Assembly (NCBI GenBank): GCA_017521425.1
Contig: JAFXCQ010000019.1
Location: 1 to 64,000 of the forward strand
Direction: 5' to 3'
Origin: Clostridia bacterium
GTDB taxonomy: Bacteria; Bacillota; Clostridia; Oscillospirales; Acutalibacteraceae
DNA length: 64,000 nucleotides
Positions 1-64,000 of the stretch are shown piece by piece; position 1 is the first letter of the stretch; each line of letters opens with the position of its first letter. The notes beneath the pieces were generated by a model. It was given only the letters and a program-made list of their open reading frames with translations, did no database searches and was not told the origin of the DNA. The translations under genes and the position numbers were made by a program.

Positions 1-1
1 A

Positions 2-1564
2 GAAAAGATGGAAACAGTAGAAGATACTGTAACCACTCTTCCAAATGCAGATGAAGTAACCAGTGAAAATAAGAAAGCTATAGAAGATGCTTTAGAAGTA
101 ATCGAAGATCTTCTTTCTGAAGGAAATGCGGGTAACCTTACTCCCGACGAAAAAACTGCAATAGAAGAGCAAAAAGCTGACTTGGAAGAAAAGTTAGTTA
201 ACATCAAAGATGCAGAAGAAAAGATGGAAACAGTAGAAGAAACTGTAACCACTCTTCCAAATACAAACGAAGTAACCGGTGAAGATAAGACAGCAATTGA
301 AGATGCTCTTGAAATTATAGAAAACCTTCTTTCAGAAGAAAAGGTAGGTAACCTTACTCCCGAAGAAAAAGTTGCAATAGAAGAGCAGAAAGCTGACTTG
401 GAAGAAAAATTAGACATTATTCAACTTGTTGAAGCTGCATTAGATGTTCTTCAGAGTGAGAAAGGTAATGTTCCATCCAAAGATGTAATTACAACAGAAT
501 CTAAAGATGAAGTTGTAGAATTGCTTGATATTATTAAAGATTTACAAGAGAAAAATCCGAGTAATCTGACAGAAGAACAGAGTGTTGTTATTGAAAAACT
601 CAGAGAAGAACTTCAGGAGAAACTGGATAAAATCCAGACGATTGAAGATTCTTTGAATAAGATTGAAAATGAATCTACTATTCAGCCGGATTATGACGAT
701 ATTACAAGCGATAATAAAGAAGACATTAAAGATATTATTAAAGATATTGAAAACATCTTAAAGGATGAGAATGAAAACTTATCACAACAAGAAAAAGATG
801 CGTTAAAAGAACAGAAAAATGAATTGGAGAACAAAGTTGCCTTTATTGAACAAATTGAAAAATATGAACCGGTTTCAGGCGATTTTAAAAACACAACAGA
901 ACCAGAAATTAATGACTTGAATGCTGATTTGGCTAACGATTCTAATGAATTGATTGGAATAATTCCTTTAGAAAAGACAGAAAAGGAACATGTTGCGAAA
1001 AGCGAAGATGTTAAAGTATATTTGGAAGTTTCAAATATTACAAAAACTATAACAGAAGAAGCTAAAGAATTGATTGAAACTGAAGTCAAAGATAAGAAAA
1101 TTGCAGTTTACCTTGATATTAATCTGTTTAAACAAATTGGAGAAAGAGAACCAAAGAAAGTACCTAATACAAAAGGACTTGTAACAATTACATTCAAGGT
1201 TCCAAGTAATTTGGTAAATACAGATAATTCTGTAACAAGAAAATATCAGGTTGTGCGTGTTCATGAAGGTGAAGTAACAATTATTGATGTTGTATATGAT
1301 GAAACTACGGGTATGATTTCATTTGAAACAGATAAATTTTCGACTTATGCGATTGTTTATAAAGATGTGCCGGTAAATGATAACGATGATAATTCAACAC
1401 CGGGAGATACTGATGTAATCAAACCAGATAGCAACCAAAAGGATGAAGTTCCAAAAACTGGTGGCAGCAACTTAGCAATGTATTCATGTGTATTGATGTT
1501 CATCAGTGGATTAGGAATTGTGCTCATCTCAAGAAAAAGAAAGACTTATTGTAAGGAAAATTAA
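2..1564 (+). CDS. Cell-wall-anchored repeat surface protein, 3' part
   Basis: The reading frame is open to the left edge. The Met at base 8 recurs inside the next repeat, so it is an internal residue and the true start lies outside the window. Four acidic helical repeats of about 72 residues are followed by a Thr/Ser-rich beta domain (about residues 310-455) and a C-terminal sorting signal: VPKTGG, a hydrophobic segment of about 18 residues, and the basic tail RKRK. This layout is that of Gram-positive proteins covalently attached to peptidoglycan by a sortase. VPKTG differs from LPXTG and resembles the (S/P)PXTG signals used by clostridial class B sortases such as that of Clostridioides difficile. 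The next gene is a sortase starting directly after this stop codon, so it is the likely partner. The ligand or adhesive function cannot be deduced. Confidence 0.85.
   Translation, partial: EKMETVEDTVTTLPNADEVTSENKKAIEDALEVIEDLLSEGNAGNLTPDEKTAIEEQKADLEEKLVNIKDAEEKMETVEETVTTLPNTNEVTGEDKTAIEDALEIIENLLSEEKVGNLTPEEKVAIEEQKADLEEKLDIIQLVEAALDVLQSEKGNVPSKDVITTESKDEVVELLDIIKDLQEKNPSNLTEEQSVVIEKLREELQEKLDKIQTIEDSLNKIENESTIQPDYDDITSDNKEDIKDIIKDIENILKDENENLSQQEKDALKEQKNELENKVAFIEQIEKYEPVSGDFKNTTEPEINDLNADLANDSNELIGIIPLEKTEKEHVAKSEDVKVYLEVSNITKTITEEAKELIETEVKDKKIAVYLDINLFKQIGEREPKKVPNTKGLVTITFKVPSNLVNTDNSVTRKYQVVRVHEGEVTIIDVVYDETTGMISFETDKFSTYAIVYKDVPVNDNDDNSTPGDTDVIKPDSNQKDEVPKTGGSNLAMYSCVLMFISGLGIVLISRKRKTYCKEN
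8..865 (+). repeat. Four tandem coding repeats of about 72 codons
   Basis: Repeat 1 begins at 8, repeat 2 at 224 (exactly 216 nt later), repeat 3 near 440 and repeat 4 near 653. Repeats 1 and 2 are nearly identical at DNA level (shared METVE, NLTP and IEEQKADLEEKL blocks). Repeats 3 and 4 have diverged but keep the NLT/NLS turn and the Glu/Lys-rich helix. This suggests recent expansion at the 5' side; more copies may lie outside the window. Confidence 0.9.
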
Positions 1565-2437
1565 ATGAAACTATTTAACAGCAAAAAAACTGTTGATAGT
1601 GAACCAAAGGCGGATGGCATTTGCCGTCTGCCTTTAAGTTCATTCTCACAAAACAAATTTCTAATTTTATTTATTGTTATATTCATCATATCATTACTCA
1701 TATTTGTTACGACTATGATAAGAGAAATAAATGATAATAAGGCATTGGAATCTCAACAGACAAAATTATATGAAGATATGCAAATGGCAACAGAGAATTC
1801 GAATGAGATAGTTGAAAATAAAATGTTGCCGCAATATAAGGCTTTATATGAACAAAACGATGAATTTATTGGTTGGCTCAAAATAGAAGATACAGTGATA
1901 GACTATCCCGTTATGCAGTGTTCAGAAGACGAAGATTTTTATTTATCGCATGATTTTTATAAAGTTGAAAATTCGAATGGTTGTCTAATTTTGGATAATG
2001 ATTCAAATGCGGGAGTTGGTACAATGGAACAGGAATATATCAATGGTTCTGTTCCGTCTACAAACCTCATTATTCATGGTCATACTATGAAGTCAGGGCA
2101 GATGTTTGGTGATTTGAATTTATATAAGAATAAAGAGTATGGTTTTTCTCATAATATTATCTGTTTCGATACTCTATATGAAAAAAGAGAGTATGAGCTG
2201 ATAGCAGTTTTTTATTCGCAGGTTTATTACCAAAGTGAAGATGTATTCAAATATTACAATTTCTTTCAGGCAGATACACATGAAGAGTTTGACAATTGGT
2301 ACAATAATATAAAAGAAATGTCTCTGTATGATACGAGAGTAACAGCAGAATATGGGGATGAGTTTATAACTCTTTCGTGTTGTGCGTATCATGTGAATGA
2401 CGGACGGTTTGTTGTTGTAGGTAAAAGAATAAAGTAA
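1565..2437 (+). CDS. srtB: Class B sortase
   Basis: A 290-residue membrane-anchored cysteine transpeptidase that would cleave the Thr-Gly bond of sorting signals and attach the protein to the cell wall. One N-terminal transmembrane helix (about residues 30-52) precedes the sortase domain. The catalytic triad is visible: His in IIHGHTM, Cys in TLSCC and Arg in DGRFVVVGKR. The GWLKIEDTVIDYPVMQ block and the length fit class B rather than class A. The ATG directly follows the stop of the surface-protein gene, with AAGGA just upstream, so the pair is one transcription unit ending in a strong terminator. The upstream protein with its VPKTGG signal is the inferred substrate. The first Cys of TLSCC stands where many homologues have Thr or Ser. 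Confidence 0.92.
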   Translation: MKLFNSKKTVDSEPKADGICRLPLSSFSQNKFLILFIVIFIISLLIFVTTMIREINDNKALESQQTKLYEDMQMATENSNEIVENKMLPQYKALYEQNDEFIGWLKIEDTVIDYPVMQCSEDEDFYLSHDFYKVENSNGCLILDNDSNAGVGTMEQEYINGSVPSTNLIIHGHTMKSGQMFGDLNLYKNKEYGFSHNIICFDTLYEKREYELIAVFYSQVYYQSEDVFKYYNFFQADTHEEFDNWYNNIKEMSLYDTRVTAEYGDEFITLSCCAYHVNDGRFVVVGKRIK

Positions 2438-2480
2438 AAAATAGTAGAAAGATATGAACTGTATCTTTCTACTATTTTTT
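2437..2480 (+). terminator. Rho-independent terminator after srtB
   Basis: An 18-bp perfect inverted repeat (arms 2437-2454 and 2462-2479) with a 7-nt loop ends in a run of six T. It closes the surface protein-sortase unit. Confidence 0.92.
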
Positions 2481-2556
2481 GTATTTGTCCTACATTTTGT
2501 CCCTTTGGTGGACTAAAATAAAAATGGATGTTTATATAAATTGAGGAGTGCGTGTG

Positions 2557-4083
2557 ATGAAAGCTTTACAAAACAAATTACTTATACTAATAGTTAGTAG
2601 TACGTTGATTCCGGCATTGGTAGTTATGGCTATTGCACTTTCTAATTATGGTCGAATTCTGAAAAATGATTCGGAACAGATTATGCAGTTGATGTGTTCC
2701 GAAAAAAGGCAGGTAATAGATGAAAAACTACTAAACATAGAGCAAAGCGTTCACACGATATATCACGTCGCAATAGAACAGTATGGCAATACAGAGAGTC
2801 TCTGGCAAGATGACGAGCAGTTTTCCAAGCATATCAGCAAGATGAGAGAGCTTATGGAGACAACCGTCAAATATACAGATGGTGCAGTATCTGTTTATTA
2901 TCGTTTGAATGCTGCAATACGAGGACCAAAGCAAGGAGTATGGTTGCTACAGGATGAAAATGGTAATTTTATAGAGCACGAGATGACGGATATTTCTCTG
3001 TATGATGAGAATGATATAGAACATGTCGGATGGTATCACATTCCGATAGCCAATGGAAAAGAAACCTGGATTAACCCATATTATAACAGAAATATGGATG
3101 AAGAAATCATTTCGTATGTGATTCCTATTTTTTTAGATGGAAAAACCATTGGTGTAGTGGGTATGGATATTGCGACCAATCTTTTATACGAGAATACAAA
3201 GAATGTTACAATATATGATAGTGGATATGCTTTTTTAATGGATAATGAGGGTGAGTTTGTATATCATCCAGAGATGAAAGGCAATACAATTTCTGAAGAG
3301 TTTAATATACAACATACTTATCTTTATGAAAAAAGTTTATTGTCAGTAAAAAATCAAAGTGTAGAAGCCTATCAGTGGAATGATGCAGATAAAAAAATGA
3401 CAGCACAAAAACTGCGTAATGGTATGATTTTTACAGTATGCGTTACAGAACAGGAGATAAAAAAACCACAGAATGAAACGCTAATCGATTCTGTTCTGGT
3501 AATATTACTTATAATGGCAGGATTTGTTGCGGTAACAGTTTTCCTTACAAAAGCGATTGTAAGGCTGATATATACAGATGCAATGACACAAGTGAGAAAT
3601 AAAACCGCATATAATGAGTGTGTTGATTTGTTAAGCAAGCGGATAAGAGATAAGGAACAACTTGAATTTCTGATTGCAGTTGTAGATATAAATGATTTAA
3701 AAATAGTGAACGATACATATGGACATGAATGCGGAGATAAACTAATACAAAATGGGGCTTCTATTTTGAAAAAGGTATGGGGAAGTGATTGCACTTACAG
3801 AATAGGCGGAGACGAATTCGTGGTTGTGTGTTCAGATATGGAAATGAAATGTGCAAAAGAGCGTATTTCATTGTTTGAAGAAGCAATAGAAGCTTATAAT
3901 CGACAGAATACTTGTGAAGGATTATATTTGCAAATGGCAATCGGAATGGCTGTATATAGTTCTGAAACAGATAAAGAATATATGGATGTGTTCCGCAGAG
4001 CAGATAGCGCCATGTACGAAGATAAAAAACAGAAAAAGACGAAATGTAATCCAGTCGATTTTAATAGAGTAAATGAGTACTAA
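2557..4083 (+). CDS. Membrane diguanylate cyclase with extracellular Cache-type sensor
   Basis: A 508-residue protein predicted to make cyclic di-GMP from two GTP. A transmembrane helix lies at about residues 8-30, an extracytoplasmic Cache-like sensor at about 35-300, a second helix at about 312-335, and a GGDEF domain at about 345-500. The active-site signature GGDEF is intact (RIGGDEFVVV), so it is probably catalytic. The product-inhibition I-site, RxxD five residues upstream, reads WGSD, so the canonical Arg is missing. The ATG at 2557 is preferred because GAGGAG at 2543-2548 lies 8 nt upstream; an in-frame GTG at 2548 overlaps that site. The gene stands alone downstream of the srtB terminator. 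The ligand is unknown; Cache domains often bind small organic molecules. Confidence 0.9.
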   Translation: MKALQNKLLILIVSSTLIPALVVMAIALSNYGRILKNDSEQIMQLMCSEKRQVIDEKLLNIEQSVHTIYHVAIEQYGNTESLWQDDEQFSKHISKMRELMETTVKYTDGAVSVYYRLNAAIRGPKQGVWLLQDENGNFIEHEMTDISLYDENDIEHVGWYHIPIANGKETWINPYYNRNMDEEIISYVIPIFLDGKTIGVVGMDIATNLLYENTKNVTIYDSGYAFLMDNEGEFVYHPEMKGNTISEEFNIQHTYLYEKSLLSVKNQSVEAYQWNDADKKMTAQKLRNGMIFTVCVTEQEIKKPQNETLIDSVLVILLIMAGFVAVTVFLTKAIVRLIYTDAMTQVRNKTAYNECVDLLSKRIRDKEQLEFLIAVVDINDLKIVNDTYGHECGDKLIQNGASILKKVWGSDCTYRIGGDEFVVVCSDMEMKCAKERISLFEEAIEAYNRQNTCEGLYLQMAIGMAVYSSETDKEYMDVFRRADSAMYEDKKQKKTKCNPVDFNRVNEY

Positions 4084-4137
4084 GATAATAATTTGATTGA
4101 TTGTAGTGGTAAAAATTATCACATGAACAAAGAAAAG

Positions 4138-4159
4138 GAGCAGTTTAAAAAACTGCTCC
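4138..4159. terminator. Hairpin between converging genes
   Basis: The perfect 9-bp inverted repeat GGAGCAGTT/AACTGCTCC lies between the cyclase and the minus-strand HipA-like gene. The T-rich side is on the minus strand (TTTTCTTT after the stem). It may act as a second terminator for the minus-strand gene or as a weak bidirectional one. Confidence 0.55.
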
Positions 4160-4195
4160 TAAAATTAAAAAAATATAAGTTTTAAAAACTGAAAT

Positions 4196-4228
4196 AAAAA
4201 GGTTGTTGCTTATTACAAGCAACAACCT
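4196..4228 (-). terminator. Terminator of the HipA-like gene
   Basis: GGTTGTTGCT pairs with AGCAACAACC around a short loop. On the minus strand the stem is followed directly by TTTTTA, 6-40 nt after the stop codon of the HipA-like gene. Confidence 0.85.
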
Positions 4229-4234
4229 AATTAA

Positions 4235-5326
4235 TTACATTGAAAGTGTAGGGTCTTCTGACAAAAACTGGTCAAAGAATTCTGATATGATTTGCTGACC
4301 ATTGAGAATATAATCAATTATGATATCTTTTTCAACATCAATACCAACTTCATCAATACATTCGTTTATCATATCAGCAGTAACAAGAGGAATTTCTAAT
4401 TCATTGAAAAGTTCACTTGCTTTTGGAACCTCTTTTAATAAATCAAGGAAGAAATCAATGAGTTTGTCATTTTCTCTGTTGGTTGATTTAGGATAACCTC
4501 TTGAAATAAGGGCAATATTGTTATCATAGTTAGGTGCAAGAGAAATGATTTTACCAGAATTAACATCTCTGAGGACACCATAGTTTTTTGTGTGTCGGTC
4601 AACATTAGAACAGATGGTATCAAGATAAATCATTCTAAGATAATCAGCTGCAACATCTTTTGAAATACTAAAGAACTTTTCAAAGTTTACATCGTAGAAT
4701 TCATTATCTCCAACTAATGATTCTGCGACTTCAAAATTAAATTGATTGCCATTAGTAAAATCAAGAGTACGAACATAATTGTCGTGCAACTCATATTTCG
4801 CCATAGGAAAACCTAATTTTTCTGCCAACTTAGCTATAAAAAGTTCTGAAAAATATTCTAACTGATTACCAGTTTTATATAACCACCATTTGTTATCAAT
4901 AAGTCGCCAGCATTTTTCAAAACTACCAATGTTTGTAAACTCCGGAGTTCTTGAAACAGGTTGATTGAAACTTTCAAAGTCGCCACAAAGAGCTAAATTA
5001 TCAAAAAAGTTTTCTTTAAATCTTACATTTTCCCAAGTTAAATCTGAGCCGGATTCTTTAAACCAATAATTATCTGTAATGGTGACAGCATTAACTGCTA
5101 AAACAGTATTCGCATCGTCTTTATTAGAAAGTCGTAGAGCTTTCTTTAAAAGCCTTGAATTAGTGCGGTGGGAATCAATTGCTCTGCTTTCAAGCCAAGC
5201 AGTAAAGTCAAGAGAGCGCAAGAAGAATAAGGGTGCTAATTCTTTATTAACACTCTTTACTATCCCATTTTCAACTTCCACTACAGGAATATCAGCTGAC
5301 ATTATCTGTCCAGAAATTTCAAGCAT
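4235..5326 (-). CDS. HipA-like protein kinase, orphan
   Basis: A 363-residue protein with the catalytic core of the HipA/CtkA-type Ser/Thr kinase fold. A GSFEKCWRL...WWLYKTGN block (about residues 133-155) gives the ATP-anchoring Lys. The catalytic loop reads SNVDRHTKNYG (about 240-250) and the metal-binding segment APNYDNN follows about 18 residues later. HipA kinases phosphorylate translation or replication targets and are usually the toxin partner of an HTH antitoxin HipB. No hipB-like gene is adjacent; the gene is single, with its own promoter and terminator. The N-terminal 130 residues do not look like the usual HipA N-domain. The start is supported by AGAGGCGAG just upstream. The fold is a good call; toxin function is not established. 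Confidence 0.7.
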   Translation of the reverse strand: MLEISGQIMSADIPVVEVENGIVKSVNKELAPLFFLRSLDFTAWLESRAIDSHRTNSRLLKKALRLSNKDDANTVLAVNAVTITDNYWFKESGSDLTWENVRFKENFFDNLALCGDFESFNQPVSRTPEFTNIGSFEKCWRLIDNKWWLYKTGNQLEYFSELFIAKLAEKLGFPMAKYELHDNYVRTLDFTNGNQFNFEVAESLVGDNEFYDVNFEKFFSISKDVAADYLRMIYLDTICSNVDRHTKNYGVLRDVNSGKIISLAPNYDNNIALISRGYPKSTNRENDKLIDFFLDLLKEVPKASELFNELEIPLVTADMINECIDEVGIDVEKDIIIDYILNGQQIISEFFDQFLSEDPTLSM

Positions 5327-5355
5327 CTTTCTCGCCTCTTTCTAACTTTTTTATT

Positions 5356-5384
5356 AGTATAACATAAAAATACGAATTCTTCAA
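5356..5384 (-). promoter_or_regulatory. Promoter of the HipA-like gene
   Basis: On the minus strand, TTGAAG (5379-5384) and TATACT (5356-5361) are separated by 17 bp, about 30 bp upstream of the start codon. Confidence 0.75.
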
Positions 5385-5431
5385 GTTAGGGGGATGAATT
5401 ACTGAATGTCTTTAGTAGCTATGATATAATG

Positions 5432-5468
5432 AAAAGCGATTAAAAACACAAGGTTTTTAATCGCTTTT
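5432..5468 (-). terminator. Terminator of the tRNA-Pro gene
   Basis: AAAAGCGATTAAAAAC and its complement enclose a 4-6 nt loop. The hairpin begins directly after the encoded CCA of the tRNA on the minus strand and ends in a T run. Confidence 0.85.
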
Positions 5469-5545
5469 TGGTCGAGATGACGGGATTTGAACCCACAGCC
5501 TTTGCGTCCCGAACGCAACGCTCTACCAAATTGAGCCACATCTCG
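5469..5545 (-). tRNA. tRNA-Pro (anticodon CGG), CCA encoded
   Basis: The minus strand folds into a full cloverleaf: acceptor CGAGATG/CATCTCG, D stem GCTC/GAGC, anticodon stem TTGCG/CGCAA with loop TTCGGGA (anticodon CGG), T loop TTCAAAT, discriminator A, then a genomically encoded CCA. The length is 77 nt. Two partial copies of its 5' half lie 190-390 bp upstream. Confidence 0.95.
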
Positions 5546-5684
5546 ATATTAAATTTTTTTGTTTCAAAAATAATTCTCTGTGTGGGCAAATTTGTGGTCA
5601 AAGCCATTTTTTTGCCTTTTTAGAAAATTTTAGAAGTGCCTTAAAGCAAGGTGTATCAACGGGTTTGACGATTTTAGGTTGAAT

Positions 5685-5745
5685 ACTCGAACCCTTGGAA
5701 CCGTCTTCCCGAACGAAGCGCTCTACCAAATTGAGCCACATCTCG
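5685..5745 (-). pseudogene. Degenerate second copy of tRNA-Pro(CGG)
   Basis: The first 27 nt (acceptor 5' strand, D arm) match the intact tRNA exactly, and the anticodon loop TTCGGGA is kept. The anticodon stem cannot close properly: CTTCG on the 5' side, AGACG on the 3' side. A T-loop-like GGTTCGAGT remains, but the 3' acceptor strand does not match the 5' strand. It is read as a decayed or chimeric tRNA copy. The short minus-strand open frame through it is not taken as a gene. Confidence 0.75.
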
Positions 5746-6194
5746 ATATAAAACTGTTTTTTTAATTATTTTAACTTTTGATTTCATTAAATTCGAGCGC
5801 GCGCTCTTCCTGTTGCAACATAGTCGTCTTGCTCGCTCTTCGCTTCGCAATACTCGTTGTTGCGCCACTCCTTTTTTCTCCCTTCATCCGCCACAGGCGG
5901 CGGTCGAAAACGTCCCCAAATTGAGCCACATCTCGATATTAATAAGTGTTATATAACATCTTCTGAACAATAGAATTATACATTATCCGTTTTATAAAAT
6001 CAAGTGTTTTAAATTTTTTTGTGAAATAAAAAACTAAATAGTAAAGTTTTAAATATTGTGATATAATTATAATAGCATTGAAAGTTAATGTTTCAACTGA
6101 TGGTAGAGCTAATATAAAAACTCCCCACTCAACCAGCGGTTTGTAGATTTTTTGATATCAGCATCGTACAATAAAGGTGAAAGGAGGACACAAA
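5746..6194. other. Non-coding spacer with GC-rich patch
   Basis: No gene is supported here. Bases 5790-5910 are unusually GC-rich for the window and contain the mini-hairpin CCGCC-aca-GGCGG (5888-5900). A third fragment of the tRNA-Pro 5' end follows, then AT-rich sequence leading to the next gene. Confidence 0.6.
5916..5935 (-). repeat. Third copy of the tRNA-Pro 5' end (20 nt)
   Basis: Twenty nucleotides are identical to the acceptor and D-arm start of tRNA-Pro. With the two others this gives tRNA 5' ends at 5545, 5745 and 5935, spaced 200 and 190 bp. The flanking ATAT just before the tRNA start is shared by all three. Confidence 0.85.
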
Positions 6195-6806
6195 ATGGAC
6201 CAGATTAAAATTGGTAAATTTATTAAAGAACTCAGAACACAAAATAATCTGACTCAAATGCAGTTAGCAGAAAAGTTGGGTATTACTGACAGAGCGATTT
6301 CTAAATGGGAAAATGGCAGAGCGATGCCAGATTCTGCAATAATGCTCGACTTGTGTAAGGAACTGAAAATTACAGTGAATGATTTATTATCAGGGGAGGT
6401 AGTTACTATGGAGAACTATAACGAAAATTCAGAAAAAATCATACTCGAAATGGTAAAACAAAAAGAAGAAAGTGACAGAAGACTTTTAATATTCGAATGG
6501 GTAATTGGTATTCTTTCTTGTATTATTTTGTTTGTGCCGATATTTATAGCGGCATTGCTACCGATGGAGGATTGGCAGAGATTAGTCCTTATATTTTCAG
6601 GTTTTATTCCGGGAATTATAGGTTTATTATTTGCTGTGAAAATCGAACAGGTTGCAGGTTATTATAAATGTAGAGCATGTGGTCATTGTTATGTGCCGAC
6701 ATATAAAGCGGTAAATATTGCTATGCATTTTGGCAGAACCCGATATATGAAATGCCCTGAATGTCACAAAAGAAGCTGGCAGAAGAAGGTTATAAGTAAA
6801 GATTAA
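6195..6806 (+). CDS. XRE-family membrane protein with C-terminal zinc ribbon
   Basis: A 203-residue protein with an XRE helix-turn-helix (about residues 5-60, containing ITDRAISKWENGRAMPD), two hydrophobic helices (about 95-120 and 128-150), and a C-terminal four-cysteine ribbon (CRACGH...CPECHKRSW). It would be a membrane-tethered DNA-binding regulator of a type common in Clostridia; its target genes are unknown. The ATG at 6195 is chosen because a perfect AAGGAGG (6181-6187) lies 7 nt upstream; the in-frame GTG at 6177 would place the ribosome site inside the gene. It stands alone and shares a bidirectional terminator with the converging GH127 gene. Confidence 0.85.
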   Translation: MDQIKIGKFIKELRTQNNLTQMQLAEKLGITDRAISKWENGRAMPDSAIMLDLCKELKITVNDLLSGEVVTMENYNENSEKIILEMVKQKEESDRRLLIFEWVIGILSCIILFVPIFIAALLPMEDWQRLVLIFSGFIPGIIGLLFAVKIEQVAGYYKCRACGHCYVPTYKAVNIAMHFGRTRYMKCPECHKRSWQKKVISKD

Positions 6807-6811
6807 AAAAA

Positions 6812-6843
6812 CTCGGTAACACAATTGTGTTACCGAGCAATTT
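6812..6843. terminator. Bidirectional terminator
   Basis: A 26-bp perfect palindrome centred on CACAATTGTG (6812-6837) is flanked by A6 on the left and T6 on the right. It serves both converging genes. Confidence 0.93.
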
Positions 6844-6844
6844 T

Positions 6845-8689
6845 TTATCTTGCAAGTTTCAACCATACTGCCATATCTGCTTCGCCACGGTTTGCGAATG
6901 TGTAATATGGCACAAGCATTAAGCGAATAGGCTTTTTAGTGTTTTTGAGAGGTCTGTAAAGACCTTCAAAGTTTTCTGTTACGAAAGCATCTACTTCCAT
7001 AATATTTGCTTTAAAGAATTCAACATATTTTATTGTTTCATTAAGCGTTTTAGAAAGTGATATTTCAGAAATTTTGTAGTCTGTGTCAATATCTTCAAGA
7101 CAATAAATAAATGGTCCGTATGATACTGCAACTCTGCCAAAGTTCTGGTCAATTAACGGATTTGCTTCGTTTAAAACCGCTTTCATTTCTAAATCGAGTT
7201 CAATATTGAGTTTTTTTCCTTCGCATTTAATGAAAATGAATCCGTCATTAACTTTGGGTTTAACTGCTTTTTTATCAACCATAACAGTATATTTCTGACA
7301 CCAGCCAGGAATTCTTAAAGCGATTTTTTTGTTTTCACATTTACCGGATACAGCAATTTTAATTTTGCCTTTTAATGGGTAATCAGTTGTTTGTTTTATT
7401 TTTATACCGTCAAAAGCTGCACTCGATTTTGCATAGTGATGAACATAAATTGTGTCATCATCTTTAGTGTAAAGGAAATCACCGAATGACTCAATAAATC
7501 TTGCAAAGTTTGGTGGGCAACAAGAACAATCAAAAAGTGCCTGTCTTTCAGTAGCAGGGTAGTTCTGGTTTTCCATTCTGTATTTATGAGTGAGCCTGCG
7601 TTCTTTTAAATTGATTTCAAGTGGGTTTGTGTAGAAAAATTCTCTTCCACTTACAGAACATGATGAAAAAATATTGTTATATATAACTCTTTCTGCAACA
7701 TCATCATAAAGAGAGTTTATATCCAACAAATTCATTCTCTTTGCGAAGAGTGCAAGTGCAATACCTGCACAACTTTCAGAATAGGCAAATTGATTTGGTA
7801 AATCGTATTCTTCGGTAAAACATTCTCCAATAAGTCCGGAACCTACGCCACCAGTAATATACATTTTTTTAGTAGCGATATCATTGAAAAGCGATTTACA
7901 CGCATTTTTTAATTCTTCGTCATTATCAATTCTTGCAAGGTCTGCCATAGCGCAGTAAAGGTACTCGGCTCTTACTGCGTGACCTACTGCGGATTTCATT
8001 TCTCTGACAGGTTCGTGACTTTGCTCATAAGTAAAATCAGTATGATTATATACAGGTCTGTCTTTTTCGTTGTTACCTCTTAAATTGATAAAATATCGTG
8101 CGAGTTTTAAATATTCTAACTTTTCTGTGTGTTCCCAGAGTTTTATTAAAGCAAGTTCAATTTCTTCGTGACCCGGTGTCGCAAAGTCTGCAATATATTT
8201 GTCCATAAATACATCTTTAATATGAAGGACATATTTCTCCATACATCTTAAGAATTTTGATTTGCCTGTTGCTTTGTGATACGCAATTGCCGCTTCAATT
8301 AAATGACCTGCACAGTAAAGTTCGTGTGCATCACGATTTGTAAATCGTTTGGTAGGTTCACAAACTGTGAAGTAAATATTGAAATATCCGTCTATAAACT
8401 GGTTGTCATAAATCCAATCGACTATTATGTCAATAACTTCTTCTAAAGATTCATCTGGTGCGTTGATAAGTGAGTATGAAACCCCCTCAATCCATTTTGC
8501 AATATCAGAGTCCCAGAAGTAGTGCGGTTTCTTTTCGTCACCGGGTTTCCAGTCACAAGCAAATGCGGTAACTCTGCCTGAATCATAAAATTGTTTGTAA
8601 ATTACAGGCATAGTTACATCACGGTTAGTATTTTGTTTTGCTTCCCAAAAACCACCTAAATCAATGTTTTCAAAAGATATTCCTTGCAT
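6845..8689 (-). CDS. Glycoside hydrolase family 127 (DUF1680), beta-L-arabinofuranosidase-like
   Basis: A 614-residue cytoplasmic enzyme with no signal peptide. The family (type member HypBA1 of Bifidobacterium) releases L-arabinofuranose using a zinc-bound cysteine nucleophile. The expected residues are present: Glu and Cys in AYSESCAGIA, and the paired cysteines of DCSCCPPNFARF. The alpha/alpha-barrel is followed by a C-terminal beta region. The ATG at 8689 is preferred because GGGGTGAC precedes it; the longer frame adds 21 residues without a good ribosome site. No transporter or other arabinan gene is adjacent. GH127 members vary in substrate, so the exact sugar is uncertain. Confidence 0.88.
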   Translation of the reverse strand: MQGISFENIDLGGFWEAKQNTNRDVTMPVIYKQFYDSGRVTAFACDWKPGDEKKPHYFWDSDIAKWIEGVSYSLINAPDESLEEVIDIIVDWIYDNQFIDGYFNIYFTVCEPTKRFTNRDAHELYCAGHLIEAAIAYHKATGKSKFLRCMEKYVLHIKDVFMDKYIADFATPGHEEIELALIKLWEHTEKLEYLKLARYFINLRGNNEKDRPVYNHTDFTYEQSHEPVREMKSAVGHAVRAEYLYCAMADLARIDNDEELKNACKSLFNDIATKKMYITGGVGSGLIGECFTEEYDLPNQFAYSESCAGIALALFAKRMNLLDINSLYDDVAERVIYNNIFSSCSVSGREFFYTNPLEINLKERRLTHKYRMENQNYPATERQALFDCSCCPPNFARFIESFGDFLYTKDDDTIYVHHYAKSSAAFDGIKIKQTTDYPLKGKIKIAVSGKCENKKIALRIPGWCQKYTVMVDKKAVKPKVNDGFIFIKCEGKKLNIELDLEMKAVLNEANPLIDQNFGRVAVSYGPFIYCLEDIDTDYKISEISLSKTLNETIKYVEFFKANIMEVDAFVTENFEGLYRPLKNTKKPIRLMLVPYYTFANRGEADMAVWLKLAR

Positions 8690-8982
8690 TTTGTCACCCC
8701 ACAGATAAAATTCAATATCATTATACAATAAAAATAAACTTATATCAATCAAAAGTTTTTTATAAAAAAGTTCACAAAGTTTTTTGATAGTGGTTCAAAA
8801 TAACTACTTACTAGTAGGGGAATTGGGGTGAGAGAAAATAGTGTTGTTGTGAAATGTGCACAAAAACAATAAACAGTGTTTAGTGATTTTGTTTGAACAA
8901 GTAACAAAACGCTGATTTTCGACATTTTATGGAGTTTGGGCATATTGCACAAATAAGAGGTTTTTAGATTGTGCAAAATAAC
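8690..8982. other. AT-rich intergenic region without a gene
   Basis: It separates the GH127 gene from the strong promoter at 8983. Only short frames without ribosome sites are present; no repeat or structured element was recognised. Confidence 0.6.
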
Positions 8983-9010
8983 TTGACATTTGTGGAAAAT
9001 GTGCTATAAT
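8983..9010 (+). promoter_or_regulatory. Perfect-consensus promoter of the 40-aa ORF
   Basis: TTGACA (8983-8988) and TATAAT (9005-9010) are exact consensus boxes with 16-bp spacing, implying strong transcription of the short unit that follows. Confidence 0.85.
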
Positions 9011-9062
9011 CTACTCGTAAGTTGAACAAAACAACTAAAGCAAAACAAAGGAGTTAAACACA

Positions 9063-9185
9063 ATGATGAACTTAAACGAAATCAAAAATCAACTTTTAGA
9101 AGAAATTGAAAGCGAAAAAGGTTTTTCTTTCAAGAAACTTGCAAAAATCATTGAGTTAAACGCTGTTCTCAACAACCTTCAATAA
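9063..9185 (+). CDS. Small 40-residue protein of unknown function
   Basis: A short frame starts at ATG 9063 (an alternative ATG follows at 9066), 6-9 nt after AAAGGAG, behind a perfect-consensus promoter. The product is charged and predicted helical (NEIKNQLLEEIESEK, then FKKLAKIIELNAVLNNL), with no membrane segment or cysteine. I do not recognise it. After the stop come three small hairpins and a terminator, so the unit is transcribed alone, not with ligA. It could be a small regulatory or structural protein, or the coding part of a dual-function RNA. The promoter and ribosome site support expression; function is unknown. Confidence 0.65.
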   Translation: MMNLNEIKNQLLEEIESEKGFSFKKLAKIIELNAVLNNLQ

Positions 9186-9204
9186 ATTCTTTCACCTTAA
9201 GGTT

Positions 9205-9304
9205 GGTTGAGACAACTCAACGATGCCCATAACATCTATTTTCCCCTTTATAGATGTTTTCATATATTTTCTATTCATATTTATGGATTCAGAAATTCCT
9301 GAAT
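9205..9304 (+). other. Structured 3' UTR with three hairpins
   Basis: GTTGAG-ACAA-CTCAAC (9205-9220), an ACATCTAT/ATAGATGT hairpin (about 9231-9256) and GATTCAG/CTGAATC (about 9285-9304) occur in a row between the 40-aa ORF and its terminator. Such a run of stable stems is more than termination needs. Confidence 0.6.
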
Positions 9305-9305
9305 C

Positions 9306-9358
9306 AAAAAGCCAAAATCACGCATCTGGGCAAGAGCCTTGGTGCGTGGCTTTTTTTA
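9306..9358 (+). terminator. Terminator after the 40-aa ORF
   Basis: AAAAAGCCA...CACGCA pairs with TGCGTGGCTTTTTTT around an inner loop and ends in seven T. It isolates the short unit from ligA. Confidence 0.85.
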
Positions 9359-9393
9359 TTTTAATACTTTTAAAATGTTTTAACTTGTGTTAA

Positions 9394-11418
<2,025 letters not shown>

Positions 11419-11447
11419 ATGCTCAATTGCAGAACACTACGAAGTTT

Positions 11448-11718
11448 AAATTGAAAATTGAAAGTTGAAAATTGAAAATTTCGGAAACGCTTTGCGTTTG
11501 ATTATATTTAATTGAATAAAAATAACTAAGTTCTATCATTTAAGTTAAAAACAAACTTTAAATGATAGAACTTAACTTTTGATTATTTAAGTATAATTGC
11601 CAACGCAGTTCCTCAACTATTCTCTATTCACTATTAACTCTTATCTTGAGCGAAGCGAATATTATGCCGACCGCAGGTCCCATAATTCAGCATTCAGCAC
11701 TCTGCATTCTGCATTGTT
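11448..11718. repeat. Composite intergenic repeat, copy A
   Basis: The 313-nt spacer holds a mosaic rather than genes. From left to right: a heptamer array (11448-11482, unit AAATTGA, five units in exact 7-nt register); mini-hairpin AAACGC-ttt-GCGTTT (11485-11499); a long hairpin with 14-bp perfect outer arms AAGTTCTATCATTT (11528-11541 and 11560-11573) plus an inner AAGTT/AACTT; a second heptamer array (11617-11644, unit CTATTCA); mini-hairpin GACC-gca-GGTC (11669-11679); and a third array (11684-11718, unit CATTCTG). The hairpin could terminate both converging genes. Confidence 0.8.
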
Positions 11719-11731
11719 TCGCTTAGCTAAA

Positions 11732-13774
11732 CTAAAGCACTTCTCTTAAATAAAGTCCGGCTGTTTTCTTAAACGGAGCAGGTTGCTTATTTTTGCAAAG
11801 ATTTAAAATTTCTTTACATTCACTTTTACTCTCGTTTGTAAAATACATAGTAACGAAATCACAATTAAGATTTATTTTGTCACATATATAAAGCGGAACG
11901 GAATTGTGCAAAACCGAGTACATTTTATCGTGACAGATAACAGGGAAATTAATGTTTTTTCTATCTGTAATCTCTCGTTTACCACTACAATTACCGCAAC
12001 CGTCTTTTTGCTTTAACGGGCAGTTTCTGAAAAACATAAGCGGTAAATTACCATAACAGTAAGCACCAATTTTAGCGTTGGTGCTAATATTATCAATACT
12101 TTTTGCACTCAACTCAACTGACAAGGTTAAATCCTTTACACCGTTGTTATTATAGAAATTTGCACTGTCAGAGTTCGCAATATTAAGTGTGTGACCACCA
12201 AATGCATTAAGCCCGGCGGTTTTAATGATTTCAATGCCACCGATATTGCCACTTATGGCATTTTTAAAGCCGTAATTTTTTAACTCTTTCAATTTTTCTG
12301 AAACCTTGTCTTCGAAAAAAGGATAAATTAAATCGGGTAACTCAATTACAGTTTTTTCTTTAATTTTTTCTAAAGACTCTATGTTATTCAGCACTTCTTT
12401 AATAGGGAAAATAAGATATTCACATTGGTCAAATTCAGGTGAATACTGTGAAAATTTAAAAAATCTTGCTCTTAAAGAGGGAACTTTAATTTGATTTACC
12501 GATTTTTTTGTTTCCAGTTTAACGTCATAAATTTCTCTTGTAACCGAATTTAATTCTCGTGTGAGTTTCTCAACACATTCGCGCCTCAATGCGTTAATTA
12601 CAGAAAGTGAAAGTGTTAAATTTTCGGGATTATTGAATTTTATTTCTCTTAAAAAGTAAGGTGTGCCACCCAATTTTTTAAGATTTTTTTCAGCGATTTC
12701 AAAAGAAAGTACGTTTTTAATCGGCACTTCGCCACCATCTGTAATAGCAGTTACAGTTACACCATTTGCAGTTAATTCTAATATTGTGCTTTCTTTTGTA
12801 ACAGAAAAAGTCATATCAACTGGTGTAACAGGTGTATCGGTTTTATATAAATTCTGCAATTCTTTAAAAACATCATTAGTTGCAGAAGTAACATCATCTT
12901 TGCTTCTGTAACCGAACATATCGCTGTTTCTTTTATCCATTAAATAGCCATCTGTAAAGCCGTTTCTTGAAAATACCGCTTTTAATAAATCTTTGTCATA
13001 ATCTTTATTATTCAAAGCATTTTTACAAGAGGTAACAGATGATGCAACATATTCGGGACGTTTCATTCTGCCTTCAATTTTTAAAGATGTTACCCCGATT
13101 TTTTCAAGTTCTTTAATGTGGTCTATATAAGACATATCCTTTAAAGAAAGTGCAAAATTTTTATTGTCAACTTTCCAGTCTAATCTGCAAGGCTGGGCGC
13201 AAAGTCCTCTGTTACCGCTTCTTTCACCTAAAAATGCGGAAATGTAACAGTTACCGGAAACGGACATACAATGAGCACCGTGAACGAAAACTTCTGTTTC
13301 GAGTTTAGTGCTTTTTACGATTCTTTCTATTTCTTTAAAAGATAATTCTCTGGCTAAAACTACTCTTGAAAATCCGAGCTTTTCTAATACCTTTACACCG
13401 CTCACATTGTGAACCGCCATTTGAGTTGATGCGTGTAAGGGGAGGGTAGGACAGATTTTTTTTACCGCTTTTACAGTTGCAAAATCCTGTACTATTACTG
13501 CATCTGCACCTGAAAGAGCAATTTCTTTTATGGTTTCGTAAAGTGATTCTAATTCTTTGTCGAAAACTATTGTATTTAAAGTAACATAAACTTTAACATT
13601 GTACGAATGGCAATATTTAACTGCTTCGTTTAAATTGAAATTGTCAAAATTGTCTGCATTCCGCCTTGCGTTAAAATTCTTTGTTCCAAGATAAACTGCA
13701 TTTGCACCGCTTCGTACTGCTACAAGTAGTTGTTCATAAGAACCAACCGGTGCTAAAATTTCTGCGTTATTCAT
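11732..13774 (-). CDS. Peptidase U32-family protein with DUF3656, RlhA-like
   Basis: A 680-residue U32 protein. The N-terminal half carries the family core: ANAVYLG near the start, VQDF, HASTQM and the signature VHGAHCMSVSGNCYISAFLGERSGNRGLCAQPCR with its cysteines. The C-terminal half matches the DUF3656 layout and has a further Cys cluster (NCPLKQKDGCGNCSGK). Named relatives are not proteases but RNA hydroxylases; E. coli RlhA, of similar size and layout, hydroxylates C2501 of 23S rRNA, and TrhP acts on tRNA U34. The gene overlaps the upstream U32 gene by 8 nt, implying translational coupling. Which RNA it modifies is inferred, not shown. Confidence 0.82.
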   Translation of the reverse strand: MNNAEILAPVGSYEQLLVAVRSGANAVYLGTKNFNARRNADNFDNFNLNEAVKYCHSYNVKVYVTLNTIVFDKELESLYETIKEIALSGADAVIVQDFATVKAVKKICPTLPLHASTQMAVHNVSGVKVLEKLGFSRVVLARELSFKEIERIVKSTKLETEVFVHGAHCMSVSGNCYISAFLGERSGNRGLCAQPCRLDWKVDNKNFALSLKDMSYIDHIKELEKIGVTSLKIEGRMKRPEYVASSVTSCKNALNNKDYDKDLLKAVFSRNGFTDGYLMDKRNSDMFGYRSKDDVTSATNDVFKELQNLYKTDTPVTPVDMTFSVTKESTILELTANGVTVTAITDGGEVPIKNVLSFEIAEKNLKKLGGTPYFLREIKFNNPENLTLSLSVINALRRECVEKLTRELNSVTREIYDVKLETKKSVNQIKVPSLRARFFKFSQYSPEFDQCEYLIFPIKEVLNNIESLEKIKEKTVIELPDLIYPFFEDKVSEKLKELKNYGFKNAISGNIGGIEIIKTAGLNAFGGHTLNIANSDSANFYNNNGVKDLTLSVELSAKSIDNISTNAKIGAYCYGNLPLMFFRNCPLKQKDGCGNCSGKREITDRKNINFPVICHDKMYSVLHNSVPLYICDKINLNCDFVTMYFTNESKSECKEILNLCKNKQPAPFKKTAGLYLREVL

Positions 13775-14972
13775 CGTTTTTTCTCACTCTTAAAATATCA
13801 CCGCATTTAACATCTGTGTCGCCACAAGCAATATAAAGAATCTGTTGTGGATGACACGCGGTTTCTAATTGCTCGTGTTCTTCTGTTTCAATACCCTCTA
13901 CTGTGAATGCAGTACCTAACGAAAGAGGTGTAACAAGTTCTAACTGGTCGCCTTTTTTGAAGAAGTTGCGTTGTTCTATAAGAACTTTTCCATCTTTCGC
14001 ATCTTCTAAAGCAACACCTGCAAACGTGCAATCCTGATGATAAAGTCCGTCATTAAAATGATTGTGGACTAAATTGCCATAGTAAAAACCTGAATTATAT
14101 GGTCTGTGGCTTACCGCTTCTAATTCTCTCTCAATAAGTTCAAGTGGAGCAGTTTTATCAATTGCACGTCTGTAAGCATTAACTACGTGTGCTACATAAT
14201 ATTCCGTTTTCATTCTGCCTTCAATTTTAAATGAATCGATGCCGGCATCTTTTAATTCATCTAAAAATGAAACAGCTTTCATATCGTGTGAACTTAAAAT
14301 TGCGGTGTGGTCAGGGTATTCTTCAACCTTGTAAAATTCGTTCGGTCTGTTTCTTTCCATTAAATAATAACTCCAGCGACAAGGTTGAGTGCATTCGCCA
14401 CGGTTACCGCTACGGTCATTTAAAAATGAAGAAATTAAACATCTGCCCGAATATGCCATACACATAGCACCGTGAACAAATGCTTCGAGTTCTAATTCTT
14501 TCGGGATTTTCTGGTGCAGTTCACCAATTTCTTCAATAGTCATTTCACGAGCTAAAACAACCCTTGAAGCACCCATTTCGTAGTATGCATTAGCCGCCGC
14601 ATAGTTGCAACAGTTAGCCTGTGTGCTTATATGCACATCTAAATCGGGTGCCGCTTTTTTAATAGTAGCAACTGCACCAAGGTCAGAAACAATTACGGCA
14701 TCTGCACCAATATTGTAAAGTGTTTTTGCATAATCTTTAAGTGGCTCTATCTCACAGTTTTTTGTAAAACTGTTTACAGTAACATAAAGTTTCTTTTTGT
14801 GTTCGTGTGTATAGTTTACCGCTTCTATGAGTTTTTCTTCTGTGAAAGCGGCTTTGTCTGCTCTTAATTGCAAAAGCGGACCGCCTACATAAACCGCGTC
14901 GGCACCAAATTTTATTGCAGTTTTAAGACAATTCATATCACCTGCAGGTGAAAGAAGTTCAGGTTTAAACAT
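13767..14972 (-). CDS. trhP: Peptidase U32-family protein, TrhP-like tRNA uridine hydroxylase
   Basis: A 401-residue U32 protein close in length and sequence to B. subtilis TrhP2 (YrrO). That family, with prephenate, introduces 5-hydroxyuridine at tRNA position 34, on the way to mo5U or cmo5U. The start ELLSPAGD, the ADAVYVGG block and the signature FVHGAMCMAYSGRCLISSFLNDRSGNRGECTQPCRW with conserved cysteines are visible, as is SFKIEGRMK. It is the first gene of a two-gene minus-strand operon with the larger U32 protein. A role in wobble-uridine hydroxylation is the best guess; the family name alone does not fix the substrate. Confidence 0.8.
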   Translation of the reverse strand: MFKPELLSPAGDMNCLKTAIKFGADAVYVGGPLLQLRADKAAFTEEKLIEAVNYTHEHKKKLYVTVNSFTKNCEIEPLKDYAKTLYNIGADAVIVSDLGAVATIKKAAPDLDVHISTQANCCNYAAANAYYEMGASRVVLAREMTIEEIGELHQKIPKELELEAFVHGAMCMAYSGRCLISSFLNDRSGNRGECTQPCRWSYYLMERNRPNEFYKVEEYPDHTAILSSHDMKAVSFLDELKDAGIDSFKIEGRMKTEYYVAHVVNAYRRAIDKTAPLELIERELEAVSHRPYNSGFYYGNLVHNHFNDGLYHQDCTFAGVALEDAKDGKVLIEQRNFFKKGDQLELVTPLSLGTAFTVEGIETEEHEQLETACHPQQILYIACGDTDVKCGDILRVRKNDE

Positions 14973-15053
14973 TTAAAAATACCCCTATATCTAAAAAATG
15001 ATTGTGATTTATATAATACAATATTTTATTATAAAAAACAAGTTTTGTAAAAA

Positions 15054-15079
15054 TATGCATTTTTATGCAGAATTATGCA
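15054..15079 (+). promoter_or_regulatory. Three TATGCA direct repeats at 10-bp spacing
   Basis: TATGCA occurs at 15054, 15064 and 15074, exactly one helical turn apart, ending 29 bp upstream of the serC -35 box. It is a candidate activator or repressor site; the regulator is unknown. Confidence 0.5.
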
Positions 15080-15108
15080 AGTTAATCTATATTTAACACA
15101 TTAAGGTG

Positions 15109-15138
15109 TTGACAGTTGCATAGATTTAGGTGTATAAT
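15109..15138 (+). promoter_or_regulatory. Promoter of serC-serA
   Basis: TTGACA (15109-15114) and TATAAT (15133-15138), both exact consensus, are 18 bp apart. The ATG of serC is 34 nt downstream of the -10 box. Confidence 0.85.
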
Positions 15139-15171
15139 GTTTCATATTTTTATGAAGATAGGGGTATTATT

Positions 15172-16254
15172 ATGAGCAGAGTTTATAATTTTTCAGCAGG
15201 TCCTTCAATGTTACCTGAAGAAGTATTAAAAAAAGCAGCAGCAGAAATGCTTGATTATGAGGGTAGTGGTCAGTCTGTAATGGAAATGTCACACCGTTCA
15301 AAAGTTTATGACAGTATAATTAAAGGTGCAGAGTCACTTTTAAGAGAACTTATGAATATTCCTGATAATTATAAAGTGTTATTTTTACAGGGTGGCGCTT
15401 CAACACAATTTGCTGCTATTCCGTTAAACTTTATGAATGGTAGCGGTAAGGCTGATTTTATTATCACAGGTCAATGGGCTAAAAAAGCATTTTCTGAAGC
15501 AAAAAAGTATGGTGATGTAAAAGCAGTCGCTTCATCAGAAGATGAAGTTTATACTTATATTCCAAAAACAAGTAAAGAAGACTTCAGAAGCGATGCAGAC
15601 TATGTATATATCTGTATGAATAATACAATTTACGGTACAGTTTATAAAGAACTTCCCGATACTGGTGATGTTCCGCTTATTGCAGATATTTCAAGTTGTT
15701 TCTTATCAGAGCCACTTGATGTTACAAAGTTTGGTATGGTTTACGGTGGCGCACAAAAGAATGTTGCACCGGCAGGTCTTACTATTGCAATTATCCGTGA
15801 AGATTTATTAGGTAAAGCACGTGATATTACACCAACAATGTTAAATTACCAGATACATGCGGATAATGATTCACTTTACAATACACCACCTTGCTATACT
15901 ATTTATATATGCAAATTAGTTTTAGAGTGGATTAAAAATCTCGGTGGACTCGAAAAGATGAAAGAATTAAACGAAGCAAAAGCAAAAATGCTTTATGACT
16001 TCCTTGATAACAGTAAACTCTTTAAAGGCACAGTAAGAAAAGAAGACCGTTCACTTATGAATGTTCCTTTTGTTACAGGTAACGAAGAATTAGATGCTAA
16101 ATTTGTTAAAGAATCAACTGCAGCGGGTCTTGTAAACCTTAAAGGTCACAGAACCGTTGGTGGTATGAGAGCTTCAATTTACAACGCAATGCCAATTGAA
16201 GGTGTTAAAGCACTCGTTGAATTTATGGAAAAATTTGAAAAGGAAAATGGTTAA
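15172..16254 (+). CDS. serC: Phosphoserine aminotransferase
   Basis: A 360-residue PLP enzyme converting 3-phosphohydroxypyruvate and glutamate to phosphoserine and 2-oxoglutarate, the second step of serine synthesis. The start MSRVYNFSAGPSMLPEEVL is typical of the family, and the PLP-binding Lys is in YGGAQKNVAPAG (about residue 196). The ATG at 15172, 7 nt after AGGGG, matches the conserved N-terminus; the longer frame starts inside the -10 region. serA follows after one base, so the two form an operon. No serB was seen in the window. The promoter carries phased TATGCA repeats upstream. Confidence 0.97.
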   Translation: MSRVYNFSAGPSMLPEEVLKKAAAEMLDYEGSGQSVMEMSHRSKVYDSIIKGAESLLRELMNIPDNYKVLFLQGGASTQFAAIPLNFMNGSGKADFIITGQWAKKAFSEAKKYGDVKAVASSEDEVYTYIPKTSKEDFRSDADYVYICMNNTIYGTVYKELPDTGDVPLIADISSCFLSEPLDVTKFGMVYGGAQKNVAPAGLTIAIIREDLLGKARDITPTMLNYQIHADNDSLYNTPPCYTIYICKLVLEWIKNLGGLEKMKELNEAKAKMLYDFLDNSKLFKGTVRKEDRSLMNVPFVTGNEELDAKFVKESTAAGLVNLKGHRTVGGMRASIYNAMPIEGVKALVEFMEKFEKENG

Positions 16255-16255
16255 T

Positions 16256-17398
16256 ATGGATATTTTAACTTTAAATAAAATTTCAAAAATCGGTCTTAAA
16301 GAATTTGATTCAAACTATAACATTTTAGAAGAATGTGAAAATCCTGATGGTATAATTGTTCGTTCTGCTTCGATGCACGAGTATAACTTCAGTGACAAAA
16401 CTTTAGCGGTAGCAAGAGCAGGTGCAGGTGTTAACAATATTCCTGTGGCAGATTGTGCAGGCAAAGGTGTTGTTGTATTCAATACACCTGGTGCCAATGC
16501 AAACGCTGTTAAAGAACTTGTTGTTTGTGGCCTTATGGTTTCTTCAAGAAAAGTTATGGCTGCTTACGATTGGTGTAAGGGATTAAAAGGCGAAGGCGAA
16601 AATGTTGGTAAATTAGTTGAAAAAGGTAAATCACAATTTGCCGGTCCTGAAATTATGGGTAAGACATTAGGTCTTATTGGACTTGGTGCTATTGGTCGCC
16701 TTGTGGCAGATGCAGCAATCTCTTTAGGTATGAAAGTTGTAGGTTTTGATGCGTTTTTAAGTGATGAAGCAAAAGCACTTCTTAATGCAAAGGTTGAGAT
16801 TGTTAACAGTGTAGAAGATATTTACGAAAATGCTGATTATATTTCACTTCACATTCCTGCAACTGCAGAAACAAAGGGCAGTATAAATGAAAGCACTATT
16901 GGTAAAATGAAAGATGGTGTAAGAATTTTAAACTTTGCCCGTGGTGAACTTGTAAATTCAGTTGATTTATTAAAAGCACTTGAAAGCGGTAAAGTGTCAT
17001 GCTATGTAACAGATTTCCCGACAGATGATGTTATAGGTGCAGAAAATGTAGTAGCACTTCCACACCTTGGTGCTTCTACTCCTGAATCAGAAGAGAACTG
17101 CGCATATATGGCAGCGGTACAAATGAAAGAATTTTTAGAAAATGGTAACATTAAAAATTCTGTGAACTTCCCTAATGTTTCAGTTGATGGCGACGGTGCA
17201 AGACTTTCTGTGATACATAAAGCATCATTAAGTACAAATGATATTTTAGGTGCTTTCGGCGGTGCGGAAGTTAAAGCTTTTAAAACAGGAGCAAAAGGCG
17301 ATTTTGCATATTCTCTCTTTGTTCTTGATAGCGTTTCTGATGATGTTGCTTCAGCAGTTGCTTCACTTGAAGGAGTTGTAAGAGCGAGAAAGATATAA
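16256..17398 (+). CDS. serA: D-3-phosphoglycerate dehydrogenase
   Basis: A 380-residue NAD-dependent 2-hydroxyacid dehydrogenase catalysing the first committed step of serine synthesis. It has the Rossmann motif GLIGLGAIGRLVADAA (about residues 138-153), the catalytic Arg in NFARGELVN, and the catalytic His in LPHLGASTPESEENCAYMA. It is shorter than E. coli SerA (410 aa). The C-terminal 80 residues look like a reduced regulatory domain, so serine feedback may differ. The ATG at 16256 is one base after the serC stop. A longer frame starting inside serC lacks support. An intergenic composite repeat follows. Confidence 0.94.
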   Translation: MDILTLNKISKIGLKEFDSNYNILEECENPDGIIVRSASMHEYNFSDKTLAVARAGAGVNNIPVADCAGKGVVVFNTPGANANAVKELVVCGLMVSSRKVMAAYDWCKGLKGEGENVGKLVEKGKSQFAGPEIMGKTLGLIGLGAIGRLVADAAISLGMKVVGFDAFLSDEAKALLNAKVEIVNSVEDIYENADYISLHIPATAETKGSINESTIGKMKDGVRILNFARGELVNSVDLLKALESGKVSCYVTDFPTDDVIGAENVVALPHLGASTPESEENCAYMAAVQMKEFLENGNIKNSVNFPNVSVDGDGARLSVIHKASLSTNDILGAFGGAEVKAFKTGAKGDFAYSLFVLDSVSDDVASAVASLEGVVRARKI

Positions 17399-17563
17399 TT
17401 CGGAATGCGTAATTCGTAATTCGGAATTATCGGAACTGCGTTGGCATTATAATTGAGTAAAAAAACTAAATTAGACGGTCTGCCTCTCTTTGAAGAGAGG
17501 TACACTTTAGAAATAACCTTGTTCTATCATTAAAAGTTTTTCGTGAACTGAAAATGATAGAAC
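17399..17563. repeat. Composite intergenic repeat, copy B
   Basis: Directly at the serA stop there is a heptamer array (TTCGGAA/TTCGTAA units, 17399-17425). Then come a degenerate GGAACTGCGTTGGCATT module, a CCTCTC-tttgaa-GAGAGG hairpin (about 17484-17501), and the family hairpin with arms GTTCTATCATT (17521-17531) and AATGATAGAAC (17553-17563). It lies between the converging serA and XRE genes. Confidence 0.78.
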
Positions 17564-17654
17564 TTTTCTAATGTCTAAAACCTAACTCCTGACACCTGTT
17601 GCAACTGATATAAAAACAATCCGACAGTGAATTTTAGAGAATTTACTGTCGGGT

Positions 17655-17867
17655 TTATTTTAATATTTGCGGATTGTTTGAGGTTTCTAAAATATAGTCA
17701 ATTGACACATCGTAATAGTTAGAAAGTTTTATTAAGATATCAGTGGGAATGTCGCGTTGTCCGAGTTCATAATTGCTATAAACCTGTTGTGAACAGTTGA
17801 GAATATTTGCCATTTCTTTTTGGGTTAAATCGTGGTCTTCTCTTAAATCTCTTATTCGTCTGAACAT
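17655..17867 (-). CDS. Small XRE-family repressor
   Basis: A 70-residue protein consisting almost wholly of one XRE helix-turn-helix (recognition region NCSQQVYSNYELGQRDIPTD). The start at 17867 is favoured over the longer frame because GAGGTG lies just upstream. It is transcribed divergently from the BspA-dockerin gene. Three copies of a 15-bp near-palindrome fill the shared promoter region, the usual arrangement for a repressor controlling itself and its neighbour. No sensor domain or partner is present, so how it is released is unknown. Confidence 0.85.
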   Translation of the reverse strand: MFRRIRDLREDHDLTQKEMANILNCSQQVYSNYELGQRDIPTDILIKLSNYYDVSIDYILETSNNPQILK

Positions 17868-17885
17868 AACATTCACCTCGGTTTT

Positions 17886-17891
17886 ATTATA
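17886..17891 (-). promoter_or_regulatory. -10 box of the XRE repressor gene
   Basis: TATAAT on the minus strand lies 19 bp upstream of the XRE start codon. The matching -35 region is non-consensus and falls within or next to the first operator copy, consistent with weak, autoregulated expression. Confidence 0.55.
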
Positions 17892-17896
17892 CATAA

Positions 17897-17960
17897 ACCG
17901 CAAAATGCGGTGCGATTATTACCGCAAAATGCAGTATTGACAATTACCGCAATTTGCAGT
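17897..17960. promoter_or_regulatory. Three operator copies in the XRE/BspA divergent promoter
   Basis: Sites ACCGCAAAATGCGGT (17897-17911), ACCGCAAAATGCAGT (17921-17935) and ACCGCAATTTGCAGT (17946-17960) are 24 and 25 bp apart. The first is a near-perfect palindrome. The second abuts the -35 box and the third fills the spacer of the BspA promoter. Confidence 0.8.
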
Positions 17961-17965
17961 AAAAT
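17937..17965 (+). promoter_or_regulatory. Promoter of the BspA-dockerin gene
   Basis: TTGACA (17937-17942) and TAAAAT (17960-17965) have 17-bp spacing. The spacer is occupied by the third operator copy, so repressor binding should exclude RNA polymerase. Confidence 0.82.
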
Positions 17966-18001
17966 ACATATGTAATAAATATTTTTCAGGGGATGTTAAA
18001 T

Positions 18002-21000
18002 ATGAAAAAATTTTTAAGTTTGTTTTTAGCATTTGTTTTTGTTGTTGGTATATGCATATCTGCACCGTTCAAAATAAATGCAAATGCGGCGAGTATCAGT
18101 GATTTGACGTTTGCTCTTAATAGTACGAAAACAGCATATAGTGTTTCAAAGTGTTCGTCAGCTGCTTCGGGGGAACTTGAAATTCCAAGCGAACATAATG
18201 GTTTACCGGTAACCAGAATAGAATCATATGCTTTTCAAAATTGTACTTCATTGACTGAGGTTGTTATTCCGGATAGCGTGACTTCGATTGGTGCTTATGC
18301 TTTTTCATCGTGTACAGGTTTACAAGAGGTTGTTATTCCGGATTCTGTAACAATCCTTGGTACTTATGTTTTTAATAAATGTTCAAAACTTACAACGGTT
18401 AAACTCAGCGAAAACCTTAAATCTATACCGATTTCTGCTTTTTACGAATGTTCAGCTTTAAGGTCAATTACTGTTCCGGATAGTGTAACAGAAATTTGTG
18501 ATAGTGCTTTTTATAAATGTACCTCTTTAAAAAGTGTGAAGTTTTGCAGTGGGTTGAAATCAATTGGAAAAGAATCATTTTATGGTTGTACAGCATTAGC
18601 TTCTGTTTCTATTCCGGACAGCGTAGAAACAATTGGTGAAAGTGCTTTTTATAATTGCGTTGATTTATGGGTTTTGAAATTAGGTGCCAATGTTAAAACA
18701 ATAGAAACTTCTGCTTTTCAGGGATGTTCCACATTAGAAAATATAATAGTTTCTGATAGTATTGACAGTATAGGTCGGTACGCTTTTAGTAATACAGCTT
18801 ACGTTTATGAAAGTTCAAATTGGGAAAACGGTGCTTTATATATTGGTTCGTGCTTGTATTCAGTTAAACCAGGTACCGAAGGAGAATTTACTATTAAAGA
18901 GGGAACTACAATTGTTAGTGATTATGCATTTACAGGTTGTACTAAAATTACTTCTGTTAAAATTCCCGATTCTTTAAAGAACATAGGTGCCTATGCATTT
19001 AATGGTTGTTCAGCATTGCCAACAATTACTCTCCCTGAAAATGTTGTCAGTATTGGTGAGTATGTTTTTAATAAATGTACTGCATTAAAAAATGCTTCAA
19101 TCGGTGGTGTTCAAAAAATCCCACAGTATGCATTTAGCGATTGTTCAACATTAACTCAGGTAGTTATTAATGATGGTGTTGAAGTAATTGATAGTAATTC
19201 TTTTTCAGGTTGTACTGCAATTTCATTTTTTAAAATTGCAGACTCGGTAACTTCTATTGCTAGAGATGTATTTGCTAAGACTGCTTATTATGCTGATACA
19301 ACAAAATGGGAAAATGATGTTCTTTATATAGGTAATCATCTTATAAAAGCGAAGGAAACAGTAAGTGGTACCTATACAATAAAAGATGGAACTGTAAGTA
19401 TTGCAGATTCGGCATTTTTAGGTTGTGTAAGTTTAACAACAATTAAATTTCCTTCAACTTTAGTTTCGATTGGTACATCTGCTTTTTCTGGTTGTAAAGC
19501 AATAAAATCACTTACAATACCGGATAGCGTAAAAACAATTGGTGAAAGTGCATTCTTTGAGTGTGCCGCTATAAAATCAATAAATTGGGGTGCGGGTGTT
19601 GAAAAGGTTGGTACTGCTGCGTTTGAAAAATGTACGACTCTTTCTGCGGTGCAAATTACAGACCTTGCAAAATGGTGTGAAATAAGTTTTGGTAGTGATA
19701 TGGCTAATCCATTATATTATGCAACAAACCTCTATGTTGATTGGGAGATAGTTACTGCTTTAGAAGTGCCTGAAATGGTTACTCAAATTAACAATTTTGC
19801 TTTTTATAATTGTGACACACTTATAACAGTAAAAGTTCCTGAATCGGTAAAATATATTGGTAAGTCTGCGTTTAATAGTTGCAGTTTGTTGGAGTCGGTA
19901 GAAATTTCAGATAGTACGGAGAAAATAGGAACGTACATTTTCTATGATTGTCCGATGTTAAAAACAGTAACGCTTTCAGAAAAAATAACAAATATTCCTG
20001 AGTATATGTTTTATAATTGTACTTCTTTAGAAAATATTACAATACCTGAAAATGTAACAGAAATCAATAAATATGCATTTTATGGTTGTTCAAAACTTTC
20101 TTCAATCAATATTCCAGTGGAAGTGAAAAGTATTGGTGACTCTGCTTTTTCTGGATGTGAAAATTTGAATGGGGTTTATATCACTGATATTTCAAAATGG
20201 TGTCAGATAAGTTTTTATAATGTGAGTACTCAGGCTTTAAGTTCAGCTACATATTATTATATTTCCAATCCACTTTATTACGCTAAAAAGTTATATCTTA
20301 ATGGTGAATTGCTTACTGATTTGGTAGTTCCTGAAGATGTTAATTATATTTGTAAATATGCTTTTTATAATTGTCATTCAATAAAAAGTATAACTATACC
20401 GGAAAATATTAAAACAATTGGTGATTATGCATTTTATAACTGTTGTTTAGTGGGAAATATAACTTTATCTGAAGGTGTGAAAGTTATTGAGCGAAACGCC
20501 TTTTATAGTTGTGATGGTGTTATTGAATTAGTAGTCCCCGATTCTGTATTTTTTATGGGAGAAGAAGCCTTTTCTAATATGAATAATTTGAGGGAAATTA
20601 CAATAGGGGAAGGGATTACAACTATACAAGAAACAACATTTTATAATTGTGTGGCATTGCAATCAGTATCATTAAGTAGCAATCTGACACTAGTGGGAAA
20701 CTCTGCATTTAGTTGGTGTAGAAATATAAAATATGTATTTTTCAACGGAAGTAGAGAAGTTTGGAACAATGTAGTTTTCTATTCTAACAACTCATCATTA
20801 ACTTCAGCAAAAATTCATTATAACGCAACTGACCATGGTCACGAAATATATACAGTTAAACCTTTTGCCGGAACAGACGGAGTGATTACAGATGCTTGTC
20901 CTGTTTGTGATTACAAGTTCAGCGAAACAACTTTAAAATATGTTGATGATTATGTTATAGGAATAGGTGAATCCGGTGTAACTATAGATGATACTAAAAA

Positions 21001-21352
21001 TTATCTTGTAGTTGATACTTCTGCGAGTACAGATTTAACTGATGTTCTTATGGAAATGGATGGTTATACTATAAGTACAACTGCAAATTCAGAAGCAGGT
21101 TTTTATGGTACAAACTCAAAGGTTTCTGTAAGTGATGCAAATGATGCAGTTGTAAAAGAGTATACATTGGTAGTTAAAGGCGATGTCAACGGTGACAGTG
21201 TGTGCGATGTTCTTGATTGTATGCTCATAGAACTTGCACGAAACAACCATACAACACTTGCTGGTGCATATCTTTTAGCAGGGGACCTTGCAGAAAACGG
21301 TCAGATTACTGAAGATGACTTTAACGCAGTAGTTAATAAAGCAGTTGCTTAG
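18002..21352 (+). CDS. Secreted BspA-type leucine-rich repeat protein with dockerin-like C-terminus
   Basis: A 1116-residue exported protein. Residues 1-33 form a signal peptide (KKFLSLFLAFVFVVG, then ANAAS). Residues 40-960 are mostly LRR_5 (BspA) repeats of about 23 residues with the pattern AFxxCxxLxxIxIPdSVxxIGxx, broken by short inserts. The last 60 residues look like a type I dockerin with two calcium-loop-like segments (GDVNGDSVCDVLD and AGDLAENGQITEDD). BspA-type proteins mediate binding to host or microbial surfaces; a dockerin would dock the protein onto a cohesin scaffold. ATG 18002 is chosen because AGGGG is 9 nt upstream; the ATG at 17993 abuts it. Expression is probably controlled by the divergent XRE repressor. 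Confidence 0.9.
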   Translation: MKKFLSLFLAFVFVVGICISAPFKINANAASISDLTFALNSTKTAYSVSKCSSAASGELEIPSEHNGLPVTRIESYAFQNCTSLTEVVIPDSVTSIGAYAFSSCTGLQEVVIPDSVTILGTYVFNKCSKLTTVKLSENLKSIPISAFYECSALRSITVPDSVTEICDSAFYKCTSLKSVKFCSGLKSIGKESFYGCTALASVSIPDSVETIGESAFYNCVDLWVLKLGANVKTIETSAFQGCSTLENIIVSDSIDSIGRYAFSNTAYVYESSNWENGALYIGSCLYSVKPGTEGEFTIKEGTTIVSDYAFTGCTKITSVKIPDSLKNIGAYAFNGCSALPTITLPENVVSIGEYVFNKCTALKNASIGGVQKIPQYAFSDCSTLTQVVINDGVEVIDSNSFSGCTAISFFKIADSVTSIARDVFAKTAYYADTTKWENDVLYIGNHLIKAKETVSGTYTIKDGTVSIADSAFLGCVSLTTIKFPSTLVSIGTSAFSGCKAIKSLTIPDSVKTIGESAFFECAAIKSINWGAGVEKVGTAAFEKCTTLSAVQITDLAKWCEISFGSDMANPLYYATNLYVDWEIVTALEVPEMVTQINNFAFYNCDTLITVKVPESVKYIGKSAFNSCSLLESVEISDSTEKIGTYIFYDCPMLKTVTLSEKITNIPEYMFYNCTSLENITIPENVTEINKYAFYGCSKLSSINIPVEVKSIGDSAFSGCENLNGVYITDISKWCQISFYNVSTQALSSATYYYISNPLYYAKKLYLNGELLTDLVVPEDVNYICKYAFYNCHSIKSITIPENIKTIGDYAFYNCCLVGNITLSEGVKVIERNAFYSCDGVIELVVPDSVFFMGEEAFSNMNNLREITIGEGITTIQETTFYNCVALQSVSLSSNLTLVGNSAFSWCRNIKYVFFNGSREVWNNVVFYSNNSSLTSAKIHYNATDHGHEIYTVKPFAGTDGVITDACPVCDYKFSETTLKYVDDYVIGIGESGVTIDDTKNYLVVDTSASTDLTDVLMEMDGYTISTTANSEAGFYGTNSKVSVSDANDAVVKEYTLVVKGDVNGDSVCDVLDCMLIELARNNHTTLAGAYLLAGDLAENGQITEDDFNAVVNKAVA

Positions 21353-21366
21353 GGGCAGTTTAGTTC

Positions 21367-21499
21367 CAAGTATGCAAGTTGCAAGTAATAAAAAAGTTCT
21401 ATCATTTAAAGTTTTTTTAACTAAAAATGATAGAACTTTTTGCTTCCTGTTTTCTGTTTCCTGTTTCCTGACCACTGACACACTGACTACTGACCACTA
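21367..21499. repeat. Composite intergenic repeat, copy C
   Basis: A short heptamer array (GCAAGTT/GCAAGTA, 21367-21387) precedes the family hairpin with 16-bp perfect arms (21392-21407 and 21425-21440). A long heptamer array follows (21447-21499), whose unit drifts from CTGTTTC to CTGACCA while the 7-nt register is kept. The hairpin, followed by TTTT, probably terminates the BspA gene. Confidence 0.8.
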
Positions 21500-21532
21500 A
21501 AAATAAAAAATCCACGATTTTTTATTTTTCTC

Positions 21533-21561
21533 TTGACATCTTGAAAACGTTGTACTATAAT
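21533..21561 (+). promoter_or_regulatory. Promoter of rpoB-rpoC
   Basis: TTGACA (21533-21538) and TATAAT (21556-21561) are perfect consensus boxes with the optimal 17-bp spacing. The operon is therefore transcribed independently of rplJ-rplL, which are not upstream here. Confidence 0.9.
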
Positions 21562-21750
21562 CATATAATCGACAATAATGGAATAGTATCGGTAACTATA
21601 TTTTTCTATTCTTTAATTGTGCAGAAGTAACAATTTATGCGTTTCAATTTTTACGCGTAAAATTTTACCAGTTGAAATTTGTTAAATATTTCTTTTTTCA
21701 GCTTTAAACAGTGAAAAAAGAGTTAATTATAGGAACGGAGTGATAAACTT
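21562..21750 (+). other. Long rpoB leader with hairpins
   Basis: About 180 nt of leader separate the promoter from the rpoB start. It contains GAATAG/CTATTC (21581-21611), the palindrome TTTTACGCGTAAAA (21649-21662) and CTTTTTTCA/TGAAAAAAG (21692-21720). None ends in a T run. A regulatory role is possible but not shown. Confidence 0.45.
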
Positions 21751-24700
21751 ATGGCGAATGTGAAACCCGTAAAACTTGGTAAGAATACCCGTATGAGTTT
21801 TGCTGAAATCAATGAAGTTATGGAAATGCCAAATCTTATTGAAGTTCAGAAAAATTCTTATAAGTGGTTTCTTGACACAGGTCTTAAAGAGGTTTTCCGT
21901 GATATTGATGAAATCACGGACTATACAGGTAATCTTATATTAAGCTTTGTAGATTACCGTATGGACGAAAAGCCGAAGTACAGTGTGACTGAATGTAAGG
22001 AAAGAGACGCAACTTATGCGGCTCCTTTAAGAGTTACAGTCAGACTTTACAACAAGGAAACAGGCGAGATTAAGGATAACGAGGTTTATATGGGTGACTT
22101 CCCTATTATGACCGACAGTGGTACTTTTGTTATCAATGGTGCAGAACGCGTTATCATTTCACAGCTCGTTCGTTCACCTGGTGTTTACTATGGCAATACA
22201 TTTGACAAGAATGGTAAAAAACTTTTCACAACTACTGTTATTCCTAACAGAGGTGCGTGGCTTGAGTACGAAACAGACCAGAACGATGTATTCAATGTAA
22301 GAATTGACAAGAACAGAAAACTTCCTATTACAACTTTTATCAGAGCATTAGGTTTAAGCTCTAATGCTGAAATTCGTGAATTCTTCGGTGATGACGACAG
22401 AATCGAAGCAACTCTCGAAAAAGATACAACACAGAACACAGAGGAAGCTTTACTTGAAGTTTACAAAAAACTTCGTCCTGGCGAACCACCAACACTCGAA
22501 ACTGCACAAGCACATCTTGACGGTCTTTTCTTTGACCCACACAGATATGATATTTCAAGAGTTGGTCGTTATAAATACAATAAGAAGCTTGCTATTGCTG
22601 AAAGAATAGCAGGTGGAATTCTTGCTGCTCCTGTTTTTGACCCAATGACAGGCGAACTCCTTTTAGATGAGGGCGAAAAAGTATCTAAGGAAATGGCAGA
22701 CAAAATCGACAGAGCAGGTGTAAAAGAGGTACTCCTTACTGTTGAAGAAAAAGTAGTTAAAGTTATTTCTAATGGTATGGTTGACCCAATGGATTTCGTA
22801 AAGGGCTTCACAGCAGAGCAACTTGAAGAAATTGCTATTAACGAAAAAGTATGCTTCAGCGTACTCTCAGACCTTATAAATCAGTATGGCGACAGCGGTG
22901 AAGAGCTCTATGAAAAAATGAGAGAAAACTGCGATGCTCTTATTCCAAAAACTATCACAATTGATGATATTTTTGCTACTATCAACTATCTTAACTGCCT
23001 TGGTAATGAGCTCGGCACAACAGATGATATTGACCACCTTGGTAACCGTCGTATCCGTTCTGTTGGTGAACTTCTTCAGAACCAGTTCAGAATTGGTTTC
23101 ACAAGAATGGAAAGAGTTATTCGTGAAAGAATGACACTTCAGGCTCAGGAACCAGACAAGGCAACTCCTTCCGCACTTATAAATATCAGACCAGTTATTG
23201 CTGCAATTAAAGAGTTCTTTGGTTCATCTCCACTTTCACAATTTATGGACCAGACAAACCCACTTGCAGAGCTTACTCATAAGAGAAGACTTTCAGCTCT
23301 CGGTCCTGGTGGTCTTTCACGTGACCGTGCAGGTTTCGAAGTTCGTGACGTTCACTACAGCCACTATGGTCGTATGTGTCCTATCGAAACTCCTGAAGGT
23401 CCTAACATCGGTCTTATTTCATATCTTGCAACATTCGCAAGAATAAATAAATACGGATTTATTGAAGCTCCATTCCGTAAAATCGACAAGAAAACCGGTA
23501 AGGTTCTTGACGAAGTTGAATATATGACAGCTGACGTAGAAGATAACTACTGCGTTGCACAGGCTAACGAACCACTTTCTGAAGATGGTCACTTCATCAA
23601 TGACCGTGTAACAGTTCGTTATCGTGACGAGTTCAGAGAAGTTGCTCCTACTGTCGCTGATTATATGGACGTTTCTCCAAAAATGGTATTCTCAGTTGCT
23701 ACTTCAATGATTCCATTCCTTGAGAATGACGACGCCAACCGTGCACTTATGGGTTCAAACATGCAGCGTCAGGCAGTTCCGCTTCTCAAAACAGAATCTC
23801 CTATTGTTGGTACTGGTATGGAATACAAAGCTGCTGTTGACAGTGGTGTTGTTGTTCTTGCTAAACGTGCAGGTACAGTTACTGCAGTAAGTGCTAAAAC
23901 AGTTGAAGTTACAACAGATAATGGTGAAGTTGATACTTACGACCTTATTAAATTCATGCGTTCAAACCAAGGTACCTGCGTAAACCAACGACCAGTTGTT
24001 GAAATTGGTGAAAAGGTAGAAGAAGGTACAGTTATCGCAGATGGTCCTGCAACTTCACAAGGTGAAATTTCTCTTGGTAAAAATGCCCTTGTCGGATTTA
24101 TGACATGGGAAGGTTACAACTACGAAGATGCCGTTCTTCTTAATGAAAGAGTTGTTCGTGAAGATATTTACACATCAATTCACATTGAAGAGCACGAAGT
24201 AGAAGCAAGAGATACAAAACTCGGACCTGAAGAAATCACAAGAGATATTCCAAACGTTGGTGAAGATGCTTTAGCAAACCTTGACGAAGACGGTATTATC
24301 CGCGTTGGTGCTGAAGTTCACTCTGGCGATATCCTTGTTGGTAAGGTTACACCTAAGGGTGAAACAGAGCTTACTCCTGAAGAAAGACTTTTGAGAGCTA
24401 TCTTCGGTGAAAAAGCAAGAGAGGTTCGTGACTCTTCTCTCCGCGTTCCACACGGTGAATATGGTGTTGTTGTTCAGGTTGAAGTATTCACAAGACAAAA
24501 TAGTGACGAGCTTAACCCTGGTGTTAATAAGGTTGTTCGTTGTTATATAGCTCAGAAACGTAAAATCAGTGTTGGTGACAAGATGGCTGGTCGTCACGGT
24601 AACAAGGGTGTTGTTTCTCGTATTCTTCCACAAGAAGATATGCCATTCTTACCAGACGGTACTCCACTTGATATCGTTCTTAACCCACTCGGTGTTCCTT

Positions 24701-25497
24701 CTCGTATGAACATCGGTCAGGTTCTTGAAGTTCACTTAGGTTATGCTGCACGTGCACTCGGATTTAAGGTTATGACACCTGTATTCGACGGTGCTCACGA
24801 AAATGATATTCGTGATTTACTTTCTGAAGCAAATCTTTCAACAGATGGTAAAACATGGCTTACAGATGGTAGAACTGGTCGTCAGTTCGACAATCCTGTT
24901 ACTGTAGGTGTTATGTACTACCTTAAGCTCCACCACCTTGTTGACGATAAAATCCATGCTCGTTCAACAGGTCCTTACTCACTCGTTACACAACAACCAC
25001 TCGGCGGTAAAGCTCAGTTTGGTGGTCAGCGTTTCGGTGAAATGGAGGTTTGGGCACTCGAGGCTTATGGTGCTGCATATACTCTTCAGGAAATTCTTAC
25101 AGTTAAGTCAGACGACGTTGTTGGTCGTGTTAAGACTTACGAATCAATCGTTAAAGGTCTCAATGTTCCGAAATCAGGTGTTCCTGAGTCATTCAAGGTT
25201 CTTATTAAAGAACTTCAGTCACTCGGTCTTGATATTCGTGTTCTTGACAAAGACAATAACGAAATTGATTTAAAACAGAACTTTGATGATGAAATCAATC
25301 TTCCAAATGTTGACGATGAAGCATTCAGCAATGTTAACGATGCAGAAGGCGCAGAAGGCTATGGCATCAAAGACAGTGATGGTGAAGACTACATTCCAGA
25401 ATCTGATTTTGAAGATGATGACTTTGCTATGGATGACGATTTCGGATACGAAGATGACGGTGATGACTTCGGTTACGCCGATGATATGGACGAATAA
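21751..25497 (+). CDS. rpoB: RNA polymerase beta subunit
   Basis: A 1248-residue subunit forming, with beta', the active site of RNA polymerase. The rifampicin-binding segment [30 protein letters not shown] is present (about residues 490-520). It keeps the Asp, His and Ser that are commonly mutated in resistant strains, so the protein looks rifampicin-sensitive. The conserved [13 protein letters not shown] block and a normal C-terminal core follow. The last 60 residues form a highly acidic Asp/Glu tail, an addition seen in several Firmicutes. GGAG precedes the ATG. rpoC begins 45 nt downstream and is co-transcribed. Confidence 0.98.
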
Positions 25498-25542
25498 TTT
25501 AGATTTTATTATTAAATAATAAGGAAGAAGGGTAATTCATAT

Positions 25543-28500
25543 ATGGCATACGCTTCAAAAGTTGAAACAGTTGAAGAGAATAACATAGATTTTGAATCAA
25601 TAAAAATCGGTCTTGCTTCACCTGACCAGATCAGAGAATGGTCATATGGTGAAGTTAAGAAGCCCGAAACAATAAACTACCGTACCCTTAAACCGGAAAG
25701 AGATGGTCTTTTCTGTGAGAAAATTTTCGGACCTACCAAGGACTGGGAATGTCACTGCGGAAAGTACAAAAGAATCCGTTATAAAGGTAAGGTTTGTGAA
25801 CGCTGCGGCGTTGAAATCACAAAAAATAAGGTAAGACGTGAAAGAATGGGTCACATCGAGCTTGCTGCTCCTGTTTCTCATATCTGGTATTTCAAGGGTA
25901 CACCATCAAGAATGGGTCTTATGCTTGATATATCTCACCGCGACCTTGAAAAAGTTCTTTATTTCGCAAAATATATCGTTATTGAACCAGGTGATACTCC
26001 ACTTGAAAAATACCAGATATTAAGCGACAAAGAATACGATGATATGGTATTAAGATATGATGCCGATTCATTCAGAGCTGGTATGGGTGCTGAAGCAATT
26101 AAAGAGCTTCTTTCTGAAATTGATGTTGACGCAATGTGCGTAGCATTAAAAAATGAGCTCGAAGATGCTGCTGGTCAGAAGAAAGTCAGACTTCTTAAAA
26201 GACTTGAAGTTGCTGAAGCTTTCCGTTCATCAGGCAACCGTCCTGAATGGATGATTCTTGATGCAATCCCGGTTATTCCACCAGATATCCGTCCTATGGT
26301 TCAGCTTGACGGTGGTAGATTTGCGACATCTGACCTTAATGACCTTTACAGAAGAGTTATTAACAGAAATAACCGTCTTCAAAAGCTTCTCGAGCTTGGT
26401 GCTCCTGAAATTATTATCCGCAACGAAAAGAGAATGTTACAGGAAGCTGTTGACGCTCTTATAGATAATGGCAGACGTGGCAGACCAGTTACTGGTCCTA
26501 ACAACCGTGCTTTAAAATCCCTTTCAGATATGCTCAAAGGTAAGCAAGGTCGTTTCCGTCAGAACCTTTTAGGTAAGCGTGTTGACTATTCTGGTCGTTC
26601 AGTTATCGTTGTTGGTCCTGAACTTAAACTTTATCAATGCGGTCTTCCTAAAGAAATGGCTCTTGAGCTTTTCAAACCATTCGTTATGAAACGTCTTTGG
26701 GAACTCGGTATTGCTAATAACATTAAATCTGCTCGTAAAATGGTAGAAAGAGCTCGTCCAGAGGTTTGGGATGCTCTCGAAATCGTTATCAAAGACCATC
26801 CGGTTATGCTTAACCGTGCTCCAACACTTCACAGACTTGGTATTCAGGCATTTGAACCAATTCTTGTTGAGGGTAGAGCTATTAAACTTCACCCACTCGT
26901 TTGTACAGCCTTCAATGCTGACTTCGACGGTGACCAGATGGCTGTTCACGTACCACTTTCAGCAGAAGCACAGGCAGAAGCTCGTTTCTTAATGCTTGCT
27001 GCTAACAACCTTCTTAAACCATCAGACGGAAAACCTGTTGTTGTTCCTACACAGGATATGATTCTTGGTTCATACTACCTTACACTTGTTAAGGAAGATG
27101 AAAAGGGTAACGGTAAGGTGTTCAGAAATATCGACGAAGCTATTATGGCTTACGATGAAGGCGATTTAGGTCTTCACGCACCTATTAAAATCCGTATGAC
27201 AAAGGTTGTTGATGGTGTTACTCACACTAAGCTTCTTGATACTACTCTCGGTAGAGTTATTTTCAACGAACCAATTCCACAGGATTTAGGCTTTGTTGAC
27301 AGAAGTAATCCAGATAATCTCTTTACTCTTGAAATTGACAGACTCGTTAATAAGAAAGAGTTAGGTAAAATTATTGAACGTTGTATCCGTGTTCACGGTA
27401 CTGCAAAATCTGCAGCAGTTCTTGATGCTGTTAAAGCACAGGGTTATAAGTATTCAACACGAAGCGGTATTACCGTTGCTGTTTGTGATGCTACAATTCC
27501 TGAAAAGAAAGCTCAGTTCCTTGCAGAAACAGAAGCGAAAATTGATGCAATCAATGAAAACTATGAATGCGGTTTCCTTAGTGATCAGGACCGTTCACGT
27601 AGCGTAATCAAAGCTTGGGAAGAATGTACTAAGAACGTTTCTTCAGAGCTTCGTAATGCTATGGACCCATACAACCCAATCTTTATGATGCTTGACTCCG
27701 GTGCTCGTGGTTCTGACTCACAGCTCCGTCAGTTAGCTGGTATGCGTGGTCTTATCGCTAACACAGCAGGTAAAACAATCGAAATTCCAATCAGAGCTAA
27801 CTACCGTGAAGGTCTTAATATTATCGAATACTTCATTTCTTCACGTGGTGCTCGTAAAGGTCTTGCCGATACAGCTCTTCGTACTGCTGACTCTGGTTAT
27901 CTTACAAGACGTCTTGTTGACGTTTCACAGGAATGTATCATCCGTGAAGAAGATTGTCATTGTCAGGACGGTCTCGAGGTTTACGATATTAAAGATGGCA
28001 ACGATGTTATCGAACCATTAGAAGAAAGACTTACAGGCAGATATCTTCTTGAAGATTTCTGTGACGAAAACGGCGTAGTAATTGCAAGTAAAGATGAAAT
28101 GCTTACAGATGCAAAAGCTGCTGAGGTTGCAAAAATCGTTAACTCAAGAGAAAACGAAGAAGATAGAAAAATTAAAATCCGTTCACTTCTCACTTGTGAA
28201 TCAGAACACGGTGTATGTATTAAGTGTTACGGTAGAAACCTTGCAACAGCTGGTCCTGTTACTGTTGGTGAAGCAGTTGGTATTATCGCTGCTCAGTCAA
28301 TCGGTGAACCAGGTACACAGCTTACTATGAGAACATTCCACACCGGTGGTGTTGCTTCATCTGCCGATATTACACAGGGTCTTCCTCGTGTTGAAGAACT
28401 CTTTGAAGGTAGAAAACCAAAAACACTTGCTATGCTCAGTGAAATCTCAGGTGTTGTTTCATTTGAAGAAATCAAAAAGAGTAAGCATGTTGTTGTTACA

Positions 28501-29196
28501 GGCGAAGATGACGTTAAGAAATATCTTATTCCTTACGATGCAAGACTTTGCCCTGAAATCGTCGAAGGTGCACACATCAAGCAAGGTCAACACCTTACAG
28601 AGGGTGCTGTTAACCCACACGATGTTCTTGCAGTTCTCGGCGTAGATGCAGTTCACAATTATCTTATTAAAGAAGTTCAGATGACTTACCGTATGCAGGG
28701 TGTTGATATCAACGACAAGCATATCGAGGTTATCGTTCGTCAGATGATGCGCAAAGTTAAAATTGAAAATCCAGGTTCAACAGATTTACTTGAAGGTACA
28801 TCTGTTGAAAAGAGAGAGCTTAAAGCTGCTAACAGAGCTGCTCAAGCAAGATGTGAAGCAACAGGCGAAGAATTTGTTCCTGCAACATATTCACCAGTTC
28901 TTCTCGGTATTACTAAAGCTTCTCTTGCTACTGAGTCATTCCTTTCAGCAGCATCATTCCAGGAAACAACTAAAGTTCTTACTGATGCCGCAATCCGCGG
29001 TAAGGTTGACCCACTTCTTGGTCTTAAAGAAAACGTTATTATTGGTAAACTTCTTCCATCTGGTACAGGTATGAAGTGCTATGGTGAAGTTGATATAGTT
29101 TCAACAGAGCCTAAAATTTCGGAAGAAATATTACTCGATAGCAACTTTTCAGAGATTATGGAAGCAGTAAGTGCAACAGAAGAACAAGCAGAGTGA
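25543..29196 (+). CDS. rpoC: RNA polymerase beta' subunit
   Basis: A 1217-residue catalytic subunit. The N-terminal zinc ribbon ([20 protein letters not shown]) and the magnesium-binding [14 protein letters not shown] are intact. The second zinc site near the jaw (CHC...[13 protein letters not shown]) and the trigger-loop region ([28 protein letters not shown]) are visible. Length and order are standard for Firmicutes. A ribosome site AAGGAAGAAGGG precedes the ATG. It is followed by a new promoter for the rpsL operon rather than by read-through alone. Confidence 0.98.
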
Positions 29197-29255
29197 TTAA
29201 AAATCACAAAAACTTGTGCATTTTAACGATTTTTAAAATTACTCTTTGTTAAGTG

Positions 29256-29284
29256 TTGACAAATCGCTTTTAAAATGTTAAATT
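29256..29284 (+). promoter_or_regulatory. Promoter of the rpsL-rpsG-fusA operon
   Basis: TTGACA (29256-29261) and TAAATT (29279-29284) have 17-bp spacing in the rpoC-rpsL gap. Confidence 0.75.
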
Positions 29285-29299
29285 TATTCTTGCGTGTGT

Positions 29300-29320
29300 G
29301 GGGGAAGTGCGTCTTCCCCC
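29300..29320 (+). other. GC-rich hairpin at the 5' end of the rpsL mRNA
   Basis: GGGGGAAG-tgcgt-CTTCCCCC is an 8-bp stem beginning about 15 nt after the -10 box. Its position at the extreme 5' end suggests transcript stabilisation or a regulatory leader; there is no T run, so it is not a terminator. Confidence 0.65.
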
Positions 29321-29353
29321 TGCATATACATTATATTTTCGGAGGTGAAATAC

Positions 29354-29776
29354 TTGCCAACTTTTAATCAGCTCGTACGTAACGGAAGAGAGACTCTTGA
29401 AAAGAAATCAAAGGCTCCGGCACTTGGTAAAGGTCTTAACTCAAAGAAAAACGTTCTTACAAACAATAACTCTCCACAAAAGAGAGGTGTTTGTACAGTA
29501 GTTAAAACTGATACACCTAAGAAGCCTAACTCAGCGCTTCGTAAACTTGCCAGAGTTCGTCTCACAAATGGTATTGAAGTTTCTGCTTACATTCCAGGCG
29601 TGGGTCATAACTTACAAGAGCACAGTGTGGTTCTTATCCGTGGTGGTCGTGTTAAAGACCTTCCTGGTGTTCGTTACCACATTATTAGAGGTACCCTTGA
29701 TGCTCAAGGTGTTGCCAACAGGATGCAATCTCGTTCTAAATACGGTGCAAAGCGTCCAAAACAAGCAGCAAAATAA
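29354..29776 (+). CDS. rpsL: 30S ribosomal protein S12
   Basis: A 140-residue protein of the decoding centre. The start is TTG at 29354, 8 nt after a strong GGAGG, giving the expected N-terminus (M)[11 protein letters not shown]; the frame upstream reads through the leader hairpin and is not coding. The [11 protein letters not shown] and [11 protein letters not shown] segments are wild type at the Lys positions where streptomycin-resistance changes occur, and DLPGV contains the Asp that RimO methylthiolates in some bacteria. It is the first gene of the rpsL-rpsG-fusA-tuf cluster. Confidence 0.97.
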
Positions 29777-29952
29777 TTTGTCGCTTGAATTTTATTTGAA
29801 GGACAATCTTCTTGCAGGCTGAATTTATTCAACCAATGGTAAGTATATAACCTATTATTTATTATAGAGTTGTAAATCTCCATTGGCGCCACGGGAAGCA
29901 ACGTCACTCGAGTACCTATGATATCATTATAATTATGAAGGAGGGAAGCGAA
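29777..29952 (+). other. Structured rpsL-rpsG intergenic region
   Basis: This 176-nt gap is long for the operon and contains nested inverted repeats: GGCTGAAT/ATTCAACC (about 29817-29834) and CCAATGG (29833-29839 region) with CCATTGG (about 29879-29885). The rpsG ribosome site follows. In E. coli the corresponding gap carries the S7 autoregulatory site. A similar role here is inferred only from position and pairing potential. Confidence 0.5.
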
Positions 29953-30423
29953 GTGCCAAGAAGAGGCCAGATAGCAAAACGTGATGTTTTGCCAGATCCG
30001 CTTTACAACTCTAAGCTTGTTACAAGGCTTATTAACAATGTTATGTATGATGGTAAAAAAGGTGTTGCACAAAAAATTGTTTACGACGCTTTTGACATCA
30101 TTGCAGAACAAACAGGCAAAGAACCTTTAGAGGTTTTTGAATCAGCTATGGAGAACGTTATGCCCGTTCTCGAGGTAAAAGCTCGCCGTATAGGTGGTGC
30201 AACATACCAAGTTCCGATCGATGTTCGTCCTGAAAGACGTCAGACACTCGGTCTTCGTTGGATCACACTCTATTCTCGTCAACGTTCTGAAAAGACAATG
30301 AAAGAAAGACTTGCCAACGAAATCTTAGATGCAGTTAACTCACAGGGTTCTGCATTCAAAAAGAAAGAAGATACACACAAGATGGCAGAAGCAAACAAAG
30401 CTTTTGCACATTTCAGATGGTAA
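29953..30423 (+). CDS. rpsG: 30S ribosomal protein S7
   Basis: A 156-residue protein that nucleates assembly of the 30S head by binding the 3' domain of 16S rRNA. The start is GTG at 29953, 7 nt after AAGGAGGG, giving (M)[15 protein letters not shown]; the longer frame from ATG 29935 would include the ribosome site. The conserved [23 protein letters not shown] block and the [15 protein letters not shown] end are present. It is co-transcribed with rpsL and fusA. Confidence 0.97.
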
Positions 30424-30455
30424 TCGTTTGATTATCTGTTTAATTGGAGGATATC

Positions 30456-32528
30456 ATGCCAAGACAAGTACCATTAGAATTAACAAGAAATATCGGTATT
30501 ATGGCTCATATCGATGCGGGTAAAACAACCACAACTGAGCGTATCCTTTACTACACAGGTGTTAACCACAAGTTAGGTGAAACTCACGATGGTTCCGCTA
30601 CAATGGACTGGATGGAGCAAGAGCAAGAAAGAGGTATTACAATTACTTCTGCTGCTACAACTTGCTTCTGGAACAAACACAGAATCAATATCATTGACAC
30701 CCCAGGTCACGTTGACTTTACAGTTGAAGTTGAGCGTTCATTAAGAGTTCTCGACGGTTCTGTAACAGTTCTTTGTGCAAAGGGTGGTGTTGAACCACAG
30801 TCAGAAACTGTTTGGAGACAAGCTGACAAGTACAAGGTTCCAAGAATGGTTTATGTTAATAAGATGGACATTATGGGTGCAGACTTCTATAATGTACTTA
30901 AGATGATGAAAGACCGTCTTAAATGTAATGCTGTTCCGATTCAGCTCCCAATCGGTTCCGAGTCAGATTTTAAAGGAATTATCGACCTCGTTGAAATGAA
31001 TGCTGTTGTTTATTACGACGATTTAGGTAAAGATATTCGTATCGAAGAAATTCCTGAAGATATGAAAGAACTCGCTCAGAAGTATCGTGAAGAGCTTGTT
31101 GAGCACGTTGCTGAACAAGATGATGACTTAATGGAAAAATACTTCGCTGGTGAAGAACTCACTGTTGAAGAAATTAAGACTTGCATCAGAAAAGCAACAA
31201 TCGCTAACAATATGGTTCCTGTTGTTTGCGGTACTTCATACAAAAACAAAGGTGTTCAGAAATTACTTGATGCTGTTATCGATTATATGCCAGCTCCAAC
31301 AGATGTTGAAGCTATTAAAGGTATAAACCCTGATACAGAAGCAGAAGAAGTTCGTCACTCTTCAGATTCAGAGCCATTTGCTGCTCTCGCATTTAAGATT
31401 GCAACTGACCCATTCGTAGGTAAGCTTTGCTTCTTCAGAGTTTACTCAGGTAAAATCGAAACAGGTTCTACAGTTTACAACTCAGTAAAAGACGATAACG
31501 AAAGAATCGGTCGTATTCTTCAGATGCACGCAAACGACAGAAAAGATATTGACTGCTGCTATGCAGGTGATATTGCTGCTGCTGTTGGTGTTAAGAGAAC
31601 TACAACTGGTGATACACTTTGCGATAAAGCTCACCCAGTTATTCTCGAATCTATGGAATTCCCAGAACCAGTTATTCGTGTTGCTATTGAGCCAAAAACT
31701 AAAGCTGGTCAAGAAAAAATGGGTATTGCTCTTGCAAAACTTGCAGAAGAAGACCCAACATTCAAATGCTATACTGACGGTGAAACAGGTCAAACTATCA
31801 TCGCTGGTATGGGTGAACTTCACCTTGAAATTATCGTTGACAGATTGCTTCGTGAATTCAGAGTTGAAGCAAACGTAGGTAAACCACAGGTTGCTTACAG
31901 AGAAACAATTACTGCTGAAGCAAATGCAGATACTAAATTTGCTCGTCAGTCTGGTGGTCACGGTCAATACGGTCACGTTAAAATTAAAATCGAACCTAAC
32001 GAACAAAAAGGTTACGAGTTTGTTAACAACATCGTTGGTGGTGCTATTCCTAAGGAATTCATCGGTCCTGCTGAAGCAGGTATCAAAGGCGCTATGCTTT
32101 CTGGTGTTCTTGCAGGTTACAACGTTGTTGACGTTAAGGTTACACTTTATGATGGTTCATACCACGAGGTTGACTCATCAGAAATGGCCTTCAAAACTGC
32201 TGGTTCTATGGCTTTCAAAGAAGCTATGGCAAAAGCATCTCCTGTTCTTATGGAGCCAATTATGAAAGTTACAGTTGTTGTTCCAAGTGAATACATCGGT
32301 GACGTTCTTGGTGACCTTACATCTCGTCGTGGCCTTCCACAAGGTCAGGAAGACAGAAACGGTGCAGCAGAACTTATTGCTCACGTTCCGCTTTCAGAAA
32401 TGTTTGGTTACGCTACAGACCTTCGTTCAAAAACACAAGGTCGTGGTCAATATGTAATGGAACCAAGCCACTACGCTGCAGTTCCAAGAAATATTGCTGA
32501 AAAGATTATGGACGAACGTTCAAAATAA
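30456..32528 (+). CDS. fusA: Elongation factor G
   Basis: A 690-residue translocase GTPase. Motifs are in order: G1 [20 protein letters not shown]3 DTPGHVDF, G4 [10 protein letters not shown], then domains II-V ending in the usual [23 protein letters not shown] 30456 is 5 nt after GGAGG, giving the normal N-terminus [20 protein letters not shown]; the frame upstream contains the ribosome site. It lies between rpsG and tuf. Confidence 0.98.
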
Positions 32529-32543
32529 TCTTTCAAAAAACTA

Positions 32544-32572
32544 TTGAATTATTTATAATTTTTTGTTATTAT
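32544..32572 (+). promoter_or_regulatory. Additional promoter in front of tuf
   Basis: TTGAAT (32544-32549) and TATTAT (32567-32572) are 17 bp apart within the 87-bp fusA-tuf gap, which would allow extra tuf transcription. Confidence 0.55.
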
Positions 32573-32615
32573 AGTAATATGCAAAATATGCGTTACTACA
32601 AAGGAGGAAATTACA

Positions 32616-33815
32616 ATGGCAAAACAGAAATTCGAAAGAACAAAGCCACATATTAACATTGGTACTATCGGTCACGTTGACCACGGTAAGACAACTCTTA
32701 CAGCTGCTATCACAAAGACTCTTTCTCTTAAAGGTTATGCACAATTTGAAGATTATGCAAACATCGATAAGGCTCCAGAAGAAAGAGAACGTGGTATCAC
32801 AATTAACACAGCTCACGTTGAATATGAAACAGATGCACGTCACTATGCTCACGTTGACTGCCCTGGCCATGCTGACTATATTAAAAACATGATCACAGGT
32901 GCTGCTCAGATGGACGGTGCTATCCTTGTTATCGCTGCAACAGACGGTCCTATGGCTCAGACAAAAGAACACCTTCTCCTTGCTCGTCAGGTTGGCGTTC
33001 CTTACATTGTTGTATTCCTTAACAAATGTGACCTCGTTGACGACCCAGAACTTCTTGAACTCGTTGAAATGGAAGTTCGTGAAACACTTTCAGAGTATGA
33101 ATTCCCAGGCGATGATACTCCAATCATCAAAGGTTCAGCTCACCAGGCTCTTATTGCTGCTGAGGACCTTTCACTTGATGTTTATGCTCCAATCCTTGAA
33201 CTCATGGATGCTGTAGATAGCTATATCCCAACTCCTGACCGTAAAGCTGACCTTGATTTCCTTATGCCTGTTGAAGACGTATTCACAATCACAGGTCGTG
33301 GTACAGTTGCTACTGGTAGAGTTGAAAGAGGTCAACTTAGAGTTGGTGACGAACTCGAAATCGTTGGTCTTAAAGAAGAAAGCTCAAAAACTGTTTGTAC
33401 AGGTGTTGAAATGTTCCACAAACTTCTCGACTATGCAGAAGCAGGTGACAACATTGGTGCTCTTCTTCGTGGTGTTGACAGAAAAGGTATTGAACGTGGT
33501 CAGGTTCTTTGCAAACCAGGTTCAATCAAACCTCACACAAAATTCAAAGGACAGGTTTATGTTCTTTCTAAAGATGAAGGTGGCCGTCATACTCCATTCT
33601 TCAACAACTATCGTCCACAGTTCTTCTTCAGAACAACTGACGTAACAGGTGTTATCACTCTTCCAGAAGGCACAGAAATGTGTATGCCTGGCGATAACGT
33701 TGAAATGACTGTTGAACTCATCACTCCAATCGCTATCGAAAAAGGTCTTCGTTTCGCTATCCGTGAAGGTGGCCGTACAGTTGGTTCAGGTGCTGTTACA
33801 GAAATCGTTGAATAA
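32616..33815 (+). CDS. tuf: Elongation factor Tu
   Basis: A 399-residue GTPase that delivers aminoacyl-tRNA to the ribosome. G1 [14 protein letters not shown], the effector region with the conserved RGITIN, G3 DCPGHADY and G4 NKCDLV are intact, and the C-terminal [27 protein letters not shown] is typical. AAGGAGG precedes the ATG. It is the last gene of the cluster and ends in a strong terminator. Only one tuf copy is visible in this window. Confidence 0.98.
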
Positions 33816-33852
33816 TCAGCGCTTTAAGAGAACTAATTAACTAATAAAAATT

Positions 33853-33884
33853 CGGTGTAGCAGGTAACTGCTACACCGTTTTTG
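33853..33884 (+). terminator. Terminator of the rpsL-tuf cluster
   Basis: CGGTGTAGCAG-gtaa-CTGCTACACCG, an 11-bp perfect stem, is followed by TTTTTG. Confidence 0.93.
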
Positions 33885-34061
33885 TTTTGGTGGATTTATT
33901 ATATTATAAGTGGAAAACCCTGATTTTATTACTATTCTACGATTAGTAGAGAACTTCTACAAAGAGTTTCTTGATTTTTATATTTGTTTGTGCGAAAATA
34001 GACTTGCGCAAAGCAAAACACCGCGGGGTTTAATAATTGTTATAGTAAAAGGGGTTTTTAT

Positions 34062-34976
34062 ATGGATAAAAAATCAATGGGAACTTTTCTTACGGATTTA
34101 AGAAAAGAACGAGGTTTAACGCAACAGGAAGTTGCAGATAGCCTTAATGTGTCAAACAAAACTATAAGTAAATGGGAGCGTGACGAAGGTTACCCTGAAA
34201 TTACAATGTTATCTACAATTGCAAAGTTTTATGAAATTACAACTGATGAACTTTTAAATGGCGAAAGACTTGCAAGGGGAACGCTAACTGAAGAAACTAC
34301 AGTAAAAAAAGATGTTTCTTTAGAAAAATATAAAACAATTTCGATTGTTGCGAATACAGTAAGTGTGTTCACTTTTATAAGTTTATTTATGTGTTGCCTT
34401 TTAGCTACATTTACCGGATTTCCGGGTTTTATTTATGGGAATGTAGGTTGTGCAATAATATCCTTGCTTTGTTTTATATTAAATAAAACTCTATTTAATA
34501 TTACAAAGAAAGAAAAAAAGGATATAACCAATAGTGATATAAATTCACTTTGCTTTTCAAATTTTTTCTTTTACACAAATCTTATATCCTGTATTTTTTT
34601 GTATATCGGAGAAAAATTGGGAGAAACGGTAAGATTTGACGCTTATATACCTTTTGCAATTTTAATTTCAATTGTGATTATATATAAATATCACTTGCGA
34701 TTATTGAAAACTAACAATTTATACAGCATTTCAGAACAAAATGAAAAGTTAAAGAAGACGTTATCAATAATTTCAAAAGTGTTAATTATTACCGGATTTA
34801 TCGGCGCGATTATTTTTGCATTATTGGAATCTGTAAATAGTACATATTTAAGATATGATAAAGTTGACGAATTTGTTTTTGTTCTTCAAATTGCTGTTAT
34901 GGCTGTTTCGATAGGTTCAATTGTATTGATTGGTATTATGACATGGGTTTATAACAAAAAGAAAGTTAAAAATTAA
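34062..34976 (+). CDS. XRE-family regulator with C-terminal membrane domain
   Basis: A 304-residue protein with an XRE helix-turn-helix at about residues 8-62 (LNVSNKTISKWERDEGYPE) and a C-terminal region of roughly six hydrophobic helices (about 92-300) without a recognised catalytic motif. This layout, a DNA-binding domain fused to a small membrane domain, is frequent in Clostridia, where targets are usually unknown. The ATG is preceded by AAAAGGGG. The gene stands alone between the tuf terminator and its own terminator. Confidence 0.82.
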   Translation: MDKKSMGTFLTDLRKERGLTQQEVADSLNVSNKTISKWERDEGYPEITMLSTIAKFYEITTDELLNGERLARGTLTEETTVKKDVSLEKYKTISIVANTVSVFTFISLFMCCLLATFTGFPGFIYGNVGCAIISLLCFILNKTLFNITKKEKKDITNSDINSLCFSNFFFYTNLISCIFLYIGEKLGETVRFDAYIPFAILISIVIIYKYHLRLLKTNNLYSISEQNEKLKKTLSIISKVLIITGFIGAIIFALLESVNSTYLRYDKVDEFVFVLQIAVMAVSIGSIVLIGIMTWVYNKKKVKN

Positions 34977-34986
34977 ATGTAAAGGA

Positions 34987-35024
34987 ACAAGGTGATTCGT
35001 AAAATGAATCACCTTGTGTTTTTT
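34987..35024 (+). terminator. Terminator of the XRE membrane-protein gene
   Basis: ACAAGGTGATTC-gtaaaat-GAATCACCTTGT is a perfect 12-bp stem followed by GTTTTTT. Confidence 0.93.
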
Positions 35025-35044
35025 AGTATTTAATTCGTCTGTTA

Positions 35045-35863
35045 TTAAATACTGTCCTTAATTTTTGTAGCGGCATTAAAAGCCATTTTGAAAAAATTAT
35101 CAGGTGTAACACCAATCAAATCATCGTGTGTGTGTTTATCTGGTTTGTTCTTCAAACAAAGTTCAAGGCTAATCCATTTATCCCACTTGAGTCTTTTCAG
35201 ATTATCACAAAATCTTTGCCAGTTAACTTTGCCTTGCTTATAAGGCATAATATGAGCATCATCAGTCCAGAAAATTTTGTCGCCTGTAACACCCATATTG
35301 TCGTTTATGTGTAAGAAAAAGAGTTTATCGCCAAAATCCTTTAATAAATCGTAACCTGCGTTGTAGCAAAGTTCATGACCTGTATCAATACAGAAACCAC
35401 AATTTTTTCTACGAGATAAATGTTTCTTTATACCATAAAGGCACTCGACACCCTCAGTGTTTTCAAATGCTAAATTTAAGTCGTATTTTTCAGCTTCATC
35501 AATTAAAAGAGAAAAGTTTTTAATACCGATATCGGTGACCTTTGCTACTGTGTCAAATCCTATATAAACGTGACAAACAAGTGTTTTAATACCAAGTTCA
35601 CCACAAGTGTTAATGCATTTTATAAGTTTATGGAAAATTGGTGGCTTTTCTTCAGTCCACATATCGCATACACTATCAAAAGGTGCGTGAATTGAAGCGA
35701 TTTCTAAACCGATTTCTCTTGCGAAATTTACATTTTCAGTAAATTCTTCACTGTCGCACCAGTCAAAAAATACACCATCAAAGCCTGCTTTTTTAACAGA
35801 TAACATCTGCTCTTTTAAAGGAATATCAAAAAAACTTTTTTCAACATTTACTGCTAATTTCAT
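35045..35863 (-). CDS. Sugar phosphate isomerase/epimerase-like TIM-barrel protein
   Basis: A 272-residue member of the xylose isomerase-like TIM-barrel family (AP endonuclease 2 superfamily). Likely metal ligands are visible: Glu in AFENTEGV, Asp and His in CIDTGHEL, His in FLHINDN, and a late Glu in ISLELCLK. Members isomerise or epimerise sugars or inositol derivatives, or act on abasic DNA; the neighbourhood favours carbohydrate work. It starts one base after the stop of the upstream phosphoesterase gene, so the two are co-transcribed. The precise substrate is unknown. Confidence 0.78.
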   Translation of the reverse strand: MKLAVNVEKSFFDIPLKEQMLSVKKAGFDGVFFDWCDSEEFTENVNFAREIGLEIASIHAPFDSVCDMWTEEKPPIFHKLIKCINTCGELGIKTLVCHVYIGFDTVAKVTDIGIKNFSLLIDEAEKYDLNLAFENTEGVECLYGIKKHLSRRKNCGFCIDTGHELCYNAGYDLLKDFGDKLFFLHINDNMGVTGDKIFWTDDAHIMPYKQGKVNWQRFCDNLKRLKWDKWISLELCLKNKPDKHTHDDLIGVTPDNFFKMAFNAATKIKDSI

Positions 35864-35864
35864 A

Positions 35865-36818
35865 TTATTTTAATCCTATTGTGTATTCAGCAAATTCACT
35901 GTCAATATTTTTACCTTCAACAAAATTTCGTGCTTTGAATATTATTTTGTCGTCATAAACTTCACCAATGTAACCTACACCTAAATCAGTAATACCGAAG
36001 TTGTTAGGTTTTCTGTAGCCCGGCACGCTCAAAGAATAAACACCGTTTTCTTCATTAAGAACCTCAAATGTTTTCTCAAATACACCACCGTGAAGATGTC
36101 CGTTTATAAAGAAAACATTTTTAAATTGTTCCATAACAGCTCTTACTTCGTCTGATTGCTCACCCATATCACCAGTTTTCCATACTTCTGGTAAACCGTG
36201 TGTGAATGCGAATGCCTGATGGCACATAACAAAAGCGGGTTTGTTATCTTTTGTAGCTCTTTCTAATTCTTTTCTTAAAAATTCGATTTGTTCTTTACTT
36301 ATGTATGCTTTTTCAAGAACTCTTTTTTCAGTACCGATAACTATAAATGTGTAACCGTTCAAATCATAAGAATAGTAGCTTTTTTTGTTGGTATCAATAT
36401 TCAAATATTCGTTTACTTTATTCATAATAATTTTCTGGTTACGACCATACTGCAAACGAACATCGTGATTACCCATAGTAATAAAGAGCTTTAATTTATC
36501 TTTGTATGTATCAAACACTTCGAAGAATCTTTTGTATTCACCTTTTTTACCAAGCTCAGCAATATCTCCTGCCATAAGTAAAGCGTCGAATTTTTCGTTT
36601 GAATTAAAAATATCTTTAAAACAGTTTTCTACATTATGTGCAAGGTATTCTTTCTTGGAAAAGTGTGTGTCTGCAATACAGGCGAAAGAGAGTTTAACGT
36701 TTTCTGAATCTGTAAATTTTATTGGAGTTTCAGTTGATAACTCATATTCAACCTCACTGCTTGGCAAAAGTGCCTGTAATTGTGCTTTGTATTTTGTAAT
36801 AACGATATCTAAAGACAT
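35865..36818 (-). CDS. Calcineurin-like metallophosphoesterase
   Basis: A 317-residue cytoplasmic phosphoesterase with the full set of two-metal motifs in order: IADTHF (about residue 48), AGDIAELG, MGNHDVR, MCHQAFAFTHG and NGHLHGG. The substrate could be a phosphorylated sugar, lipid or nucleotide and cannot be told from the sequence. AAAGGA precedes the start. It is the first gene of the minus-strand pair and is divergent from a DUF2804-phosphoesterase-MFS operon, suggesting one shared metabolic theme. Confidence 0.85.
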   Translation of the reverse strand: MSLDIVITKYKAQLQALLPSSEVEYELSTETPIKFTDSENVKLSFACIADTHFSKKEYLAHNVENCFKDIFNSNEKFDALLMAGDIAELGKKGEYKRFFEVFDTYKDKLKLFITMGNHDVRLQYGRNQKIIMNKVNEYLNIDTNKKSYYSYDLNGYTFIVIGTEKRVLEKAYISKEQIEFLRKELERATKDNKPAFVMCHQAFAFTHGLPEVWKTGDMGEQSDEVRAVMEQFKNVFFINGHLHGGVFEKTFEVLNEENGVYSLSVPGYRKPNNFGITDLGVGYIGEVYDDKIIFKARNFVEGKNIDSEFAEYTIGLK

Positions 36819-36889
36819 AACAAAATCCTTTCAAAACAATATGTAATTATTATATATTGTTTGGGTTTTATTGTCAATTCAAATAAATG

Positions 36890-36918
36890 TTGCTTATTTG
36901 TATATAATGTGTTATATT
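36890..36918 (+). promoter_or_regulatory. Likely promoter of the DUF2804 operon
   Basis: TTGCTT (36890-36895) and TATATT (36913-36918) are 17 bp apart. A TATAAT at 36903-36908 is an alternative -10 box but lacks a good -35. Confidence 0.5.
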
Positions 36919-36955
36919 TATTGTAAGTGTAAACTTTTTTTAGGAGGTTTTAACA

Positions 36956-38089
36956 ATGGCAGTAGATAAGAGAACATATCCTACTTGGTTAAATGGTGAG
37001 GTTAAGAGTGTACAGAAAGAATACACAGAGCCTACAAAGTTACTTGATGAAAACGGTAATTTAGTAGCACCAGGTTGGGCAAGACACATGGTTTTCCAGT
37101 ATGACAGAAGTCAGGTTGTTCCAAAAATGCGTAGCAAAGAATGGGACTTTTATCAGATTTCTAATGGTAAATATGCTGTTCAGTTGAACTTTGCAAATAT
37201 TTCATTTGGTGGATTTATAAGTGCTAAGCTTATAGATTTACATAACAAGCAACACGACAGAAAGCACGACACAAATACAGTCTGTGATGCAACTGTTCTT
37301 TATTTAGGTGGCAGAGAAAAATATAAAATGCCACCCAAAGGTGATGTGCCTAATAATCTTAAATACACAGTTGAAAGCTTTTTAGGAAAAGCAGAATTCG
37401 AATTTGATACAAAAGAAACAAGCAGAACACTTTACTTTAAAGGTAAAGTAAAGGATGAGGACGTTATCTGCGACTTCCATATGGATATTCCTGAAGGTCT
37501 CGAAAATATAACAACAGTTCTTCCTTTTAAAAATATGAAGTCGGGCTTCTTTATGACAACAAAACAGAACTGTATGCCGTGTTCCGGTACATTCAAATTC
37601 GGTGACAAAGTTGTAGAATTTTCAAAAGAAGATACATTCTGTGCTCTTGACTGGGGCAGAGTTAATACACCTTATCAGTTAGTGTGGTACTGGGGTAACG
37701 GTGCACAAAAAATTAAAGATGAAGATGGTTCGGAACATACAGTAGGTTTTGAAATTACCTGGGGTATAGGTGATGAAAGTTACGCTACTGAAACTGCAAT
37801 TTTCTACGATGGAAAACTTCATAAATTTGGTGCAGTCGATGTAGAAAAATTTCCTAAAACAAACGGTTTTATGAATGAATGGAAGTTTGTTTCAGAAGAT
37901 GGCAGATTTGATATGACAATGAAACCATTTTTTGATAATCATAGTGACATAAATGTGCTTAATCTTTTAAGAATGCACACTCACCAATTGCACGGTATAT
38001 GGAATGGTACAGTTACTCTTGATGATGGTAAAAAAATCGAGATAAAAGATATGTACGCATTCTGCGAATACTGTGAAAATAAATGGTAA
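36956..38089 (+). CDS. DUF2804-family protein
   Basis: A 377-residue protein matching DUF2804, a family of unknown function with a predicted beta-rich fold resembling carotenoid or lipid-modifying proteins. Typical features are the N-terminal LLDENGNLVAPGWAR and the central CALDWGRVNTPYQLVWYWGNG. There is no signal peptide or membrane helix. AGGAGG precedes the ATG. It heads a probable operon with a phosphoesterase 4 nt downstream and an MFS transporter, facing the divergent phosphoesterase/TIM-barrel pair. No function can be assigned. Confidence 0.82.
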   Translation: MAVDKRTYPTWLNGEVKSVQKEYTEPTKLLDENGNLVAPGWARHMVFQYDRSQVVPKMRSKEWDFYQISNGKYAVQLNFANISFGGFISAKLIDLHNKQHDRKHDTNTVCDATVLYLGGREKYKMPPKGDVPNNLKYTVESFLGKAEFEFDTKETSRTLYFKGKVKDEDVICDFHMDIPEGLENITTVLPFKNMKSGFFMTTKQNCMPCSGTFKFGDKVVEFSKEDTFCALDWGRVNTPYQLVWYWGNGAQKIKDEDGSEHTVGFEITWGIGDESYATETAIFYDGKLHKFGAVDVEKFPKTNGFMNEWKFVSEDGRFDMTMKPFFDNHSDINVLNLLRMHTHQLHGIWNGTVTLDDGKKIEIKDMYAFCEYCENKW

Positions 38090-38093
38090 TTGT

Positions 38094-39425
38094 ATGGAAA
38101 ATTTAAAATTTTATTTACTTACAGATACTCATTATTTTGAAGAATCTTTAGGTGCAGAGGGTAAAGCGTACGAAGAATATATGAAAACCGAAGCGTTTTA
38201 CCTTAAAGAGAGCAGTACAATAAATAAAGCGGTGTTTAATAAACTTAAAGAGGATAAAGAAACAGAAATTATTATAATTCCCGGTGACCTTTCAAAAGAC
38301 GGTGAGTATGAAAGTCACAAAAGCTTAATTAAAGAATTAAACGACCTGAAAGAAGCAGGTAAAAAGATTTTTGTGCTTACTGCCGGTCACGATTATAACG
38401 AATATGGCAGAGGCTATAAAAATGATGAATTCGTAAAATCAAAAGGTACAGAATTTAAAGAATTGTATGATTTATATTACGAGTTTGGTTACAAAGATGC
38501 TCTTTCAGTCGATAAAGAAACACTTTCTTATGTTGCGCAAATATCGGAGAATACACGCATTTTAGCACTTAACTGTGACAGTAACAAAGAAACAAAGGGT
38601 ACTATTGATGAAAGACTTTTGTTATGGTCAAAAGAGCAATTAGCAGATGCTAAAAAGAATAATGCTTATGTAATAGCTATGTGTCATTACCCTGTGATTC
38701 CGTCTGTTCCGGTATTTGATTTAGTAGGTGACGCCCACGTAAAAAATTGGCGTGAAATTGCAACTTTTCTTGCAGATAATGGCGTGGAACTCGTTCTCAC
38801 GGGTCATATGCACATACAAAGCATAAATGAATTTGTTACAGAAAAGGGTAATAAACTTTATGACATCTGTACCGCAACAACTGTAGGCACTCCTGGTAAA
38901 TATCGCAAAATAGAAATTTCTGAAACAGGCGAAATGAATGTAAAATCTATACCGGTTTGTGATTTTTCTATACCTGATAAATTTAACTCGTGCGAAGAAT
39001 TTTTTGATTGGCGTTTTAAATATTCGGTAAAAAACAAAATCAATAAAATTCTTGAAGGCGGAAACGGTGCAGTTAAAATTCTAAAAAAAATCGGTAAAAA
39101 AGTGCTTAACTCAATTAAACTGAAAACTCTTGCAGGATTTTTATTTATAAAAATAGATAAATCTTTAAAGAATGTAAAACTTATGGATTTTGCAGGAGAA
39201 ATAGCAACGGCAATTTTTAAAGGTGATATGCCATATACAGATGGTACACCCGAATACGATGCAATAAGCAAGGCATTGAAAAGATTAGGTTTTATTCTTA
39301 AAAAAGTTGAACCGAAGCTTTCAAAAAATGGCGTAGAGGTTGATTTAACCGATATGCTTTTAAACACTATCGGTAATAATAAGGGGTACTCTGATAACAA
39401 TGCGGTAATAAATCTGAAAGGATAA
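38094..39425 (+). CDS. Calcineurin-like metallophosphoesterase, long form
   Basis: A 443-residue protein with metallophosphoesterase motifs TDTHYF (about residue 8), PGDLSKDGEYESH, TAGHDYNEYG (in place of GNHD), MCHYPVIP and TGHMHIQ. A C-terminal extension of about 140 residues has no recognised domain. The change from GNH to AGH removes the usual Asn ligand, as in some related subfamilies. ATG 38094 is 4 nt after the upstream stop; an in-frame GTG at 38073 would overlap the DUF2804 gene. The ribosome site is weak, so translational coupling is likely. It is the middle gene of the operon ending with the MFS transporter. Confidence 0.78.
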   Translation: MENLKFYLLTDTHYFEESLGAEGKAYEEYMKTEAFYLKESSTINKAVFNKLKEDKETEIIIIPGDLSKDGEYESHKSLIKELNDLKEAGKKIFVLTAGHDYNEYGRGYKNDEFVKSKGTEFKELYDLYYEFGYKDALSVDKETLSYVAQISENTRILALNCDSNKETKGTIDERLLLWSKEQLADAKKNNAYVIAMCHYPVIPSVPVFDLVGDAHVKNWREIATFLADNGVELVLTGHMHIQSINEFVTEKGNKLYDICTATTVGTPGKYRKIEISETGEMNVKSIPVCDFSIPDKFNSCEEFFDWRFKYSVKNKINKILEGGNGAVKILKKIGKKVLNSIKLKTLAGFLFIKIDKSLKNVKLMDFAGEIATAIFKGDMPYTDGTPEYDAISKALKRLGFILKKVEPKLSKNGVEVDLTDMLLNTIGNNKGYSDNNAVINLKG

Positions 39426-39430
39426 AATTT

Positions 39431-40897
39431 ATGAGTTCAACAGCAATTCAAAATCAAGAAGCAAAGCACGTTAAAAAGAGTGAATTTATTCTTTATTTAG
39501 TTGGCGTGTTTTTTTACACAACTATGACCGGTATGGTGCAAGGTAACAGAAATGCTTATTTAGTTAATGTTTTAAGACTTCCTGAAAGTCAGACTTCACT
39601 TTTTAATCTGCTTACCTCAATTATACCATTTGTGCTTAACTTCTTTATTGTTATGTATATTGACGGCAGACAAATGGGCAAGAGAGGGAAGTTCAAGCCA
39701 ATAACAACACTTGTTATTGTACCTATGTCTATAGTGATGATGCTATCATTCTGGGCTCCTCCGGGACTTTCGGGAACAATTCTCTTTATTTATGTTGTTA
39801 CTGTTGCAGTTCTCTGGGCAGTGCTTTCTACATTTGGTAACTCAATCAATATGGTTGCAAATGTTATGACACCAAACCTTAAAGAACGCGACCAGGTTCT
39901 TTCATTCAGAAGTATTTCTTCTGCAGTAGGTAACTCAGCACCAGTTGTTATTCTTCTTGTTATAGGTCTTATATGGAGCAAGGACAATCAATCACTTATT
40001 GATTCTGTTACGGGAACATCAATAAGAAGTGTTGAAGGTCTTCAATATATTATTTCAGCAGGTCTTTGCTCTGTTGTTGGTATTATTACAGTTCTTTTAG
40101 GTATGAAACTCGTACGCGAAAGAACAACATATACAGACAAAAAGCAGAATCCTCTTTTAGGCTTTAAGGATATTATAAAGAATAAATATGCGTGGACTAT
40201 TATCTTTTCTGAATTCCTCAAAAGCTTCAGAGGTATTTCAACTTTTATGGAAACCTTTATTGCAGCAGCAGTTTTAGGTGATGTTTCAAAGAAAATTCTC
40301 TTTGTACTTCCTGTTGGTATTGGTACTGCAGTAGGTATGCTTGTAATAAACTTCCTTCTTAAAAAGTTTGATGCAAGACAACTTTACATAGCAAGTGGCA
40401 TTTATTCTCTTTGTGCTAACTGTGTGGCGTTTGGCGTAGGTTACGCTTATTTCAGAACCGGAACAGGTATTTTACAAATAGTATTTATTATATTCCTTTT
40501 CCTTATAGGACTTCAGTTCGGTGCTTCAAACCTGCTTCCAAGTATGTTCCAGGCAGATGTGCTTGAAACAATAGAACTTAAAACAGGTAAACGTTTTGAC
40601 GCTTCGTTCCCGTTTGTTATAGGAATTGGTACACTCATAAGCGGTACAATAGCAAGCACACTCGCACCACTTATTCTCTATGGCGAAAATTCAATTATCG
40701 GTTATATTCAACCGACAGACTTAATTCCAAATCCTGAGCAAACTCTGGACTCAAAGATTCTCTTGCTCTTCTTCTACACAATTGTTCACGGTATTATGAT
40801 GTTTTTAGCAGGTGTACCGTTCTTCTTCTATAAATTAACAGGCGAAACAAAAGAAGAGATACACAGAAAAGTGCTTGAATTAAGAGAGAAGAATTAA
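39431..40897 (+). CDS. MFS-type transporter, possibly sugar/cation symporter
   Basis: A 488-residue integral membrane protein with about 12 predicted helices. The layout resembles the MFS/GPH group (SGTILFIYVVTVAVLWAV; RDQVLSFRSISSAVGN between helices; large loop near the middle). It would import or export a small solute, perhaps a glycoside, using an ion gradient. AAAGGA precedes the ATG, 5 nt after the phosphoesterase stop, so it closes the DUF2804 operon. The substrate is unknown. A composite-repeat hairpin follows and probably acts as terminator. Confidence 0.82.
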   Translation: MSSTAIQNQEAKHVKKSEFILYLVGVFFYTTMTGMVQGNRNAYLVNVLRLPESQTSLFNLLTSIIPFVLNFFIVMYIDGRQMGKRGKFKPITTLVIVPMSIVMMLSFWAPPGLSGTILFIYVVTVAVLWAVLSTFGNSINMVANVMTPNLKERDQVLSFRSISSAVGNSAPVVILLVIGLIWSKDNQSLIDSVTGTSIRSVEGLQYIISAGLCSVVGIITVLLGMKLVRERTTYTDKKQNPLLGFKDIIKNKYAWTIIFSEFLKSFRGISTFMETFIAAAVLGDVSKKILFVLPVGIGTAVGMLVINFLLKKFDARQLYIASGIYSLCANCVAFGVGYAYFRTGTGILQIVFIIFLFLIGLQFGASNLLPSMFQADVLETIELKTGKRFDASFPFVIGIGTLISGTIASTLAPLILYGENSIIGYIQPTDLIPNPEQTLDSKILLLFFYTIVHGIMMFLAGVPFFFYKLTGETKEEIHRKVLELREKN

Positions 40898-41016
40898 ATG
40901 CACAATTGATGCAATAAAAAAAGTTCTATCATTTAAAGTTTTTCGTGAACTAAAATGATAGAACTTGTTTGATTTTATAATAATTCTGCATTTTGAATTA
41001 TGTATTGTGCATTTTT
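40898..41016. repeat. Composite intergenic repeat, copy D
   Basis: Left flank ATGCACAATTGATGC; hairpin with 14-bp perfect arms (40921-40934 and 40953-40966); then a heptamer array in register (TAATTCT, GCATTTT, GAATTAT, GTATTGT, GCATTTT, 40981-41015). The flanks are roughly complementary to each other, as in copy E. Confidence 0.8.
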
Positions 41017-41027
41017 TAAGTTTGTGC

Positions 41028-41078
41028 TTGATTTTTTGTTCTACATAGTGTAGAATAGACATAGTCTACAAATGTAGA
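41028..41078 (+). promoter_or_regulatory. Promoter and two operator dyads of the blaI-like operon
   Basis: TTGATT (41028-41033) and TAGAAT (41051-41056) are 17 bp apart. Two dyads of the BlaI/MecI type (TACA...TGTA) are present: TTCTACA-tag-TGTAGAA (41039-41055), covering the spacer and -10 box, and TCTACA-aa-TGTAGA (41065-41078), just downstream. Binding would block initiation. Confidence 0.8.
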
Positions 41079-41096
41079 ATAGGAGGTATGAGTGAA

Positions 41097-41456
41097 ATGA
41101 ACGAATATCAGATGGGGGTAGTCGAGTCAAAGTTTGCCGATATTATCTGGGAGAATGAACCTATTGCTTCACCTGAACTTGCAAAGAAAAGTGAAGAAGT
41201 TTTAAAATGGAAAAAGTCTACAACTTATACAGTTTTAAAAAGACTTTGTGATAAAGGGATTTTTCAGAATAATAAAGGTGTTGTTACTTCCCTTATTTCA
41301 AAAGATAAGTTTTATTCACTACAGAGTGAAAAGTTTATTGATGAAACATTTTCGGGTTCGTTACCTGCATTTTTAACTGCTTTTACATCACGAAAAAAAT
41401 TAACTGCAGAAGAAGTGGCTAAACTTCAACAAATAGTTGATGAATATAAAAAATAG
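41097..41456 (+). CDS. BlaI/MecI/CopY-family repressor
   Basis: A 119-residue winged-helix repressor of the penicillinase-repressor family (EPIASPELAKKSEE, KKSTTYTVLKRLCDKGIF), with a C-terminal helical dimerisation part. Family members bind TACA-containing dyads and are inactivated by cleavage through the BlaR1/MecR1 protease; such a gene follows directly and matching dyads precede it. ATG 41097 is preferred: AGGAGG ends 10 nt upstream, while the ATG at 41088 is one base from it. No beta-lactamase or mecA-like gene lies in the window, so the regulated response is unknown. Confidence 0.88.
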   Translation: MNEYQMGVVESKFADIIWENEPIASPELAKKSEEVLKWKKSTTYTVLKRLCDKGIFQNNKGVVTSLISKDKFYSLQSEKFIDETFSGSLPAFLTAFTSRKKLTAEEVAKLQQIVDEYKK

Positions 41457-41484
41457 TTATATGAATTATAAAGGGGGATAAGAA

Positions 41485-43065
41485 ATGGAAAGTTCATTTA
41501 TTTATATGATAGATATTAGTTTTGCTGCATCGTGGGTTGCTTTATGTGTTATTATTTTGCGTTGGTTAATGAAAAAAGTACCTTTATCACAAAGATTGTT
41601 TTTGTGGTTGTTTGTAGGTTTAAGGTCATTGTCAGGGTGGTATATACCATCAACTTATTTTAGTGTTGTACCTAATTTAGAAGTGATTCCTATAAATATA
41701 GCAGAAACTGAAGTCCCTGCTATAGACACAGGATTTAAGTCGGTTAATTCTATTGTGAATCCTATAATAGAAAATAACTTTACACCAGAGGTAGGTGCAA
41801 GTGTAAATCCTTTGCAGATTGTAGTAAAAGTAGCTATTGTAATCTGGTTTATAGGTGTTGCGGCTATGCTTTTTTATGCCTTAATAAGCTGGTTAGTACT
41901 TTATAAGAAAATTAAAGAATCAACACCAATAAAGAAAAATATTTTTATATGCGACTATATAACAACTCCATTTGTGTCTGGTTTAATAAAACCAAAGATT
42001 TATTTACCATCAAGTTTAGATGTTTCAGATATGGAATGTGTTATTGCACATGAACAGTCACATATAAAGCGTGGTGACCATATATGGAAACTTATAGGAT
42101 ATTTAATTTTATGTATTTATTGGTTTAATCCTGTTATGTGGGTGTCATATAATCTTTTCAGTAAAGATATAGAATTGGCGTGTGACGCAAAGGCTTTGAA
42201 AAAAACTACTAATTTATATAGGACATTTTATGCAGAAAAACTTATAAATTTCAGTAGCAAGAAAGATAATGTTTTTTCTTGTCCGCTTGCATTTTGTGAA
42301 ACTGCAATAGAAAGCAGAGTTAAGTCTGTTTTAACATATAAAAAACCCAAAATATGGTTTGCGTTATTGGGTGCAGTTGTGTGTTTCTCTATGACATTTG
42401 TATCTTTTTCAGGTAATTCTGCGTTTGTAGAAAAATATGAATACAGTGCAGTTATAAATGATGAACTTGCAGATTTTATAGAAAATGAATTACTTGAATA
42501 TTCGGGTTTGTATGATAAAGAAAAAGTGGAACGGTTTACAGCATATAAGGTGTTGGAAATAAAAGAAAACAACGAGAATACAACGGTATATCTTTCTGCA
42601 CAGACTCGCGCGTATGTAATGAACAATGGTATTGTAGAACGAAAAACAACAGGATTAGCATCAGGTATAATTGCAATTACTGTTAAATATGGTGCTTCGG
42701 GGTATGAATTAGTTGAGTTTTGGCAGAATGGTGAGGGCGAAATGTACTGGAAAAGTATTTACGAAAAACTGCCTTCATATCTCTGGAATTCACTGATGTA
42801 TAACGATGATTCGTCAGAGTTAGAAAAACAATGCGAATTACAAGCACAACAAAAAATGGCGGGTAAATCAAGAGAAGAATGTTTTGTGAATAATGAAGCC
42901 GAAGCAATTGAAATTGCAAAAAGGGTTTGTGCTATAGAATATAGAGATATTTCTGTTGAACAGAAAGATTGGGGAACTAACGAGTACATTGTAAGTTTCT
43001 GGGGTGAAGAATCTGATTATTCTGAAGAAATAATCTTTGTTTCTGAGAATGGAGTAGTGGGGTGA
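41485..43065 (+). CDS. BlaR1/MecR1-type M56 membrane metalloprotease with unusual sensor domain
   Basis: A 526-residue protein. Four or five hydrophobic helices surround the gluzincin motif HEQSH (in VIAHEQSHIKRGDH, about residues 190-203), with the further Glu ligand in DIELACDAKA. In BlaR1 this protease acts on the repressor after an extracellular signal. A last transmembrane helix at about 290-312 leads to an external domain of about 210 residues. This is shorter than the penicillin-binding sensor of BlaR1 and shows no SxxK/KTG set, so the signal is probably not a beta-lactam acylating that site. GGGGG precedes the ATG. Operon with the repressor. Confidence 0.85.
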   Translation: MESSFIYMIDISFAASWVALCVIILRWLMKKVPLSQRLFLWLFVGLRSLSGWYIPSTYFSVVPNLEVIPINIAETEVPAIDTGFKSVNSIVNPIIENNFTPEVGASVNPLQIVVKVAIVIWFIGVAAMLFYALISWLVLYKKIKESTPIKKNIFICDYITTPFVSGLIKPKIYLPSSLDVSDMECVIAHEQSHIKRGDHIWKLIGYLILCIYWFNPVMWVSYNLFSKDIELACDAKALKKTTNLYRTFYAEKLINFSSKKDNVFSCPLAFCETAIESRVKSVLTYKKPKIWFALLGAVVCFSMTFVSFSGNSAFVEKYEYSAVINDELADFIENELLEYSGLYDKEKVERFTAYKVLEIKENNENTTVYLSAQTRAYVMNNGIVERKTTGLASGIIAITVKYGASGYELVEFWQNGEGEMYWKSIYEKLPSYLWNSLMYNDDSSELEKQCELQAQQKMAGKSREECFVNNEAEAIEIAKRVCAIEYRDISVEQKDWGTNEYIVSFWGEESDYSEEIIFVSENGVVG

Positions 43066-43066
43066 G

Positions 43067-43207
43067 GAATTCATAATTCACAATGCATAATGCACAATTG
43101 ATGCAATAAAAAATAAGTTCTATCATTTAAAGTTTTTCGTGAACTAAAATGATAGAACTTGTTTTATTTTATAATAATTTTGTATTGTGAATTATGCATT
43201 GTGAATT
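43067..43207. repeat. Composite intergenic repeat, copy E
   Basis: Left heptamer array (GAATTCA, TAATTCA, CAATGCA, TAATGCA, CAATTGA, 43067-43101), hairpin with 14-bp arms (43115-43128 and 43147-43160), and right array (TTGTATT, GTGAATT, ATGCATT, GTGAATT, 43180-43207). The right array is close to the reverse complement of the left, so the whole forms a 140-bp imperfect palindrome. Its right end supplies the stop codon of the GDSL gene. Confidence 0.82.
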
Positions 43208-43821
43208 TTATCAAATTCTTCCGAAAGTGCTTTTGCAATAACCCCGTGTCCTGCTGCAGTTGGGTGCACACCGTCTGCAAGCCAGTATGTAGTTTCAGTG
43301 TTTTTTGAAAGCTCATCAAATTTATCCTGTAAAGGAACAAAACCGAGATTATATTTCTCACTTACTTCTTTTACGGTTTTAGCTCTTAATTCAGTTTCGC
43401 TCCTGAATTCTGCCCAATTTTCTTCTGTTGCAGGACCTTTTAAAACGAATGGTTCGAGCATAATAATTTTAATTTCAGGTAATGCTTCTTTCACTTCTTC
43501 AATAAGCATAGAAAGAATTTTTTTGAATTTTTCATTATCAACGCCATTTTCTGAAGAAAGCTCGTGCCATACATCGTTAATGCCGATTAAAATGCTAAGA
43601 TAGTCAGGTTTTAAGTTTATTAAATCAATTTTTATTCTTGCGTAAAGGTCAACGATTCTGTTACCACTTATACCTTTATTTATGAATGTGAATTTATTTG
43701 GGTATTCGCTCATATATTTTGCCGCAACAATATTCGGGTAACCGTAGCCGAAATTGTTTATATCTTCACGGCGTCTGTCAGCATCTGTAATTGAGTCACC
43801 CTGAAAAAGAAAAGTTTTCAT
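43192..43821 (-). CDS. SGNH/GDSL-family hydrolase
   Basis: A 209-residue esterase-like enzyme. The four SGNH blocks are present: nucleophile Ser in FQGDSITDADRR, Gly in KGISGNRIV, Asn in IGINDVWHE, and Asp-His in DGVHPTAAGH. There is no signal peptide, so it acts in the cytoplasm, perhaps deacylating carbohydrates. The start at 43821 is favoured by GAGGTG upstream; the longer frame has no such site. The last residues (IHNA) and the stop codon are encoded within a heptamer array of the neighbouring repeat, so the native C-terminus may have been altered by the repeat. Confidence 0.88.
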   Translation of the reverse strand: MKTFLFQGDSITDADRRREDINNFGYGYPNIVAAKYMSEYPNKFTFINKGISGNRIVDLYARIKIDLINLKPDYLSILIGINDVWHELSSENGVDNEKFKKILSMLIEEVKEALPEIKIIMLEPFVLKGPATEENWAEFRSETELRAKTVKEVSEKYNLGFVPLQDKFDELSKNTETTYWLADGVHPTAAGHGVIAKALSEEFDKIHNA

Positions 43822-43910
43822 AATGAACACCTCTTGTGTAAATTTTATGATTTTATAATAACACATTTTTTTATTCTTTAAAAGTATTTTAAATAAAAAA
43901 ATATATTCTG

Positions 43911-43939
43911 TTGACATAGTATTTTTTTTGTGATAACAT
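43911..43939 (+). promoter_or_regulatory. Promoter of the exchanger gene
   Basis: TTGACA (43911-43916) and TAACAT (43934-43939) are 17 bp apart, about 44 bp upstream of the start codon. Confidence 0.7.
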
Positions 43940-43982
43940 CTTGAAAGTATTAAAATACTGTATAAAAAAGGGGGGTGCCTGA

Positions 43983-44972
43983 ATGTCAATTGCTTTAGAG
44001 GTTTCTTTGTTTGTAATAGGTCTTATTCTTACCGTAAAAGGTAGCGATGTTTTTGTTGATACTGCTACAAAAATTGCAACTGTTGCAAGAGTGCCGAAAT
44101 TTATAATAGGTGCTACACTTGTAAGTGTAGCTACTACTTTGCCTGAAATTCTTGTTTCTGTTTTTGCTTCACTGCAAGCAAAACCTGCAATGGCATTCGG
44201 TACATCAGTTGGTAGCGTTACCGCTAACATTTGCCTTATGATAGCTCTTTCATTTATTTATATGCCGACAATTTTTAAAAGGCTCGATTATGTTCACGAA
44301 AGTATTCTGTTACTCCTTTCAGTAATTACATTAGGTTACTGTGCTTTTAAACGTGAAATTGGTGTTGAAAGCGCTATAATACTTTTAATAATTTTTACAC
44401 TTTTTATTATGCAGAATATAAGAAGTGCTTACAGTAACAGTGTTCCGGATGTTTTTAAATTCAAATCGCGGGAAGATGAAGATGAAGAAGCAAGAATTTT
44501 AAAAAGACGCAACCATGCAAAAGATTTTTTCAAGTTTATTTTAAGTGCAATCTTTATGATGTTAGGCTCTCAACTTATAGTTTACAATGCAGGTGAAATT
44601 GCGTTAAAAGTTGGCATAACGGAAAGAATTGTTTCTACTACGGTTATTGCGCTTGGTACATCATTACCGGAGTTTGCAACTGCTATAACAGCTTTTTCTA
44701 AAAAACAATCGTCTGTTTCATTTGGTAATATTATTGGTGCAAATGTTATAGATTTAAGTTTGATTTTACCACTTGCAACACTTATTTCAGGTGGTGTAAT
44801 GCCACTCAGTTGGGACCAATCGTTTATTGATATTTCAATATGTGTAGTGGTAACACTTTTAACACTTATTCCGTCATTTATAACAAGAAAATTTATGCGT
44901 TGGCAAGGTGCGATTCTGATTTGCATTTACTCCGCATATTTCTGCATAACTTGTGGACTTATCACAGTGTAA
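43983..44972 (+). CDS. CaCA-family sodium/calcium-type antiporter
   Basis: A 329-residue membrane protein with two inverted halves of about five helices, each bearing the family alpha-repeat: GATLVSVATTLPEILVSVFASLQ (about residues 42-64) and TVIALGTSLPEFATAITAFSK (about 218-240), with the key Glu in LPE. It exchanges cations, typically Na+ or H+ for Ca2+. The hydrophilic central loop is rich in Asp/Glu. GGGGGG lies upstream of the ATG. It is monocistronic; the stop codon lies inside the first arm of the terminator. E. coli YrbG is a distant relative. Confidence 0.9.
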   Translation: MSIALEVSLFVIGLILTVKGSDVFVDTATKIATVARVPKFIIGATLVSVATTLPEILVSVFASLQAKPAMAFGTSVGSVTANICLMIALSFIYMPTIFKRLDYVHESILLLLSVITLGYCAFKREIGVESAIILLIIFTLFIMQNIRSAYSNSVPDVFKFKSREDEDEEARILKRRNHAKDFFKFILSAIFMMLGSQLIVYNAGEIALKVGITERIVSTTVIALGTSLPEFATAITAFSKKQSSVSFGNIIGANVIDLSLILPLATLISGGVMPLSWDQSFIDISICVVVTLLTLIPSFITRKFMRWQGAILICIYSAYFCITCGLITV

Positions 44973-45000
44973 TCATTTGTGATTATACTGTGATATTTTT
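44961..45000 (+). terminator. Terminator overlapping the exchanger stop codon
   Basis: ATCACAGTGTAATCA pairs over 15 bp with TGATTATACTGTGAT around a 4-nt loop, followed by ATTTTT. Confidence 0.9.
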
Positions 45001-45068
45001 CTTGATTTATAGTTGTATAAATGGTATTATAATCTATATGAAAATAAAACCCGAAAGGAGTTTTTGAA

Positions 45069-45947
45069 ATGAAAAGAACTTTAAAAATTACTTCACTTTT
45101 ACTTGTTGTTTTGTTTACTTTAGGTGTGTTTGCATCCTGCTCACCGAAACCTAATGAGGAACCTACAACAACAGAAAACACAACAGAAGAAAGTGTTGTT
45201 TCTACTACTGAAAATGTGAGTGAAATAGAGAAAGAATTACTCATAGTAAGTCTTGGAACGGAATTTGATTTTATACCTTACAAATACAAAGAGGACGAAA
45301 AATTAAGTGGTATAAATATTGATTTAATGAATGCGGTAGCAGATAAATTAGGGATGGAAGTTGAATTTAAAGAAGTTGCTGCATATAGCAGTCATTATGA
45401 CCCTCAAAACTTTGATGTATATATAAATCAATCTAATAGCGATACTTTTGAAGTGGAAAATGCGGTGTTTTCAAAATCATATATGACAGATACTCAATCT
45501 GTAATTGTAAAAGCAACTACTGACTATGTAGTATATGACGATTTTTATTCAGAATTTAATTCGGACGGTTACCCTGTCGGTGTAAAAGATGGTATTAAAA
45601 TTGGTGTTAAGAAAACTACAACTGGTGATATTTTCGCATCTGCACCACTTAATGAATGGGGCTTCGGTCAGGAGAATGTAAAAGAATTTACAACAAATGA
45701 CGAAATGGTAGAGGCTCTTAAAAATGATGAGATTACCGCAATTATTATTGATGACTCAATAGCAAGAAAAATAATTGATAATGTAAGTGGACTTAAAATT
45801 TTAGAGTCATCATTTTATAGTGCAGATTATCAGGTTGCAGTTGTAAGCGAAGACAGCGGTAAACAAACAAAAATTGTTAACGCAATAAATGAACTTATAA
45901 ATGATGGTACTGCAAAAAGTATAGTTAATAAATATATGGAATATTAA
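45069..45947 (+). CDS. Amino-acid-type substrate-binding lipoprotein (SBP family 3)
   Basis: A 292-residue protein. The lipoprotein signal (LLVVLFTLGVFASC, Cys about residue 24) is followed by a Thr/Glu-rich linker and a type II periplasmic-binding fold similar to polar amino acid receptors (GTEFDFIPYKY, LSGINIDLMNAVADKLGMEVEF, GVKKTTTGDIFA). It would bind a small ligand outside the membrane. No ABC permease or ATPase gene is adjacent, so it is an orphan binding protein. GAAAGGAG precedes the ATG. The GH3 gene starts 16 nt after its stop and may be co-transcribed. Confidence 0.85.
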   Translation: MKRTLKITSLLLVVLFTLGVFASCSPKPNEEPTTTENTTEESVVSTTENVSEIEKELLIVSLGTEFDFIPYKYKEDEKLSGINIDLMNAVADKLGMEVEFKEVAAYSSHYDPQNFDVYINQSNSDTFEVENAVFSKSYMTDTQSVIVKATTDYVVYDDFYSEFNSDGYPVGVKDGIKIGVKKTTTGDIFASAPLNEWGFGQENVKEFTTNDEMVEALKNDEITAIIIDDSIARKIIDNVSGLKILESSFYSADYQVAVVSEDSGKQTKIVNAINELINDGTAKSIVNKYMEY

Positions 45948-45963
45948 AATTAAGGTGATACCA

Positions 45964-48066
45964 ATGGATTTAGAAAAAGCAAGAAAAAAAGCAAAAGAAT
46001 TAGTTTCTCAGATGACTGCAGAAGAAAAAATGAGCCAACTTCTCTACACGTCTCCTGCAATCGAAAGACTTGGTATAAATGAATATAACTGGTGGAATGA
46101 AGCATCTCATGGTATTGCAAGAGCGGGGGTTGCAACAGTTTTTCCACACGCTATTGGTATGGCGGCAACATTTGACAAAAATCTCGTTAACAGTGTTGCA
46201 GATGCTATTTCAACAGAAGCAAGAGCAAAATACAACAAAAGTATTGAGTTCGGTGACAGAGATATTTATAAAGGTCTTACTTACTGGGCACCAAATATCA
46301 ACATTTTTAGAGATCCACGTTGGGGCAGAGGTCAGGAAACATTCGGTGAAGACCCTTATTTAACATCACAGTTAGCAGTATCTTTTGTAAATGGTATTCA
46401 GGGTGATGGAGAATTTTATAAAGCAACTGCTTGTGCAAAACACTTTGCAGTTCATTCAGGTCCTGAAAAAACTCGTCATGGCTTTGATGCTATTGCAAAT
46501 AAAAAAGATATGTATGAAACATATTTACCTGCATTCGAATACGCAGTAAAAAAAGCAGGTGTTGCAGGTGTTATGGGTGCTTATAATCGTACAAACGGTG
46601 AGCCTTGCTGTGCGAGTAAAACACTTATGCAAGAAATTTTAAGAAAAGACTGGCAATTTAAGGGTTACTATGTTTCTGACTGTGGTGCTATCCGTGATAT
46701 TTGGGAATTCCACAAATTTGCAGACAGTATGAAAGATGCAGCTGCAGTTTCTCTTAAAACTGGTTGTAACTTGAACTGTGGTGAATCTTACAAATACTTA
46801 ATTGACGCTTACGAAGAAGATTTAATAACTGATGAAGATATTACTGAAGCGGCAGAATATCTTTACACAATCCGTGCTGCTTTAGGAGAATTTGAAGAAA
46901 AAAGACCATACAGCGATATTGGTTATGAAAAATTAGACTCAGACGAAAATAAAGCACTCAACTTAAAAGCATCAGAAGAAACAATGGTGCTTTTAAAGAA
47001 TGAAAATAACTTCTTACCACTTAATAAAAATGATTTCAAAAAGGTTGCAGTAGTTGGCCCTAACTCAATGTCACATTTAGCACTTGAGGGTAACTACTTT
47101 GGCCACGCATCAGAGTATGTTACATTGGCAGATGGTATCCGTAGAGAATTTACAGACTCTAAAATCTTTGTTGCAGATGGTTCACACCTTTGCAGTGAAG
47201 TCAAGAGCTCTTGGGACGGATTTGAGTACCTTTATAGTGAGGGTATGGCAGCGGCTTCTGAATCAGACCTTACAGTTTTATGTGTTGGTCTTGACAGAAC
47301 TATTGAGGGTGAAGACACAAACCACTCAAACGAGTTCTCAAGCTGTGGTGATAAAAACACACTTTACTTACCTGCAACACAAATGAAATTAGCAGAAGCA
47401 ATCTGTGATGTTACAGATAATTTAATAGTTGTTATAACTTGCGGTAGCGCTATTGATTTAGGCGAAAAGGTAAGAAAACACGCTAAAGCAATTATTCACG
47501 CGTGGTACCCTGGTGCATTAGGTGGTAAAGCGGTTGCTAATATTATTACAGGTAAAGCAGTACCTTGTGGTAAAACACCACTTACATTCTATTACGAAAC
47601 AAAAGAAATTCCATCTATGGAAGATTACAGTATGGAAAACAGAACATATAGATATTATAGGGATGAGCCTTTATATCCATTCGGTTTCGGTCTTTCATAC
47701 ACAAGCTTCGGATATTCTGATTTTAAAGTTCTTTCAGAAGATGATGAATTTATTAAAGTATCTGTAAATGTTAAAAATACAGGTGACTTTGATGGTAAGG
47801 AAAAAGTGCAGGTGTACGCACAGTTTACTGATTCAAGAACATCTACACCAACTTATCAGCTTTGCGGTATTGAAGCAGTTGACCTTAAAAAAGGCGAGAG
47901 CAAAGAAGTTGAAGTTGAACTTGACAAATACTTCATTAAAGCCGTTTTAGAAGATGGCACAAGAGTAGAGCCGGACGGCAAAATTACTCTCTTTGTCGGC
48001 GGTCATCAGCCGGATAAATTGAGCGATAAGCTTTGTGGATATAAGTGCCTTAGTGCTGCGCTTTAA
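45964..48066 (+). CDS. Glycoside hydrolase family 3, beta-glucosidase/beta-xylosidase type
   Basis: A 700-residue cytoplasmic enzyme cleaving terminal beta-linked sugars. The GH3 N-terminal barrel (NWWNEASHG, RDPRWGRGQETFGEDPYL, AKHFAVHSGPE) contains the nucleophile Asp in YYVSDCGAI (about residue 240). The C-terminal alpha/beta domain and a final fibronectin III-like domain follow (YPFGFGLSYTSFGY onward). The NWWNEASHG and SGPE features resemble beta-xylosidases. There is no signal peptide, so the substrate is imported oligosaccharide. ATG 45964 follows AAGGTGAT; the longer frame starts inside that site. A split composite repeat lies downstream. Confidence 0.92.
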   Translation: MDLEKARKKAKELVSQMTAEEKMSQLLYTSPAIERLGINEYNWWNEASHGIARAGVATVFPHAIGMAATFDKNLVNSVADAISTEARAKYNKSIEFGDRDIYKGLTYWAPNINIFRDPRWGRGQETFGEDPYLTSQLAVSFVNGIQGDGEFYKATACAKHFAVHSGPEKTRHGFDAIANKKDMYETYLPAFEYAVKKAGVAGVMGAYNRTNGEPCCASKTLMQEILRKDWQFKGYYVSDCGAIRDIWEFHKFADSMKDAAAVSLKTGCNLNCGESYKYLIDAYEEDLITDEDITEAAEYLYTIRAALGEFEEKRPYSDIGYEKLDSDENKALNLKASEETMVLLKNENNFLPLNKNDFKKVAVVGPNSMSHLALEGNYFGHASEYVTLADGIRREFTDSKIFVADGSHLCSEVKSSWDGFEYLYSEGMAAASESDLTVLCVGLDRTIEGEDTNHSNEFSSCGDKNTLYLPATQMKLAEAICDVTDNLIVVITCGSAIDLGEKVRKHAKAIIHAWYPGALGGKAVANIITGKAVPCGKTPLTFYYETKEIPSMEDYSMENRTYRYYRDEPLYPFGFGLSYTSFGYSDFKVLSEDDEFIKVSVNVKNTGDFDGKEKVQVYAQFTDSRTSTPTYQLCGIEAVDLKKGESKEVEVELDKYFIKAVLEDGTRVEPDGKITLFVGGHQPDKLSDKLCGYKCLSAAL

Positions 48067-48067
48067 C

Positions 48068-48503
48068 TAATTCGGAATGCGTAATTCGGAATTGAAGGAA
48101 ACGCTACGCGTTTGATTGTAAATATTTTTGAATAATAACTACATTCTTTCATTTTTTAGTTTGTTTATTGCTTTTAATGAGTTGTAGCGGGCGACCAAAG
48201 GTCAGCCCCTACGATGAAGTGAGTGAATTCATGCTTCTACTCAAGAAATTTAAAGTGAAAATGCACTGTAAATGAAACGAAAAATTAACTCCCACTATGG
48301 TAGGGGCAGACCTGTGGTCGCCCGCAGTAGTGGGAGTTGGTTTTTTTATGATAATCTAATCGAGTGCAAAAAGTTTATTGTTTTATTTGCAATTTATTCT
48401 ATTACATAACGCGTGTTGAGGGAGAACACAGCTCATCCCCTACGATGTAAAAACCTGATTTTGTTATTTATATGTTTTCGTAAACAGAAAATGATAGAAC
48501 TTT
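48068..48503. repeat. Composite intergenic repeat, copy F, split by an insertion
   Basis: Heptamer array (AATTCGG, AATGCGT, AATTCGG, AATTGAA, 48068-48095), mini-hairpin AAACGC-tac-GCGTTT (48099-48113) and a decayed left hairpin arm (ATTCTTTCATTT, near 48143-48154). The matching right arm AAATGATAGAAC appears only at 48489-48500. The roughly 300 bp between the arms carries a different, GC-richer inverted-repeat element. No gene is supported in this 483-nt gap. A TTTGC-gaa-GCAAA mini-hairpin sits at 48519-48531. Confidence 0.7.
48187..48347. repeat. Inverted-repeat element (MITE-like) nested in copy F
   Basis: 26-bp inverted repeats at 48187-48212 and 48300-48325 match at 24 positions (cores GCGGGCGACC and GGTCGCCCGC). 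Around the right repeat, AACTCCCACTA (48287-48297) pairs with TAGTGGGAGTT (48328-48338), followed by a T run, giving a terminator-like fold. A further degenerate left end sharing CCCCTACGATG lies at about 48414-48447. There is no coding capacity for a transposase. Confidence 0.75.
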
Positions 48504-48540
48504 TTATTTTACAAAACATTTGCGAAGCAAACTTAGTTGC

Positions 48541-48562
48541 AAAAAGCTATCAATCGTGATAG
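48541..48562 (-). terminator. Terminator overlapping the sdaA stop codon
   Basis: On the minus strand CTATCA-CGAT-TGATAG is followed by CTTTTT; the TGA stop of sdaA lies inside the stem. Confidence 0.75.
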
Positions 48563-49755
48563 TTTTTTGCCAAGCCCCCCTCGCTTGTTTCTCTGTATTT
48601 ACTGAACAAATCTCGTCCTGTTTCATACATTGTTTTAACAACAATGTCAAATGAAATTTTTCTTGTGTGTGTTAAGAAGTTTGCAAGGTTTAATGCGTTG
48701 ATTGCACGCATAGCGGCAACTGCATTTCTTTCAATGCAAGGAATCTGAACAAGACCGCAAATAGGGTCGCAAGTAAGACCTAAATGGTGCTCCATAGCAA
48801 CCTCTGCGGCATACTCAACCTGGTCTAAATTCATATAAAAAAGGTCTGCAAGTGCAGCAGCAGCCATTGAACACGCAGAACCGATTTCTGCCTGACAACC
48901 ACATTCTGCACCACTTATAGAGGCATTTGTTTTAATTATGTTACCAATAAGTCCTGCAGTTGCAAGAGCATTACAGATTGCGAGGTCTGAAAATCCGCGT
49001 TTTTTCTGCATATAATATAATACTGCAGGTAAAACACCACTTGCACCACAGGTAGGTGCTGTAACTATTGTTCCGCCACCTGCATTTTCTTCGCTTACTG
49101 CAAAAGCACAAGAACAAACAAGTCGGCTTTCTCTTGTTTCGGGGCTTTCGTCAATGTGTCTCTGGTTATAAAGGATTTTTGCTTTTCTCTGAACATCAAG
49201 ACCGCCAGGTAAAACACCTTCTGTAGTAAGACCGCGTTCAATTGCCTGTTTCATTGTTTCCCAGACAACTGAAAGATATAAGAAAATTTCGTCACCCTCA
49301 ACTTCTCTTACATATTCGTGGAGTCTCATATTTGTTTTATCGCAATATGCTTTAATTTCTGCGAATGTGTTAAGTGGATAAACATCCTGAACTGCAACAG
49401 AAGGTTGTCCTTCAATTTCAATCTTACCACCACCGACACTATAAACGCGCCAGAAATCAAGTGATTTACCGCTTTCGTCAAATGCTTCAAGTGTCATCGT
49501 GTTAGGGTGGTAGAGCTTGCTCTCATCGCCATCACCGAAAATTACTTCAATGTTTTTATTCTTGAAGGTATCAATAATAATCTTGTCGGTCATATGACCT
49601 TTACCGGTTTTTGAAAGTGAGCCGTAAAGTGTAACTAAATATTTTGATGCTTTCGGGTTTTTTTCCAAAAATAATTTAGAAGCGTGTTCAGGTCCCATTG
49701 TGTGTGAACTTGATGGGCCTTTACCGATTCTGTATATTTCTTTTAATGATTCCAT
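48550..49755 (-). CDS. sdaA: L-serine ammonia-lyase (single-chain)
   Basis: A 401-residue iron-sulfur enzyme converting L-serine to pyruvate and ammonia. Unlike the two-subunit SdaAA/SdaAB form of many Firmicutes, the beta and alpha parts are fused. The N-terminal GPSSSHTMGP motif and the C-terminal cysteines expected to hold the 4Fe-4S cluster (AECGCQAEIGSACSM, LTCDPICGLVQIPC) are present. It is shorter than E. coli SdaA (about 454 aa). GGTGAT precedes the start. It is monocistronic and opposes the serine-synthesis genes functionally, but is 31 kb away. Confidence 0.95.
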   Translation of the reverse strand: MESLKEIYRIGKGPSSSHTMGPEHASKLFLEKNPKASKYLVTLYGSLSKTGKGHMTDKIIIDTFKNKNIEVIFGDGDESKLYHPNTMTLEAFDESGKSLDFWRVYSVGGGKIEIEGQPSVAVQDVYPLNTFAEIKAYCDKTNMRLHEYVREVEGDEIFLYLSVVWETMKQAIERGLTTEGVLPGGLDVQRKAKILYNQRHIDESPETRESRLVCSCAFAVSEENAGGGTIVTAPTCGASGVLPAVLYYMQKKRGFSDLAICNALATAGLIGNIIKTNASISGAECGCQAEIGSACSMAAAALADLFYMNLDQVEYAAEVAMEHHLGLTCDPICGLVQIPCIERNAVAAMRAINALNLANFLTHTRKISFDIVVKTMYETGRDLFSKYRETSEGGLAKNYHD

Positions 49756-49901
49756 TATTTATCACCAGATTTTGAAAAATTCTTTTAATTTCACACTAAA
49801 TATTATTATACCAAACTAAAAGTTGTATTTCAATGCATAAATATTTTTAGGGTAATGCTAACAATAAATTTTTAATAAAGAATTAAATTTTAGGTATTTT
49901 G

Positions 49902-49930
49902 TTGAAAAAGATTCGACGTTGTGTTAAAAT
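49902..49930 (+). promoter_or_regulatory. Promoter of the beta-CASP gene
   Basis: TTGAAA (49902-49907) and TAAAAT (49925-49930) have 17-bp spacing, 33 nt before the ATG. Confidence 0.7.
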
Positions 49931-49962
49931 GAACATAGAAAATAGTAAGGAGTTGATTTTCT

Positions 49963-51594
49963 ATGACAATAACTTTCTTTGGTGCCGCCCATGAAGTTAC
50001 AGGTAGCTGTACTTTAATTAAGGCGAATGGTAAAAATATCATAGTTGATTATGGTATGGAGCAGGGTAAAGATATTTTTGAAAATCAGGAATTATCCGTT
50101 CCCGCTATTGATATTGACTATGTTTTACTTACTCACGCACATATTGACCACTCAGGTCTTATTCCGCTTCTTTATGCCCACGGATTCAATGGCAAGGTTT
50201 ACGCAACTGAATCTACAACACGACTTTGTGAAATAATGCTTCGTGACTCTGCTCACATTCAGGAATTTGAAGCAGAGTGGCGCAACAGAAAAGCAAAGCG
50301 TTCAGGAGCAGAAAAATATGAACCACTTTATACAATTGATGATGCAGTAGGTTCAATGAAACATTTCAGACCTTGCCCGTATGATACTGTGATTACTGTC
50401 GATAAAGGGTTAGAAATTCGCTTTACTGATGCAGGTCATCTTTTAGGCTCTGCAAGTATTGAGGTGTGGGTTACTGAAGATAAAGATACCGAAAAATTAG
50501 TTTTCTCGGGTGATATCGGAAATCTCGAACAACCACTCTTAAGGGACCCTACTTATTTAACCGACGCTGACTATGTAATTATGGAATCTACTTACGGTAA
50601 CCGTAGTCACGGAGACAGACCTAATTATATAGGTGATTTGGTAGACGTTATCCAACGCACTTTTGACAGAGGTGGCAACCTTGTTATTCCGTCATTTGCA
50701 GTCGGCAGAACACAGGAACTTCTCTACTTTATAAGAGAAATTAAAGAACAGAATTTAATTAAAGGTCACAACAATTTCAGAGTATATGTCGATAGTCCTC
50801 TTGCTGTTGAAGCAACAAACATATTCTCTGACAGAAGTTCGAGACAATGTTTTGACGAAGAAACTTTAGCACTTTTAGATGCGGGTATTAACCCCATAAG
50901 TTTCCCAGGACTCGAACTTTCAATTACAACAGATGATTCTAAGGCAATTAACTTTGATAAATCGCCAAAAGTTATAATTTCTGCAAGTGGTATGTGTGAA
51001 GCAGGTCGTATCCGCCACCACTTGAAGTATAATTTGTGGAGAGAAGATTCAACAATTCTTTTCGTTGGTTATCAGGCAGAGGGTACTTTAGGTCGTACAC
51101 TTGTTAATGGTGCCGATTCAGTTAAGCTCTTTGGTGAAGAAATTCAGGTAAATGCAGAGATTGCTGTGCTTGATGCAATAAGTGGTCACGCAGATAACGA
51201 AGGACTTATGAAATGGATTGGTTCATTCGAACAACCGCCTAAAAAAGTATTTGTTATTCACGGTAACGAAGAGGCATGTGAAACACTTACTGCAAGAATA
51301 AATGAAGAATTGCACTTCTCTGCAACTGCACCTTATAGTGGTGATTGTTGGGATATTGTTACCGGTGTATGCCTTGTAAAGAATGACGGTGTAAGAGTTA
51401 AACCAAAAGTGCCACAATCAGAATATGGTTCTGGCAGACTTCAGGGTAAACGAATTACTCCTGCATTCAAACGTCTTATGACTGCGGTACAGCAACTCGA
51501 GCGTGTTGCAGAAAATAATGTTGAGGGTGCAAACAAAGATCTTGCAAAATTCACTGACCAGATTCTTGAACTTTGCAGGAAGTGGAACAGGTAA
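49963..51594 (+). CDS. Metallo-beta-lactamase/beta-CASP nuclease-like protein
   Basis: A 543-residue protein of the CPSF-type RNA-processing exonuclease group. The metal site LTHAHIDHSG (about residues 54-63), a later His in DAGHLLGSAS, Asp in FSGDIG and the beta-CASP segment (ASGMCEAGRIRHHL) are all present, with the C-terminal His in ISGHADNEG (RMMBL region). It probably cleaves RNA, though bacterial members are poorly characterised. The last 70 residues form a helical extension of unclear role. AAGGAG precedes the ATG. It is monocistronic; the stop codon abuts the mini-hairpin CTTGC-tac-GCAAG. Confidence 0.9.
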   Translation: MTITFFGAAHEVTGSCTLIKANGKNIIVDYGMEQGKDIFENQELSVPAIDIDYVLLTHAHIDHSGLIPLLYAHGFNGKVYATESTTRLCEIMLRDSAHIQEFEAEWRNRKAKRSGAEKYEPLYTIDDAVGSMKHFRPCPYDTVITVDKGLEIRFTDAGHLLGSASIEVWVTEDKDTEKLVFSGDIGNLEQPLLRDPTYLTDADYVIMESTYGNRSHGDRPNYIGDLVDVIQRTFDRGGNLVIPSFAVGRTQELLYFIREIKEQNLIKGHNNFRVYVDSPLAVEATNIFSDRSSRQCFDEETLALLDAGINPISFPGLELSITTDDSKAINFDKSPKVIISASGMCEAGRIRHHLKYNLWREDSTILFVGYQAEGTLGRTLVNGADSVKLFGEEIQVNAEIAVLDAISGHADNEGLMKWIGSFEQPPKKVFVIHGNEEACETLTARINEELHFSATAPYSGDCWDIVTGVCLVKNDGVRVKPKVPQSEYGSGRLQGKRITPAFKRLMTAVQQLERVAENNVEGANKDLAKFTDQILELCRKWNR

Positions 51595-51771
51595 CTTGCT
51601 ACGCAAGAATGAAGAATTAAAAATGAAGAATGAAGAATTTCGGGACCTGCGGTCGGCATTATAATATTATATAAATAACTGTATTTTTTCATCTTTACTT
51701 TATAAAGAAGCTTGAAATCAAAGAACATAGTAGTTTTTATGTGTAGTAAATTAAAATCAAGGCGAAGCCTT
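51595..51771. repeat. Composite intergenic repeat, degenerate copy
   Basis: Mini-hairpin CTTGC-tac-GCAAG (51595-51607), heptamer array of AAGAATG/AAGAATT units (51605-51639, five units in register), mini-hairpin GACC-tgc-GGTC (51644-51654), a poorly preserved long hairpin (about 51677-51730) and mini-hairpin AAGGC-gaa-GCCTT (51759-51771). Confidence 0.7.
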
Positions 51772-51818
51772 CCGAAATTTTTAATTTTTAATTATAAAAA
51801 TGAAAGGTGGTAATTAAA

Positions 51819-52163
51819 ATGCCATATATCAATTTAAAAACAACAGTAAATGTAACAGAAGAAAAGGCGGAAATCTTAAAAACAAAATTCGGTAAAGCAA
51901 TTGAATGTTTCCCGGGGAAGACTGAAGCCTGGCTTATGGTCGGTATTGAAGATAATCAGAAACTTTGGTTTAAAGGTGACAACAGCGAAGACAGTGCAAT
52001 TGTTGATGTTGACCTTTTAGGCGGAGTTTCAAAAGACGGTGCTCTTAAAATGACTTGTACTGTTTGTGATATTTTAGAAGATGTGTTAGGAATTTCTCCA
52101 AGCAGAGTTTATGTTAAATATATGGGTTATGCTGATTGGGGTTGGAATAATACGAATTTTTAA
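51819..52163 (+). CDS. MIF-like (macrophage migration inhibitory factor) tautomerase homologue
   Basis: A 114-residue protein of the tautomerase superfamily that aligns along its length with MIF/D-dopachrome tautomerase rather than with 60-residue 4-oxalocrotonate tautomerases. After removal of Met, Pro would be the catalytic base (MPYINLKTTVNV). Lys in FPGKTEAWLMV matches the active-site Lys of MIF, and the C-terminus ISPSRVYVKYMGYADWGWNNTNF resembles the MIF end. ATG 51819 follows AAAGGTGG by 8 nt and exposes Pro2; the longer frame would not. It is monocistronic. Phenylpyruvate tautomerase activity is expected; any action on a host is speculation. Confidence 0.85.
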   Translation: MPYINLKTTVNVTEEKAEILKTKFGKAIECFPGKTEAWLMVGIEDNQKLWFKGDNSEDSAIVDVDLLGGVSKDGALKMTCTVCDILEDVLGISPSRVYVKYMGYADWGWNNTNF

Positions 52164-52180
52164 ATTTAAAAATTCGTTAG

Positions 52181-52359
52181 TTAATAGTGAATAAAGAATA
52201 ATGAATAGTGAATAATTGTGGGACCTGCGGTCGGCAATTGTAATTAAAAACATCCTATCATTTAAGTTAACAAACTTTCAAATGATAGGATGAATTTTTA
52301 TTTGTAATACTTGCAACTTGCTACTTGCACACTTGCAACTTGCTACTTGCACACTTGCC
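52181..52359. repeat. Composite intergenic repeat, copy G
   Basis: Heptamer array (TTAATAG, TGAATAA, AGAATAA, TGAATAG, TGAATAA, 52181-52215), mini-hairpin GACC-tgc-GGTC (52222-52232), a long hairpin with 13-bp arms CATCCTATCATTT (52251-52263) and AAATGATAGGATG (52280-52292), then an array of ACTTGCA/ACTTGCT units (52309-52359). The arms differ from copies A-E at paired positions. Confidence 0.82.
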
Positions 52360-52370
52360 ACTTATTGTTG

Positions 52371-52399
52371 TTGACTCTGCAACAATAATATTATATACT
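52371..52399 (+). promoter_or_regulatory. Promoter of the TPR-protein gene
   Basis: TTGACT (52371-52376) and TATACT (52394-52399) are 17 bp apart, just downstream of the heptamer array. Confidence 0.75.
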
Positions 52400-52422
52400 T
52401 ACATAAAACAGGAGGGTGTTAT

Positions 52423-53607
52423 ATGAGTATAAGAGTTTTGATTATGAGAGTTTTAGCGGTTTTTTGTATTTTAGGGGCAGTAGGTTTACTGGTTTACGAA
52501 TACATAGATACCGGGTCAATTGATTTGTCGGGTAATAAGCCTATAAAACTTGTAAGTATAGTATTTTCCGGAATAGTGTTATTTTACAAATCTTTTACGG
52601 TTCTTGATGTTGTCAAACAAAACAATTCAATTATTGAAAAAGAGTTTTATAGTCTTACAAATGGTGTTTTTAAAGATGAAGATAAAAAAGCAAAAGTTAT
52701 TTTTAAAAAGGGGTTTGTAAAATACTCGTTCGATAAAAATGATAAAGCAGTAAAATTATTTAACGATGCTTTGAAATGTACCGAAAATTACAAGGCGCGA
52801 GCAGTCATTACTGCGATGATAGGCAAAATTGCATTTGAGAAATATAATTACCCTGCTGCTGAAGATATGTTGAAAAAGGCTTTATCAATTGACAGGGCTT
52901 GCAGTAAGGCGTGGAGTTTTTATCTTGACTTATCTATTGCACAAAAAGATTTCAAAAAAACAGAAGCTATCGGCGAAGAAGCTATGATGTACTGCAAGGA
53001 TGATGTTTTTATTTTTTCAAAAGTAGGAACAGGTTATATATTGTCAGGCAAATATGAAAAAGCACTTAAAGTGTTTAAAGATGCGAAACGAATTGAGCCG
53101 GATAATCCGGTTCACCATTCTAATTTAGCAGTAGCTTATGCGGGTATAGGTAACGAAAAAGAAGCTATGATTGCTCTTGAAGATGCAAAAATTTTAAATT
53201 ATGATGACCCCGAATCAACTTTGGAAATGATGCAAAGTTTATTAAAAAAAGCAGAGTTAAGAAAAGTAAAATATACAGGAAAGTTTGAGTTGTCACTTGA
53301 TGGTTGCGAAAATATAAGCGATTGCACAGTCGAAGATGTAATGGACAGCTTAAGGGAACTCTGGGACGGGGAATATGAATTTGTAATATTAACACCACCA
53401 GAAGAAATTGGGGACGTTTTATTTATACAAGTAACAACTGATAGTGATAATAAAGCGATAGTTCAGATGAGTGTCGGTTCTAATGGTAGTGGCGTACTTT
53501 ATGAAAAATATTGTTCTTTTAAAGAAGCAGAAACTATTTTCATTAACTTTATAAAAGATAAAAGAACACCGAATACAATTACATTTAAACAAGTAGAATT
53601 TCTTTAA
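52423..53607 (+). CDS. Membrane protein with tetratricopeptide repeats
   Basis: A 394-residue protein with two N-terminal hydrophobic helices (about residues 8-26 and 40-62). A helical region of about five TPR-like units follows (about 80-275; for example KYEKALKVFKDAKRIEPDNPVHHSNLAVAYAGIGNEKEAMIAL), then a C-terminal alpha/beta domain of about 115 residues that I do not recognise. TPRs mediate protein contacts; the cytoplasmic part could scaffold a membrane complex. AGGAGGG precedes the ATG. It is monocistronic and flanked on both sides by composite repeats. Confidence 0.8.
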   Translation: MSIRVLIMRVLAVFCILGAVGLLVYEYIDTGSIDLSGNKPIKLVSIVFSGIVLFYKSFTVLDVVKQNNSIIEKEFYSLTNGVFKDEDKKAKVIFKKGFVKYSFDKNDKAVKLFNDALKCTENYKARAVITAMIGKIAFEKYNYPAAEDMLKKALSIDRACSKAWSFYLDLSIAQKDFKKTEAIGEEAMMYCKDDVFIFSKVGTGYILSGKYEKALKVFKDAKRIEPDNPVHHSNLAVAYAGIGNEKEAMIALEDAKILNYDDPESTLEMMQSLLKKAELRKVKYTGKFELSLDGCENISDCTVEDVMDSLRELWDGEYEFVILTPPEEIGDVLFIQVTTDSDNKAIVQMSVGSNGSGVLYEKYCSFKEAETIFINFIKDKRTPNTITFKQVEFL

Positions 53608-53613
53608 ATAAGA

Positions 53614-53714
53614 ATATCCTATCATTTATAGTTAGTGTAAAAACCGACTTTAAATGATAGGATATAGTTGTTTTTATTTTACTTGCAACTTGCTACTTGC
53701 ACACTTGCAACTTA
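53614..53714. repeat. Composite intergenic repeat, copy H
   Basis: The hairpin has 15-bp perfect arms ATATCCTATCATTTA (53614-53628) and TAAATGATAGGATAT (53651-53665), followed by an ACTTGCA/ACTTGCT heptamer array (53681-53714) almost identical to that of copy G. The array runs into the stop codon of the gtrA-like gene. Confidence 0.82.
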
Positions 53715-54245
53715 TTTTTCCTCTTTCTTCTTATGGAAAAGAATTTTATCAACAGGGAAGTAAAGGAAGAACTGAAGTGCAGAGCAAATCATTGTAGCAA
53801 TATTTTTTGCCATTGTTTCATTGCACCATTCAAAACCAATAAAAACTTCTTTTAATGTTGGGTTGAGCCAAGCAGAGAAGAGGATAAGTGCAATTGTGAA
53901 TACTATGTAGATAGGGAGTGCAACTGCAACATTAGCACCTGAATTGAATGTTTTTTCTTTGTTTACGAAGAAAGCAACAATCTGTGCAATGATGTTAGCT
54001 ACATTGCTGACAATAAAGTAACCTAAACCACCAACTGCTACAGGATAAACAAATACCCACCAACTGAATGGTTCTTTGTAAAGTTCCTGAATTGCAGGGA
54101 TAAGTTGAAGTGTGTTGAGGAGTACGAATTGAACAATCATTGCAAGAAGACTTACAACAATGAATTTAACAAACTGCCATACTGTAACAAGGAATGAACC
54201 TTTGCTTTCAGCAGCTTTGTCAATGTCTTTTAAATTTTTAGCCAT
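53712..54245 (-). CDS. GtrA-family membrane protein
   Basis: A 177-residue protein with four hydrophobic helices in the pattern of the GtrA/DPMS family (WQFVKFIVVSLLAMIVQFVLLN at the start, NIIAQIVAFFVNKEKTF after the second helix). These proteins help move or flip polyprenyl-linked sugars during surface glycan synthesis. No glycosyltransferase is adjacent. AAAGGCGG precedes the start. It converges on the TPR gene across repeat copy H and is divergent from the first T-box unit. Confidence 0.85.
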   Translation of the reverse strand: MAKNLKDIDKAAESKGSFLVTVWQFVKFIVVSLLAMIVQFVLLNTLQLIPAIQELYKEPFSWWVFVYPVAVGGLGYFIVSNVANIIAQIVAFFVNKEKTFNSGANVAVALPIYIVFTIALILFSAWLNPTLKEVFIGFEWCNETMAKNIATMICSALQFFLYFPVDKILFHKKKEEK

Positions 54246-54406
54246 TTTAATAACCGCCTTTAACCAATATTTTTTAACTTGTAAATTTTAACATATAATG
54301 AAAGGAGTGTCAATAAAAGTTAAGGGTATATCTGTTATTTTGTAACAATCTATAAATATTGAGCATAAAATTTATTAAAAAAGTTAAGAAAATTTTCAAA
54401 AAAGTG

Positions 54407-54435
54407 TTGACAAGAAAAAATAAAAGTGATATTGT
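54407..54435 (+). promoter_or_regulatory. Promoter of T-box unit 1
   Basis: TTGACA (54407-54412) and TATTGT (54430-54435) have 17-bp spacing, about 30 nt upstream of T-box stem I. Confidence 0.75.
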
Positions 54436-54463
54436 AACTACATTAAATGAATATCACAAATAA

Positions 54464-54721
54464 AAGCGATGACGAAGACGGTTGAAAATGACTGTTTCCA
54501 GAGAGTCGGCGGTTGCTGTGAGCCGATAACATAATTTTCCTTAAACCTATCACTTCTGAGCTGAAGGGCTGAAAGTAACAGTAAGTTTCTTCCGAAAGAA
54601 CTGCAGCGTTAGTGCAGAGGGGTTGTTTGACCTTAAAGGTGGCAATATTTATTATTGCAATTTGAGTGGTACCGCGGAAAAGTTTTCCGTCTCAAAGTTT
54701 TACTTTGAGACGGTTTTTTTA
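54464..54721 (+). promoter_or_regulatory. T-box leader 1, specifier AUC (Ile)
   Basis: The T-box sequence GAGTGGTACCGCGG (54664-54677) is followed by a terminator with 12-bp arms (54687-54698 and 54702-54713) and a T run. Stem I has the AGAGAG bulge motif and a distal stem TCGG/CCGA. The 3' strand reads AACCT-ATC-A-CTTCTGAGC: GAAG (54474-54477) pairs with CTTC (54553-54556) and GGTT with AACC, leaving ATC (54549-54551) plus the conserved following purine in the specifier loop. The spacing equals that of the known glyQS leader (GGC-A-CUU..GAG). Uncharged tRNA-Ile would therefore promote read-through. Confidence 0.85.
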
Positions 54722-54769
54722 TTTGTGTATTTCTTTTAAAAAATTTTAATTTCGAGAGGAATGATTGTA

Positions 54770-57040
54770 ATGGCAGACAGTAAAGTAACAAAAAAGTTAG
54801 CAGAGGTTGCTGAACGTATTGAGGAGTTACGCGCAATTTACGGTTTTTCAGAAGAAGAAATGGCACAAAAAGCAGAAGTAACATTAGAGGATTATGTATC
54901 TTTTGTTAAAGGTGAGGATGATTTACCTTTCTCATTCGTTCATAAATGTGCATTGGCTTTCGGTGTTGAAATGACAGACCTTTTAGAAGGTCAGAGCGCA
55001 AAACTTTCTTCTTACACGGTAACCCGCCGTGGGAATGGTAAAGTTACTGCAAATGAAGACGGTAAATTGATTCAGAATTTAGCACCTCGTTTCAAACAAA
55101 AACTTGCCAATCCATATTGGGTAAATTATCAGTATTCAAGTGAACTTCAATCAAAAGAAATTGAGGTGAGCACACACGCAGGTCATGAATTTGATCTTGT
55201 TATAAAAGGTTCTTTAAAAGTTCGTGTTGGTGATAATTACGAAATTTTAAGAGAAGGCGACAGTATTTATTATAAAAGTTCAATTCCTCACGGTATGATT
55301 GCAGTTGATGGTGAAGACTGTACATTCCTTGCTATGGTTATGAATGATGAAGAAGAGCCCGCAGAATTTGTTTCTGAAAATATAAGTGAAGTGAAACAAA
55401 TTGAAAGACCACTCGTAAGTGATAAGTTTGTAAAAACTTTCCTTAACGAAGATGGCGTTTGTGACAAAATTGAATTTTATAATGAAGATAAATTCAACTT
55501 TGCATTTGATATAGTTGATGAAATCGGCAGAAAATCACCAGAAAAACTCGCTATGCTCCATATCTCTGATGATATGACAGAAAGAAGATTTACTTTCAAG
55601 GATATGAAAGAAATGTCTTCACAAGCAGCTAACTACTTTAAATCTTTAGGTATAAAAAAAGGTGACAGAGTTCTTTTGGTGCTTAAAAGGAACTATCAGT
55701 TCTGGGTTGCTATTTTAGCTCTTCACAAATTAGGTGCAGTTGCAATTCCTGCAACTAATCAACTTGTTGTTCACGATTATGAATATCGCTTCCAGGCTGC
55801 GGGTGTTACTGCAATTGTTGCTACTGCAGACGGAAAAGTTACAGAAACAGTTGACGAAGCACAAAAGACATGCCCTGATTTAAAAGTTAAAATTGTTGCA
55901 AATGGTGCTAAAGACGGTTGGCATAATTTTGACGAGGAGTTCCCACTCTTCTCACGCAGATTTGTACGTGATGAAGAAACTGCCTGCGGTAATGACCCAC
56001 TTATAATGTTCTTTACATCAGGTACAACCGGTTACCCTAAAATTGCGGTTCATAGTCATAAATATCCACTTGGTCACTATATTACTGCAAAACATTGGCA
56101 TAATGTTTATCGCGATGGTATTCACTTCACAATTTCCGAAACAGGCTGGGGTAAAGCGCTCTGGGGTAAACTTTATGGTCAATGGCTCTGTGAGGGTGCA
56201 GTGTTCACTTACGACTTTGAGCGTTTTGATGCGGCAAAAATTCTCCCGATGTTCGCAAAGTATAATATAACAACATTCTGCGCACCACCTACAATGTACA
56301 GAATGTTAATAAAACAAGATATTTCACAATATGATTTATCTTCAATAAAACACGCTACAACTGCGGGTGAAGCGCTTAATCCGGAAGTATTCAAACAATT
56401 TAAAAAGGTAACTGGTCTTAGAATCTATGAAGGTTTCGGTCAGACTGAGACAACTCTTTCTATTGCAAATCTTGATGGTTCCAAAATCAAAATCGGTGCT
56501 ATGGGTAAACCGTCACCACTTTACGATATCGATTTGGTTGACCCTGACGGCAAACCGGTGCCGGATGGTGAAACAGGCGAGATTGTTGTTCATACAGAAA
56601 ATGGCGCGCCTTGTGGTCTTTTCTTGGGTTACTACAACGACGAAGAAAGAACAAAAGAAGTATGGCACGATGGTCTTTATCACACAGGTGATACCGCTTG
56701 GAGAGATGAAGATGGTTATCTCTGGTATGTCGGTCGTGTTGATGATGTTATCAAATCATCAGGTTACAGAATAGGACCATTTGAAATTGAAAACGTTATC
56801 ATGGAACTTCCTTATGTTCTTGAGTGTGGTGTTTCTGCTGCTCCTGACGAGGTTCGTGGTCAGGTGGTTAAAGCAAGTATCGTTTTAACAAAGGGTACAG
56901 AAGGCACAGAAGAACTCAAAAAGGAAATTCAGGATTACGTTAAAAAGAATACAGCACCTTATAAATATCCGAGAATTGTTGTATTCCGTGACGAATTACC
57001 AAAGACAATCAGCGGTAAAATCATAAGAAATAAACTTTAA
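54770..57040 (+). CDS. XRE-cupin-acyl-CoA synthetase fusion, Ile T-box controlled
   Basis: A 756-residue protein in three parts: an XRE-type helix-turn-helix (about residues 8-62), a cupin (about 115-190; STHAGHEFDLVIKGSLKV, GDSIYYKSSIPHGM), and a complete acyl-CoA synthetase (about 230-756) resembling the medium-chain (ACSM) group. Adenylation motifs are intact: FFTSGTTGYPK, YEGFGQTET, YHTGD and the C-terminal catalytic Lys in KTISGKIIRNKL. It would activate a carboxylic acid with ATP and CoA. The T-box and the neighbouring oxidoreductase/aminotransferase genes suggest 2-methylbutyrate or a related branched acid. ATG 54770 lies 9 nt after AGAGGA; the ATG at 54761 abuts it. A paralogue follows. 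Confidence 0.88.
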   Translation: MADSKVTKKLAEVAERIEELRAIYGFSEEEMAQKAEVTLEDYVSFVKGEDDLPFSFVHKCALAFGVEMTDLLEGQSAKLSSYTVTRRGNGKVTANEDGKLIQNLAPRFKQKLANPYWVNYQYSSELQSKEIEVSTHAGHEFDLVIKGSLKVRVGDNYEILREGDSIYYKSSIPHGMIAVDGEDCTFLAMVMNDEEEPAEFVSENISEVKQIERPLVSDKFVKTFLNEDGVCDKIEFYNEDKFNFAFDIVDEIGRKSPEKLAMLHISDDMTERRFTFKDMKEMSSQAANYFKSLGIKKGDRVLLVLKRNYQFWVAILALHKLGAVAIPATNQLVVHDYEYRFQAAGVTAIVATADGKVTETVDEAQKTCPDLKVKIVANGAKDGWHNFDEEFPLFSRRFVRDEETACGNDPLIMFFTSGTTGYPKIAVHSHKYPLGHYITAKHWHNVYRDGIHFTISETGWGKALWGKLYGQWLCEGAVFTYDFERFDAAKILPMFAKYNITTFCAPPTMYRMLIKQDISQYDLSSIKHATTAGEALNPEVFKQFKKVTGLRIYEGFGQTETTLSIANLDGSKIKIGAMGKPSPLYDIDLVDPDGKPVPDGETGEIVVHTENGAPCGLFLGYYNDEERTKEVWHDGLYHTGDTAWRDEDGYLWYVGRVDDVIKSSGYRIGPFEIENVIMELPYVLECGVSAAPDEVRGQVVKASIVLTKGTEGTEELKKEIQDYVKKNTAPYKYPRIVVFRDELPKTISGKIIRNKL

Positions 57041-57114
57041 TATTAAGAATATTTCTTTATTGCAATATTTACAAATTTTGGCAATAAAATTTATAAAAAA
57101 TTCCAATTATTTTC

Positions 57115-57148
57115 TTGACAAATTATAAGAGATGTGGTATGGTATAAT
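57115..57148 (+). promoter_or_regulatory. Promoter of T-box unit 2
   Basis: TTGACA (57115-57120) has TATGGT at 17-bp spacing (57138-57143); a TATAAT follows at 57143-57148. Either -10 would start transcription just before T-box stem I. Confidence 0.65.
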
Positions 57149-57155
57149 ACGTTAA

Positions 57156-57430
57156 AAGGCGTTGAAGAAAAGGGGTTATAAATTATTCCCTTGCAGAGAA
57201 GTGACGGTTGGTGCAAGTCACAGGTGAAAATTTACAACTTGTAGTTTCTGAGCCGGGAGAAAGAAAAGCAGATGCTTAGTAGAATCTCTCCGTGATTGCT
57301 GCGTAAATGCATAGGAGTTGATAGACTCCAAGAGTGGCAGGTTTTCTGCAATTTGAGTGGTACCGCGGGTATTATAAATTGTTTATAACGCTCGTCTCAA
57401 AGATCATATCTTTGGGGCGGGTTATTTTTA
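57156..57430 (+). promoter_or_regulatory. T-box leader 2, specifier GUA (Val)
   Basis: The T-box sequence GAGTGGTACCGCGG (57355-57368) precedes a terminator stem CGTCTCAAAGAT/ATCTTTGGGGCG (with G-U pairs, about 57393-57419) and a T-rich tail. Stem I has AGAGAA (57195-57200) and a distal stem GTGAC/GTCAC with the classic GGTTGGTGCAA loop. AGAAA (57166-57170) pairs with TTTCT (57245-57249) and GTTATAAATT with AATTTACAAC. The 3' strand AACTT-GTA-G-TTTCTGAGC aligns with leader 1, placing GTA (57241-57243) as specifier followed by a purine. Uncharged tRNA-Val would give read-through into the operon. Confidence 0.85.
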
Positions 57431-57471
57431 TTAAATAACCCACTCTGAAAGAATAATCGGAGGAACTAAAA

Positions 57472-59778
57472 ATGGAACAGATTACAGCACTTGATTTTAA
57501 AATCAAGGAAATGGCTGCAAGAATCAGGGAACTCAGAGAAATACAAAATCTCACAACTGCACAAATGGCTGAAAAAACAGGTGTTAGTGAAGCTGAATAC
57601 ATCGAGTGCGAAAATGGTAATAAAGACTTAAACTTTGCTTTTATTTACCGTTGCGCGCAAACTCTTAATGTTGACGTTACAAGCCTTATTGAGGGTCACA
57701 CACCAAAACTCGTAAACTACGTTTATACAAAATCAGGTAAAGGGCAGAGAATCGAAAAAGCACATGGTATGACATACTACAACCTTGCTTCTGCTTTTAA
57801 AAACAGAATTGCTGAACCTCTTTTTGTGCGTAGTACATACAGTGAAGAAAAACAGAATAAAGAAATTGAAGTTACTACTCACGCAGGTCAGGAACTTGAT
57901 ATTGTAATTGAGGGTAAATTAAAGGTTCAGGTTGGCGAACACTACGAAATTCTTGAAGCTGGTGACAGTATTTATTACGACAGTTCAACACCTCACGGTA
58001 TGATAGCTGTTGATGGTAAAGACTGTACATTCTATGCTATTGTTCTTAACCCTACTGGTGAACCTATTCCTGAGCTTGAATATGCAAAAGCAAAGGCAAA
58101 AGCAAAAGCGCTTGATAGCAAAAAGACAATAGAAAATGATACAAAGGACCGTATATATCATAAATATATTGATATTGAAAAGAATGAAAACGGTACTCCT
58201 ACAAAAATTTCTTTCAAGAATACTGATAATTTCAACTTTGCATTTGATTTAGTTGATGCTTTAGCGGATAAAGAACCGACTAAGCTTGCAATGCTTCATA
58301 TTGATAAAAACAAGGTTGAAAGACGCTTTACTTTTAAAGATATTAAAAAAGCATCTGCACAAGCGGCAAACTATTTTGCTTCTTTAGGTATTAAAAAAGG
58401 CGACAGAGTTATGCTCGTGTTAAAACGTCATTATCAATTCTGGTTTGCAATGATAGGACTTAACAAATTAGGTGCAATTGCAATTCCTGCACCTAACCAG
58501 TTACAAGAACACGACTTTGAGTACAGATTTCAGTCTGCAGGCATTAAAGCAATTGTTTGCACAGGCGATGGCGATACTGCTCATCAGGTTGATTTAGCGG
58601 CACAGACTTCACCATCACTTGAAATTAAAATTATGGTTAATGGTGAAAGAGATGGCTGGAGAAATTATGACGAGGAGAGTGCCCGTTTCAGTTCTCATTT
58701 TGAAAGAACAGAAGATTCTCCTTGCGGTGACGATTTAATGCTTATGTTCTTTACATCAGGAACATCAGGCTACCCAAAAACTGCAATGCACAGTCATAAA
58801 TATCCTTTAGGTCATTTCCATACTGCAAAGTTCTGGCACAATGTTGACCCTGATGGTCTTCATTTTACAATTTCAGATACCGGTTGGGCAAAATCTATGT
58901 GGGGTAAGCTTTACGGTCAATGGCTTTGCGAAGCACCTACATTTGTTTATGACTTTGACAGATTTGACGCAGCGGACATTTTACCAATGTTTGCAAAATA
59001 TAAAATCACAACATTCTGTGCGCCACCTACAATGCTTCGTATGATGGTAAAACAGGATATTTCAAAATACGATTTCTCATCAGTTCAGCACATGACAACT
59101 GCTGGTGAAGCACTTAACCCTGAAGTTTATCGTCAGTTTGAAACTGCAACAGGTCTTCAGATTTTAGAAGGTTTCGGTCAGACAGAAAGCACAATGATTA
59201 TAGGTAATATGACAGGTGCTTCTCACAAAATCGGTTCAATGGGTAAACCTGCACCGATTTACGATGTTAAACTTGTTGACGCCGACGGTAACGAAGTTAA
59301 TGTTGGTGAAAATGGCGAAATTGTTATCAATGTTAAAGATGGTGCTCCTTGCGGTCTTTTCAAAGGTTATTATAAAGATGAAGAAAAGACAAAAGAAGTG
59401 TGGCACGATGGTTTCTACCATACAGGTGATGTTGCCTGGCGTGATGAGGATGGTTTCTACTGGTATGTTGGTCGTGTTGATGATGTTATTAAGTCATCGG
59501 GCTACAGAATAGGACCATTTGAAATTGAAAGCGTTATTATGGAACTTCCTTATGTTTTAGAATGTGGTGTTTCTGCTGCTCCTGACGAGGTTCGTGGTCA
59601 GGTTGTTAAAGCAAGTATTGTTCTTGTTCCTGGTACGGAGGGTACTGAGGAATTAAAGAAAGAAATTCAGCAGTATGTTAAAGAAAAAACTGCACCTTAT
59701 AAATATCCGAGAATTGTTGTGTTCCGTGATGAATTACCAAAAACAACAAGCGGTAAGATTATAAGAAATAAACTTTGA
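57472..59778 (+). CDS. XRE-cupin-acyl-CoA synthetase fusion, Val T-box controlled
   Basis: A 768-residue paralogue of the preceding gene, with the same order: helix-turn-helix (about residues 14-70), cupin (about 122-198; TTHAGQELDIVIEGKLKV, GDSIYYDSSTPHGM) and acyl-CoA synthetase (about 240-768; FFTSGTSGYPK, LEGFGQTES, YHTGD, KTTSGKIIRNKL). A Lys/Ala-rich linker (KAKAKAKALDSKK) joins cupin and synthetase. The final 110 residues are nearly identical to the paralogue, while the helix-turn-helix differs much more. The Val T-box and the downstream VOR-type oxidoreductase suggest isobutyrate as substrate. GGAGG precedes the ATG. It is the first gene of a probable operon running past the window end. 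Confidence 0.88.
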   Translation: MEQITALDFKIKEMAARIRELREIQNLTTAQMAEKTGVSEAEYIECENGNKDLNFAFIYRCAQTLNVDVTSLIEGHTPKLVNYVYTKSGKGQRIEKAHGMTYYNLASAFKNRIAEPLFVRSTYSEEKQNKEIEVTTHAGQELDIVIEGKLKVQVGEHYEILEAGDSIYYDSSTPHGMIAVDGKDCTFYAIVLNPTGEPIPELEYAKAKAKAKALDSKKTIENDTKDRIYHKYIDIEKNENGTPTKISFKNTDNFNFAFDLVDALADKEPTKLAMLHIDKNKVERRFTFKDIKKASAQAANYFASLGIKKGDRVMLVLKRHYQFWFAMIGLNKLGAIAIPAPNQLQEHDFEYRFQSAGIKAIVCTGDGDTAHQVDLAAQTSPSLEIKIMVNGERDGWRNYDEESARFSSHFERTEDSPCGDDLMLMFFTSGTSGYPKTAMHSHKYPLGHFHTAKFWHNVDPDGLHFTISDTGWAKSMWGKLYGQWLCEAPTFVYDFDRFDAADILPMFAKYKITTFCAPPTMLRMMVKQDISKYDFSSVQHMTTAGEALNPEVYRQFETATGLQILEGFGQTESTMIIGNMTGASHKIGSMGKPAPIYDVKLVDADGNEVNVGENGEIVINVKDGAPCGLFKGYYKDEEKTKEVWHDGFYHTGDVAWRDEDGFYWYVGRVDDVIKSSGYRIGPFEIESVIMELPYVLECGVSAAPDEVRGQVVKASIVLVPGTEGTEELKKEIQQYVKEKTAPYKYPRIVVFRDELPKTTSGKIIRNKL

Positions 59779-59788
59779 GGTGTTCAAT

Positions 59789-60451
59789 TTGGAAAATAAA
59801 AGAGTTACTCTTTTTGCAGGGCATTACGGTAGCGGTAAAACAAATATTGCAGTAAATTATGCCTTGCACCTTAAAGAAAAATATGAAAAAGTAGTTATTA
59901 CTGACCTTGATATTGTTAATCCATATTTCAGAACTGCTGACAGTTTAGAAGAATTAACAAAAGCAGGTATAAAACTCATATCGTCAGAATTTGCTAATTC
60001 AAATGTCGATTTACCTGCACTTCCACAAGATGTTTACTCAATTCTTGATGACAGAAGCGCGGTAGCAATACTCGATATTGGTGGCGATGACCGCGGTGCT
60101 TATGCACTTGGCAGATATGAAACTGCAATAAGAGAAGAAAATGACTACGAAATGTTGTTTGTTTTTAATATGTACAGACCTTTAACCCCCGATGCCGGGA
60201 GTGCATTAGAGGTTATGAAAGAAATTGAAACAGCAGGTAAAATTAAATTTACCGCGATTGTCAATAACTCTAATTTAGGTGCTCTTACTACAAAGGAAGA
60301 TGTTATTGCTTCAGTTAAGAGTGCAGATGAGTTGTCTCATCTTTCAGGTTTACCAATAAAAATGACAACGGTAAGTGAAAATTTAGCCAATTCTTTCAAT
60401 GGTGAAATAGATAACATTTTCCCATTGAAATTACAAAAAAAGATAGTATAA
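59789..60451 (+). CDS. P-loop ATPase of unknown function in the oxidoreductase operon
   Basis: A 220-residue nucleotide-binding protein with Walker A GHYGSGKTN near the start, and DLDIVNPYFR and ILDIGGDDRGAYALGRYE as likely Mg/switch segments, of the general SIMIBI (MinD/ParA or CobQ-like) type. The start is taken as TTG 59789, 6 nt after GAGGTG; the GTG at 59780 lies inside that site. It sits between the synthetase (10-nt gap) and the oxidoreductase genes (42-nt gap), so it probably serves the enzyme complex, for example in cofactor or cluster handling. This is inference; I know no assigned function. Confidence 0.75.
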   Translation: MENKRVTLFAGHYGSGKTNIAVNYALHLKEKYEKVVITDLDIVNPYFRTADSLEELTKAGIKLISSEFANSNVDLPALPQDVYSILDDRSAVAILDIGGDDRGAYALGRYETAIREENDYEMLFVFNMYRPLTPDAGSALEVMKEIETAGKIKFTAIVNNSNLGALTTKEDVIASVKSADELSHLSGLPIKMTTVSENLANSFNGEIDNIFPLKLQKKIV

Positions 60452-60493
60452 TATATCTATTGATATTTATGTATGATTATTGGAGGTAAGATT

Positions 60494-60700
60494 ATGGCAA
60501 AAGTTACTTTCGCGGACAACGTTTGCAAAGGCTGTGGTCTTTGTGTAGGTGCTTGTCCTAAAAAAATCGTAGCACTTGATACTTCAAGACTTAATGCAAA
60601 GGGACATCACCCTGCACACGTTACAGATGAAAGCTTATGTATAGGCTGTGCATTCTGTGCAACAATGTGCCCTGATTGCGTAATTACAGTAGAAAGATAA
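60494..60700 (+). CDS. 2-Oxoacid:ferredoxin oxidoreductase, delta (ferredoxin) subunit
   Basis: A 68-residue protein with two 4Fe-4S motifs (CKGCGLCVGACP and CIGCAFCATMCP). It is the electron-transfer subunit of KOR/VOR-type enzymes, linking the TPP active site to free ferredoxin. ATG 60494 follows GGAGG by 7 nt; the longer frame starts in the gap. The alpha-subunit gene begins 12 nt downstream. The order delta-alpha-beta-gamma is usual for KOR/VOR operons in Clostridia. Confidence 0.92.
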   Translation: MAKVTFADNVCKGCGLCVGACPKKIVALDTSRLNAKGHHPAHVTDESLCIGCAFCATMCPDCVITVER

Positions 60701-60712
60701 GAGGTGGAAAAA

Positions 60713-61777
60713 ATGGGTGAAAAAGTTTTAATGAAAGGTAACGAAGCTATTGCAGAAGCTGCAATAAGAGCAGGTTGTTTACATTACTTCGGTTATCCTA
60801 TTACACCACAAACAGAAATTGCGGCTTATATGGCAAAACGTATGCCGAAAGTTGGCGGTGTATTTTTACAGGCAGAAAGCGAAATTGCTGCTATCAATAT
60901 GGTTTTAGGTGTTGCTGCAGCAGGTAAAAGAGTTATGACATCTTCTTCAAGCCCTGGTGTTTCACTCAAGAGTGAAGGTATGTCATATATTTCAGGTAGT
61001 GACGTTCCGGCACTTGTTGTTAACGTACAACGTGGTGGTCCTGGTCTTGGTGGTATTCAACCATCACAATCTGACTACTTCCAGGCTGTAAAGGGTGGTA
61101 GCCACGGTGACTATAAGAGAATTGTTTTAGCACCCGCTTCTGTTCAGGAAATGGCTTCACTTACAACAAAAGCATTTGATTTAGCAGATAAATACAGTAT
61201 TCTTACAATGATTTTAGCAGATGGTACAATGGGACAGATGATGGAACCTGTTGAACTTGAAACTACTGAACCTGTTAAATATGAAAAACCTTGGGCTACA
61301 ACAGGTACTAAAATGCAGAGAAAACACAACATTGTTAACTCTCTTTATTTAAAACCTGAAGAATTAGAAAAGAAAAACTTTGAGCGTTTCGCTAAATACA
61401 AAACCATTGAAGAAAACGAAGTTATGTATGAAGAATATCTTATGGACGATGCAGAAATCTGCGTAGTTTCATTCGGTATTACTTCAAGAGTTGCAAAAAA
61501 TGCAATTGTTGAAGCAAGAGCAAAAGGCATTAAAGTTGGTATGATAAGACCAATTACACTCTGGCCATTCCCAACAGAAGTGTTAAATAAAGCGGCAGAC
61601 AAATGTAAAGCATTTATTTCTGTTGAAATGAATATGGGTCAGATGATTGAAGATGTTAAACTCGCTATCGAGTGTAAAAAACCGGTACATCTTTGCTGTC
61701 GTGTTGGTGGTATGATTCCTTCACCAGAAGAAGTACTTGCAAAGATTGAAGAAGTAAACGAAGGAGGAGAAAGATAA
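60713..61777 (+). CDS. vorB: 2-Oxoacid:ferredoxin oxidoreductase, alpha subunit (VorB-like)
   Basis: A 354-residue subunit carrying the conserved N-terminal [33 protein letters not shown] and [39 protein letters not shown], which form part of the substrate and TPP pocket. With beta, gamma and delta it interconverts a 2-oxo acid plus CoA with acyl-CoA, CO2 and reduced ferredoxin. Sequence alone does not separate 2-oxoglutarate from branched-chain oxo acids. The Val/Ile T-boxes, acyl-CoA synthetases and aminotransferase point to branched-chain substrates, hence VorB-like. ATG 60713 follows AGAGGTGG; the GTG at 60704 is inside that site. Its stop overlaps the beta start by one base. Confidence 0.88.
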
Positions 61778-62529
61778 TGGTAGTATTTGAAAAACCAAAA
61801 TCACTTACTGATGCACCACTTCACTATTGTCCGGGTTGTACTCACGGTATTATTCATCGTCTTGTAGCTGAAGTAATTGACGAATTAGGTATTGAAGGTA
61901 AAACTATCGGTGTAGCACCTGTTGGTTGTTCAGTTATGGCTTACGATTATTTTACCTGTGACTTCGTTCAGGCTCCTCACGGTAGAGCACCTGCAGTTGC
62001 TACCGGTGTTAAAAGGGCAGACCCTGAAAATCATATTGTATTTACATATCAAGGTGATGGTGACCTTGCAGCTATTGGTACTGCTGAAACAGTTCACGCA
62101 GCAGCAAGACGCGAAAACATTACAGTTATTTTCGTAAACAACGCAATTTATGGTATGACAGGTGGTCAGATGGCACCTACAACTCTCCCAGGTCAGGTTA
62201 CACAGACTTCACCTTATGGTAGAGATGTTGAAACAGTTGGTTATCCTGTAAAAGTATGTGAATTACTTTCAAATGTTGATGGTGCTGCTTATCTTGAAAG
62301 AGTTGCAGTTAACAGTGTTCCTAATATTAAAAAGGCAAAGGCTGCAATTAAAAAGGCTTTCCAGAATCAGATTGATGGTAAAGGCTTCTCACTTGTTGAG
62401 GTTGTTTCAACTTGCCCTACAAACTGGGGTATGACACCTGAAAAAGCATTAAAGTGGCTTGAAGAAAATATGCTTTCATATTACCCACTTGGTGTTTATA
62501 AAGATATCTACGCAGAGGAGGCAAAATAA
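61777..62529 (+). CDS. 2-Oxoacid:ferredoxin oxidoreductase, beta (TPP-binding) subunit
   Basis: A 250-residue subunit with the thiamine-diphosphate motif [14 protein letters not shown] through [13 protein letters not shown] (about residues 90-130) and the N-terminal YCPGCTHG. It binds TPP and helps form the active site with alpha. The ATG overlaps the alpha stop (TAATG), and AAGGAGGAG lies upstream, indicating tight co-translation. The gamma gene starts after one base. Confidence 0.93.
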
Positions 62530-62530
62530 T

Positions 62531-63067
62531 ATGAAAAAGACAACAAATATTCTTTTTGCCGGTTTCGGCGGTCAAGGTATTCTTTTCGCTGGTAAATTTG
62601 TAGCATATAAAGGTCTTCTTGAAGGCAAACACATCAGCTGGCTTCCTTCATACGGTCCTGAAATGCGTGGCGGTACTGCTAACTGTAGTGTTATTGTAAG
62701 TGAAGACCCAATCGGTTCACCAATTGTAAGTAAACCTGACGTTTTAGTTGCAATGAACTTACCTTCACTTGATAAATATGAAAACGAAGTAGTACCTGGT
62801 GGTAAAATTTTTGTTGATTCAACACTTATCGAAAGAAAAGTTACACGTACAGACGTTGATGTTTATTATATCCCTGCAACAGGTCTTGCAAGTGAAAAAG
62901 GTATTAACACACTTGCTAATATGATTATTACAGGTAAACTTTTAAAAGAAGTAGAAGAATTATCATTTGATAATATCGACGCTCCTTTAGGTAAAGTTGT
63001 ATCAGCAAGACATCAGGATTTACTTGAAGTAAATAAAACTGCTCTTCAGTTAGGTTACGACTACTAA
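62531..63067 (+). CDS. 2-Oxoacid:ferredoxin oxidoreductase, gamma subunit
   Basis: A 178-residue subunit with the family start [17 protein letters not shown] and the [18 protein letters not shown] segment. It completes the four-subunit enzyme, contributing to the CoA/dimer interface. ATG 62531 is one base after the beta stop, preceded by GAGGAGG. A longer frame starting inside the beta gene is not used. The aminotransferase gene follows 34 nt later. Confidence 0.93.
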
Positions 63068-63101
63068 TATAATTTCTAATTTCAGAAAAGAGGCTATTGA
63101 A

Positions 63102-64000
63102 ATGGGTTACGATTTCAAAATAGAAAAAGCAACAGTAAAAAAAGAAAAACCGGAAGATAAAGGTCTTGGTTTCGGTAGATTTTTTACTGACCATATGTTC
63201 TTAATGAACTACAATGAAGAAAAGGGTTGGCACGACGGCAGAATTGTTCCTTATGGTCCACTTCCGCTTGAACCATCTGCAATGGTTTTCCACTATGCGC
63301 AAGAACTTTTTGAAGGTCTTAAAGCATACAGAACTGCTGATGGTAAAATCCAACTTTTCCGCCCACAGAAAAATATTGAAAGAATGAACAATACTTGTGA
63401 CAGACTTTGCGTTCCGAGAATTGACCCGGAACTCGCTCTTGAAGCAATCAAAGCAGTTGTTGAAGTAGATAAGGACTGGGTACCACACAGCGAAGGCACA
63501 TCACTTTACATTCGTCCATTCATTATTGCAACTGACCCATTCTTAGGTGTTCATCCTGCACATACTTATATTTTTGCTATTATTCTTTCACCTGTAGGCT
63601 CTTACTATGCTAATGGTATGGACCCTGTTAAAATCTGCATTGAGCATGAATATGTTCGTTGCGTAAAAGGTGGTACAGGTATGGCAAAAGCTGGTGGTAA
63701 CTATGCTGCATCTCTTATTGGTCAGAAAAAAGCTGACGAAATGGGTTACGCACAGGTTCTCTGGCTTGACGGTGTTGAAAGAAAATACATCGACGAAGTT
63801 GGTGCTATGAATGTATTCTTCGTAATTGATGGCACAGTTGTTACACCTTCACTTGAAGATGGCAACATTCTTCCTGGTGTTACAAGAGCATCTTGTATTG
63901 AAGTTCTCAAAAACTGGGGCTACAAAGTTGAAGAACGCAAAATTTCAGTTGATGAAGTTAAAGAAGCTCACAAAAATGGCAAGTTAGACGAAGCATTCGG
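63102..64000 (+). CDS. ilvE: Branched-chain amino acid aminotransferase, 5' part
   Basis: 299 codons are visible before the window ends; the frame is open. It is a fold-type IV PLP enzyme of the larger BCAT type. N-terminal DKGLGFGRFFTDHMFLMNY, HYAQELFEGLKAYR and the block CVKGGTGMAKAGGNYAASLIGQKKADEMGY are typical, with the PLP Lys in MAKAGGNY. It transfers amino groups between glutamate and 2-oxoisovalerate, 3-methyl-2-oxopentanoate or 4-methyl-2-oxopentanoate, giving Val, Ile or Leu. ATG 63102 follows AGAGG by 8 nt. Co-directional with the oxidoreductase genes, it fits as the last step of a Val/Ile route controlled by the T-box. Confidence 0.93.
   Translation, partial: MGYDFKIEKATVKKEKPEDKGLGFGRFFTDHMFLMNYNEEKGWHDGRIVPYGPLPLEPSAMVFHYAQELFEGLKAYRTADGKIQLFRPQKNIERMNNTCDRLCVPRIDPELALEAIKAVVEVDKDWVPHSEGTSLYIRPFIIATDPFLGVHPAHTYIFAIILSPVGSYYANGMDPVKICIEHEYVRCVKGGTGMAKAGGNYAASLIGQKKADEMGYAQVLWLDGVERKYIDEVGAMNVFFVIDGTVVTPSLEDGNILPGVTRASCIEVLKNWGYKVEERKISVDEVKEAHKNGKLDEAF

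Follow-up and report, generated by a model that had tools for sequence, protein, structure and literature searches.

A Clostridia locus with T-box-controlled acyl-CoA synthetases, predicted to make isoleucine and valine from branched acids

In the draft genome of a Clostridia bacterium (GCA_017521425.1), two acyl-CoA synthetase genes precede the genes of a 2-oxoacid:ferredoxin oxidoreductase and a branched-chain aminotransferase. Does this locus make branched-chain amino acids or degrade them, and which acids do the synthetases use? We analyzed a window of 64,000 nt (contig JAFXCQ010000019.1, positions 1 to 64,000, forward strand), the rest of the genome and related loci. Judged from gene content and leader sequences, preformed branched acids are very probably converted into Ile and Val by this locus, with each synthetase under its own T-box.

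Gene order and T-box leaders

The locus consists of two units (Table 1). Unit 1 carries a promoter-like site, a T-box and the synthetase AS1; unit 2 carries a promoter-like site, a T-box, the synthetase AS2 and the genes for a P-loop NTPase, a ferredoxin subunit, VorB, the beta and gamma subunits and the aminotransferase. The promoter-like sites are consensus matches only (14 in the stretch vs. 9.1 in shuffled sequence). The aminotransferase frame is 358 aa long in the full contig and ends at about C25:64178, beyond the window; 3′ of it lie a gene with a TetR_N match below cut-off, then a SipL-like gene and others. Rfam, Pfam and NCBIfam searches bore out the preliminary description of two acyl-CoA synthetase genes, each behind a T-box. 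Its four-subunit oxidoreductase and aminotransferase, all on one strand, were also found, and it had overlooked the P-loop NTPase and the HTH-cupin fusions of the synthetases.

Table 1. Features of the locus and of the two related units elsewhere in the genome. Positions are those of the 64,000-nt window unless a locus handle is given.
Feature	Position	Strand	Evidence or content
Promoter-like site, unit 1	54407..54435	+	Consensus match 10/12, extended TG
T-box leader 1, specifier AUC (Ile) at 54549-54551	54460..54697	+	RF00230, 111.7 bits
Terminator-like hairpin of T-box 1	54687..54713	+	Folding energy, U-rich tail
AS1, HTH-cupin-AMP-binding acyl-CoA synthetase, predicted 2-methylbutyrate	54761..57040	+	Pfam, PDB 3ETC, Ile T-box
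Promoter-like site, unit 2	57115..57143	+	Consensus match 10/12, extended TG
T-box leader 2, specifier GUA (Val) at 57241-57243	57153..57402	+	RF00230, 85.5 bits
Terminator-like hairpin of T-box 2	57390..57422	+	Folding energy, U-rich tail
AS2, HTH-cupin-AMP-binding acyl-CoA synthetase, predicted isobutyrate	57472..59778	+	Pfam, PDB 3ETC, Val T-box
P-loop NTPase	59780..60451	+	Weak ParA-like matches below cut-offs; synteny
2x[4Fe-4S] ferredoxin (delta) subunit	60488..60700	+	Fer4
VorB-type alpha subunit, 2-oxoacid:ferredoxin oxidoreductase	60704..61777	+	NF005507, 544.2 bits vs. cut-off 399
Beta (TPP-binding) subunit	61777..62529	+	PF02775
Gamma subunit	62531..63067	+	PF01558
Branched-chain aminotransferase IlvE-II	63102..64000, past window end	+	NF009897, 421 bits vs. 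307; TIGR01123, 351 vs. 250
Leu unit	L091:5747-9695	-	Leu T-box (CTC), isopropylmalate-synthase-like protein, TIM-barrel/AMP-binding fusion
Phe unit	L090:6732-8819	+	T-box, phenylacetate-CoA ligase, ACT-pair protein

Leader 1 scored above the gathering score of 93 of the Rfam T-box model RF00230 (E 1.4e-24). Leader 2 matched over the whole model (E 8e-18), under the gathering score. Both end in strong terminator-like hairpins of -17.8 kcal/mol each (z of -7.2 for T-box 1 and -8.7 for T-box 2) with U-rich tails. The specifiers were read by the rule codon-N-4 nt-n-GAG, which gave AUC for leader 1 and GUA for leader 2. Applied to four aminoacyl-tRNA synthetase leaders of the same genome, the rule returned the correct amino acid in every case (pheS TTC, alaS GCT, thrS ACC, ileS ATC).

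The Ile and Val identity of the T-boxes, part of the preliminary description, was confirmed by these codons and by their conservation in relatives. Across the window and 80 relative loci, an Ile codon was read in 53 of 53 readable AS1-type leaders. Forty-two of these had a single candidate and 11 had two; taking the candidate 78-80 nt from the 5′ anchor gave ATC in all 11. Val codons were read in 80 of 80 readable AS2-type leaders of the same set: 73 GTA and one GTC by script, and six GTA by eye (L025, L036, L048, L052, L057, L058). These counts exclude three synthetase genes with no T-box core in the 650 nt upstream (L035 AS1, L070 AS1 and L070 AS2), two with too short an upstream sequence (L048 AS1, L072 AS1) and five start-less copies at contig ends (L034, L047, L054, L060, L069).

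Val-type leaders tend to score slightly under the Rfam gathering threshold. A cmscan run on nine of the 80 loci at the gathering score yielded seven T-boxes, four before AS1, three at the Leu unit (see below) and none before AS2; by E-value, the AS2 leaders of four out of four relatives matched RF00230 at 75.6-92.3 bits (E 1.5e-14 or better). In one locus, L212 of genome G146, AS1 and AS2 stand in tandem; only AS1 is preceded by a T-box core, with ATC as one of the candidate codons, and a divergent Leu unit adjoins the pair.

The synthetases and the oxidoreductase

AS1 and AS2 are AMP-binding synthetases with an N-terminal XRE-type HTH and a cupin domain (Pfam; the HTH of AS1 falls below the Pfam cut-off). 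At L217, an HTH-cupin-like stretch (36% identity) adjoins an unfused ligase beside oxidoreductase genes. AMP-forming synthetases spend ATP, which fits the synthesis direction. The top PDB match of both was 3ETC (E 2.4e-190 for AS1, 2.7e-185 for AS2), the Methanosarcina acetivorans enzyme MacsMa, for which 2-methylbutyrate is given as the preferred acid in the excerpted text of PMC10455477. Their top NCBIfam model was MbcS (NF047394), at 444.5 and 441.4 bits, below the equivalog cut-off of 850 bits. According to excerpts of PMC10026030, MbcS of S. aureus activates 2-methylbutyrate and isobutyrate and hardly isovalerate; this near-inactivity on isovalerate fits a separate ligase for Leu.

The synthetase tree (184 rows representing 174 distinct proteins, ten rows being duplicates of genes fetched twice) separated the synthetases by leader codon. 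A Val clade held 106 GTA/GTC rows and two unread ones (L054, L070) with support 1.0, and an Ile clade held 57 ATC rows and four unread ones with support 0.81. The G103 synthetase, present twice in the set (L120/L143), was nearer to AS2 by BLAST; it has an ATC leader and was placed in the Ile clade. An outer third clade comprised 15 rows (L124-L138); ATC was read in nine of them, and the remaining six were unread or lacked a core. No VorB match was found in the fetched stretches around these fused synthetases.

Fifteen alignment positions distinguish the two main types (57 AS1-type vs. 106 AS2-type rows). At one of them, Gly occurs in 55 of 56 distinct AS1-type proteins and Ala in all 97 distinct AS2-type proteins. 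The residue is Gly464 in AS1 and Ala473 in AS2. This position aligns with Val310 of E. coli Acs (acetyl-CoA synthetase), which we take to be an acyl-pocket residue. The one deviating AS1-type protein, L139, combines Ala with an Ile T-box and is the sole synthetase match in a 1.1 Mb genome.

The oxidoreductase was assigned to the VOR type on a VorB alpha subunit over its curated cut-off together with beta, gamma and delta genes (Pfam); the beta, gamma and delta subunits matched general 2-oxoacid oxidoreductase models below cut-offs. Among relatives, the oxidoreductase and the P-loop NTPase were each found in 57 of the 69 loci with enough downstream sequence, and AS2 stood without a full oxidoreductase nearby in the other 12. 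Of the 66 relative loci with sufficient sequence to either side, 48 contained AS1, AS2, oxidoreductase and aminotransferase side by side.

Could the enzymes serve other substrates? The synthetases might act on other acids (e.g., acetate, propionate or aryl acids) and the VOR on pyruvate or 2-oxoglutarate, given that the substrate range of the superfamily is broad and that models of 2-oxoglutarate enzymes are the best matches, under cut-offs, of the beta and delta subunits. We consider this very improbable, as the genome encodes a separate pyruvate:ferredoxin oxidoreductase (PFOR, 1722 bits) and an indolepyruvate oxidoreductase alpha subunit (IorA, 731 bits), the specifiers are those of Ile and Val, and the nearest structure is MacsMa. 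It is more doubtful still that the synthetases, like MbcS of S. aureus, make branched acyl-CoA to prime membrane fatty acid synthesis, with the oxidoreductase being incidental: the FabH-feeding MbcS is the top NCBIfam match and the 12 loci that have AS2 but no full oxidoreductase nearby agree with such a role, but amino-acid-specific T-boxes with a separate codon for each acid, and an oxidoreductase in most relative loci, argue against it. The acyl-CoA may have a second use besides amino acids.

The acetolactate route and further T-box units in the genome and its relatives

No match to KARI (PF01450) or DHAD (PF00920) was found in the genome (draft, 97.26% complete), and its sole PF02776 match, under cut-off, was IorA rather than AHAS; all 14 control genomes were positive in each of these searches. 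The search for ilvC and ilvD proposed in the preliminary description has thus given no match to either. Its suggestion that the locus takes the place of the acetolactate route agrees with this genome but does not hold for all relatives, some of which have KARI as well as the locus.

KARI was found in 68 of 148 relatives searched, in 57 of the 109 good-quality ones and in four of the 22 genomes of the organism's own genus. Relatives with a source in their title come mostly from ruminant rumen or hindgut. T-boxed AS1/AS2-type synthetases occurred in 18 of 52 KARI-negative vs. six of 57 KARI-positive good-quality genomes (Fisher p 0.0028, with locus counts compiled by hand and kinship uncorrected, G146, G077 and G036 confirmed and third-clade genes excluded). 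This is weak support for an association between the locus and the lack of KARI. The locus and KARI coexist in six of the 24 good-quality locus-bearing genomes (G006, G008, G024, G061, G077, G103). In three of them (G024, G061, G103) the single synthetase match falls in the AS1 clade; an Ile T-box was read in G024 and G103, and G061 has a T-box core with the codon unread. It looks as if only Ile were made from a branched acid in these three genomes.

Eight T-boxes were found in the genome. Four lie ahead of pheS, thrS, ileS and alaS. Each of the remaining four heads a CoA-ligase unit, namely the two units of the window, one Leu unit and one Phe unit (Table 1). Among 36 tRNA matches of the draft genome, tRNA-Val(UAC), which is cognate to GUA, and tRNA-Leu(GAG), which is cognate to CUC, were present. 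tRNA-Ile(GAU) and tRNA-Phe were not among these matches; because both are essential, they are taken to lie in missing parts of the draft.

Both genes of the Leu unit share a fetched stretch with AS2 in 33 of the 80 relative loci. The 33 placed synthase-like matches lie downstream on the same strand (19), upstream and divergent (12) or upstream on the same strand (2). Leu leaders were read in a fixed register. Two of 58 distinct leaders were too short and seven lacked a T-box core in 520 nt; the remaining 49 gave CTC/CTG by script in 42 cases (two with a second candidate) and CTC by eye in six, and L161 was unclear.

The synthase-like protein is probably a catalytically degenerate isopropylmalate synthase that serves as a leucine sensor. 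What we take to be the catalytic motifs of isopropylmalate synthase (RDGxQ, HCHND, GxGERAGN and HExGIHQHG) were all intact in three of three LeuA rows passing the LeuA cut-off. None of the four was intact in the 13 aligned Leu-unit homologues, with single letters remaining in some (e.g., L157, L161). The protein retains the LeuA regulatory domain (112.6 bits), and over 27 synthase-like sequences the mean column identity was 0.79 in residues 335-466 vs. 0.58 in residues 1-300, with 35 of 132 vs. 23 of 300 columns invariant.

We also considered a Leu unit that feeds the normal isopropylmalate pathway. This was rejected, as the synthase-like protein lacks the catalytic motifs and the sole aconitase-family match in the genome is a 679-aa frame that scores as aconitate hydratase (989 bits vs. 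612).

For the Phe unit, 30 loci were compared, counting that of the own genome. A T-box leader was readable in 14 of them, where TTC lies above a stem of 5 bp with changes in both strands (CAGAA/TTCTG, CGGAA/TTCCG). A core was absent from 14 of the remaining 16 loci, one had no gene start and one had a core-like motif in an unreadable leader. From the stem and the gene, we prefer a Phe specifier to the Ser of the shifted register.

Proposed route and comparison with known systems

In the proposed route, AS1 would activate 2-methylbutyrate and AS2 isobutyrate to their CoA esters in AMP-forming reactions. The shared VOR-type oxidoreductase would carboxylate both acyl-CoAs with reduced ferredoxin and CO2, running in the reductive direction to yield 3-methyl-2-oxovalerate from 2-methylbutyryl-CoA and 2-oxoisovalerate from isobutyryl-CoA, and IlvE would aminate these 2-oxo acids to Ile and Val. 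Uncharged tRNA-Ile or tRNA-Val is predicted to turn on the cognate synthetase through its terminator-type T-box. The Ile/Val specifiers, the lack of matches to the acetolactate route in the draft genome and the kinship with MacsMa strongly support the preliminary view that the locus would be a salvage or biosynthesis route rather than a catabolic one. That the locus instead degrades Val and Ile by transamination, oxidative decarboxylation by VOR and acid release, as in peptide-fermenting anaerobes, is very unlikely: VOR and the aminotransferase are reversible and used catabolically in archaea and clostridia, but T-boxes respond to amino acid shortage, which is the wrong sign for catabolism, the AMP-forming synthetases consume ATP, and the acetolactate route is unmatched in the genome.

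Beyond Ile and Val synthesis in the window, we lean slightly towards a wider picture, in which the organism would have abandoned the synthesis of branched-chain amino acids from central metabolism. It would rely on a modular, tRNA-gated regulon with separate CoA-ligases for the Ile, Val, Leu and Phe acids, each behind a cognate T-box, and on shared ferredoxin-dependent carboxylases. In the Leu unit, the dead synthase would provide another level of feedback, being retained solely to bind leucine and regulate the ligase next to it, and the ACT protein may do likewise for phenylalanine.

If the route is as proposed, the locus would provide the genes and the switch for the old observation that rumen anaerobes synthesize amino acids from isoacids, and it would explain why one species depends on acids that others release. 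Annotation could then predict isoacid use, rather than label such species auxotrophs for branched-chain amino acids, and the degenerate isopropylmalate synthase would represent a novel type of leucine sensor. Where the substrate of an acyl-CoA synthetase is otherwise ambiguous, the T-box codon labels it directly.

For the rumen, excerpts of PMC7356843 describe the carboxylation of isovalerate to give Leu, name 2-methylbutyrate as a precursor of Ile and isobutyrate as one of Val, state that Phe can be made from phenylacetate, and cite branched-acid work of 1966-1971 by Allison, Robinson and others. As far as these excerpts go, the carboxylation chemistry is already known, with publications on rumen bacteria going back to the 1960s, and the acids, the products and the type of habitat are the same as those proposed here or found for many of the relatives. 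The difference lies in genes and regulation: our literature search found none tied to that route, whereas the present locus has one synthetase and one T-box for each amino acid.

MacsMa is the closest solved structure to both synthetases, but its chain of 580 aa, matched over 45-570, leaves no room for the HTH-cupin part. MbcS is the best NCBIfam match and, in the excerpted account (PMC10026030), shares the activation of both 2-methylbutyrate and isobutyrate; it differs in feeding fatty acid synthesis, and the window synthetases score far below its equivalog cut-off.

The leaders resemble the T-box riboswitches of amino acid genes in being of the terminator type and codon-specific, whereas the regulated genes here encode acyl-CoA synthetases. 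The main texts of PMC2494555 and PMC7778990 do not mention acyl-CoA, CoA ligase, ferredoxin or AMP-binding, and among the papers of one open-access library, judged from listings and the openings of abstracts, we found none that joins T-boxes to these synthetases.

A further parallel is offered by a route to aromatic amino acids. Phenylacetate-CoA ligase and indolepyruvate:ferredoxin oxidoreductase together form such a route, in which, as in the one proposed here, the acid becomes a CoA ester, then a 2-oxo acid and finally an amino acid. It differs in using aromatic acids, and the same genome carries a parallel unit under a Phe T-box. Against these known systems, what seems new is the gene set, the assignment of a T-box to each acid and the probable role of the dead synthase in sensing leucine.
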